Shown piece after piece: positions 1 through 40,434 of a stretch of DNA of 40,434 nucleotides. The first letter of the stretch is position 1. Every line of letters starts with the position of its first letter. A model generated the notes under the pieces. The model searched no databases. It saw only the letters and a list, made by a program, of their open reading frames with translations, and had not been told where the DNA came from. Source of the DNA: Bacillota bacterium. GTDB taxonomy: Bacteria > Bacillota > Negativicutes > CTSoil-072. The translations under genes and the position numbers were made by a program. The DNA lies in NCBI GenBank assembly GCA_017889545.1, contig JAGFZV010000026.1:1-40434 (forward strand), written 5' to 3'.

Positions 1-105
1 ATCCTGTTCGTTCGCTACTTCGGCCGATTTGCCGCATACTCCGGCTTTGGTACAGCCTTTTCCACCAGCAGTCTGTTCACACTGAAAACAAAACATATCT
101 CCCAT
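1..105 (-). CDS. hcp: Hybrid-cluster protein (hydroxylamine/NO reductase), N-terminal fragment
   Basis: Only the first 35 codons lie in the window; the gene runs off the left edge. The peptide begins [20 protein letters not shown] and carries four cysteines at residues 6, 9, 18 and 24 (C-x2-C-x8-C-x5-C), the N-terminal Fe-S ligand pattern of hybrid-cluster proteins. These cytoplasmic enzymes reduce NO or hydroxylamine and protect anaerobes from nitrosative stress. The ATG at 105 is chosen because GGAGGG (113-118) sits 7 nt upstream; an internal ATG at 96 would give the shorter MFCFQCEQ start used by many relatives. It is the last visible gene of a tight operon, 19 nt after the hemerythrin gene. 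The family call rests on the N-terminus only. Confidence 0.85.
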
Positions 106-124
106 CAACTATCCCTCCAAATTT

Positions 125-694
125 TTATTTTTGCAGGTACTTTGTCTTAAATTCGCTGAGCATGACATGAAATTTCTCGTGTGTTCCCAGGCCAATGCGT
201 TCTGTTTCAATTTTTTCGAAAGCCTCCGCCATTTCTTCCTGTTCGTCTGCGGAAATCATAGTATCTGCCATCGGGTACAGATCCTGATCCTCGTTGGCAA
301 TATGCTCGGCTAAAAGTTGCTCATAGCTTCTCGCCGCCTCCATTAAAGCAGATATCGCGTTTCTGTTTCCCGCCTGGCAGCTTGTTAGAGCCTCCGCCAT
401 TTGGGCAACCAGATTCCGGCCGGCAACATGTTCTGCCAGCAAGATCTGCACCAATTCTGCTGTTCTCGATGCTTCCTCTTTCAGCAGTTCCGGAAATAAC
501 ACCTCCTCTTCTTTGGCATGATGACACTTATCGACAAAGATTCTGAAGAAATCAATTAACTGTGCTAAGTCACCGGAGTACACAGTCGCCTGCTCGAAAG
601 GAACAGCAGTAAGTTGCGCGCACAATTGGTCCAGGATGCGCAACGAGAGTTTAACTCCATGATGTTCTTCTTTCAGGATTTCGGTTGCTTGCAC
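125..694 (-). CDS. Hemerythrin HHE-domain protein
   Basis: Four-helix hemerythrin-like protein. Counted on the reading frame that opens at 703, metal-ligand candidates are His14/15, His61/62 followed by Glu66-68 (HHAKEEE), His92 (AEHVAGRN) and His134 with Asp139/141 (AEHIANEDQD), the H...HxxxE...H...HxxxD pattern that binds a di-iron centre. Such proteins sense, bind or scavenge O2 or NO, or supply iron for Fe-S repair; the exact role here is inferred from its place between a flavodiiron protein and hcp. The frame opens at a GTG at 703, but that codon lies against the Shine-Dalgarno. The GTG at 694 is 8 nt behind GGAGG (703-707) and is preferred, giving 189 residues. No signal peptide or membrane segment is visible. 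Confidence 0.9.
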   Translation of the reverse strand: MQATEILKEEHHGVKLSLRILDQLCAQLTAVPFEQATVYSGDLAQLIDFFRIFVDKCHHAKEEEVLFPELLKEEASRTAELVQILLAEHVAGRNLVAQMAEALTSCQAGNRNAISALMEAARSYEQLLAEHIANEDQDLYPMADTMISADEQEEMAEAFEKIETERIGLGTHEKFHVMLSEFKTKYLQK

Positions 695-730
695 CTCAGT
701 CACCTCCGATAGTCTATTGCATCGCTATCT

Positions 731-1921
731 TTATCGACTATATTCCGCAAACCGCCGGCCGAATTCGCGACAAACAGTAATTGCCTGTTCATCCGGGTTC
801 CACAAGCTGCGCAATTCGCCCTCCATGACGGCGAAACCGGCTTCCGCGAGCAATCTCCCTAAGATTTTAGGCCCTTCACCGCTCCAGCCATACGTCCCAA
901 AAGCAGCAGCTTTTTTTTGTTTAAAAGCAAGCCCCTTGATTTCTTCCATAATCGCGGCAACGGAAGAAAGAATTCCCTTATTGATCGTGGATGAACCAAC
1001 AAGAATACCTTTGGATCGAAACACCTCGGTAATGATATCGTTCTTATCACGTCGTGCAGTATTCAACAATTTCACAGTAACAACAGGATCTGCCTCTTTG
1101 ATCCCCACAGCAATGGCTTCGGCCATCAGGCGAGTGCCCTCCCACATAGTATCATAAAGAATGGTGATTTGATTTTCTTGGTAATCAGCCGCCCAGCGCA
1201 AATATTTGTTTACAATTTGCATAGGGTCATCACGCCAAATTACCCCGTGACTAGGGCAGATCGTCCTTATTGAAAGATTGAGCGCCCCCAAAGCTTCAAT
1301 CTTTTGCGTAACAAAACGGCTAAACGGGGTGAGAATATTGGCATAGTACTTCAATCCTTCGCTCGCCAGCACAGCTGGGTCGACAGCATCATTAAACAGA
1401 GATTGAGCAGCATAATGTTGGCCGAAAGCGTCATTGCTGAACAAAATTTCCTCACCAGATAAATAGCATATCATACTGTCCGGCCAATGAAGCATCGGCA
1501 CCTCAACAAAGGTCAATTCCGTTTTACCAAGACTCAGCCGATCACCGGTCTTGACAATCTGAAAATTCCAATCCTGATGATACTGCCCGCGCAAGGATTT
1601 CACCGCATTCGCAGTACAATAGATTGGAACATCGGGAATGTGGCGCATGAGTTCCGGCAACGCCCCACTATGATCTTGTTCACCATGGTTCATAATGATG
1701 TAGTCGATGCGTTCCAGTGTAATGACGCTGCGCAGATTGGCGACAAACTCCTTGGCATACGGGAGCCATACTGTATCTACCAATGCGGTCTTTTCATCCT
1801 CGATAAGATACGAATTGTACGTGGATCCGTGATGGGTGGAATATTCTTCCCCATGAAATTTTTTGATTTCCCAATCGATTTTTCCTACCCAACTTACTTT
1901 AGTCGACACTTGCATCTTCAT
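731..1921 (-). CDS. Flavodiiron protein (A-type flavoprotein, FprA/Roo family)
   Basis: 396-residue soluble enzyme that reduces O2 to water and/or NO to N2O using electrons usually delivered by rubredoxin. The N-terminal metallo-beta-lactamase-like domain (about residues 1-245) has the di-iron ligands: H79-x-E81-x-D83-H84 (NHGEQDH), His145 (MLHWPD), Asp164 (FSND) and a further His in CPSHGVIW near 225. The C-terminal part (about 250-396) is a flavodoxin-like FMN domain starting ILYDTMWEGT. The length is that of the simple two-domain class; no rubredoxin or NADH-reductase domain is fused. The ATG at 1921 follows GGGAG by about 9 nt. It is flanked by the ABM-type gene (29 nt gap) and the hemerythrin gene, a clear oxidative/nitrosative-stress context. 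Whether O2 or NO is preferred cannot be read from sequence. Confidence 0.95.
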   Translation of the reverse strand: MKMQVSTKVSWVGKIDWEIKKFHGEEYSTHHGSTYNSYLIEDEKTALVDTVWLPYAKEFVANLRSVITLERIDYIIMNHGEQDHSGALPELMRHIPDVPIYCTANAVKSLRGQYHQDWNFQIVKTGDRLSLGKTELTFVEVPMLHWPDSMICYLSGEEILFSNDAFGQHYAAQSLFNDAVDPAVLASEGLKYYANILTPFSRFVTQKIEALGALNLSIRTICPSHGVIWRDDPMQIVNKYLRWAADYQENQITILYDTMWEGTRLMAEAIAVGIKEADPVVTVKLLNTARRDKNDIITEVFRSKGILVGSSTINKGILSSVAAIMEEIKGLAFKQKKAAAFGTYGWSGEGPKILGRLLAEAGFAVMEGELRSLWNPDEQAITVCREFGRRFAEYSR

Positions 1922-1950
1922 TGCAACACGCTCCCAACCAAATTTTTGAT

Positions 1951-2241
1951 TTATAGCTTGACCACCTCGTAGAAATGAGGTTTGGGATAGCCGTCGAACA
2001 ATGGCAGGACTTTTTGCTGTGCTTCATCATGAATAGGACTGCTATGCATAGCTTGGAAAGTCTCATTACTTTCGTGTTCCACTATCGCAGCGTAGTTTCC
2101 CCCTTCGCGGGGCGCCAACAATCTGCGTCCAATAAACCCTTTTTGTTTTGCGAATTCTTCATTACTCCATGCAAACCACTTTCTAAATTCTTCATCTTTC
2201 CCTTCTTTAATCGGCGGAAAAAACACAATACTAACCAACAT
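1951..2241 (-). CDS. Small ABM-superfamily (antibiotic biosynthesis monooxygenase-like) protein
   Basis: About 96 residues, with the ferredoxin-like dimeric alpha/beta-barrel features of ABM proteins: an N-terminal strand LVSIVFFPPIKEGKDEEFRKW, a central GFIGRRLLAPREGGNYAAIVEHES strand pair, and the motif ETFQAMHSSPIHDEAQQ before a C-terminal FYEVVKL strand. Members include heme-degrading and quinol-type monooxygenases, but the substrate here cannot be predicted. It is the first gene of the flavodiiron-hemerythrin-hcp operon. The frame begins GTG-ATG (2244/2241); the ATG at 2241 has GGGG 8 nt upstream and is preferred. A role in handling heme or an oxidised cofactor under O2/NO stress is inference from its neighbours. 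Confidence 0.75.
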   Translation of the reverse strand: MLVSIVFFPPIKEGKDEEFRKWFAWSNEEFAKQKGFIGRRLLAPREGGNYAAIVEHESNETFQAMHSSPIHDEAQQKVLPLFDGYPKPHFYEVVKL

Positions 2242-2332
2242 CACATTCGCCCCTTTCTATTTCATACAACGGTAGAACGTTCGTAATTATGCCAAAGTTT
2301 CGCCGGATAATCGTGTAAGATTTTTTTGTCGT

Positions 2333-2360
2333 CTACAATTGAATTCGTTTTCACTTGTAG
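2333..2360 (-). promoter_or_regulatory. 28-bp dyad upstream of the stress operon (candidate operator)
   Basis: Arms at 2333-2343 (CTACAATTGAA) and 2350-2360 (TTCACTTGTAG) are inverted repeats with one mismatch in 11 around a 6-nt spacer. The dyad lies about 90 nt upstream of the ABM-type gene. The region 2242-2554 holds no gene: it contains this dyad, an AT-rich probable promoter zone that I could not assign confidently, and the hairpin at 2457-2509. The dyad does not match FNR or Rex consensus sequences I know, so the regulator is unknown. Confidence 0.4.
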
Positions 2361-2456
2361 GTTAGCATATGTTATTAGCGAAGGCAATAATTATCTGTTT
2401 TTTTCGACAATTTATCATCGGTCGGCTACACCGTCTGCAGAAAATTTGACCTGGTT

Positions 2457-2509
2457 ATCAAAACAAGCTCTTGCGCAGTGATAAAAACTGGGCAAGAGCT
2501 TGTTTTGAT
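2457..2509 (-). terminator. Strong hairpin downstream of the nucleoid-associated protein gene
   Basis: Perfect 18-bp inverted repeat, 2457-2474 and 2492-2509, with a 17-nt loop. It lies 46 nt past the stop of the minus-strand gene ending at 2555 and separates it from the stress operon. The run of U after the stem is short (UUUUGAU), so it may act as a terminator or an RNA-stability hairpin. Confidence 0.7.
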
Positions 2510-2554
2510 TGATTTGTCGTAATGATAACAAGTGAATGATTTCAAACAGCGAAT

Positions 2555-3556
2555 CTACTTATTCATAATTTTACCAATATTTTTCAGCTCAATCGAAAGC
2601 GTTCCGTCCGGATTATTGACAAACTCCATGTACTCCTTGTTTTCAAAATAATCTACCGGAAAGGTGATTTCAATTCCCGTATCCGTTTTGATTTTATGAT
2701 TTTTCCCTTTTTTCACGCAAAAGTCCCGATCCATCTTTACCACTTCAGAAATTCCTGATTTTTTCACTTCTTCCACATACTCTTGCTGCATGATTGGCGA
2801 AGAACGAAAGACTGTCTTCCCTAACTCCACAGGATCAAGAAATTCTGATGTTTCCATATGTTCCACCATATAATTTTTTGCTTTAGAAATCGCGGCCACG
2901 CTGCTTTGTCCATGGTTTTCGGCGATTTTGCGGGTAATCGCTTTTACCAACTTAATCGTGCTATTCGGGGAAACGGCGGAACTGCATTCTAAAATTTTTT
3001 CCGGCAGCACATATGTCTCTTGACCATTGATAAGATGCTTCTTATCAATAAATTTGATGTCAAACGAGTCCGCCCCGATAAATGCATATTCATCAATCTT
3101 CTGCGAAAGATTAGGCAAAATAGCATAATGATTAATAATTTCATTTTTGATTTTTTCTGCCGTTTTTATGACTTGATGGGTAAATCCAACCCGATTATTG
3201 CATTTTAAGATCCCAATAAACCGGTTGTCATCTATCGTAAAATCACAAACAAGCAAATCGGAAGAATCTAACACCTCTGCCTGGGAAATAGCGGAATGCA
3301 TTGTTTGAGCAATCATTCCGGAAAAATTAATAAAATCCAGTTTGCCATCAATGTAGTCCGCCAGTTGCTTCTTGAATTTGCTATCGGATTGAAATGCGCC
3401 AGATTTTGAGTTCTGATCATGATACGATTTTTCAATATGCTTGATTAAAAACGTAATCACACTGTCATTTTTTATTTCTAATTCCTGTTCAGAAAAAACT
3501 GTCATTCCAGAGTTTAAATCGAGTATATGCAAAATTGCTTTATTTATTATAATCAA
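2555..3556 (-). CDS. Nucleoid-associated protein, NdpA/YejK (NA37) family
   Basis: 333 residues resembling the NA37/YejK nucleoid-associated family: N-terminal MIIINKAILHILDLNSG, a conserved centre with DLLVCDFTIDDNRFIGILKC, and a C-terminal half with IKLVKAITRKIAENHG and EYVEEVKKSG. Family members bind DNA and are thought to be nucleoid associated; little is known of their function in Bacillota. The start is a TTG at 3556, with GGTGA about 7 nt upstream; an ATG at 3560 is out of frame. The gene is visibly richer in A+T than its neighbours, stands alone between a strong hairpin and thiM, and has no functional link to either side. A laterally acquired cargo gene is possible but unproved. Confidence 0.75.
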   Translation of the reverse strand: MIIINKAILHILDLNSGMTVFSEQELEIKNDSVITFLIKHIEKSYHDQNSKSGAFQSDSKFKKQLADYIDGKLDFINFSGMIAQTMHSAISQAEVLDSSDLLVCDFTIDDNRFIGILKCNNRVGFTHQVIKTAEKIKNEIINHYAILPNLSQKIDEYAFIGADSFDIKFIDKKHLINGQETYVLPEKILECSSAVSPNSTIKLVKAITRKIAENHGQSSVAAISKAKNYMVEHMETSEFLDPVELGKTVFRSSPIMQQEYVEEVKKSGISEVVKMDRDFCVKKGKNHKIKTDTGIEITFPVDYFENKEYMEFVNNPDGTLSIELKNIGKIMNK

Positions 3557-3626
3557 TCATGTCACCATTTTCTCTAATATATTTCCGTCCAATCGACTAC
3601 TTTTTACTGATCGAAGGGATCTAGTG

Positions 3627-4442
3627 TCATTTAAGTTGTGTTACTTTCCCGCCCTTTAAAATTTTCTCTGCTGTCATGTTGTATACTTCGTCGAATAATC
3701 TCGTATGGAACGTTCCAACACTTTCTTCGCCCTGTAAAGATGAAAAAGCATATTCTCCAGCCAGCCCCATCACCAAAATCCCGGCTACGGTTCCACTGAC
3801 GTCGTCTTTTGCCGTTCCACAAAAAGATCCAACCAGTGAAGTGGCCATGCAGCCGGTACCAGTTACATGAGCCATGATCGGATGCCCATTATCAATCGTG
3901 TAAATTTGTCCACCACCGGCAACAACGTCTGTCTTCCCGGTTACAGCGACCACGCATCTTAATCGTTCTGCCAAGCGCTGCACGACTTCAACCGCATCTT
4001 GTTCATCCGCGATGGAGTCAACGCCTCTAATCCCTGCTTCAACGCCTAACAACACCTTAATTTCGGACATATTGCCCCGGATTACATTGGGAGCAAGATC
4101 ACAAATAATCCGCTCTGCGGTTTTCGTACGGAGCTTGGTCGCCCCGACCCCAACCGGATCAAAGATGATGGGGATCCCTTTCGCTTTCGCTGCCTTTCCG
4201 GCCGCCAACATGGATTCGATCGTCCGCGTTTGCAGCGTCCCAATGTTCAGAACCAATGCGGAAGCAAAGGAAACCATTTCAGCCACTTCGGTTACGTCAT
4301 CGGCCATAACCGGCGAAGCACCAATAGAAAGAGTAATATTCGCACAATCATTTACCGTTACATAATTGGTAATATGATGTACAAGCGGTTTTTTATCCCG
4401 TACGGCTTGTAAAGCTTTGCCGGTTTTTTCTAAAATCTCCAT
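3627..4442 (-). CDS. thiM: Hydroxyethylthiazole kinase
   Basis: 271-residue cytoplasmic kinase that phosphorylates 4-methyl-5-(2-hydroxyethyl)thiazole, salvaging the thiazole half of thiamine. Recognisable segments are PLVHHITNYVTVNDCANITL near residue 20, SPVMADD, the FDPVGVGAT block near 115, VAVTGKTDVV and the C-terminal active-site GTGCMATSLVG. Length is normal. The ATG at 4442 has GGAG about 11 nt upstream. No thiamine (TPP) riboswitch is visible in the 131 nt upstream, and no other thi gene lies nearby, so this is a stand-alone salvage enzyme. It follows the DEAD-box gene but is separated from it by a terminator, so it probably has its own promoter. Confidence 0.95.
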   Translation of the reverse strand: MEILEKTGKALQAVRDKKPLVHHITNYVTVNDCANITLSIGASPVMADDVTEVAEMVSFASALVLNIGTLQTRTIESMLAAGKAAKAKGIPIIFDPVGVGATKLRTKTAERIICDLAPNVIRGNMSEIKVLLGVEAGIRGVDSIADEQDAVEVVQRLAERLRCVVAVTGKTDVVAGGGQIYTIDNGHPIMAHVTGTGCMATSLVGSFCGTAKDDVSGTVAGILVMGLAGEYAFSSLQGEESVGTFHTRLFDEVYNMTAEKILKGGKVTQLK

Positions 4443-4531
4443 GACCGATCATCTCCATCTTCATAAGATATGTTCTACACTCTGAATATTACTCTCTTTT
4501 TATCGATAATCCTATCTGTTCTAAAAAATAA

Positions 4532-4560
4532 AATAACCCTATTCAAAGAATAAGGTTATT
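4532..4560 (-). terminator. Rho-independent terminator of the DEAD-box helicase gene
   Basis: 13-nt arms (4532-4544 and 4548-4560) with one mismatch and a 3-nt loop. On the minus strand the stem is followed by a U-rich stretch (TTTTATTTTTTAG). It lies 14 nt past the helicase stop. Confidence 0.8.
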
Positions 4561-4573
4561 AATAAAACAATAC

Positions 4574-6031
4574 TTATCGTGGTCGTCTGTCTTTATTTGG
4601 CTTTCCCTGATAGGAACTCCGTTCGCGAGCAAATCCGGAAGAAGTGTTCCGACTTCCGCTGCGGGGGAAATTCCCTTCCGGTGAACGTCGGGAGCGCATA
4701 GGAGCTGATTCTGTTAAACGAACCGGAGTGGCGTCAGGTTCTTTCGTCAGTAATTTTAAAGCTGCACTTACTAATGCAACTGAATCGTGTTCATTTAACA
4801 ATTCTTCGGCAAGTTCGCGGTACAGACCAAACGAACCTTCTTGAATGACTTGGACAATTTTTTCAACCGCCAGACGCTGTTGGCCGGCCAGAACGTCATT
4901 CATACTCGGAACTCTTTGTCTAATAATCGTCCGTTTCGTCTGCCGTTCAATCATTCGTAAATGGCCCATTTCCCGGGGAACAACGAAGGTAACAGCCATT
5001 CCGGTTTTTCCGGCACGGCCCGTACGGCCGATCCTGTGAACATAACTTTCAGGATCTTGTGGAATATCGAAGTTATACACGTGCGTTACACCGCTAATAT
5101 CCAACCCGCGCGCAGCAACGTCAGTCGCTACCAGAATTTCAATCGTACCTTCCCGAAATTGGCGCAGAACACTGTCTCGTTTGGCCTGAGTCAAATCTCC
5201 ATGGATTCCCTCGGCCGAATATCCGCGTTTATTTAACGCTTCCGTCATTTCATCAACGCGTTTTTTGGTACGGCCAAAGACAATCGCGGCCTCCGGCGCA
5301 TGGACATCGAGCAGGCGACAAAACACATCAAATTTTTGCTGCTCATTTACTTCGAAATAAATTTGTTCAATATTTGCAACAGTGACTTCTTTGCTTTTCA
5401 CTGCAATCACTTGCGGGTCCGTCATAAATTTTCTTGCCAAAACTTGGATCGGCAAAGGCATGGTAGCAGAAAATAGCAAGGTTTGCCGTTCTTCCGGAAC
5501 CTCCTGCAGTATGGTTTCAATATCTTCAACAAAACCCATATTCAACATTTCATCTGCTTCATCCAAAATTAACATTGAAACATCTTGCAGGCGCACGGTA
5601 CGGCGACGCATGTGATCCATCAAGCGCCCCGGAGTGGCAACAACAATGTGCGGTCGTTTTTGCAACGCTTTGATTTGCCGAACAATATCTTGTCCGCCAT
5701 AAATCGGCAGCGTATGAATGCCACGGAATTGACCAATTTTATTTAACTCTTCGGCAACCTGGATTGCCAATTCACGGGTAGGCGCCAATACCAGACCCTG
5801 AATGGTTCCGGCTGATTTGTTGATTTTTTCAATTAAAGGAATACCATACGCAGCAGTCTTCCCTGTTCCTGTCTGGGCTTGCCCAATTAAATCCTTGCCT
5901 GCGAGGGCGACCGGGATTGTTTGTTCTTGAATAGGGGTTGTTTCTTCAAATCCCATATTCACAACTGCGCGAATAATATCCTGACTCAGTCCTAATTCAT
6001 TAAATGTACTCAAATTACTAGATCTCTCCAT
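4574..6031 (-). CDS. DEAD-box ATP-dependent RNA helicase (CshA/DeaD-like)
   Basis: 485 residues with the full motif set: Q motif TPIQEQTIP, motif I AQTGTGKT (about 53-60), Ia PTRELAIQ, Ib [20 protein letters not shown], and in the second RecA domain [16 protein letters not shown] and [10 protein letters not shown]. The region after about 370 includes a DbpA-like stretch, then a basic Arg/Ser/Gly-rich tail (about 440-485). Such helicases remodel RNA in ribosome assembly, mRNA decay and cold adaptation. The ATG at 6031 has a weak Shine-Dalgarno (GAAGTG, close). A TTG at 6013 would give [10 protein letters not shown], a common family start, and cannot be excluded. It is transcribed alone between two terminators. 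Confidence 0.95.
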
Positions 6032-6087
6032 TTCACTTCTTATGTATTTTTAGTTGTTGTTCAGCGAAGTATATTTTTCAAAAAAAC

Positions 6088-6124
6088 AAAAGACATAACC
6101 CGTGAAACCGGATAATGTCTTTTC
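6088..6124 (-). terminator. Rho-independent terminator of the VTT membrane-protein gene
   Basis: Arms about 6088-6102 and 6109-6123 pair over 15 positions with a few mismatches (AAAAGACAT outer stem). On the minus strand the stem is followed by TTTTGTTTTTTTG. It lies between the VTT gene and the helicase gene and ends the former. Confidence 0.8.
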
Positions 6125-6183
6125 TCCATTCACCAACGCTAAAGCTTATTATATACTTTATTTCAAAGCATGTCAATAAGAAG

Positions 6184-6873
6184 CTACGGTCTTGCATTAC
6201 TGTTTCGCACCCGTGCTCTCCGTCTGTTGTATTCCGTATAAATGAGCGGTCCGAAAAACACCAAAGCGACGGCCGCAATAGCAATAAAAAAAGTTGTCGA
6301 AAATAATTCATTCAGCGAATATCCCAGCAAATTATAGGCAAAGGCCCCGGGCAGCATCCCGATCGTAGTTGCCAACGCATAGTCAAAAAAACGCAACTTC
6401 GATAAACCAGCGGCATAACTGACCAGATCATACGGAAACAGCGGTACAATCCTCATCATCAGGATCGTGCGAAACCCTGATTCTGCCGCATTTTCATTCC
6501 AGTTCTGTAAATAAAGCGATTTACCCCACAGTGCTGAGCAGCGTTTTTGTCCCAAAAATCGTGTAATTCCGAAACATAGATACGCGCCTAAAGAACCGCC
6601 CATAACCAGATATACCGTTCCCCACCACGGACCAAAAAGCAAACCGCTGGCCAGATTGAAAATTAAAGCAGGAAAAAAGAACAGGGGACGGATTGTGTAC
6701 AAGGCGACATAAATGACGGGTCCCCACCATCCGCACGCTGCAATAAAATTACGCAAAATTTCCGGCGTTAATTTTTGAATTCCAAAGCCATATGTAAAAA
6801 ACAGCGCAGTTGCCACAAGTCCTAACAAAAAGCCAGCCTGCACGACTGGCTTTTTAATAAATGTCATAACCAT
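6184..6873 (-). CDS. TVP38/TMEM64 (VTT/DedA-like) membrane protein
   Basis: 229-residue integral membrane protein of the VTT-domain family. An N-terminal membrane segment (about 12-30) is followed by the family core: WWGPVIYVALYTIRPLFFFPALIFN, the glycine-rich SGLLFGPWWGTVYLVMGGSLGAYLCF re-entrant region (about 76-102), RFLGQKR, RIVPLFPYDLVSYAAGLSKLRF (about 141-162) and GMLPGAFAYNLLGYS. Eukaryotic VTT relatives are lipid scramblases, and bacterial relatives are linked to membrane-lipid handling. The exact substrate here is unknown. The start is uncertain: ATG codons at 6873 and 6867 both lack a good Shine-Dalgarno. It is a single-gene unit with a strong promoter at 6935-6963 and its own terminator. 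Confidence 0.9.
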   Translation of the reverse strand: MVMTFIKKPVVQAGFLLGLVATALFFTYGFGIQKLTPEILRNFIAACGWWGPVIYVALYTIRPLFFFPALIFNLASGLLFGPWWGTVYLVMGGSLGAYLCFGITRFLGQKRCSALWGKSLYLQNWNENAAESGFRTILMMRIVPLFPYDLVSYAAGLSKLRFFDYALATTIGMLPGAFAYNLLGYSLNELFSTTFFIAIAAVALVFFGPLIYTEYNRRRARVRNSNARP

Positions 6874-6934
6874 AGACCGTTTAGAGCTCCATTCTATACA
6901 GGTATCAGCGTTCCACTATTTAACAGCTTACATC

Positions 6935-6963
6935 ATTATAATCCGTACCACGCTATAATGCAA
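6935..6963 (-). promoter_or_regulatory. Sigma-A-type promoter for the VTT membrane-protein gene
   Basis: On the minus strand: -35 TTGCAT (6958-6963), 17-nt spacer, -10 TATAAT (6935-6940). The expected start of transcription is about 55 nt upstream of the coding start. Confidence 0.7.
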
Positions 6964-6991
6964 ACGAAACGCAAAATCATCAAAAATCAGG

Positions 6992-7981
6992 TTATTTTTT
7001 CAGTCCCGTTCCGGTAAGCGGCACAACGATTTTTCCAAATGGTCCTTTGCGTATCGAAAAATAGTTGCGCATCCCTGCAACAGCCACACTTGCCGTTGGT
7101 TCCACATAAATCCCGCGACCGGCTAATAAACTCCAAGCGTCCTGAACTTCTTCATCCGTTACAGTAATAATGTCGCCGCCGCTATTTCGGATCGCTTCGA
7201 CCATTTCATCGATACGCGCCGGGCATTGCACCGCAATTCCTTCGGCAATCGTTCCAGAAACCGCCATAGTTTCGAGTCCGTGATAGCGGGTATAAACAGG
7301 AGAACAAGCGGCACTTTGCACTGCAATCAATCTTGGCAATCGACCTAATTCAAGAAACCCATAATATACCCCCAGCAGCATAGTCCCGTTTCCAGCCGGA
7401 ACAACTACGTAGTCCGGAATTCCGATATCGGCTTCAATTTCAGCAGCAATTGACTTTGTCCCTTCAAAAAACAGTGGGTTATATACGTGAGAAGCGTAGT
7501 AAACTTGTTCTGCAGCTCTTTGAACGGCGAGTGCCGTGTCGTCCCGCGACCCCGGCACTCGTATCAAGTCAGATTGATACGCGCTGATCTGTTTTGTTTT
7601 TCCTGGCGAAGTACTTTCCGGCACGTATATGTGACAGCGGATCCCCGCCGCCGCACAATAACCGGCAATCGAAGCCCCTGCGTTACCCGAAGAATCTTCA
7701 ACAACTTCCTTGATGCCGATTGCTTTCAATTGACTGATCAATACCCGGGCGCCGCGATCCTTAAACGATCCGGTGGGCGCCATATAATCCAACTTAAGAT
7801 GAACATCAATCTCATCAATCGCAGACACAATGATCGGCGTTTTCACTTCACCAAGAGATATTAGATCGGCAATTTTGTCTCCCGGTTCTTTTGCCAATTG
7901 AAATAAACCGTTACAGTCACACTTATACTGCAGCCCGTTCAAAGGATACGTTCTGCCGCATTGTTTGCAACGAAATTGCAT
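6992..7981 (-). CDS. PLP-dependent threonine-synthase-like enzyme with N-terminal zinc ribbon
   Basis: 329-residue fold-type II PLP enzyme. It begins with a small Cys ribbon (C5, C8, C21, C23: CKQCG...YKCDC), as in many threonine synthases. The PLP lysine is K74 in GSFKDRGA, a glycine/asparagine loop follows in SSGNAGAS, and VVPAGNGTMLLGVY binds the phosphate. Threonine synthase converts O-phosphohomoserine to threonine, but cysteate synthase and other paralogues share this layout, so the reaction is not settled. At about 330 residues it is shorter than classical ThrC, and no hom or thrB gene is near. The open frame extends to 8056, but the ATG at 7981 follows GGAGG by 8 nt and starts the ribbon, so it is chosen. 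Confidence 0.8.
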   Translation of the reverse strand: MQFRCKQCGRTYPLNGLQYKCDCNGLFQLAKEPGDKIADLISLGEVKTPIIVSAIDEIDVHLKLDYMAPTGSFKDRGARVLISQLKAIGIKEVVEDSSGNAGASIAGYCAAAGIRCHIYVPESTSPGKTKQISAYQSDLIRVPGSRDDTALAVQRAAEQVYYASHVYNPLFFEGTKSIAAEIEADIGIPDYVVVPAGNGTMLLGVYYGFLELGRLPRLIAVQSAACSPVYTRYHGLETMAVSGTIAEGIAVQCPARIDEMVEAIRNSGGDIITVTDEEVQDAWSLLAGRGIYVEPTASVAVAGMRNYFSIRKGPFGKIVVPLTGTGLKK

Positions 7982-8074
7982 TTTTTTCGCCTCCCTCTTT
8001 ATGATCGATTGTTTCGCTGCGAATGCAGCAGACTCCTCCCGGTTTGCAATCCGCATAGGAATTCAATACAAAGA

Positions 8075-8116
8075 TGTGATCATTATCACAGAAAATAACG
8101 TAATATCAGTTATAAT
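8075..8116 (+). promoter_or_regulatory. CRP/FNR-type palindrome and -10 box upstream of the cupin gene
   Basis: A perfect dyad TGTGATCATTATCACA (8075-8090) fits the TGTGA-N6-TCACA consensus of CRP/FNR-family regulators. A perfect -10 hexamer TATAAT lies at 8111-8116, but no good -35 is present at 16-18 nt. With transcription starting near 8123, the dyad centre (8082.5) is about 40-41 nt upstream, the position of class II activator sites. The cupin gene is the plus-strand target; the divergent PLP enzyme could also be affected. Confidence 0.6.
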
Positions 8117-8151
8117 GGAATTAGCAGCAAATATCATTAGGAGGCGATACC

Positions 8152-8487
8152 ATGCAAAAAAAATTGTTCAAGAATATTGATTTCGGTAAAGCGCTGGATT
8201 TGGCAAACCTGGTTGACTACCAGCCGGGAAAAGTGATTAGCTTAACCTTCGTACAAAATGAAACCGTGAGCGTAACGCTTTTTGCTTTTGCGCAAAATGA
8301 AGGAATTAGTACTCACTCTTCTTCCGGCGATGCCATGGTTTATATCTTGGATGGCAAAGCGCAAATCACCATTGGAGAAGAAACACAAGTCGCCGAAAAG
8401 GGACAAGTCATCGTAATGCCGTCAAATGTTCCGCATGGGCTGGAAGCAAACGAAAATTTCAAAATGCTGTTAATTGTTGTGAAATAA
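8152..8487 (+). CDS. Small single-domain cupin protein
   Basis: 111-residue protein forming one conserved-cupin beta-barrel: GISTHSSSGDAMVYILDGKAQITIGEE (motif 1, about 45-75) and KGQVIVMPSNVPHGLEA (motif 2, about 85-100). His in STH, the Asp after it and His in PHG are candidate metal ligands. Small stand-alone cupins may bind small ligands or catalyse unknown reactions, and no substrate can be inferred. The ATG at 8152 follows AGGAGG by 7-8 nt. It is one of only two plus-strand genes, with its own promoter, a CRP/FNR-like operator and a strong terminator, so it is an independently regulated single-gene unit. Confidence 0.9.
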   Translation: MQKKLFKNIDFGKALDLANLVDYQPGKVISLTFVQNETVSVTLFAFAQNEGISTHSSSGDAMVYILDGKAQITIGEETQVAEKGQVIVMPSNVPHGLEANENFKMLLIVVK

Positions 8488-8540
8488 CAGTACAATAGCA
8501 TCTTATCCTTCAGGTTAAATCTGACGGTTCTAAAAGAATA

Positions 8541-8583
8541 GGATATTAAAAACGGCTGAAGCAATCAGCCGTTTTTAATATCC
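8541..8583. terminator. Bidirectional terminator between the cupin and SGNH hydrolase genes
   Basis: Perfect 19-bp inverted repeat (8541-8559 and 8565-8583) with a 5-nt loop. Runs of A and T in both arms give U-rich tails in both directions. It serves the convergent plus-strand cupin and minus-strand hydrolase genes. Confidence 0.9.
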
Positions 8584-8611
8584 TGCAAATCATGAAACGA
8601 ACTTGAACGAT

Positions 8612-9175
8612 CTATAATTTCACGAAATCCGCCATCATTTGATTTCCGTCTGCTGTTGGATGTAGACCATCAAGATAAAAATCCGGTAACGGACGGCCAT
8701 CAGCGTCCACAAACAACTGGTAAAAGTCAATATATTGACAGCCAAAACCTGTTGAAAAATCAAAAATCCATTGACGCAGCAGATTGATTTCTTCATTAAT
8801 TCGTTCCCAATCGGGCATAAAGCTCCAATGTTTGCGGGCTAAAGCCGCTACGACCGGGATCGGCACGCCAAGAAAAGGCTTGATGCCATACTGCATAGCT
8901 TGGAATACTAAGGCGGAGAGGTTCGCTTTGACCACTCCCAGCGGAGTCTGCCACATCAGATCATTTACTCCAGCCATAATAATCACATGCGTAGGACGCA
9001 GGCCAACAACATCCGGCTGAAATCGTCCTAAAAGCCCTCCGCTTGTATCTCCGCAAATTCCTTTATTGATGACTTCAGCGCCAATTTTGCTGTTCAAAAG
9101 AGCCGGCCAGCTTTGCGCGCGTCTGACTTGATGTCCAAACGTCAGGCTATCTCCAATGCAAACAATTTTCCGCAT
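8612..9175 (-). CDS. SGNH/GDSL-family hydrolase
   Basis: 187-residue esterase-fold protein with all four SGNH blocks: block I GDSLTFG (Ser about 10), block II Gly in CGDTSGG, block III AGVNDLMW (Asn of GxND), and block V DGLHPTADG (catalytic Asp and His). No signal peptide is seen, so it is probably cytoplasmic. Relatives include lysophospholipases, thioesterases and carbohydrate esterases, and the substrate is unknown. The ATG at 9175 is preceded by AGGTGG at about 8-9 nt. A TATAAT -10 box on the minus strand (9196-9201) right after the glmS hairpin suggests its own promoter, though no convincing -35 is present. Confidence 0.9.
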   Translation of the reverse strand: MRKIVCIGDSLTFGHQVRRAQSWPALLNSKIGAEVINKGICGDTSGGLLGRFQPDVVGLRPTHVIIMAGVNDLMWQTPLGVVKANLSALVFQAMQYGIKPFLGVPIPVVAALARKHWSFMPDWERINEEINLLRQWIFDFSTGFGCQYIDFYQLFVDADGRPLPDFYLDGLHPTADGNQMMADFVKL

Positions 9176-9204
9176 ACAGCGTCCACCACCTGTTCATTAT
9201 AACA

Positions 9205-9242
9205 ACCACCTGGCATTAGCTGTACAGCTATCGCCAGGTGGT
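9205..9242 (-). terminator. Hairpin terminating glmS
   Basis: Outer arms ACCACCTGGC (9205-9214) and GCCAGGTGGT (9233-9242) pair perfectly, and a nested palindrome AGCTGTACAGCT (9218-9229) extends the structure. It lies 19 nt past the glmS stop. The minus-strand U tail is weak (TTGTTATAATG), so termination may be incomplete. Confidence 0.65.
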
Positions 9243-9260
9243 GTTCTTTTCATCTTTTTA

Positions 9261-11090
9261 TTATTCGACCGTCACGCTTTTTGCCAAATTACGTGGTTTA
9301 TCCACATCGCAGCCACGCGTTACCGCAGCATAATATGCCAAAAGCTGCAATGGAATGACTGCCAAAACAGGCGCCAAAAACTTGCTGGTCTCCGGAATGC
9401 AGATAATATGGTCTACATATTTGCAAATCTTATCGTCGTTGGCAAAAGCGATGCCGATGACAATTGCATCCCGTGCTTTCACTTCTTTAATATTGCTCAA
9501 GGTTTTCTCATATACATCCAGCTGTGTGGCCAAAGCAATCACCGGGACCCCTTCAATGATCAACGCAAGCGTTCCATGTTTGAGTTCGCCAGCCGCATAC
9601 GCTTCAGCATGAATATAAGAGATCTCCTTCAGCTTCAGGGCGCCTTCCAATGCTACTGCATAATCCAAGGAACGGCCAATGAAAAAAACATCTTCTTTAA
9701 ATCCGTACAATTCAGCGAAAGTTTTAATGGGTTCGACATTCTCCAACAGCTCGTGTGCCTGCATTGGCAGCTGGCGGAGGCCCTTAATAATTGTTTGCAT
9801 TTCATCTGCGGGCAAAGTCTCCCGCAAATCGCCCAAATAAGTGGCCAACAAACAAACGCTAATTAATTGTGTTGTATATGCTTTCGTCGACGCGACAGCA
9901 ATCTCGGGACCGGCCCAAGTGTAGATCACCTGATCCGCCTCCCGGGAAACCGATGAGCCGACAACATTCGTAATCGCTAACGTACGAGCGCCCAACCGTT
10001 TTGCTTCTTTTAGCGCCGCTAAGGTATCGCTGGTTTCTCCTGATTGACTGATGACAATCATCAGCGTGTTTTCGTCAATTAACGGCGAACGATATCGGAA
10101 TTCGGAAGCAATATCCACTTCAACCGGAATGCGCGCCATCCGTTCGATATAGTATTTACCGACAACACCAGCATGATACGCCGTCCCACAAGCCACAATA
10201 GCAATTTTATTGATCGCCGCAACATCTTCTTTGGTCCATTTGAGTTCGTCAAAGATAATGTGACTGTCATCCTTGGCTAACCGGCTCATCATAGTATCAC
10301 GGATCGCCTTGGGCTGTTCATAAATCTCTTTGATCATGAAGTGTTCGTAGCCGCCTTTTTCCGCTGCTTCTGCATCCCAGTTCACTTCAAATACTTTTTT
10401 TGTTACCGGAACGCCTTGACGGTTCATCACCCAAACGGAATCCTTCGTAATCACAGCCATTTCGCCATCGCTGAGAATATACGTCCGCCGTGTACGGTTA
10501 ATGATAGCCGGAATATCGGAGGCAATGAAATTCTCGCCATTTCCAAGCCCAATCACAAGCGGATTGTCTTGTTTGGAGCAAATAATTTTATCCGGATCAT
10601 TTTCCGATAGGAACACCAAGGAATAAGAACCGCTAATCTCCGCCAAAACTTTTTTTACGGCCGCCTCAAAATCGCCGGAATAATATTCTTCCATCATATG
10701 GGCGACTACTTCCGTGTCCGTTTCTGATAAAAATACATGGCCTCGTTCGATCAGTTTTTCTTTCAATTCCAAATAGTTTTCAATAATTCCGTTGTGTACA
10801 ACAACGAACTTACCACTGCAATCCGTATGAGGATGAGAATTGACATCCGACGGACGCCCATGAGTGGCCCAACGGGTATGCCCGATCCCGATCGTCCCCT
10901 GAAGCATATTCTGTTCCAGTTTTGTCTGTAGCGCTCCTAAGCGTCCAACACTCTTCTCTATCTTAATTTCACTGCCATCCATCACAGCGATGCCCGCTGA
11001 ATCATACCCGCGGTACTCTAATTTTGTAAGTCCCTCTAATAAAAATGGCGCAGCTTGGTTTGGTCCAACGTAGCCAACAATACCACACAT
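9261..11090 (-). CDS. glmS: Glutamine--fructose-6-phosphate aminotransferase (isomerising)
   Basis: 609-residue cytoplasmic enzyme making glucosamine-6-phosphate from fructose-6-phosphate and glutamine, the first step to UDP-GlcNAc. The N-terminal glutaminase domain opens MCGIVGYVG, with Cys2 the nucleophile after Met removal, and holds TRWATHG and HNGIIENY. Two SIS sugar-isomerase domains follow (about 285-430 and 460-600) with ACGTAYHAG, SQSGETSDTLAAL, STKAYTTQ, and the C-terminal KPRNLAKSVTVE. Length is typical. AGGAGGAG sits 9 nt before the ATG. It is preceded by a glmS ribozyme (11120-11264), so its mRNA should be cleaved and destabilised when the product GlcN6P is abundant. It follows glmM on the same strand. 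Confidence 0.98.
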   Translation of the reverse strand: MCGIVGYVGPNQAAPFLLEGLTKLEYRGYDSAGIAVMDGSEIKIEKSVGRLGALQTKLEQNMLQGTIGIGHTRWATHGRPSDVNSHPHTDCSGKFVVVHNGIIENYLELKEKLIERGHVFLSETDTEVVAHMMEEYYSGDFEAAVKKVLAEISGSYSLVFLSENDPDKIICSKQDNPLVIGLGNGENFIASDIPAIINRTRRTYILSDGEMAVITKDSVWVMNRQGVPVTKKVFEVNWDAEAAEKGGYEHFMIKEIYEQPKAIRDTMMSRLAKDDSHIIFDELKWTKEDVAAINKIAIVACGTAYHAGVVGKYYIERMARIPVEVDIASEFRYRSPLIDENTLMIVISQSGETSDTLAALKEAKRLGARTLAITNVVGSSVSREADQVIYTWAGPEIAVASTKAYTTQLISVCLLATYLGDLRETLPADEMQTIIKGLRQLPMQAHELLENVEPIKTFAELYGFKEDVFFIGRSLDYAVALEGALKLKEISYIHAEAYAAGELKHGTLALIIEGVPVIALATQLDVYEKTLSNIKEVKARDAIVIGIAFANDDKICKYVDHIICIPETSKFLAPVLAVIPLQLLAYYAAVTRGCDVDKPRNLAKSVTVE

Positions 11091-11119
11091 AACTAAACTC
11101 CTCCTACACGTTCCTCATA

Positions 11120-11264
11120 ATACCTTTCTGCCACAGCCGTTTTGTTTCACCGGTCACCCGATGGGTTTGTCGACTGCTTACGGTTGCAGTAACCGAGAGG
11201 CATCCGCTGACAAATTTCGATGAACCTCTTCCTCGTCTGCTTGTTCGCACAAGCACCAGCGCTT
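11120..11264 (-). ncRNA. glmS ribozyme/riboswitch (GlcN6P-activated self-cleaving RNA)
   Basis: In the glmS leader the minus strand reads, in order, the conserved ribozyme pieces: AAAAGCGC (cleavage expected between A at 11263 and G at 11262), a P2 hairpin GCTTGTGCGAACAAGC, the core GACGAGGAAGAGGTTCATCG, then GCGGATGCCTCTCGGTTACT with its P3 arm, and the distal GGTGAAACAAAACGGCTGTG element near 11130-11150. The order and core bases match the glmS ribozyme family as I know it. It occupies most of the 303-nt gap between glmM and glmS; the rest of that gap is the palindrome at 11317-11358 and short linkers. Confidence 0.93.
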
Positions 11265-11316
11265 TTATTGTAATGATAAGAGTATGTCCCTCTAAGCACC
11301 ACTTCCTTTCTCATTT

Positions 11317-11358
11317 CATATATGCAGAGGAGCACTATAGTGCTCCTCTGCATATATG
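11317..11358. repeat. 42-bp perfect palindrome between glmM and the glmS ribozyme
   Basis: Two 21-nt arms, 11317-11337 and 11338-11358, are exact reverse complements with no spacer; the centre is CACTATAGTG. It lies 36 nt past the glmM stop and about 50 nt before the ribozyme cleavage site. In RNA it would form a hairpin of about 19 bp. No U-run follows on the minus strand, so it does not look like a standard terminator. It may be an RNA-processing or stability hairpin, or a DNA-binding site. Confidence 0.85.
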
Positions 11359-11393
11359 TTACCATTCTAATACAAGAAGATCATATGGTCAAC

Positions 11394-12734
11394 TCAGGCT
11401 TGTTCTGTGCGTATTGTGGCAGCAATTTCATCAACAATTCTCTGCAGCTCCGAAAGTTCCGGCCCTTCAGCCATTACCCTGATAAGCGGTTCCGTCCCAG
11501 ATGGCCGGACCAAAATTCTCCCGGTCTCACCCAATTTCTTTTCGCCCTCTTGTATAACATCCGCGATAACCGGATTTTCTTCCCATCCCTGCTTCGTATT
11601 GACGCGGACATTCACAAGAACCTGCGGAAAACGAGTCATGCATTGTCCCATGGCTGATAGCTTCTGTCCGCTGGCTCGCAGAGAACCTACCAAATGCAAA
11701 GAAGTAAGCAATCCGTCTCCAGTGGTGGCATATTCACCAAAAATAATATGACCGGATTGCTCGCCGCCTAATGCCAGGCGTTTTTCCAGCATGGCTTCCA
11801 GGACATAGCGGTCTCCAACTTTTGTAACTAAAACTTTACCGCCTGCTTTCTTTATCGCCTGGTGCAACCCAATATTACTCATTACCGTTGTCACCAGAGT
11901 TTTGTCAGGCAAGCGATTTTCGCGCAATAATTGCAACGCACAAATGACCATAATCTGATCTCCGTCAACTACCTCGCCTTGCTCATCAACCGCCAAACAG
12001 CGGTCCGCATCACCATCATACGCAAGCCCTATATCTGCCTGGTGTTCCCTCACTGCGGCCTGTAATCCTTCCAAATGCGTTGATCCGCAATGGTCATTGA
12101 TATTGGTTCCACTGGGCTGGTCATGAATAACAATCACTTCAGCGCCCAAGCGGCGAAATACCGCCGGCCCAACTTCGAAAGCGGCCCCATTGGCGCAATC
12201 CATAACGATCTTTACGCCTGCAAAATTGCTGTTTACTGTCTGAGCAGCATATTTCATGTAATCATTGACCAAATCATGCCGGAACTCCACAGTTCCAATC
12301 CCTGAACCGGTTGGTCGCGGCATGGTGTCTTCACCCGACAATACCAGCTGTTCCAATTGTTCTTCGATTGCATCAGAAAGTTTATATCCGTTTCCGGCGA
12401 AAAACTTAATTCCATTGTCAGGATATGGATTATGAGAGGCAGAAATAACGACTCCTGCCTGCGCCTTCAAATGGCGAACCAAATAAGCGACTCCCGGAGT
12501 AGGAATCACTCCCAGTAAAATCACCTGTCCACCGGCAGAACAGATTCCTGCTGCCAATGCAGATTCCAGCATTTGCCCAGAAAGGCGGGTATCACGACCA
12601 ATAATAAAAACAGGTCGTTCGTGTTCTTTGCCAAACAAAGCAGTTGCCGCTCTTCCTAATAGATACGCCAATTCTGCTGTTAATTCAGTATTTGCAACGC
12701 CACGCACTCCGTCTGTGCCAAAAAGTTTTCCCAT
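11394..12734 (-). CDS. glmM: Phosphoglucosamine mutase
   Basis: 446-residue enzyme interconverting glucosamine-6-phosphate and glucosamine-1-phosphate for UDP-GlcNAc and cell-wall synthesis. Landmarks are MGKLFGTDGVRGVAN, the phosphoserine loop ISASHNPYPDNGIKFF (about 98-113), the metal-binding DGDADRC (about 240), GGEQSGHIIF, and the C-terminal phosphate-binding RPSGTEPLIRVM. Length is typical. GAGGGGAG lies 8-9 nt before the ATG. It sits after cdaA-cdaR and an FAD dehydrogenase and before glmS. In other Bacillota CdaA and CdaR interact with GlmM, so coupling of c-di-AMP to cell-wall precursor supply is likely here too. Confidence 0.98.
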   Translation of the reverse strand: MGKLFGTDGVRGVANTELTAELAYLLGRAATALFGKEHERPVFIIGRDTRLSGQMLESALAAGICSAGGQVILLGVIPTPGVAYLVRHLKAQAGVVISASHNPYPDNGIKFFAGNGYKLSDAIEEQLEQLVLSGEDTMPRPTGSGIGTVEFRHDLVNDYMKYAAQTVNSNFAGVKIVMDCANGAAFEVGPAVFRRLGAEVIVIHDQPSGTNINDHCGSTHLEGLQAAVREHQADIGLAYDGDADRCLAVDEQGEVVDGDQIMVICALQLLRENRLPDKTLVTTVMSNIGLHQAIKKAGGKVLVTKVGDRYVLEAMLEKRLALGGEQSGHIIFGEYATTGDGLLTSLHLVGSLRASGQKLSAMGQCMTRFPQVLVNVRVNTKQGWEENPVIADVIQEGEKKLGETGRILVRPSGTEPLIRVMAEGPELSELQRIVDEIAATIRTEQA

Positions 12735-12778
12735 TGTAGTGCTCCCCTCAAAATTGGTATTCCTGCGTATATCACGGA

Positions 12779-14377
12779 TTATGATTGATATTCCTTGATA
12801 ATGGAAATAGCGGCATTTAAACCGTCCAGCGCTGCGCTCATAATTCCGCCCGCATATCCGGCGCCCTCGCCAATCGGATATAACCCGGACACATTGACCG
12901 ACTGGCCACCGGTTGCTCGCAAAATACGAACCGGCGCTGACGTGCGCGTTTCCACGCCGGTCATCACTGCATCACCATGAGCGAAATCCTTTATCTTTCC
13001 ATTAAAAGCCGGCAGCGCTTCTGCCAGCGTAGCTGAAACAAAATTTGGCAGACATCCTCGCAAATCTGCAGCCGTTACACCGGGCCGATAACTTGGTTTC
13101 GCCAAAAATTTACTGTGATTAACGGTTCCGGCAAGAAAATTCTTCACGGTCTGTACCGGCGCAGAATAATTGCCACCGCCTAACCGATAAGCTAATTGCT
13201 CGTAATGACGTTGAAACTCAATTCCACTTAGCACACCGGGACCAAAATCCTCCGCATTCACATTCACCACTAATGCGCTGTTGGCAATCCCCGAGTTTCT
13301 ATTATACAGGCTCATCCCATTTGTGACAACACCGCCGTCTTCAGAAGCCGCAGCCACTACCGAACCACCGGGACACATGCAAAAAGAGTACGCTGTTCGT
13401 CCACTTCCGGCCGAATGATAAACCAATGCGTAATCCGCTGGCCCCAACGCCGGATGGCCGGCCGAACTACCGTATTGGGCCAAATCAATGATGTGTTGCG
13501 GGTGTTCAATACGCACACCGATCGCAAAAGGCTTTGCTTCCATTGCTACGCCGCGAGAATATAGCATTTGATAGGTATCACGGGCGCTATGGCCAATTCC
13601 TGCCAAAACCACATTGCAGGGCACTTCCTGCGATCCATTGATTGTGATTCCAAGCAATTTCCCATTCCGGATCGTTAAATCCGTAATCTGCGATTCAAAT
13701 TCAACCTGTCCGCCAAGTTGAATAATTTTATTTCGGATATTCTTGACAACAGATCGTAATTTATCCGTACCAATATGTGGTTTGTGGTGATAGCAAATTT
13801 CGGCCGGAGCGCCAGCGGCTACGAATAATTCGAGAACTTCGCGCATCCTCGGATCATGTACCCGGGTCGTCAGTTTTCCGTCGGAAAAAGTGCCCGCACC
13901 GCCTTCACCGAATTGAACATTCGAGACTGCATCAAAATTGCCTGTCCGCCAAAAATTCGCAACATCCTGAGTCCGTCGGTCAATATTGCGGCCACGTTCC
14001 AAAACCAAAGGCCGAAAGCCATATTCTGCTAATTTTAATGCAGCTAACATGCCGGCAGGCCCGAAGCCAATCACAACGGGAGGATGATCGAGGAGTGTCT
14101 TACCGCAAAAAAGTTCTTCCTCTGGTATCGTTTCATCCACCAAAGTGACGTCTCGGTTCTCTCCCAGCTTTGCCAAAATTCGTTTTTCAAAAGAGGTTGT
14201 GCGGACATCAAGTGAATACACAAAACAGATATTTTTCTTTCGTCGGGCATCCAATGCTTTTCGATTAATCGATACCCCGCAGATTTCCTGCTGGGGAATT
14301 TTTAATTTTCTGGATACTAATTGAACCAGTGGAGTACTGTCATCAATCGATACCCGGAAATTCGCAATTCGCAACAA
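12779..14377 (-). CDS. FAD-dependent dehydrogenase of unknown substrate (COG2509-like)
   Basis: About 532 residues with an N-terminal RIANFRVSIDDS... ferredoxin-like domain (about 1-80) and an FAD-binding oxidoreductase body. The dinucleotide fold is VVIGFGPAGMLAALKLAEYG, followed by LERG, NVQFGEGGAGTFSDGKL, and the C-terminal YPIGEGAGYAGGIMSAALDG loop that contacts FAD. It resembles an uncharacterised family often annotated as NAD(P)/FAD-dependent dehydrogenase; no reaction is established. The open frame reaches a TTG at 14431 inside cdaR. The TTG at 14377 gives MLRIANF, matches the usual family start, and has AAAGGAG (14389-14395) overlapping the cdaR stop, with a longish 11-nt spacer. It sits between cdaR and glmM in one apparent operon. 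Confidence 0.85.
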   Translation of the reverse strand: MLRIANFRVSIDDSTPLVQLVSRKLKIPQQEICGVSINRKALDARRKKNICFVYSLDVRTTSFEKRILAKLGENRDVTLVDETIPEEELFCGKTLLDHPPVVIGFGPAGMLAALKLAEYGFRPLVLERGRNIDRRTQDVANFWRTGNFDAVSNVQFGEGGAGTFSDGKLTTRVHDPRMREVLELFVAAGAPAEICYHHKPHIGTDKLRSVVKNIRNKIIQLGGQVEFESQITDLTIRNGKLLGITINGSQEVPCNVVLAGIGHSARDTYQMLYSRGVAMEAKPFAIGVRIEHPQHIIDLAQYGSSAGHPALGPADYALVYHSAGSGRTAYSFCMCPGGSVVAAASEDGGVVTNGMSLYNRNSGIANSALVVNVNAEDFGPGVLSGIEFQRHYEQLAYRLGGGNYSAPVQTVKNFLAGTVNHSKFLAKPSYRPGVTAADLRGCLPNFVSATLAEALPAFNGKIKDFAHGDAVMTGVETRTSAPVRILRATGGQSVNVSGLYPIGEGAGYAGGIMSAALDGLNAAISIIKEYQS

Positions 14378-14393
14378 TGCTTTACTTTCTCCT

Positions 14394-15335
14394 TTAACGA
14401 TTAGTTCCTGGCGCCGCAGATCCTGCCGCAAGATAAATATGCACCGTTACAGACATCTGTGCTGCAGTAATTCCTTCTTTTAATTGCAGTTTCACTTCCT
14501 GAGTGCTATCTTTCGTGAGGCCACTGAGATTAATCGGCAGAGTAGACACCGCATCAATTTTCTCCAACTCCTGGCTGGATCCTTGCACTTCAATGGTTTC
14601 AGGCGCAACGGCAATACGCTTCAACACAAAACCGGATCCCACGTCACCGTAAGTCTGCGGTTTTATTTCTACTGTCTTTTTATTGGGCACTTTCGACATG
14701 GTAACTGCAATAGCGACTTTAGACGGGGTAAAAGAGATCCCGTCTACAAGTTTGCCATCTCTGCTCACTGCTTTTAACGGCGTCTCAGTTGTAAAGTCAG
14801 CATTTTTGCCATTCAAATCGACTGTCGCAATCACTCTGTCAACCGTATCTACAAGAGATTTTGGTCCCTGAACAGCGACTTGAACAGGCGCTGCCGCCGC
14901 CCGGCCAACCATTGCCCCGGCAGCAACAGCCCCGGAATAATGAATTTCGACCGGAATTTGACGAGCCGCTGCTGTATCAATCCGGACGATTGCTTGGTCT
15001 GGATTGACTTCTGCCAATTCTAAATTAGGTGGAATGACAACATGAACTTTAACCGCCTGCCGGCCCTCTGATGCCCCGCGCAAATCCAAATAAGCCTTTA
15101 TATCTTCGGAAGATACAAAGGCTACCACTTTACGCAAGCCGCGAACTTTCACCCGCACCGTTTCAGGAGCCTCCGCAACCGTATAAGGCGTTGTCAAATT
15201 TTGGATTTCCAACGGTATCGAAAAGCTCACTTCAACCGGCGGATTTTGTTCATTCATTACATATATCCAAAGGATAATCGCCATGATCAAAGCCAAAATT
15301 TTGGCAGCTAAATTTTTTTGCGGCATATTTGTCAT
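14394..15335 (-). CDS. cdaR: CdaR-like regulator, YbbR-domain membrane protein
   Basis: About 313 residues: a single N-terminal membrane anchor (LAAKILALIMAIILWIYVM, about 8-27) followed by about three extracytoplasmic YbbR repeats; VSFSIPLEIQNL, VRVKVRG and DLNGKNADF mark the repeated beta structure. In other Bacillota CdaR binds and modulates the diadenylate cyclase CdaA. The ATG at 15335 overlaps the cdaA stop as ATGA, a sign of translational coupling. The longer frame start at 15353 lies inside cdaA and has no ribosome-binding site of its own. The stop overlaps the Shine-Dalgarno of the following FAD dehydrogenase gene. Confidence 0.93.
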   Translation of the reverse strand: MTNMPQKNLAAKILALIMAIILWIYVMNEQNPPVEVSFSIPLEIQNLTTPYTVAEAPETVRVKVRGLRKVVAFVSSEDIKAYLDLRGASEGRQAVKVHVVIPPNLELAEVNPDQAIVRIDTAAARQIPVEIHYSGAVAAGAMVGRAAAAPVQVAVQGPKSLVDTVDRVIATVDLNGKNADFTTETPLKAVSRDGKLVDGISFTPSKVAIAVTMSKVPNKKTVEIKPQTYGDVGSGFVLKRIAVAPETIEVQGSSQELEKIDAVSTLPINLSGLTKDSTQEVKLQLKEGITAAQMSVTVHIYLAAGSAAPGTNR

Positions 15336-16153
15336 TGCGCAGAAGACCCCCATTTAAAGAAATCACTGAACGCTGATTTTTTTCTGGCAAATAATGGTTT
15401 TAGTTTATCTTTTAAGTCCTCCGCATCCAAATATCGCAATAATTGTCCACCGCGAGCCACGGAAATAATGCCGGTTTCCTCACTAACAACCACGACAATT
15501 GCATCCGTCTGTTCGGTAATGCCAATTGCAGCCCGATGCCGAGTTCCAAGTTCTTTATTTAAATCCCGATTTTCCGATAACGGCAGCAAGCATCCAGCGG
15601 CCATGACACGATTACCGCGAATAATCACTGCCCCATCATGCATGGGAGTATTGGGTATAAAAACGTTAATCAAAAATTCACTGGAAACCAAGCCATCGAC
15701 TTTCAGGCCGGTCGCAATGTAATCGTTGAGTCCGATTTCCCTTTCGATCACAACCAACGCGCCAATTTTATTTTTAGCCAAAACAGTTAATGCTTTTGAC
15801 AGTTCATTTAACAATGACATTGTTTCTTCCGGATTTAACAATATATTTTTACCGAACAAGTTCCCCTGACCCAATTGTTCTAATGCACGGCGAAGTTCTG
15901 GTTGAAAAACAATCGGCAAGGCAACGAGTACGACTGTCATTGTTTTCTGCAATAGCCAGTAAATCACATTCAGTCCAAGACCCTTGCTGACCAACGTAAC
16001 TATGATCAGAACAATTAACCCTTTCAACAATGCCAGCGCGCGCGTATCCTTGATCATAATATACAATTTATATAAAACAATAGCCACAATTAAAATCTCG
16101 AATAGATCGAGAAAAGAAATTGTAGATAACATGCCTTTCATTTGTGGCAGCAT
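15332..16153 (-). CDS. cdaA: Diadenylate cyclase (c-di-AMP synthase) CdaA
   Basis: About 273 residues. Three N-terminal membrane helices (about 14-32, 40-58, 65-85) anchor a DAC domain that condenses two ATP into c-di-AMP. The catalytic motifs are present: MHDGA (Asp-Gly-Ala about 173-175) and RHR (about 205-207, in ELGTRHRAAIGITE). c-di-AMP controls potassium and osmolyte uptake and cell-wall homeostasis. ATG codons occur at 16159 and 16153; GAGGAG (16162-16167) leaves only 2 nt before the first but 8 nt before the second, so 16153 is chosen. It is the first gene of the cdaA-cdaR-FAD dehydrogenase-glmM operon. Confidence 0.96.
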   Translation of the reverse strand: MLPQMKGMLSTISFLDLFEILIVAIVLYKLYIMIKDTRALALLKGLIVLIIVTLVSKGLGLNVIYWLLQKTMTVVLVALPIVFQPELRRALEQLGQGNLFGKNILLNPEETMSLLNELSKALTVLAKNKIGALVVIEREIGLNDYIATGLKVDGLVSSEFLINVFIPNTPMHDGAVIIRGNRVMAAGCLLPLSENRDLNKELGTRHRAAIGITEQTDAIVVVVSEETGIISVARGGQLLRYLDAEDLKDKLKPLFARKKSAFSDFFKWGSSAQ

Positions 16154-16183
16154 AAGCATTACTCCTCACCCATAATTCCATAC

Positions 16184-16211
16184 ATTATATTCTACCCAAA
16201 CTTTGTGAAAA
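16184..16211 (-). promoter_or_regulatory. Probable promoter of the cdaA operon
   Basis: Minus strand -35 TTTTCA (16206-16211), 16-nt spacer, -10 TATAAT (16184-16189). The leader before cdaA would be short, about 20 nt. The -10 is perfect; the -35 matches 4 of 6. Confidence 0.55.
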
Positions 16212-16250
16212 CCTTTTAAGGAGCAAAAGTTATGAACCTTTTCCAAAAGA

Positions 16251-16284
16251 AAAAAACCTCCCGCACTTCGCACGAGAGGTTTTT
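16251..16284 (-). terminator. Rho-independent terminator of ilvE
   Basis: AAAAACCTC (16252-16260) pairs with GAGGTTTTT (16276-16284) around an inner, partly paired CGTGCGAAGTGCG loop. On the minus strand the stem is followed by TTTTTTTCTTTT. It lies just past the ilvE stop. Confidence 0.9.
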
Positions 16285-16291
16285 AGCTGTT

Positions 16292-17365
16292 TTACAATTT
16301 TGCTACTTCGCTTATCCAGCCAAGTTTATCTTCCGACTTGCCGTATTGCAAGTCCGTAATATAATCAAAGAGTTTCTGTGAATATTCACCCGTTTTATTA
16401 TTATTAATAACGATCTTTTTCCCTTTCCAGGAAAGTTCACCCACCGGGGAAATAACCGCAGCAGTTCCTGAGCCGAATACCTCTTCCAATTGGCCGTTCT
16501 CGTGGGCGGCAAATAATTCATCCACAGAAATACGTCGTTCTGCAACCTTCATTCCCCACGCCCGTGATAATTCAAGCACCGTTTTGCGGGTAATCCCACC
16601 TAGAATACTTCCATCCAGCGCAGGAGTGATAATTTCGTTATTGATTTTGAAGAAGATGTTCATCGTGCCAACTTCTTCAATGTACTTCCGTTCCACTGCA
16701 TCAAGCCAGAGAACCTGCGTGAAACCTTCTTTTTTGGCTTCTTCCTGTGCACGCAAGCTGGCAGCGTAGTTAGCCGGCGTTTTTGCTTCGCCAAGACCGC
16801 CAATGCCTGCTCTTACATATTTGTCTTCGACTTTGATATTCACCGGATCAAAGCCGGCAGCATAATATGCGCCTGAAGGAGATAAAATAATAAATAATTT
16901 ATATTTGTCCGAACTCTTAACACCAACATAGGCATCATCCGCAATGATAAACGGCCGGATATAGAGCGACGTTCCAAATTTTCCCGGAACCCAATTTTTT
17001 TCTAACTCCAACAATTGAAAAAGCGCTTCTTTGATTTGAGACACATCTGTGCGCGGAATGCAGAGAATGTCTGCGGAACGGTTAAACCGATTCAGATATT
17101 CTTCCGGGCGGAACACAACGATGCGATTATCGATAGTTCGGAACGCCTTCATTCCTTCAAATATGGCTTGGCCATAGTGTAATACCATCGATGAAGGGTA
17201 AAGGGAAAACTTCCCATAAGGCACAATCCGCGGATCATACCATCCTTTTCCCGTTTCATAATCCATTACAAACATATGGTCGGAAAAATAGTGTCCAAAA
17301 CCTAATTTGTCCTCATCAGGGAGAACGCCCGGTTTGCCGACTCTTGTTACGGCGATCTTACTCAT
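16292..17365 (-). CDS. ilvE: Branched-chain amino acid aminotransferase (class IV)
   Basis: About 357-residue PLP enzyme that transfers amino groups between glutamate and the keto acids of leucine, isoleucine and valine. It has the class IV fold features: LHYGQAIFEGMKAFR (about 66-80), RFNRSADILCIP, SLYIRPFIIA, GGLGEAKTPANYAASLRAQEEAK, the lysine-bearing region WLDAVERKYIEEVGTMNIFF, and the C-terminal VFGSGTAAVISPVGEL. It is of the longer BCAT type. The frame stays open to 17512, but the ATG at 17365 follows AAGGAGG by 8 nt and gives the normal MSKIAVTRVG start. A hairpin at 17421-17458 separates it from argH, so it probably has its own promoter. No T-box leader is apparent. Confidence 0.95.
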   Translation of the reverse strand: MSKIAVTRVGKPGVLPDEDKLGFGHYFSDHMFVMDYETGKGWYDPRIVPYGKFSLYPSSMVLHYGQAIFEGMKAFRTIDNRIVVFRPEEYLNRFNRSADILCIPRTDVSQIKEALFQLLELEKNWVPGKFGTSLYIRPFIIADDAYVGVKSSDKYKLFIILSPSGAYYAAGFDPVNIKVEDKYVRAGIGGLGEAKTPANYAASLRAQEEAKKEGFTQVLWLDAVERKYIEEVGTMNIFFKINNEIITPALDGSILGGITRKTVLELSRAWGMKVAERRISVDELFAAHENGQLEEVFGSGTAAVISPVGELSWKGKKIVINNNKTGEYSQKLFDYITDLQYGKSEDKLGWISEVAKL

Positions 17366-17420
17366 ACTAAAAACCTCCTTAAAATGGGTAGCTTCGCTTC
17401 GCTCTAAATGGATAAAGGCA

Positions 17421-17458
17421 ATTTGGGAATAGTATACAAGAAATACCATTCCCAAAAT
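17421..17458 (-). terminator. Hairpin downstream of argH
   Basis: ATTTGGGAATAGTAT (17421-17435) pairs with ATACCATTCCCAAAAT (17443-17458) with a mismatch in the middle and a small loop. It lies about 25 nt past the argH stop, before ilvE. The U tail is weak, so read-through into ilvE is possible. Confidence 0.6.
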
Positions 17459-17483
17459 GCCCATGCCAAAAGCATTACCATAA

Positions 17484-18899
17484 TTATAGGTTGTTTTTTG
17501 TATACATGTCAAGAACTATTTGTTGATTCGATAGAATTGTTTTTGCTTTTGCAAGCGCTTGTCCATTCTGCGCGTACGATGTTCCACCGTACGAGTTTCG
17601 TGCTGCAATACAGGTCTCAATCTGGATTGCTTCCAGAATATCTTCCGCAAATAAGTCCGAAAAACTTCGAAATTCTTCCAGTGACAAATCCAATAACCGT
17701 TTCTCCTGATCAATACAGTACTTTACACAATTACCTACTACCTCATGCGCTTGTCGAAACGGCAAACCCCGTTTTACCAGGTAATCCGCCATGTCGGTAG
17801 CATTTGAAAAATCTTCACGAACAGCCTTGCCCATCCGGTCGCTGTTGACTTTCATCGCTTTTAACATCGCAGCGTAAACGGATAAACTAAATTTAATTGT
17901 ATCAATTGTATCAAAAAGGCCTTCTTTGTCTTCCTGCAGATCCTTATTATAAGCTAACGGCAGCCCCTTTGACGTCATTAGCATAGCCATCAAGTGCCCG
18001 ACAACCCGGCCGGTCTTGCCTCTGACGAGTTCGGCAACATCCGGGTTCTTTTTTTGGGGCATGATGCTCGAGCCGGTACAGTGCGCGTCATCTAATTCAA
18101 TAAACGAAAATTCAGTAGAGGACCAGAGAATGATTTCTTCGCTCAAGCGGCTTAAATGCATCATCAAGATAGAGGCAAAGCTCAGAAACTCCAAAATATA
18201 ATCCCGGTCGCTGACTGCATCAATACTGTTGGCATATACTTCATTAAAATGCAGCCGTTCAGCAACTAAGTGACGATCGATGGGAAAGGTAGTTCCCGCC
18301 AAGGCTCCTGCGCCAAGCGGCATTAGATCCGTATGTTTCCATACTCCTTCCAGCCGTTCAAAATCTCTTACCAACATGAAAAAATACGCCATCAGATGAT
18401 GGGAAAACAAGATCGGCTGCGCCCGTTGCAAATGCGTGTAACCGGGCATGATGACTTGAGAATGCTCCGTCGCAACCTCAACTATGGCTTGCTGCATCTC
18501 GCTTAGCAACTGAGCAATCATACCTATCTCTTTTTTCAAGTACATGTGTGTGTCCAAGGCAACCTGATCATTTCGACTCCGGGCGGTATGCAGTTTTCCA
18601 CCAATCGGCCCGATCCTATCTGTTAATCTTTTTTCAATATTCATATGAATATCTTCCAATGAAGTAGAAAACTCGAAATTACCGGCTTCAATATCGGCTA
18701 AAATATCTTGCAACCCGGCAACGATGAGCGTAACATCTTCCTCCGGAACAATGCCGCAATACGCCAGCATTCGTGCATGGGCGATGCTGCCGGCGATATC
18801 TTCCTGAAACATGCGCTGATCAAAAGAAATGGAGGAGGTAAATTCCTCCACCATTACATCCGTATTTTTGGCGAACCTGCCTCCCCACATCTTGGTCAT
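17484..18899 (-). CDS. argH: Argininosuccinate lyase
   Basis: 471-residue enzyme of the fumarase/aspartase superfamily that splits argininosuccinate into arginine and fumarate, the last step of arginine synthesis. It opens MTKMWGGRF and carries [15 protein letters not shown] (about 108-122), TxxQRAQP-type [16 protein letters not shown] (about 153-168), and the family signature [12 protein letters not shown] with the catalytic serine. Length is normal. The ATG overlaps the argG stop by 4 nt (ATGA), indicating translational coupling. It is the last gene of the arg operon. Confidence 0.98.
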
Positions 18900-20110
18900 A
18901 TTTTTTTCGCCTCTTTCTGCATCAACGCCCGAACTTTCAATGGCAAACCAAACAAATTGATGAATCCTTCGGCATCTTTCTGATTGTACACCTCATCACG
19001 TCCAAAAGTGACGAATTCTTCACTATAAAGAGAATATGGCGACTTGGATCCGGCGCTGATAATATTCCCTTTATACAGCTTCAAACGAACAACACCGGTC
19101 ACTGTCTGCTGAGTCTCATCAACAAACGCATCTAATGCCTCACGAAGCGGTGCAAACCACATTCCGTCATATACCAGCTCAGCATATTTGATTGCGACTT
19201 GTTCCTTGAAGTGCATCGTTGCCCTGTCAAGCGTCAAATATTCCAATTCCCTGTGTGCATAATATAAGATTGCTCCACCTGGATTTTCATATACTCCGCG
19301 CGACTTCATGCCAACCAATCGGTTCTCAACGATATCAGCAATACCAATCCCATTCATTGCACCCAGCGTATTTAATTTTTCCAGCAAAGCCACCGCCGGC
19401 ATTTTTTCTCCGTCAACAGCAACCGGGATCCCTTTCTCAAACGAAATCTCAACGTAGGTCGGTACATCCGGCGCCTGTTCCGGCGTTTTAGTAACCATAT
19501 ATACGTCATCCTGCGGCGCATTCCACGGGTTTTCCAGATCTGCACCCTCATGGCTGAGATGCCATATATTGCGATCCATACTGTAGGGACGTTTTTTTGT
19601 GACGGGAATAGGTATATTATGTTTTTCTGCATAATCAATTGCGTCCTCACGCGAGCGAATATCCCAGAGCCGCCAAGGAGCAATGATCTCCAAATGGGGC
19701 GCCAGGGCTTTTACAGTGAGTTCGAACCGAACCTGATCATTCCCTTTTCCGGTTGCGCCATGAGCGATCGCGTCAGCGCCTTCTTTTTCTGCAATAGCTA
19801 CTAATGCTTTGGCAATAATCGGCCGGGCAAAAGATGTTCCCAGCAAATATTTTCCTTCGTATACAGCGCCCGCTTTCAAGGTTGGCCATACATAGCTTTC
19901 AACAAATTCCTGGGTAAGATCTTCAATATACACTTTGCTCGCACCGGATTTCAACGCCTTCTCCCGCACCGGTGCTAATTCATCGCCTTGACCAACATCA
20001 GCGCACATTGCAATGACCTCGCACTGATAGTTTTCCTTAAGCCATGGAATAATCACCGACGTATCGAGGCCGCCGGAATAAGCCAGCACTACTTTTTTTA
20101 TATCGCTCAT
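18896..20110 (-). CDS. argG: Argininosuccinate synthase
   Basis: 404-residue ATP-dependent ligase joining citrulline and aspartate. It has the N-type ATP pyrophosphatase P-loop [10 protein letters not shown] (about 9-18), the [13 protein letters not shown] segment (about 116-128), and [18 protein letters not shown]. Length is typical. It lies 38 nt after argF and overlaps argH by 4 nt, so it is co-transcribed with them. A GGAGGG Shine-Dalgarno precedes the ATG. Confidence 0.98.
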
Positions 20111-20148
20111 TATAAAATTCCCTCCATTATATGATATGTTTTTCCGCT

Positions 20149-21081
20149 TTACTTAGCCAGCAATAAGGCTATAATCGCTTTTTGAACATGCAAACGGTTC
20201 TCAGCCTGATCAAAGACTGCCGACTGAGGTCCCTCAAATACTTCTTCCGTAATTTCCTCGCCCCGGTGGGCAGGCAAACAGTGAAGAACAATGGCATCCG
20301 GCCGCGCAACATCCATAATTGCACTGTTGATCTGAAAACCCGCAAAAGCCTTTTGCCGGATGATCTGCTCAGCCTCTTGCCCCATGCTCGACCATACATC
20401 CGTGTACAAAACATCTGCATCCTTCGCCGCGGCGAAAGGATCTTGAACAATCGTAATCTTGCTGCCGGTCATTTGTGCATCGGCTTGCGCTTCCGCAACC
20501 ATCAACGGATCCGGCAGATACCCCATAGGCGAAGCCACGGCAATATCCATCCCCACTTTTGCACATGCATGCATTAGCGAATGAACCATGTTATTTCCAT
20601 CACCAATAAATGCCATCTTACGTCCTTTCAAATCCCCTTTATGCTCCATTGCTGTAAAAATATCAGTTAAAGCCTGACAAGGATGCATAAGGTCCGTAAG
20701 ACCGTTAACCACCGGTATCGAAGCATATTCGGCCAATTCTTCGACTTCCGCATGCGAATATGTCCGGATCATGATCCCATCCAGGAAACGTGACAAAACC
20801 CTTGCAGTATCCTTTACCGGCTCGCCGCGCCCAATCTGAAGATCTCTGGAACTTAAAAACAAGGCTTGGCCGCCTAATTGCCACATTCCAACTTCAAAGG
20901 ATACCCTGGTACGAGTAGATGATTTTTCAAAAATCATCCCTAATGTTTTGCCTTTCAGCAGATGATGCTCCTGGCCCTGCTTCAACTGCTGTTTCAATTT
21001 TTTGGATAATGCCATTATATCGTTTAATTCCTGGGTTGAAAGATCATGTATGGAAAGTAAATCTCTTCCCTGCAAACTCAA
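20149..21081 (-). CDS. argF: Ornithine carbamoyltransferase
   Basis: About 310 residues. It carbamoylates ornithine to citrulline. The carbamoyl-phosphate motif is SSTRTR, followed by HPCQALTD (substrate loop) and the ornithine-binding [11 protein letters not shown], in which Cys and His are catalytic. The frame is open from an ATG at 21102 (MIDGGFIL...), but no Shine-Dalgarno precedes it. A TTG at 21081 has GGGGG 7 nt upstream and gives [11 protein letters not shown], the usual OTC start, so it is preferred; the ATG remains possible and would add 7 residues. It lies between argD and argG. Anabolic rather than catabolic use is inferred from the operon. Confidence 0.95.
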
Positions 21082-21140
21082 AATAAAACCCCCATCAATC
21101 ATTGTACTAAAGCATACGGCTTGATTGTGACAGAATGAAA

Positions 21141-22334
21141 TTATTGTTTTTCCCGCAAAACGCTGTCTAAAATAAGAATAAATTCATCTACATGCTGTTT
21201 TGTAATATTCAATGACGGCACGAAGCGCAACACATTGCCAGCTGTACAGTTAATAATTAATCCTTTTTTCAGACATCCTGCTACAATATCAGCCCCCGGC
21301 TGATTTAACTGCATCCCAAGCATAAGCCCTTTTCCGCGTATTTCCTGAATGATAGCGGGATATTTGTTTTTTAATTGCTGTAATGCCGCCGCCATATAAG
21401 CGCCAACTGTCTGCACATTGGACAAAATACCTTCTTCATCGATCGCAGCCAAAACAGCGTTCGCAGCAGCGCAAACTAATGGATTGCCACCGAACGTGGT
21501 TCCGTGGTCCCCGGGCGAGAACACATTTGCGACTTCATTCGTTGCCATGAAAGCGCCGATTGGCACGCCGCCGCCGAGCCCTTTCGCTACGGTCATAATA
21601 TCCGGTTTAACCCCATACTGCTGACAAGCGAACATTGTTCCCGTTCTGCCCATCCCGGACTGGATCTCATCGAAAATCAACACAATCTTTTTGTCATTGC
21701 AAAGAGTGCGCACTTTGGCAAGATAATCTTCATCCGGCATGTTGATGCCGCCTTCTCCCTGTACCGGTTCCAGCATCAACGCACAGGTCTGATCGTCAAC
21801 TGCCGCCTCTAATGCGGAAAAATTGTTAAAAGGAACATATTTGAACCCAGCCGGCAATGGTTCGAAGCCTTTCTGATATTTTGGCTGCGCCGTAGCCGTT
21901 AATGTTGCCAGCGTACGGCCATGAAAACAATGTTCCGCAGTAATAATGTCAATCTTATCCGGATGTATTTTTTTCGCATACTTTCTTGCCAGTTTCATGG
22001 CCCCTTCATTCGCTTCAGCCCCGCTATTGCAAATGAAAACCTTGTCCATCCCACTGACTTCCGCTATTTTTTTGGCCAGTAAAGTCTGGACCTCCGTATA
22101 GTACAAGTTTGAACAATGGATTAGCTTGCCGGCTTGTTCAGCAATGGCTGAAACCAACTTTGGATGGGCATGTCCCAGCAGGTTAACTGCAATCCCAGCC
22201 AGAAAATCAAGATATTTATTTCCTTCATTATCATATACGTAAGGTCCCTTGCCATACGAAAGCACAATGGGGTTTCTGGCAAAAACAGGCATGTAATACT
22301 GTTTTTCAGCCGCTACGATTTGTTCTTTATTCAC
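21141..22334 (-). CDS. argD: Acetylornithine aminotransferase
   Basis: About 397-residue class III PLP aminotransferase making N-acetylornithine from N-acetylglutamate semialdehyde and glutamate. Landmarks are [16 protein letters not shown] (about 101-116), [12 protein letters not shown], the [14 protein letters not shown] aspartate that contacts PLP, and the PLP lysine in [14 protein letters not shown]. The frame is open to 22460, but the added 42 residues overlap argB and look unlike the family. The GTG at 22334 has AGGAGGG 6 nt upstream and gives [16 protein letters not shown], the expected start. It lies 52 nt after argB. Confidence 0.97.
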
Positions 22335-22386
22335 TCTTTTCCCTCCTATGGTTGATGGTTGATGATCCACCGCCATTTGCCAATTG

Positions 22387-23271
22387 CTATCGGACAACTT
22401 CCGTGCCGGTTCCGCGGTCGGTGAAAATTTCCAGCAATAACGAGTGCGGTTGTCTGCCATCGATGATGTGAGTCTTTGCCGTACCGCCCGCCAAGGCCCT
22501 TACACAAGCTTCAACCTTTGGTATCATACCGCCGTCAATACTTCCTGCAGTAATCATCTCACGTGCATCGTCAAGCGCCAACGTGGAGATGAACGACCCT
22601 TTGTCGTAATAATCACGGTAAATGCCTTCTACATCGGTTAATAACAAAAGCTTCTCCGCTCCGATTGCTGCCGCAAGTTCGCCTGCTACATAATCGGCAT
22701 TAATATTATAGCTTTGGCCATTTTCATCTGAACCGATTGGCGAAATCACGGGAACATAATCATTTTCCAGCAAGGTATCAATAATCCCCGTATTCACATG
22801 GGCAATATCGCCAACAAACCCAATGTCCACTTCACGGATCTCTCCTGCTTCATGGACTTTAGCCAAATGTTTTTTTGCCACAAGCAAATTGGCATCTTTC
22901 CCACTCAACCCAACTGCTTTTGCGCCGGCAGTATTTAACAAACTTACGATTTCTGCATTAATTTTTCCTACCAATACCATTTCGGCAATGGCCACGGTCT
23001 CCTCATCCGTCACACGAAGCCCGGATATGAATGTGGACTGTTTCCCCAACTTCTTTAGCATAGCCGTAATTTCCGGACCGCCGCCATGAACCAAGACCGG
23101 ACGGATCCCAACGTATTTCATCAAGATGATGTCTTGGATCACACTGCGCTTCAAATCACTATTAATCATCGCGTTTCCGCCATACTTAATTACGATGGTC
23201 TTCCCGTAAAACTTCTGCAGATATGGCAGCGCTTCTAATAGGGTGGCCGCTTGTTGAATTGAATTTGTCAT
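22387..23271 (-). CDS. argB: Acetylglutamate kinase
   Basis: About 294-residue amino-acid kinase phosphorylating N-acetylglutamate. It has KYGGNAM (about 29-35), VHGGGPEITAMLKKLG (the glycine-rich substrate loop), the NINADYVAGELAAAIGAEKLLLLTDVEGIY block, and GGMIPKVEACVRAL near the end. Its N-terminal helix (SIQQAATLLEALPYLQKFYG) is the type found in arginine-inhibited hexameric enzymes, so feedback inhibition is possible. ATG codons lie at 23277 and 23271; GGGGGG (23279-23284) is 1 nt from the first and 7 nt from the second, so 23271 is chosen. It is 18 nt after argJ. Confidence 0.97.
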   Translation of the reverse strand: MTNSIQQAATLLEALPYLQKFYGKTIVIKYGGNAMINSDLKRSVIQDIILMKYVGIRPVLVHGGGPEITAMLKKLGKQSTFISGLRVTDEETVAIAEMVLVGKINAEIVSLLNTAGAKAVGLSGKDANLLVAKKHLAKVHEAGEIREVDIGFVGDIAHVNTGIIDTLLENDYVPVISPIGSDENGQSYNINADYVAGELAAAIGAEKLLLLTDVEGIYRDYYDKGSFISTLALDDAREMITAGSIDGGMIPKVEACVRALAGGTAKTHIIDGRQPHSLLLEIFTDRGTGTEVVR

Positions 23272-23289
23272 TTTCATTCCCCCCGAATG

Positions 23290-24498
23290 TTATGTGTGAT
23301 ACTCTCCGTTAATTTTAACATATTCATAAGAAAAATCACATGTCCAAACGGTTGCCTCTGACGATCCCATTCCTAAATCAATTGTAATGACAATATCATG
23401 TTCTGCCATTATTTTTTTTAACGCTTCGGTATCCACCTGGGTCCCCATACCGGCCGTTACAATCGTTAAATCGCCAATCGCCAACGAAGTCTTTTCCGGT
23501 TCCGCTCCAACTCCGGAATAACCTACTGCACATAATATCCGTCCCCAGTTTGGGTCTTCGCCAAAGAAAGCGGTTTTCACCAGTGGAGATTTTGCAACAG
23601 CCATTGCAGCTTGCTTTGCTGCAGCAAACGTTGTCGCTCCCTGGACCTTAATCTCAAGAAATTTTGTAGCTCCTTCACCATCACGGACCACTTGTTGCGC
23701 CAAATAGGTGCAAACTTCCCGCAACGCAGTGACGAATTCATTATATTGAGGATCGTTTGGCGCCGTCAATTCAGAATTCCCGGCCAATCCGTTAGCCAAT
23801 ACACAAACCATATCATTCGTGCTGGTATCGCCATCAACCGTAATCATATTGAAAGATAAAGCAACTGCCTCATTCAACGCTTGCCGTAAAACAGGCGGAC
23901 TAACTGCAGCATCTGTTGTAATAAATGCCAACATCGTCGCCATGTTAGGGTGGATCATCCCAGAACCTTTGGCCATACCGGCAATACGAACGGGTACCCC
24001 GTTTAGTTTAAATTCATAAGCGCAAACTTTTGGCTGAGTATCTGTTGTCATAATCGCTTGCAGAGCCGCGGCATGCCCGTCTACGGAAAGTTCCTCAACC
24101 GCCTGTTTTATGCCGTCAGCAATTTTGCCCATCGGCAAATTAACGCCAATAATTCCAGTTGAAGCCACTACAACAGCTGCATCATCAAGGTTCAGCAGCG
24201 ATGCGGTAATGTGGGCCATGGCCTGTGCATCCACCATTCCTTGGGGACCTGTTGACGCATTAGCACAGCCGGAATTAACAACCACTGCCTGTGCACGACC
24301 TTTTTCCACGGCTCGCCGTGATATAATAACCGGTGCAGCCGCCATCGTATTCGTAGTGAATACGGCGGCAACAGAAGCCGGGACCGAACTGTATATAACC
24401 GCAACATCTTCTTTACCGCTTTTCTTAATACCGGCTTTTACCCCCGCAGCAGTAAACCCTTTAGGAGCAGTGATCCCGTCTGGTATAGCATGAAACAT
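23290..24498 (-). CDS. argJ: Glutamate N-acetyltransferase / ornithine acetyltransferase
   Basis: 402-residue self-cleaving enzyme that recycles the acetyl group from N-acetylornithine to glutamate; some members also use acetyl-CoA. The autoproteolysis site is in MIHPNMATML, with Thr188 expected to become the N-terminal nucleophile of the beta chain. Other signatures are NSGCANASTG, STGIIGVNLPMGKI and the DPNWGRILCAVGYSG block. GGAGGG precedes the ATG. It is the first gene of the operon, directly behind the ARG-box promoter at 24590-24625. Whether it is mono- or bifunctional cannot be told. argC, which often precedes argJ, is absent. Confidence 0.98.
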   Translation of the reverse strand: MFHAIPDGITAPKGFTAAGVKAGIKKSGKEDVAVIYSSVPASVAAVFTTNTMAAAPVIISRRAVEKGRAQAVVVNSGCANASTGPQGMVDAQAMAHITASLLNLDDAAVVVASTGIIGVNLPMGKIADGIKQAVEELSVDGHAAALQAIMTTDTQPKVCAYEFKLNGVPVRIAGMAKGSGMIHPNMATMLAFITTDAAVSPPVLRQALNEAVALSFNMITVDGDTSTNDMVCVLANGLAGNSELTAPNDPQYNEFVTALREVCTYLAQQVVRDGEGATKFLEIKVQGATTFAAAKQAAMAVAKSPLVKTAFFGEDPNWGRILCAVGYSGVGAEPEKTSLAIGDLTIVTAGMGTQVDTEALKKIMAEHDIVITIDLGMGSSEATVWTCDFSYEYVKINGEYHT

Positions 24499-24589
24499 AA
24501 TCTATTCCCTCCAATATTTGTTCGGTTTTAATCAGCATGGATTTAATGGCGCTTGCATTGCGCCTGATTTTTTGTCCAAGCTTCGAATA

Positions 24590-24625
24590 AGCATAAGTAT
24601 ACACTATGTATGTATAATAATTCAA
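24590..24625 (-). promoter_or_regulatory. arg operon promoter with two tandem ARG boxes
   Basis: Minus strand -35 TTGAAT (24620-24625), 18-nt spacer, -10 TATACT (24596-24601). Two half-conserved ArgR operators overlap it: TGAATTATTATACA (24611-24624; one mismatch to TGAATWWWWATTCA) and TGTATACTTATGCT (24590-24603). Their starts are exactly 21 bp apart, the usual spacing of paired ARG boxes, and they cover both promoter hexamers. Repression by an ArgR/AhrC protein with arginine is expected. The leader to argJ is about 90 nt. Confidence 0.82.
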
Positions 24626-24683
24626 TAGTTTTGTTGTGAGCATTTTAATTAATTTTCGGTTCACTTTCTTTCAATTGCATTTT

Positions 24684-25199
24684 TTAACAATATCTGTTCA
24701 CCGTGAAACGATAAATTTCTATTGGTTCATTACAGCTTATTCCGGCTTTTTGCCTGGTTATTGCGATTTGCTGCTCTGCGGTGTCAACACCTTCCAGCAT
24801 CGGCAGCAGCAACCCTTTGCGCGGCCCATTGCATACAATAATTCCATAACGTGCAGGATCCAACTCTTCTTGTCCGCCAACTGCCTCCGGAACACCCAAA
24901 ATATCAACCGATATGCTTAGTTCGGGCAATTCTTCCGCCGTTACCGGATAAAATCGCGGATCTTCAGTAGCTGCACTGATTGCGTTCACAATGATCTCCA
25001 TAGCAATATTTTCTTGCGTCGGCAAAAATGTCCCAATGCAGCCTCTTAATCCGCCTTGTTTCTTTAACGATACAAAAACTCCGGCACGTCCCTGAAAAGC
25101 AGCAGGAATGTTCTTCGGTACAGGCATCATTTGACCCTGCCCGTAATAATATTGAAGACTTGCCCGTGCCAAACTGACTGGGTAACTTTCCGTCGTCAT
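24684..25199 (-). CDS. AMMECR1-domain protein (AmmeMemoRadiSam system protein A-like)
   Basis: 171-residue protein comprising one AMMECR1 domain: N-terminal PVSLARASLQYYYG, the invariant core GGLRGCIGTFLPTQ (about 49-62), AATEDPRFYPVTAEELPELSISVDIL, and GIIVCNGPRKGLLLPMLEGVDTAEQQI. The biochemical role of the family is unknown; it often accompanies Memo-like proteins and a radical-SAM enzyme. It lies 37 nt after a LigB-type gene on the same strand; in some Bacillota the two domains form a single protein. No radical-SAM partner is present in this window. Normal length. Confidence 0.92.
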   Translation of the reverse strand: MTTESYPVSLARASLQYYYGQGQMMPVPKNIPAAFQGRAGVFVSLKKQGGLRGCIGTFLPTQENIAMEIIVNAISAATEDPRFYPVTAEELPELSISVDILGVPEAVGGQEELDPARYGIIVCNGPRKGLLLPMLEGVDTAEQQIAITRQKAGISCNEPIEIYRFTVNRYC

Positions 25200-25236
25200 C
25201 CTATCTCACCTTGCCTTTATTTCATTATACGATAAG

Positions 25237-26064
25237 TTATTGCGGAACCCGAAAAAGAAATACTGCATACCCAACGCCAAACGGTCCTTCATAAGACAGC
25301 ATCTCACTTTGTGCATTCAGTCCGCCTAGTACACCCATCAAAAAGAATATCGGCCGCAAACCACATTCGCCTGCATTCTCCACAAGGGTTCGATCTAACT
25401 TGAACAACGCCTTCACATCCATGTTGGTTAAAGCGCCTACCACTTGTTGATCAAATTCCGCTCCTAACGGATGGTATCCCGCTGGGGCATTCTGCGTAAG
25501 CCTGTGAGATAAATCTCCAGAGGCGACCACTGCCGTTTTTCGTCCGCTCGCTTGTATTGCAATCTGTACTGCCTTGCCAAAAGTATACATTTCTTCATAG
25601 GATAATAATCCAACTGTCAAATGAACAATCTGCCCGCGAAAACCAGCTTTGTGCAAATAATATAATGGCACAAGAACTCCATGATCAAGCTGCAGCGAAA
25701 ACCGGTACGTTTTGGCAAGCTCATCATCCAGTTCCAATAAATTGACTCCCAGGCGATCCGTTTCCCGTTGGATTTTCTGCACCAGCAAAACATCGGTTTC
25801 AAAGCCCATGGAGATGTCTGGGACCCCAAAGGCGGCAAAACTTCCGCGCGGACGCGGATGCACATTAATGCCGACTGCATCCGGAAATAACGCTCCGTGC
25901 GGACTGATAATAATGACAGTCTGAGGATTGGCGGACTGTAGAAAGTCTGCAGCTTTTCGGGCTGCTGCAACCGTTTCATGAACATGATTTCTTTCCTGTT
26001 TGCCGATCTCCGGTATCATCATGGGCGGATGTGGCATCAGAGCGCATCCGACTAAACGGTTCAT
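25237..26064 (-). CDS. LigB-type class III extradiol dioxygenase-like protein paired with AMMECR1
   Basis: About 275 residues with the LigB fold: MPHPPMMIPEIG with an early metal-ligand His, IIISPHGALFPDAVG (second His near 58), LDHGVLVPLYYL (about 137-148), VVASGDLSHRLTQNAP (about 179-194) and ENAGECGLRPIFFLMGVL. The spacing of these His residues matches the non-heme Fe/Zn family that also contains Memo proteins; true ring cleavage is not implied. The frame opens at 26157, but ATG 26064 sits 7 nt behind GGGAG, whereas ATG 26070 is 1 nt away, so 26064 is used. It is followed by the AMMECR1 gene. The start region is shared with the divergent transglycosylase. Confidence 0.85.
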   Translation of the reverse strand: MNRLVGCALMPHPPMMIPEIGKQERNHVHETVAAARKAADFLQSANPQTVIIISPHGALFPDAVGINVHPRPRGSFAAFGVPDISMGFETDVLLVQKIQRETDRLGVNLLELDDELAKTYRFSLQLDHGVLVPLYYLHKAGFRGQIVHLTVGLLSYEEMYTFGKAVQIAIQASGRKTAVVASGDLSHRLTQNAPAGYHPLGAEFDQQVVGALTNMDVKALFKLDRTLVENAGECGLRPIFFLMGVLGGLNAQSEMLSYEGPFGVGYAVFLFRVPQ

Positions 26065-26298
26065 GCTCATTCTCCCTTCGCACATGCATCTGCCATGCGA
26101 TTGCATAACATTTGCCCTGTGCCGGCGAACCATCGATTTACTGTCAACTATCTGCATTCCACACTAAAATATCTGAATCCTGCTTTGCTGCGCTGTTATT
26201 CACTAATTGCCCGCTATAGCCAAATCACCGTAAGTACGTTACAATACTGTCATAAGCGACGATCCAATCTTAATCGGACACTTCAAGGAGGAGTAGAA

Positions 26299-27066
26299 AT
26301 GCGTCTTGGACGCTTTATCTTCTTTTTAGCTCTCATATTTTTTGCAGCGTATTGGTGGGCCGGCGGAAGCGCCGTTGTCAAACAAATGATTCCCAGCCTC
26401 CCGCAAACGAACTCGCCTTTATTCACCGATGGCTCAAATTTAGCAGGGAAAACATACCGTTTGCTTTTTCTAAAGTCCGCAGTTGCTGCGAAGACAGGTA
26501 ATCAAAAACGATTACCGTTGCAACAAGTTCCCATAGCATTGCAACAGGCAGTGATCTCCATTGAAGACAACCGATTTTATAGCCATATTGGAATTGATAT
26601 TGAAGGAATACTGCGAGCGTCGCTTGTAAACATTCAAAAAGGATCGATTGTCGAAGGCGGGAGTACCATCACCCAACAATTGGTGAAAAATTTGTTTTTA
26701 TCACAGGAACAAACCGTGACCCGTAAATTAGAAGAAGCCCTTTTATCCATCGATATGGAACTCCAATATTCTAAGGAAGAAATTTTAGAAATGTATCTCA
26801 ATACGATCTTCTTTGGATCAGGTTCCTATGGGATCCAAGATGCGACACGAAATTATTTCGCCAAATCTCCTGTTGAATTGACCCTGGCCGAAAGCGCCTT
26901 ACTTGCCGGATTGCCGAATGCTCCATCCCTTTATTCCCCATATGTAAATATGACAGCCGCCAAACAACGGCAGGCGCTTGTTCTAAACGCAATGGTCCGC
27001 AATGGTTATATTGGTCCCATGCAAGCGCAGGAGGCTAAGGCAGCCCCGTTAAAATTTGCGAAATAA
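26299..27066 (+). CDS. Monofunctional peptidoglycan glycosyltransferase (GT51)
   Basis: 255-residue membrane-anchored enzyme that polymerises lipid II into glycan strands. One N-terminal membrane segment (FIFFLALIFFAAYWWAGG, about 6-23) precedes a GT51 domain: motif 1 EDNRFYSHIGID (catalytic Glu about 89), motif 2 GGSTITQQLVKNLF (about 120-133), motif 3 TRKLEEALLSIDME with the second Glu, and YLNTIFFGSGSYGIQDA. There is no transpeptidase domain, so it is a monofunctional transglycosylase and not a class A PBP. The longer frame from 26095 is discarded: the ATG at 26299 follows AAGGAGGAG by about 6 nt and starts the anchor. The 234-nt gap to the divergent gene shows no confident promoter. Confidence 0.94.
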   Translation: MRLGRFIFFLALIFFAAYWWAGGSAVVKQMIPSLPQTNSPLFTDGSNLAGKTYRLLFLKSAVAAKTGNQKRLPLQQVPIALQQAVISIEDNRFYSHIGIDIEGILRASLVNIQKGSIVEGGSTITQQLVKNLFLSQEQTVTRKLEEALLSIDMELQYSKEEILEMYLNTIFFGSGSYGIQDATRNYFAKSPVELTLAESALLAGLPNAPSLYSPYVNMTAAKQRQALVLNAMVRNGYIGPMQAQEAKAAPLKFAK

Positions 27067-27089
27067 TTGGACTTTCTCTTTTAAACAGA

Positions 27090-27136
27090 CAAAAACCAAG
27101 AGAAGCTGCTTACCGTTGCAGTGCCTCTTGGTTTTG
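27090..27136. terminator. Terminator downstream of the GT51 gene
   Basis: AAAACCAAGAG (27092-27102) and CTCTTGGTTTT (27125-27135) form an 11-bp stem; an inner GCTGC/GCAGT pairing extends it. Followed by T-rich sequence on the plus strand; it may also stop minus-strand transcription of the neighbouring exported-protein gene. Confidence 0.8.
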
Positions 27137-27162
27137 TTATTGCATAAGGGACGTATCTAGGC

Positions 27163-27816
27163 TTAAAAGAATTTTTTTATTGAAAGCCATTCTGAATATA
27201 ATTTTTCAGAAGTTTCGGTCCTCAGAACCCGTTGGACGACAAATTCGCGAATGTACGTGTCACCATCAATATACTTTGGATCGTTAACAAAACGGCCTTC
27301 ATCCTGGATGTTGAAAGCAATCAGGGTATAATATTTATCACCCTTGAGAGCCGGCGACAACTTAACAACCAGTCCTAACGTCACAGGCGACGCCAGTTCC
27401 TGAAAATTGCGCGTTACTTCGCTGTACGTTGAAAAATATTCCCCTTTTGGCGAGTCAAGCAAACTCACTAATTCCGGAAAATAGGTACGCAACTCTTTTA
27501 TTTTGATCGCAGAATTAGGCGTAAACCGTTGAAGAACAGCAAAAGCACCCTGTTTATCGCTTTCGTATTGCACTTCCATCTGCATACCTATTTCATTGCG
27601 GTTAAAATAATGCACATAAGAAGCCGCTTTTGCTCGCTGCACACCTTTCGTTTCCCATTCCGCTTTGGCCCAGGGCTGATTGTCGGTATCCACCACTAAA
27701 CGATACTCTCCATATGTCTGGGCAATGGAGCTTTTTGTATCATCCAGGTTGGCTAGTGCAACGCCGCTAAACGCCAGCAATGTCATCACAATACAAAGAA
27801 CAACAATTTTTTTCAC
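27163..27816 (-). CDS. Exported protein of unknown function
   Basis: 217 residues beginning with a clear Sec signal peptide (MKKIVVLCIVMTLLAFSGVALA, cleavage probably after VALA or ALA). The mature part has YGEYRLVVDTDNQPWAKAEW near residue 36-55, a YVHYFNRNEIGMQMEVQYESD strand region, and a C-terminal stretch with YTLIAFNIQDE and YIREFVVQRVL. I do not recognise a named domain. It starts at a GTG (27816) with GGAGG about 6-8 nt upstream and lies convergent with the GT51 gene, after the rpsI terminator. A periplasmic or surface role is likely; no function can be assigned. Confidence 0.75.
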   Translation of the reverse strand: MKKIVVLCIVMTLLAFSGVALANLDDTKSSIAQTYGEYRLVVDTDNQPWAKAEWETKGVQRAKAASYVHYFNRNEIGMQMEVQYESDKQGAFAVLQRFTPNSAIKIKELRTYFPELVSLLDSPKGEYFSTYSEVTRNFQELASPVTLGLVVKLSPALKGDKYYTLIAFNIQDEGRFVNDPKYIDGDTYIREFVVQRVLRTETSEKLYSEWLSIKKFF

Positions 27817-28011
27817 ACTGATTCCTCCGTTTACTGTTTTCTGCTGGCATAATCATCCTAATTCCACAATATCTGTACACACCGTATCAAACGGATGCCA
27901 AATTAGAAACTATTCCTCACCGAAATCCCAGCGTGTATTATATTATAGATAAAGCGCAAAAATCCTCCCTGAAGTTTGACTTCGCCGGCCCCATAAGGCC
28001 CCATAAAACAC

Positions 28012-28047
28012 AAAAAGCTTGAAACAACATGGTGTTGCTTCAAGCTT
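28012..28047 (-). terminator. Rho-independent terminator of rplM-rpsI
   Basis: Arms 28015-28029 and 28033-28047 pair over 15 positions with one mismatch and a 3-nt loop; on the minus strand TTTTTGTGTTTT follows. Just downstream (27987-28006) is a 10-bp tandem duplication of GGCCCCATAA. The rest of 27817-28011 shows an AT-rich probable promoter for the exported protein but nothing else. Confidence 0.88.
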
Positions 28048-28060
28048 CTGCAAGTAAAGA

Positions 28061-28453
28061 TTAACGTTTTGAAAACTGAGACGCTTTACGGGCTTTCTTC
28101 AAGCCGTATTTACGACGCTCTTTTTCTCTTGGATCACGAGTCAGCAATCCAGCTTTTTTCAATGGCGGTCTAAAATCACCATCAATCTTCAGTAACGCTC
28201 TGGCTATTCCGTGACGGACTGCGCCAGCTTGTCCAGAAGTGCCGCCGCCTCCAACTTGAGCCAAGACATCATACTTACCAATCGTATCCGTAATGTTAAG
28301 CGGTTGCTTAATAATTAATTCAAGCGTTTTTAAACCAAAATACTCTACTAACGGACGACCATTAACAACAATATTGCCTTCCCCCGGAACCAGACGAACT
28401 CTGGCAACCGAAGTTTTTCTACGGCCTGTGCCGTAATAATTTACTAATGCCAT
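28061..28453 (-). CDS. rpsI: 30S ribosomal protein S9 (uS9)
   Basis: 130-residue ribosomal protein of the 30S head; its C-terminal tail reaches the P-site tRNA. It shows [44 protein letters not shown] and the basic tail ending [12 protein letters not shown]. Full length. It follows rplM by 23 nt with a GGAGGAACG Shine-Dalgarno. Confidence 0.99.
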
Positions 28454-28476
28454 TTCACGTTCCTCCTTTCCGGTCT

Positions 28477-28914
28477 TTACCGGATGTCAATATTTAAGAC
28501 TTCCGGTTGTTGTGCGGCATGCGGATGTTCTGCGCCACGATATACTTTGAGTTTGGTGTACATTTGACTGCCAAGCCGATTTTTCGGCAGCATCCCTTTG
28601 ACAGCAAACTCGATCATTTTCTCCGGTTTCGTAGCTAGCAAGGTTCCGGCAGTAGTGAAAGTGGAACCGCCCGGATACCCGGAATGACGAAAATAAGTTT
28701 TTTGAATCAACTTTTTACCGGTAAGAACAACCTTCGCTGCATTTACAACGATAACATAATCACCAGTATCAACATGCGGTGTAAATATCGGTTTATTTTT
28801 ACCGCGAAGAATTTTAGCTGCTTCTGCCGCCAATCTTCCTAGTGTTTTTCCTTCGGCATCTAAGACGTACCACTTACGCTCTATATTTTGCGGGTTCGCC
28901 ATAAACGTACTCAT
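28477..28914 (-). CDS. rplM: 50S ribosomal protein L13 (uL13)
   Basis: 145-residue early-assembly 50S protein. Landmarks are [44 protein letters not shown]-type [10 protein letters not shown], and [12 protein letters not shown]. The ATG at 28914 has GGAGGG 6 nt upstream. It heads a two-gene unit with rpsI, driven by the consensus promoter at 29011-29039 with a leader of about 90 nt that might fold for autoregulation by L13, as reported in other Bacillota. I could not confirm that structure by eye. Confidence 0.99.
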
Positions 28915-29010
28915 TCATATCCCTCCTCATCGAGAACTTCATAGGGTTTGATCTTATTTGTCAATGAGCTCCGGGGCTAAGGGAAGTCATGGCAAAAATC
29001 TCATACGGTA

Positions 29011-29039
29011 ATTGTAATAAATCTGCCTGTCAATGTCAA
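29011..29039 (-). promoter_or_regulatory. Consensus promoter for rplM-rpsI
   Basis: Minus strand -35 TTGACA (29034-29039), 17-nt spacer, -10 TACAAT (29011-29016). A second TTGACA copy directly abuts the first, inside the spacer. Transcription would start near 29004, leaving a leader of about 90 nt before rplM. Confidence 0.85.
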
Positions 29040-29080
29040 GTGAACCTGACCATAATTTTTAAATCTTTCCTAATCCGGAG

Positions 29081-29830
29081 TTAATCATACAATACTTTAA
29101 CCAAATATAAGCCCTGAGGTGGGGCAATGTGCCCTGCATCTTCCCGTCTTTTCCTCATAAGTATGTTCTGCATTTCAGATACTTGGCGATGCGCCATTCC
29201 TATTTCTACCAAAGTCCCTACTAAATTACGAACCATGTGATACAAAAATCCCGTACCATGAAATTCGCATTCAATGGCCCTCCCGTTTCGCCGGCAAGCG
29301 GCACTCAATATTGTCCGGACAGGATCCCTTGCACTGCTGCCAGCCGAACGGAAGGCCGAAAAATCATGCGTTCCAACCACCATTTGCACCGCTTCATCCA
29401 TTGCATCGACATCAAGAGAATGGTTCATTTGCCAAACATAATTTCGCAACCAAGGGTCTGGATTCCCGCTGTCATTAATCCGGTAAAGATAGATTTTGCT
29501 TTTTGCATCAAAACGTGCATGGAACTTGTCCGGGACATCTTCTGCTTTACAAACAACGATATCTTTCGGCAATACTTTTTTTGCCGCCAATGGAATTCGT
29601 TCCGTGGGAATGGACCCGGAAGTGACCAAGTTAACCACTTGCCCATAGGAGTGGACTCCAGTATCAGTCCGCGCCGATCCGACAACCCGGATTGAATGCC
29701 CAAAAATCAGTGCCAATCGATCTTCTAATACGTTTTGAACAGAAACCGCATTTGCCTGCCACTGAAATCCATGATATGCAGTCCCATCATAAGAAATCGT
29801 CAGTTTGATATTGCGTGTCTTTTGGGCCAT
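29081..29830 (-). CDS. truA: tRNA pseudouridine(38-40) synthase
   Basis: 249-residue enzyme modifying uridines 38-40 in the tRNA anticodon arm. It begins with IKLTISYDGTAYHGFQWQ and has the catalytic aspartate in RTDTGVHSYGQV (Asp about 56), ARFDAKSKIYLYRI, GTHDFSAFRSAG and GTGFLYHMVRNLVGTL. Length is typical. It starts 1 nt after the ecfT stop, with GGTGG about 7 nt upstream, so it is translationally linked to the ecf genes; this order is widespread in Bacillota. Confidence 0.98.
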   Translation of the reverse strand: MAQKTRNIKLTISYDGTAYHGFQWQANAVSVQNVLEDRLALIFGHSIRVVGSARTDTGVHSYGQVVNLVTSGSIPTERIPLAAKKVLPKDIVVCKAEDVPDKFHARFDAKSKIYLYRINDSGNPDPWLRNYVWQMNHSLDVDAMDEAVQMVVGTHDFSAFRSAGSSARDPVRTILSAACRRNGRAIECEFHGTGFLYHMVRNLVGTLVEIGMAHRQVSEMQNILMRKRREDAGHIAPPQGLYLVKVLYD

Positions 29831-29831
29831 G

Positions 29832-30632
29832 TCAGTGCCACCACCTTAAATACGCCAAAAGAAACAGCAAAAGCGAGAACACGCATGCGGCAATTCCATC
29901 CAGCCAACTCAGCGCCAACTCTTTCATTCTGGTGCGGTTTTCGCCTCCGCGGTAGCAGCGAGCTTCCATAGCCGTCGCTAATTCATCAGCCCGTCGAAAG
30001 GCACTGATAAATAACGGAATTAGCAAGGGAATCATGTTCTGCGCTCTTCGCACTATCGTTCCGGAACTGAAATCAGCTCCCCTTGCCATTTGCGCTTTCA
30101 TGATTCGATCCGTCTCTTCCAATAATGTTGGAATGAATCGCAAAGCGATCGTCATCATCATCGCTAATTCATGGGCGGGAAAACCGATTTTGCGAAAAGG
30201 GGATAACAGTCTTTCGATCCCATCCGTTAAGACAATAGGCGAAGTAGTAAATGTTAACAGGGAAGACATGATGATTAAAAACAACAGTCTGGCACTCATT
30301 AAAATGCCCTGACGAAGGCCTTCCTGCGTAAGAGTCAATGGTCCCCACGCGTACAGTACAAGTCCAGGAGTTGAAAACATATGAATTCCCAACGTAAATA
30401 CCAAAATAATCCACAAAGGACGAAAAGAACGAAAAACAAAACGTGGCGGGATGCGCGATACTGCAATAGCTAACAAGGTAAAAACCAGTATTACAACATA
30501 AGCAGTTACTTTTTCCGCTAAAAAGATGCTGCTGATAAATAAAAGCGTTCCTACAATTTTGGTCCGGGGATCAAGCCGATGCAAGAAAGAATTTCCTGGG
30601 AAATATTGTCCAAAAGTAATATTATTCAGCAC
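29832..30632 (-). CDS. ecfT: Energy-coupling factor transporter transmembrane protein EcfT
   Basis: About 266-residue membrane subunit of the ECF vitamin/metal transporter, with several hydrophobic helices (about 27-60, 70-90, 105-130) and cytoplasmic coupling helices: MARGADF (about 187-193) and MEARCYRGG (about 226-234), which dock into the ATPases; the second is ARC instead of the common ARG. The GTG at 30632 follows GGGAGGG by 7 nt and overlaps the ecfA2 stop by 11 nt; the frame extension to 30656 is not needed. It serves substrate-binding S components encoded elsewhere, so the transported vitamins are unknown. Confidence 0.96.
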   Translation of the reverse strand: MLNNITFGQYFPGNSFLHRLDPRTKIVGTLLFISSIFLAEKVTAYVVILVFTLLAIAVSRIPPRFVFRSFRPLWIILVFTLGIHMFSTPGLVLYAWGPLTLTQEGLRQGILMSARLLFLIIMSSLLTFTTSPIVLTDGIERLLSPFRKIGFPAHELAMMMTIALRFIPTLLEETDRIMKAQMARGADFSSGTIVRRAQNMIPLLIPLFISAFRRADELATAMEARCYRGGENRTRMKELALSWLDGIAACVFSLLLFLLAYLRWWH

Positions 30633-31491
30633 GGCTTTGCCCTCCCAACGCTTCACAAATCGCTGTTGCTGCCGCTTCTACGGTTAATTGGCATTCGCCG
30701 ACCGCTAATCCTGCCGCCCGTAATTTTTTTAACAAGGAGATAATATGAGGTACATCAACACCGACCGATACCAGTTGTTCATGATAGTTCCAAAAGAGAG
30801 TTTCCGGCTTATCATCCAGTAAAATTCGTCCTTCACTCATGACAATCAAGCGCGTAGCCACCTGCAAAACATCTTCCATGTTATGCGTCACCAAAACAAC
30901 CGCGTTTCCGGCAGCAGCGTGCAGGTTTTTAATTTGAGAAAATATTTCTCGCCGTCCTCGCGGATCAAGTCCTGCTGATGGTTCATCCAAAATGAGATAT
31001 TCCGGTTCTGTTGCAATGACACCTGCAATCGCTATTCTACGCATTTGTCCGCCACTAAGTTGAAACGGCGATCGATCCGCAACCGTATCATAGTTCAGGC
31101 CGACAAATTGCATCGCTTTCCGAACACGAAAATCAACTTCTTCTTCTGATAATCCCAGATTACGAGGCCCAAAAGCAATATCTGCAAATACCGTTTCCTC
31201 GAACAGCTGATGTTCAGGATACTGGAACACCATCCCAACTTTTCTTTTTGCCTGCTTGGCTAATTTTTTGTTCTGATGCAAATCAATATCATCAATCCTT
31301 ACACAGCCGGAAGTTGGTTTTAAAAGTCCGTTAAAGTGCTGGATTAATGTGGATTTTCCTGATCCAGTATGACCAATAATCCCAATAAACTCGCCTGGAT
31401 GTATCTCTAGGTTGATATTTTGCAGTGCAACACGTTCATATGGGGTCCCTTGCATATACGTATAAACGACATTTTCTAATTTTATGGACAC
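30622..31491 (-). CDS. ecfA2: Energy-coupling factor transporter ATP-binding protein EcfA2
   Basis: 289-residue ABC ATPase: Walker A GHTGSGKST (about 40), Q-loop FQYPEHQLFEETV, signature LSGGQMRRIAIAG, Walker B LILDEPSAGLD, and the switch His in VTHNMED. With EcfA1 it forms the heterodimeric motor of the shared ECF module. It starts at a GTG (31491) overlapping the ecfA1 stop by 10 nt and ends overlapping the start of ecfT, so the three subunits are translationally coupled. Confidence 0.97.
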   Translation of the reverse strand: MSIKLENVVYTYMQGTPYERVALQNINLEIHPGEFIGIIGHTGSGKSTLIQHFNGLLKPTSGCVRIDDIDLHQNKKLAKQAKRKVGMVFQYPEHQLFEETVFADIAFGPRNLGLSEEEVDFRVRKAMQFVGLNYDTVADRSPFQLSGGQMRRIAIAGVIATEPEYLILDEPSAGLDPRGRREIFSQIKNLHAAAGNAVVLVTHNMEDVLQVATRLIVMSEGRILLDDKPETLFWNYHEQLVSVGVDVPHIISLLKKLRAAGLAVGECQLTVEAAATAICEALGGQSRAE

Positions 31492-32315
31492 AGCGCCACC
31501 ACCAATTCTTCATCGGAAATAATTTTCCGGGGTATTAACATGTTGCGGTTGCGCAGTTCCTGTGCTATATCGGCTGCCAAAGGAACATCCAATCCCAGAG
31601 ATTTCAAAAGAGAGACTTGGCTAAATACCACTTCTGGCGGGCCATCCAGTACAATAGCGCCTTGATCCATTACTATCACCTTATCGGCATGCAACGCTTC
31701 TTCCATATCATGAGTAATATAAACAATGGTGATTTTCTCTTTTTCATTGATTTTTTTGACAGTTTGCAATACTTCTTTTCGTCCGCGCGGATCCAGCATG
31801 GCAGTAGGTTCATCAAACACCAGACAGCGAGAGCGCATTGCCAACGCGCCGGCGATGGCCACACGCTGTTTTTGACCTCCTGATAACAAATGGGGCGCAT
31901 GTTGACGATAATCAGTCATTCCAACAATATTCAAGGCTTCCGCGACCCGTTGAGCAATTTCGGCCGGAGCGATACCAAGATTTTCGGGTCCAAATGCTAC
32001 GTCTTCTTCCACAATCGTAGCCACAATTTGGTTGTCCGGATTTTGAAACACCATGCCAACATTCTGTCGAATATTCCATAAGTATTTTTCGTCGCGTGTA
32101 TTTAAACCATTTATATAACAATTCCCGCCGGAAGGGAGGAGCAATGCATTAAAATGTTTAGCCAACGTCGATTTTCCAGACCCGTTTGTCCCTATTATTG
32201 CCACAAATTCACCGTCTTGAATCGATAGATTGATATTTGAAAGCGCTGTTACTTTGCTTTCGTTTGGTCCGCGATACTCATAGCATAATTGCTCTGTCTT
32301 AATCATTTCTCCCAT
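31482..32315 (-). CDS. ecfA1: Energy-coupling factor transporter ATP-binding protein EcfA1
   Basis: 277-residue ABC ATPase: Walker A GTNGSGKST (about 42), Q-loop FQNPDNQIVATIVEEDVAFGPENLG, signature LSGGQKQRVAIAG, Walker B LVFDEPTAMLD and switch His in ITHDMEE. It is the partner of EcfA2. The ATG at 32315 has GAGG 6 nt upstream; an internal ATG at 32306 is too near the next GGGAG. It is separated from rplQ by a 146-nt region with two hairpins, so its expression may be partly uncoupled from the ribosomal operon. Confidence 0.97.
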   Translation of the reverse strand: MGEMIKTEQLCYEYRGPNESKVTALSNINLSIQDGEFVAIIGTNGSGKSTLAKHFNALLLPSGGNCYINGLNTRDEKYLWNIRQNVGMVFQNPDNQIVATIVEEDVAFGPENLGIAPAEIAQRVAEALNIVGMTDYRQHAPHLLSGGQKQRVAIAGALAMRSRCLVFDEPTAMLDPRGRKEVLQTVKKINEKEKITIVYITHDMEEALHADKVIVMDQGAIVLDGPPEVVFSQVSLLKSLGLDVPLAADIAQELRNRNMLIPRKIISDEELVVALCP

Positions 32316-32340
32316 AACTTGCCTCTCTAAATTTAGAAAA

Positions 32341-32357
32341 CCCGGCTTGCGCCGAGC
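32341..32357 (-). terminator. Small GC-rich hairpin with U tail upstream of ecfA1
   Basis: On the minus strand CTCGGC-GCAA-GCCGGG forms a 6-bp stem with a GNRA-type tetraloop, then TTTTCT. It is just before the ecfA1 ribosome-binding site and may terminate or attenuate transcription from rplQ. Confidence 0.5.
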
Positions 32358-32429
32358 TTGTTAGCGACGGCGAAAGCCGTGGTTGCACTTGGATCCATTC
32401 GCATATTTTTTTGCTGATGGACTAGCAAT

Positions 32430-32453
32430 AGGGGGCGACCGTTGGCCGCCCCT
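32430..32453 (-). terminator. Hairpin downstream of rplQ
   Basis: GGGGCGGCC and GGTCGCCCC on the minus strand pair over 9 positions with one mismatch and a 3-nt loop, 9 nt past the rplQ stop. No strong U run follows. Confidence 0.5.
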
Positions 32454-32461
32454 CACATTGA

Positions 32462-32800
32462 TTATACTAACTCTAGTATTACCATTGGTGCTGCATCACC
32501 GCGGCGCGGTCCAATTTTCATGATCCGCGTATACCCGCCTTGACGATCAGCATATTTCGCTGCTATGGTCTCAAATAACTTCTTCGTTACTTCTTCATCC
32601 ATGAGGTATGACAACGTTTGACGGCGTGCATGCAAATCGCCGCGTTTGGCTAAGGTAATAAATTGATCAGCTAATGAACTGATTTCTTTTGCCTTCGCTT
32701 CCGTTGTTTCAATACGCCCGTATGCAAAGAAGGAAGTCAGGATACCGCGCAGCAGTGCCTTACGCGCGCTTGAATCACGTCCTAATTTCCTATAGGCCAT
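32462..32800 (-). CDS. rplQ: 50S ribosomal protein L17 (bL17)
   Basis: 112-residue short form of L17, as in most Bacillota: [55 protein letters not shown] and the end [25 protein letters not shown]. It is the last gene of the alpha operon, 13 nt after rpoA. Confidence 0.99.
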
Positions 32801-32813
32801 AATCTTCCCTCCC

Positions 32814-33773
32814 TTACTCTTCGTTTTGAGTCAGTGCCAACTTTAGTTCAACCAACTTCTTTTTTACTTCTTCTAATGATTTCCTGCCGAGATTACGTAC
32901 TTTCATCATATCATCTTCCGACTTCTGTACCAATTCTGCAACAGTATTAATACCAGCACGTTTAAGACAATTATAGGAACGAACCGATAGATCCAAATCC
33001 TCGATATTCATTTCCATGGTTTTTACTCCTGGATCCTCGGCAATTTCAGCAAACGGTCCTTCTGCGCCTTCTTCTTCCGGAAGATTGCCAGCAATATTCT
33101 GGAAAAGTTTTAAATGTGCTACCAAAATTCCAGCCGCTTTACTGACTGCCTCTTCCGGTCGCAAACTGCCATCAGTCCAAACTTCCAGTGTTAGCTTATC
33201 ATAATCCGTTACGTTTCCAACGCGAGTATCCGTAATACTGTAGTTCACCTTTTGAACCGGCGAAAAAATAGAATCAATCGGAATAACTCCAATTACGTCA
33301 TCCGGACGTTTATTCTTATCCGCTGGAATATAGCCCCGGCCCCGTTCAACTACAAGTTCCATTTTTAATGTACCGTCAGCAGCCACTGTTGCCAATTCAA
33401 GATCCGGATTTAGTATCTCCACATCGGGATTGGTAATAATGCTGCCGGCCAGGACTTTTCCCGGACCCTTGTAATCAATACGCAAAACTTGGGGTTCTTC
33501 AGTATGCATTTTCAAGCGCAGATCTTTTAAATTTAAAATAATGTCAGTCACATCTTCCCGTACTCCGGGAATTGTAGAAAACTCATGTAAAACACCATCA
33601 ATTTTTACAGAAATGACTGCTGCTCCGGTCAATGACGAAAGAAGTACCCTTCGCATGCTATTGCCGAGAGTCATCCCATAGCCACGCTCTAGAGGCTCCC
33701 AAACAAACTTACCATACCTCATGTCGGAACTGCTTTCCACAACCTCAATCTTCGGTTTTTCAATTTCGATCAT
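32814..33773 (-). CDS. rpoA: DNA-directed RNA polymerase alpha subunit
   Basis: 319 residues. The N-terminal domain (about 1-230) dimerises and assembles RNA polymerase: [31 protein letters not shown] and [18 protein letters not shown]. An acidic linker ([16 protein letters not shown]) leads to the C-terminal domain (about 255-319) with the DNA- and activator-contacting [19 protein letters not shown]...[12 protein letters not shown]. Length is normal. It lies 60 nt after rpsD. Confidence 0.99.
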
Positions 33774-33833
33774 CCGAACAAACCCTCCCCTTTGCGCAAA
33801 CTATTACGATACCTACCTCGACGCTTGAGGGCG

Positions 33834-34466
33834 TTATCTTGAGTACAATTCGACGATAAGATGTTCTTCGATTGGAATATCAATCTCTTCGCGTGTAGGA
33901 TAGCGTACAATTTTTCCACTCATATCCGAAGCAGATAACTCTAACCACGCAGGTACAGTTTTATGGGCGGCGCTTTCCATAATATCCTTAAAAAGCGGAG
34001 ATTGTTTGCTGTTTTCCTGCAGCTGAACTACTTCACCGCTTTTTACAAGATAAGAAGGAATATCCACTCGGCGACCGTTTACCGTAAAATGTCCGTGTCG
34101 AACCAACTGACGTGATTGTACCCGGCTATCAGCAAAACCCAACCGATAAACTACGTTATCGAGTCTTCTCTCCAACATAACCAGAAGATTTTCACCGGTA
34201 ATCCCTTTTTGACGTTCTGCTTTTTCAAAGTAGTTACGGAATTGTCGCTCTAAAATTCCATATACACGTCGTGCTTTTTGTTTTTCACGCAATTGAATTC
34301 CATATTCGGAAACCTTTTTTCTGGCCTGGCCCTGTCCATGCTGACCTGGAGCATAACCGCGCCGAGTGAAAGAACATTTATCACTATAGCACTTATCGCC
34401 TTTGAGGTACAATTTGACCCCTTCCCGGCGGCATAGTCTACATACTGGTCCTGTATATTTTGCCAT
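33834..34466 (-). CDS. rpsD: 30S ribosomal protein S4 (uS4), zinc-binding form
   Basis: 210-residue 30S assembly protein and possible translational regulator. The N-terminus keeps the zinc-type cysteines [18 protein letters not shown]...KC (C+ form). The S4 RNA-binding domain is [33 protein letters not shown] (about 95-127). The stop, [20 protein letters not shown], is the normal end. It lies 26 nt after rpsK. Confidence 0.99.
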
Positions 34467-34492
34467 TCTTATTTAACACCTCCCGAAAAATT

Positions 34493-34885
34493 CTATACTC
34501 TTCTCCGCTTGGGCGGACGACAACCATTATGAGGAATAGGCGTAACATCTTTAATCAAATTGACTTCCAAGCCTGTTGCCTGTAAGGAACGAATTGCAGC
34601 TTCCCGGCCTGATCCAGGACCTTTTACAAATACTTCAACCTGTTTCAAACCATGTTCCATAGCTGCTTTAGCTGCTGTTTCTGCAGCCATCTGCGCAGCA
34701 AATGGCGTGCTTTTCCTTGAGCCGCGGAAACCGAGGCCACCAGCACTCGCCCAGGACAATGCATTGCCCTTCGTATCGGTAATCGTCACAATTGTATTAT
34801 TGAAGGAAGAACGAATATGCGCTATCCCATGTTCAATATTTTTTCGTTCTCTCCGTTTGGGTCTTGCAACTTTCTTTGCAACCAC
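34493..34885 (-). CDS. rpsK: 30S ribosomal protein S11 (uS11)
   Basis: 130-residue platform protein of the 30S subunit: [59 protein letters not shown] and the end [18 protein letters not shown]. Full length, 16 nt after rpsM. Confidence 0.99.
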
Positions 34886-34901
34886 TCTTCATATACCTCC
34901 T

Positions 34902-35276
34902 TTACGCCTTTTTACGTTTTGCACCGACTGTTCTCTTCGGTCCCTTACGAGTACGCGCATTTGTTTTTGTGCGTTGTCCCCGAACCGGCAATCCGGCGCG
35001 ATGACGTTTCCCGCGATAGGAACCAATTTCAATCAATCGTTTAATGTTGAATGACTCTTCCCGGCGAAGGTCACCTTCTACTTTGTAATTCTTATCAATT
35101 TGTTCTCTCAGTTTGGAAATTTCTTCCTCTGTCAGGTCGCGAACCCGTGTGTCAGGATTAATTGCTGTAGCCGCTAATATTTCTTTCGAGAACGTCAAAC
35201 CGATTCCAAAAATGTATGTTAGAGCAATTTCAACCCGCTTATCTCTTGGTAAATCAACTCCGGCAATACGTGCCAT
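34902..35276 (-). CDS. rpsM: 30S ribosomal protein S13 (uS13)
   Basis: 124 residues: [26 protein letters not shown], the helix-turn and RNA-contact segment [28 protein letters not shown], and a Lys-rich tail. Full length. The ATG at 35276 follows GGGGAGG by about 9 nt. Normally rpmJ precedes it; here only a 77-nt gap from infA plus a short rpmJ-like start is found. Confidence 0.99.
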
Positions 35277-35322
35277 TTCTCATGCACCTCCCCTACCACT
35301 TTCATTTAAAATACTACCTCCT
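35219..35322 (-). pseudogene. Possible rpmJ (L36) remnant: Shine-Dalgarno plus Met-Lys-Val
   Basis: Between infA and rpsM, AGGAGG (35317-35322) is followed after 11 nt by ATGAAAGTG (35297-35305), the invariable start of rpmJ (MKVRPSVK). After the third codon the frame departs from L36 and reads about 25 unrelated residues into rpsM before a stop at 35219-35221. L36 requires about 114 nt, but only 77 nt separate infA and rpsM, so the gene cannot be intact here. A deletion between rpmJ codon 3 and the rpsM leader is the simplest reading. A chance match is possible. Confidence 0.4.
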
Positions 35323-35353
35323 TTTAGTGGAGCGACCCTCTCATAGGTTTAAC

Positions 35354-35572
35354 TTACTTAAAACGGTATGTTATACGGCCACGTTTCAAGTCATAAGGCG
35401 TAAGTTCCACCGTCACTTTGTCACCTGGCAAAATCCGGATAAAATTCATCCGAATTTTGCCGGAAACATGCGCCAAAACAACATGGCCATTTTCTAGTTT
35501 AACCTGAAACATTGCATTCGGCAATGATTCAATAATTGTACCTTCTACTTCTATCGCATCTTGCTTGGACAC
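35354..35572 (-). CDS. infA: Translation initiation factor IF-1
   Basis: 72-residue OB-fold factor that binds the 30S A site during initiation: [64 protein letters not shown]. The frame is open to 35599, but the GTG at 35572 has GGGGGGAG 5 nt upstream and gives the usual 72-residue length. The 122-nt gap to map has no recognisable gene; a KOW-domain gene found there in some relatives is absent. Confidence 0.98.
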
Positions 35573-35694
35573 GAGATCTCCCCCCTCGCCCGCTTTCAAA
35601 GCTTCTAATCGTTACCGGCATCCCGGAGCATAGTCCCTTCTCCATGGTTAATTTATACTGGAAAACAACTCAATTAATACAGATCGTTGCCCTA

Positions 35695-36441
35695 TCACAG
35701 TTTTGTCAGAATTTCCGGTCCGTCCGGTGTAATGGCGATAGTATGCTCAAAATGCGCCGACCGGCTTCCATCGGCAGTTACAACGGTCCAACCATCATTC
35801 AATGTTCTGACTTCATATGTCCCCATATTGATCATCGGTTCTATTGCCAACGTCATACCAGTTTTTAACCTTGGACCGCGGCCGGGAAGGCCGTAATTCG
35901 GTATTTGGGGATCTTCATGCATACTTCTTCCAATGCCATGCCCGACAAAATCGCGCACAACACCATATCCGTATGCTTCTGAGTGTTTTTGAACCGCATG
36001 GGAAATATCGCCTAAGCGGTTACCTAACACAGCTTGCTCTATTCCTTTGTACAAAGACTGCTCAGTGACATCCAAAAGTTGCTGTACTTCTGCATCAATT
36101 TCACCAACAGGGAGAGTGATTGCTGCATCCCCGTAATAACCATTGATTACAGCACCAACATCGATACTAATCGTATCTCCGTTTTTCAGCTTTCTTGAGC
36201 CTGGAATTCCGTGTACTACTTGCTCATTGATCGATGCGCAAATATTGCCGGAAAATCCATGGTACCCTTTAAATGCCGGTATCGCGCCGCAACTTTTTAT
36301 AAATCTTTCCGCCACTCGATCTAACTCAAGGGTCGTAATCCCAGGCTGGACTACTTGGCGAATTTCTTCCAGCGTCTTTGCTACTATTTTCCCAGCGTCT
36401 CTCAAATATCCAAGCTCTCTGTCGGACTTTAGAATGATCAT
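35695..36441 (-). CDS. map: Methionine aminopeptidase, type I
   Basis: 248-residue metalloenzyme that removes the initiator methionine. Metal ligands lie in [17 protein letters not shown] (two Asp), [13 protein letters not shown] (His), [10 protein letters not shown] (Glu) and [14 protein letters not shown] (Glu). It lacks an N-terminal zinc finger, as normal for this type. It lies 1 nt after adk within the spc operon. Confidence 0.98.
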
Positions 36442-36442
36442 C

Positions 36443-37090
36443 CTATTCGCCTCTCAGATTAGCAACAATATCTGCAAACACTTTATCAATATTCTGAAGA
36501 CCATCGATTTGGGCATATAACCCTTTTGTTTTGTAATAGGAGATCAGCGGTTCCGTCTGGGCTGCATATACATCCAGACGCTTTTTCACTGTTGCTTCTT
36601 TATCGTCGTCCCGTTGGTACAGTTCAGCTCCACACTTATCACAAACGCCCTCACTTGATGGCAGTTTAAACATCACATGATAGGTGGAACCGCACTTCCG
36701 GCAAATACGCCGCCCGGTGATCCTCGCCAAAAGTTCGTTAGCCGGTACATTGATATTAATCACACGTTTTAGCGTAATTCCAAGTTCATTTAATGCTTCA
36801 TCTAACGCACTGGCCTGTTCCAACGTCCGTGGAAACCCGTCTAAAATAAAACCCTTCTTGCATTCCGGTTTCGCCAAACCTTCTTTTACAATGCCAATTG
36901 TTACTGCATCCGGCACTAATTGACCGGCATCCATGTATTCCTTGGCTTGCTTCCCAAGGGGCGATCCCTCTTTTACCGCAGCTCTAAACATATCACCGGT
37001 TGAAATATGAGGAACTTGAAACTCTTCAACCAGTCTTTCCGCCTGAGTCCCTTTTCCGGCGCCAGGCGGCCCCATCAATAGAATATGCAT
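36443..37090 (-). CDS. adk: Adenylate kinase, zinc-binding form
   Basis: About 215 residues: P-loop [10 protein letters not shown] (about 7-16), the AMP-binding [10 protein letters not shown] and GFPRTLEQA, and a LID domain with a Cys4 zinc site (CRKCG...CDKCG, about 126-150) as in many Gram-positives. It balances AMP, ADP and ATP pools. The frame opens at 37114 inside the secY tail, but the ATG at 37090 follows GAGG by about 5 nt and gives the standard [10 protein letters not shown] start. Confidence 0.98.
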
Positions 37091-37110
37091 AGTTTCCTCG
37101 CACTCCTTCA

Positions 37111-38367
37111 TCACTTCATGAAGCCCTGATAATGCCGCATCAAGACAAGCGACTCAAGTTGCTTCATCGTATCGAGCGCCACACCGACCACAATCAACAG
37201 TGCAGTGCCGCCAAAATACACTCCTTGGATATTCGTAGCCCAAACCACAAAGTTAGGTAAAATCGCAATCAAGGCCAAAAAGATCGATCCAGCAAGAGTG
37301 ATCCTGGTCATCACTCGGTCTAAATAATCAGCGGTGGGTTTCCCCGGACGGTATCCAGGAATAAAACCACCGTATTTTTTCATGTTCTCTGCCATATCCG
37401 ATATATTCAAGGTAACCGCAGTGTAGAAATACGTGAAGAAAATAATCAAGAGCGCATACAGCGTTGTCTGCAACGGAGTACCCCACGCGAACCAATCTGC
37501 AACAGTCTTTACCCAGGAAACCTCAATAAACTGGGCAATGGTTACCGGGAACATGAGCACGGATGACGCAAAGATTATCGGAATAACCCCCGCTTGATTT
37601 ACTTTCAGCGGAATGTGGGTAGAATGCCCACCATACATTTTACGGCCAACCACCCGTTTTGCGTACTGAACGGGTATTTTGCGCTGCCCCTGTTGGATTG
37701 CGATGACAAAAACAATCATAGCAAGCGCGATAATCACAAAGAAGATAACATTGAATATACTGATTGTGCCAGCCTGTAGATACTGGTAAATAACACTGAT
37801 TCCATCAGGCAGACGAGAAACGATTCCTGCAAATATAATTAAAGATATCCCATTACCGATACCTTTTTCGGTAATTTGTTCACCCAACCACATCAAAAAT
37901 GTAGTTCCAGCGGTCAATGTCAGCGCAATCAGCAGGATTGAACCTATTCCCGGATTAATGATTGCAGCCTTTAATCCAAACGCCATTCCTATAGCCTGTA
38001 TAAAACCCAGCAAAACTGTACCATACCGTGTGATTTGAGTAATCTTCTTGCGTCCCTCTTCGCCTTCTTTAGCCCACTGTTCAAACTTGGGAACAACAAC
38101 TGTCAACAATTGCATAATAATCGATGCATTAATATACGGAGTGATACTCATTGCAAAGACTGAGAATTTGCTTAACGCACCGCCGGAAAATAGATCAAGC
38201 AGGCCAAACAAATTACCGCTGTTAAACAGTTGCTCAATAACCGAAGCGTTCACGCCTGGAACGGGGATATGGGTACCGGCCCTGAATACTAAAAACATCG
38301 CCAGCGTAAACAAAACTTTCTGCCTGAGCTCAGTAATCTTGAGTATATTGGACAGGGCTGCAAGCAC
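37111..38367 (-). CDS. secY: Preprotein translocase channel subunit SecY
   Basis: 418-residue protein of the inner membrane with ten hydrophobic helices, forming the Sec channel with SecE/SecG. Signature segments are [13 protein letters not shown] (about 29-41), [44 protein letters not shown] and the C-terminal [23 protein letters not shown]. The start is a GTG directly after the rplO stop with GAGG about 8 nt upstream. Located after rplO, as usual. Confidence 0.99.
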
Positions 38368-38808
38368 CTAGATCACCTCGACTTTTCCGCCGGCAGCCTG
38401 GATTTTTTCTACCGCCGATTTAGTGAACCCATTTGCTTTAACAGTGAGTGACTTTTCCAATTCACCACTACCCAAAATACGTACGCCGTCGCGAATATTC
38501 TTGATTAAGCCGGACTCGATCATAACAACCGGATCAATCTCTGTTCCATTCTCAAAACGGTTCAAATCACGAACATTGATCTCTACAAATTCTTTGCCGA
38601 ATTTATTGTAAAATCCGCGTTTCGGCAACCGTAAGTAAAGAGGCTTCTGACCACCTTCAAACCCAGGACGCGTACCGCCGCCAGAGCGAGCGTTTTGGCC
38701 TTTGTGTCCTTTACCGGAAGTCTTGCCGAGACCAGACCCCAATCCACGTCCGACACGGGTTCGCACTTTTTTAGAACCGGGTGCAGGAGACAATTCGTGT
38801 AATTTCAT
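38368..38808 (-). CDS. rplO: 50S ribosomal protein L15 (uL15)
   Basis: About 146 residues: [22 protein letters not shown], the glycine-rich [41 protein letters not shown] and a C-terminal AGGKVEVI. The frame extends to 38817, but the ATG at 38808 follows AAGGAGG by 8 nt and is the family start. It is adjacent to secY with no gap. Confidence 0.99.
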
Positions 38809-38826
38809 CAGTAACACCTCCTTGAA

Positions 38827-39012
38827 CTAGTCTTGTATTTCTTCCACTGTAACAAGATGTGTAACCTTGTGGATCATTCCTTTAATAACCGGATTATCAT
38901 CTTGAATAACCGAACTATGCATTTTACCTAATCCCAAAGCCTGCACGGTGGCTCGTTGATCTTTTTGTCTGCCGATCAGGCTTCTGGTAAGAGTAATTTT
39001 AAGCTTAGCCAT
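38827..39012 (-). CDS. rpmD: 50S ribosomal protein L30 (uL30)
   Basis: 61-residue short bacterial L30: [35 protein letters not shown] followed by [10 protein letters not shown]. It lies 12 nt after rpsE with GGAGGAAAC before the ATG. Confidence 0.98.
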
Positions 39013-39024
39013 AGTGTTTCCTCC

Positions 39025-39525
39025 TTAACCCAAAAGTTCCTGTACCGTTTTACCCCGAAGTTCTGCAACTTGCTCCGCACGTTTTAACTGTTCTAAACCG
39101 GTAATGGTTGCACGCACCATATTATTGGCATTTGCTGATCCCAACGATTTTGTCAGGATGTCATGTATTCCGGCTAATTCAAGAACGGCGCGAACTGGTC
39201 CGCCAGCGATAACGCCTGTACCTTCAGAAGCAGGCTTAAGGAGCACTTTGCCAGCGCCAAACTCGCCTACAATTTGGTGAGGAATTGTGGTTCCAACCAA
39301 CGGAACTTTAATCAGGTTCTTCTTGGCGTCTTCTACGCCTTTGCGAATTGCTTCCGGCACTTCGCCAGCTTTACCTAATCCAAAGCCAACATGGCCGTTA
39401 CCATCGCCAACAACTACCAAAGCGCTGAAAGAAAAACGCCGACCGCCTTTTACAACTTTCGAAACACGGTTTATAAATACAACCTTCTCTTTAAGATCGA
39501 GACTGGTGTAGTCAATTCTGGCCAT
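39025..39525 (-). CDS. rpsE: 30S ribosomal protein S5 (uS5)
   Basis: 166 residues: N-terminal double-stranded-RNA-binding part with [52 protein letters not shown], and the C-terminal domain with [30 protein letters not shown]. It takes part in decoding accuracy. Full length; GGAGGGAC precedes the ATG. Confidence 0.99.
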
Positions 39526-39543
39526 TAATGTCCCTCCTTCTTT

Positions 39544-39912
39544 CTAAAATTGCAATCCTGCTTCACGCGCTGCTTCAGCCACTGCCGCTACTCTGCCATG
39601 GTAAATATAGCCTCCACGGTCAAACACGACTTTTTCAATGCCTTTAGCTAATGCACGTTGAGCAATTGCAGTACCTACCGCTTTCGCCGCTGCGACATTG
39701 CCACAGAATTCCATGCTCTCCGCAACATCTTTATCTAATGTACTGGCAGCAACTAAAGTCGTACCAGTTTCGTCATTGATAATTTGCGCATACATATGAT
39801 TTAAACTACGAAATACGTTCAACCGCGGTCGTTGATCCGTCCCGAATACGGTTTTGCGCATTCTTAGGTGTCTCTTTTGCCTGGACTTATTTTTATTCTC
39901 CTTACGAAGCAA
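39544..39912 (-). CDS. rplR: 50S ribosomal protein L18 (uL18)
   Basis: About 122-residue 5S rRNA-binding protein: [34 protein letters not shown] and the end [26 protein letters not shown]. The frame begins with a GTG at 39921 that lies on the Shine-Dalgarno itself; the TTG at 39912 is 8 nt behind AAAGGAG and gives the standard 122-residue length, so it is chosen. Confidence 0.97.
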
Positions 39913-39938
39913 GGTATTCACTCCTTTCCGTTAAAATC

Positions 39939-40434
39939 TTACTTCTTCTTGCCGCCTGCCTTACCAACCTTGCGACGAACAACTTCGCCTGCATACTTAA
40001 TCCCTTTTCCTTTATACGGTTCAGGTTCACGATAAGAACGAATTTTCGCAGCAATTGAACCAACCACTTCTTTATTAATGCCATTGACAATAATACGGTT
40101 AGGAGCAGGAACATCAATCGTGATCCCCTCAGGCGGATCTAATTCTACCGGATGAGAAAAACCTAATGTTAAGGAAAGTTTATTACCAGATTTTGCCGCC
40201 CGATAACCGACACCGGCAATTTCCAAAGTCTTTGAAAATCCTTGAGTAACACCAATAACCATATTGGAAACCAAAGTTCGAGTTAAGCCGTGCAACGATC
40301 TATGTTGTTTGTTATCGGAAGGTCTCTTAACATTCACTGTCTGACCTTCGACTTCAATGATCATATCGCTATGAAGTTCGCGGCTTAATTCCCCTTTGGG
40401 CCCTTTAACGAATACCACATTGCCTTCCATCTTA
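39939..40434 (-). CDS. rplF: 50S ribosomal protein L6 (uL6), 5' end cut by the window
   Basis: About 165 C-terminal residues are present; the frame stays open to the right edge, and about the first 15 residues (normally MSRIGKKPI...) lie outside. Seen are [60 protein letters not shown]-type [14 protein letters not shown] and the end [27 protein letters not shown]. It is a structural protein near the factor-binding site of the 50S subunit. The methionine at 40430 is internal, not the start. Confidence 0.97.

Follow-up and report, generated by a model that had tools for sequence, protein, structure and literature searches.

A conserved CRP/FNR-type dyad upstream of a small cupin gene, a probable member of an HcpR-like NO/nitrite regulon in Negativicutes

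HcpR-type regulons as the closest described systems

The hybrid cluster protein (Hcp) is an NO reductase. In the excerpts consulted of two papers, the HcpR site of Desulfovibrio is given as wTGTGAnnnnnnTCACAw and an R-E-x-x-x-R pattern in the recognition helix is tied to TGTGA (PMC1274295, PMC5701242), while HcpR1 is described as binding TGTGA-N6-TCACA (PMC5701242). Part of the first paper describes a further regulon, that of HcpR2 with the motif GTAACnnnnGTTAC, from Clostridia, Bacteroides and Thermotogales (PMC1274295). In the consulted part of the second, Ddes_1828, a cupin-fold gene beside hcp in D. desulfuricans, was up by 4.4 log2 with NO, and HcpR2 was modelled there as a repressor (PMC5701242). 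The main text of the Desulfovibrio HcpR paper, in the sections consulted, names no cupin (PMC1274295), and a literature search, mostly open-access and without RegPrecise, retrieved no description of the cupin studied here as a member of an HcpR-type regulon in Firmicutes.

The sequence analysed here, hereafter the window, is a stretch of 40,434 nucleotides from a genome of the Negativicutes, in which a dyad of this kind precedes the gene of a stand-alone cupin (Table 1). We consider it probable, from comparison of sequences, that the activator of an HcpR-like NO/nitrite regulon binds this dyad in class II position, and that the cupin is an under-recognised member of this regulon. As in the Desulfovibrio regulon, so far as the excerpts describe it, the same site, an R180/E181-type helix, hcp as a core target and anaerobic hosts are found together, and in Sporomusa ovata the site also stands before ferredoxin and hemerythrin genes. 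In contrast to Desulfovibrio, the window belongs to another phylum and the site is also coupled to a NirB-like siroheme protein, the likeness being one of site, helix and targets. The cupin family of the window further resembles Ddes_1828, as described in part of its source, in being a small cupin that can adjoin hcp, and Ddes_1828 is induced by NO along with hcp; the two are likened by description, not by sequence.

Operator, promoter and their conservation at cupin loci

Table 1. Features of the cupin locus, in positions of the window
Feature	Position	Strand	Basis
Operator TGTGATCATTATCACA, TGTGAT-CATT-ATCACA	8075..8090	+	Sequence; conservation at 36/55 cupin loci
-10 element TATAAT	8111..8116	+	20 nt past operator end; spacing 21-22 nt in 32/36 orthologous sites
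Ribosome-binding site GGAGGC	8140..8145	+	Read from sequence
Single-domain cupin, 111 aa, putatively regulated gene	8152..8487	+	ORF, ATG at 8152; Pfam Cupin_2 (PF07883), 47 bits; orthologues
Inverted repeat, 20-bp arms	8540..8584	.	Read from sequence
Divergent threonine-synthase-like PLP gene	6992..7981	-	Likelier start 7981

The original prediction described a 16-bp perfect dyad that fits TGTGA-N6-TCACA exactly, followed by a TATAAT -10 element with a poor -35. The fit and the -10 element were both recovered at the positions in Table 1, whereas the perfection of the dyad holds for the two 6-bp arms only, as the central CATT is not self-complementary. There is no recognisable -35, since the hexamers 16-18 nt ahead of the -10 read as poor matches to TTGACA, in agreement with the prediction. 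With a predicted transcription start at about 8123, the dyad centre (8082.5) falls at about -40.5, which is within the claimed 40-41 nt and, from this predicted start, near the -41.5 typical of class II sites. The exact TGTGA-N6-TCACA occurs once in the window, as the operator, and its copies with two mismatches (11) are not above shuffles (mean 16.0), which leaves the exact match as the one distinctive hit.

A search for the cupin covered 100 genomes (that of the window and others from the same class) and gave some match in 67; upstream stretches were scored for 55 cupin loci from 54 genomes (30, with 25 added), with weaker matches left out. The Negativicutes cupin motif, TGTGAYNNNNRTCACA (TGTGAY-N4-RTCACA), is perfect upstream of 21 of the 55 loci and present with at most one mismatch at 36, the other 19 lacking it at this threshold, whereas 177 control palindromes made of the same letters averaged 0.12 loci at up to one mismatch and never exceeded 4. 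The best -10 lies 21-22 nt from the operator in 32 of the 36 cupin sites (21 was preferred where candidates tied), and TTGACA is matched at three or fewer of its six positions in 86 of 88 cupin, hcp and nir promoters, a raw count with no control set. The dyad thus recurs ahead of orthologous cupins, as the original prediction had demanded of itself, and its interval to the -10 hardly varies; the reading as a class II promoter of the CRP/FNR family is supported, with activation as the presumed mode of action. Judged by this conservation, the operator is real and functional-looking.

Among the copies of the cupin that carry names are those of Pelosinus propionicus, P. fermentans JBW45, Sporomusa ovata, S. 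acidovorans and Propionispora, all from Negativicutes; their genomes partly overlap the scored ones. The cupin is clustered with nir or hcp in G068, G073, G021, G032 and G036:C42, while in the short stretches examined of G019, G020, G049, G059, G087, G091 and G095 neither a cupin site nor a cluster was found.

The intergenic region is common to two divergent genes, and so the site might instead control the threonine-synthase-like gene, or be a palindrome arising by chance. We regard this as very improbable: chance is ruled out by the 177 control palindromes, towards the divergent gene no good -10 stands at the corresponding spacing, and the threonine-synthase-like neighbour adjoins the cupin in no other scanned locus, whereas the site stays with the cupin. 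The site therefore belongs to the cupin, and the operator probably does not serve the divergent gene. Downstream, the cupin converges with a GDSL gene and the inverted repeat between the two is a likely terminator, so that the cupin is probably transcribed on its own.

Shared targets and the candidate regulator

The 3.27-Mb genome of the window was scanned for TGTGATNNNNATCACA, with the reversed pattern as control, giving 9 places with at most one mismatch versus 1 for the reversed pattern. Only two sites are perfect, one ahead of the cupin and the other ahead of hcp (hydroxylamine reductase/hybrid cluster protein, NF003658), so that the genome-wide search for the 16-bp motif proposed with the original prediction led to the very gene that HcpR-type regulons hold under this site. 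A one-mismatch site precedes the gene of a 317-aa NirB-like siroheme protein, the C-terminus of which is a hybrid-cluster-protein-associated redox disulfide domain (TIGR03980/DUF1858). Among relatives, a TGTGA-type site with no more than one mismatch is present at 24 of 30 hcp loci (one locus, L161, with its N-terminus off the contig, is scored as a miss), and one with no more than two at 28 of 30 loci of the nir-like gene; the spacing from site to -10 is 21-22 nt in 23/24 and 25/28 of these, respectively. The promoter type common to the cupin, hcp and the NirB-like gene suggests that the cupin is a member of an NO/nitrite detoxification regulon.

Gene order is in keeping with these shared promoters. 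In G068 the regulator is followed by the nir-like gene, a 222-aa protein and the cupin, and then by two hcp genes, with an HPP membrane protein (PF04982) encoded on the opposite strand between the cupin and hcp. G021 and G032 have an frdX-like ferredoxin, the cupin and hcp side by side, and in Syntrophomonas zehnderi hcp adjoins the cupin.

Several further observations concern these clusters. The gene of the HPP membrane protein (L170:4969-5529) and hcp point away from each other, and a perfect TGTGA site separates them; relatives of the protein act in nitrite transport. The 222-aa protein (MSAFxGxIHYWLYxKI...), which gave no Pfam or NCBIfam match, is encoded at L202:5394-6062 (G000, the window's genome), L170:6015-6683 (G068) and L194:3227-3907 (G004); its gene follows the NirB-like gene in several genomes, G073 being an exception. 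At L175 (G036:C90), a broken, shortened nir-like copy is flanked by the regulator on one side and by a second, truncated cupin on the other.

The strict motif in S. ovata stands ahead of three genes, those of the cupin, a hemerythrin and a ferredoxin, and also lies upstream of hcp, where a small cysteine-rich reading frame adjoins it. The motif's total in that genome is not above the reversed control, so that placement, not number, is the evidence. The S. ovata hcp copy that matches hcp1 by length has no site; to judge from this length, it may be the hcp1 that part of a transcriptome study reports as induced by nitrate (PMC12780646). The main text of that study, in the part consulted, does not name the cupin (PMC12780646). 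The cysteine-rich frame of S. ovata (L258:12098-12316) sits just behind the TGTGA-type site, and shares CTRLNGxxxCQCGST with another small frame near hcp (L198:4073-4324).

A looser pattern matched 18 places in the window's genome, versus 10 for the reversed control, and 15 of the 18 were inspected. One-mismatch sites of this genome at L033-L036, L038, L039, L205-L208, L210 and L211 lie inside genes or next to unrelated ones and look like background. At L209 (G000:C22:41467), TGTGAGAATTGTCACA precedes a pair of genes for a ferredoxin and a flavoprotein, which may be a further target judging by the site.

The search for CRP/FNR-family genes, also proposed originally, returned nine proteins above the Pfam cut-off in the window's genome. 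Only one, the L040 protein (232 aa, G000:C7:59569-60264, PF00027 and PF13545), carries R-E-x-x-x-R in its recognition helix (TTRETVTR), i.e., the Arg180/Glu181/Arg185-type helix of HcpR proteins that read TGTGA. The form RET[VL][ST]R is kept in nearly all extracted orthologues (two were missed by the pattern and one was misparsed). The L040 protein contains no cysteine, and hence none of the iron-sulphur cysteines of FNR; its extracted orthologues contain 0-3. A clear orthologue is present in 31 of 36 genomes with the cupin site versus 8 of 18 without it (Fisher p=0.003, from a table counted by hand that takes genomes as independent and ignores ancestry). The site occurs with no clear orthologue in G075, G050, G092 and G046, and with a split orthologue only in G082. 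In many relatives the orthologous gene has hcp, nir or the cupin as a neighbour; in the window's genome it adjoins hemL, not hcp, so that its link to hcp and the cupin there is drawn from orthology.

Since the dyad motif is also the consensus of E. coli CRP, and the best PDB matches of the L040 protein are actinobacterial CRP/FNR proteins of the cAMP type (GlxR-like), a cAMP-CRP-like global factor could be envisaged, with the cupin answering to nucleotide or carbon state. However, the cAMP phosphate pocket of CRP is formed by Arg82/Ser83, and the L040 protein and most extracted orthologues have YPATA at this Arg-Ser position. Moreover, two perfect sites in 3.27 Mb are unlike a global regulon, and the targets concern NO, all of which makes this reading quite unlikely.

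A similarly low probability is given to Rex, an NADH-sensing repressor that would place the cupin under redox/fermentation control. The Rex consensus, TTGTGAA-N4-TTCACAA, has A at position 6 and T at position 11 of the dyad, whereas neither occurs in the 71 unique sites (Y6/R11 preferred, mismatches allowed). The targets are nitrosative genes, and the poor -35 suits an activator better than a repressor. These points outweigh the presence of two Rex-type genes in the window's genome and the identity of Rex and HcpR1 sites in Desulfovibrio, as stated in the consulted part of PMC5701242.

Returning to an HcpR-like activator, we propose that a build-up of nitrite or NO would cause a cAMP-independent CRP/FNR-type regulator to bind the dyad near -41, where it would stand in for the missing -35 and recruit RNA polymerase to TATAAT. 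Both activation, rather than repression, and NO or nitrite as the signal are presumed in this scheme. Among the CRP/FNR proteins of the genome, the one acting here is probably the L040 protein, and the same promoter type would drive hcp and the NirB-like siroheme protein with its Hcp-associated redox-disulfide domain. This amounts to the prediction of an HcpR-like regulon in Negativicutes, in which a common cupin without an assigned function gains a condition (nitrite/NO) and partners (Hcp and the NirB-like siroheme protein).

Operator switch in Clostridia and the cupin protein

A second set of 40 cupin loci (L069-L108), mostly from Clostridia and other phyla (L091 is from Pelosinus), was scored for GTAACNNNNGTTAC, i.e., GTAAC-N4-GTTAC. 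At the corresponding position of the promoter, nine cupins have this motif with no more than one mismatch, five of them perfectly, versus no perfect match and, with one mismatch, a mean of 0.20 and a maximum of 2 for 59 control palindromes. It is the same as the published HcpR2 motif, as given in the consulted part of PMC1274295. The cupin of the window has no GTAAC site, its genome using the TGTGA-type motif instead.

For the hcp genes of those nine genomes, copies were anchored at the CYQC codons and four unanchored copies were left out. The GTAAC motif is perfect at hcp in four genomes (Haloimpatiens, Hathewaya, C. carboxidivorans and the MAG of L077), and no perfect motif was found at the hcp of L074, L076 and L084; of the other two genomes, one has no hcp match and one a best hcp copy that could not be anchored. 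The hcp of G038 has the motif perfectly and its cupin with one mismatch, and the hcp-adjacent regulator there carries the helix RPSLSR, the Pro-181 type of HcpR2. The cupin thus tends to stay with the regulon across a change of operator: the target gene is kept while TGTGA-N6-TCACA gives way to GTAAC-N4-GTTAC, with RETVTR versus RPSLSR in the recognition helix.

This switch, together with hcp, the NirB-like gene and the hemerythrin and ferredoxin genes of S. ovata as targets, narrows the signals originally listed (redox, O2, CO, NO or nucleotide) to a likely NO/nitrite stress. The handle on a functionless gene that the site was said to offer is borne out in that it suggests a candidate role in nitrogen-oxide defence. 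More tentatively, and with somewhat less than even confidence, the cupin may be a core partner in NO/nitrite defence whose HcpR-type control was kept across Negativicutes and Clostridia despite the changed DNA specificity, and which would probably act beside Hcp, e.g., on a nitrosylated metal or thiol, via His55, Asp60 and His95.

The cupin fold is evident from sequence matches to 1yhf and 3rns. In an alignment of 112 cupin rows, no change is seen at His55 or Asp60, and 110 rows retain His95. The classical set of cupin metal ligands is larger, and the three conserved residues make a metal site with fewer ligands possible. Elsewhere in the window, positions 2555-3556 of the minus strand hold the gene of a 37-kD nucleoid-associated protein (NA37, PF04245).
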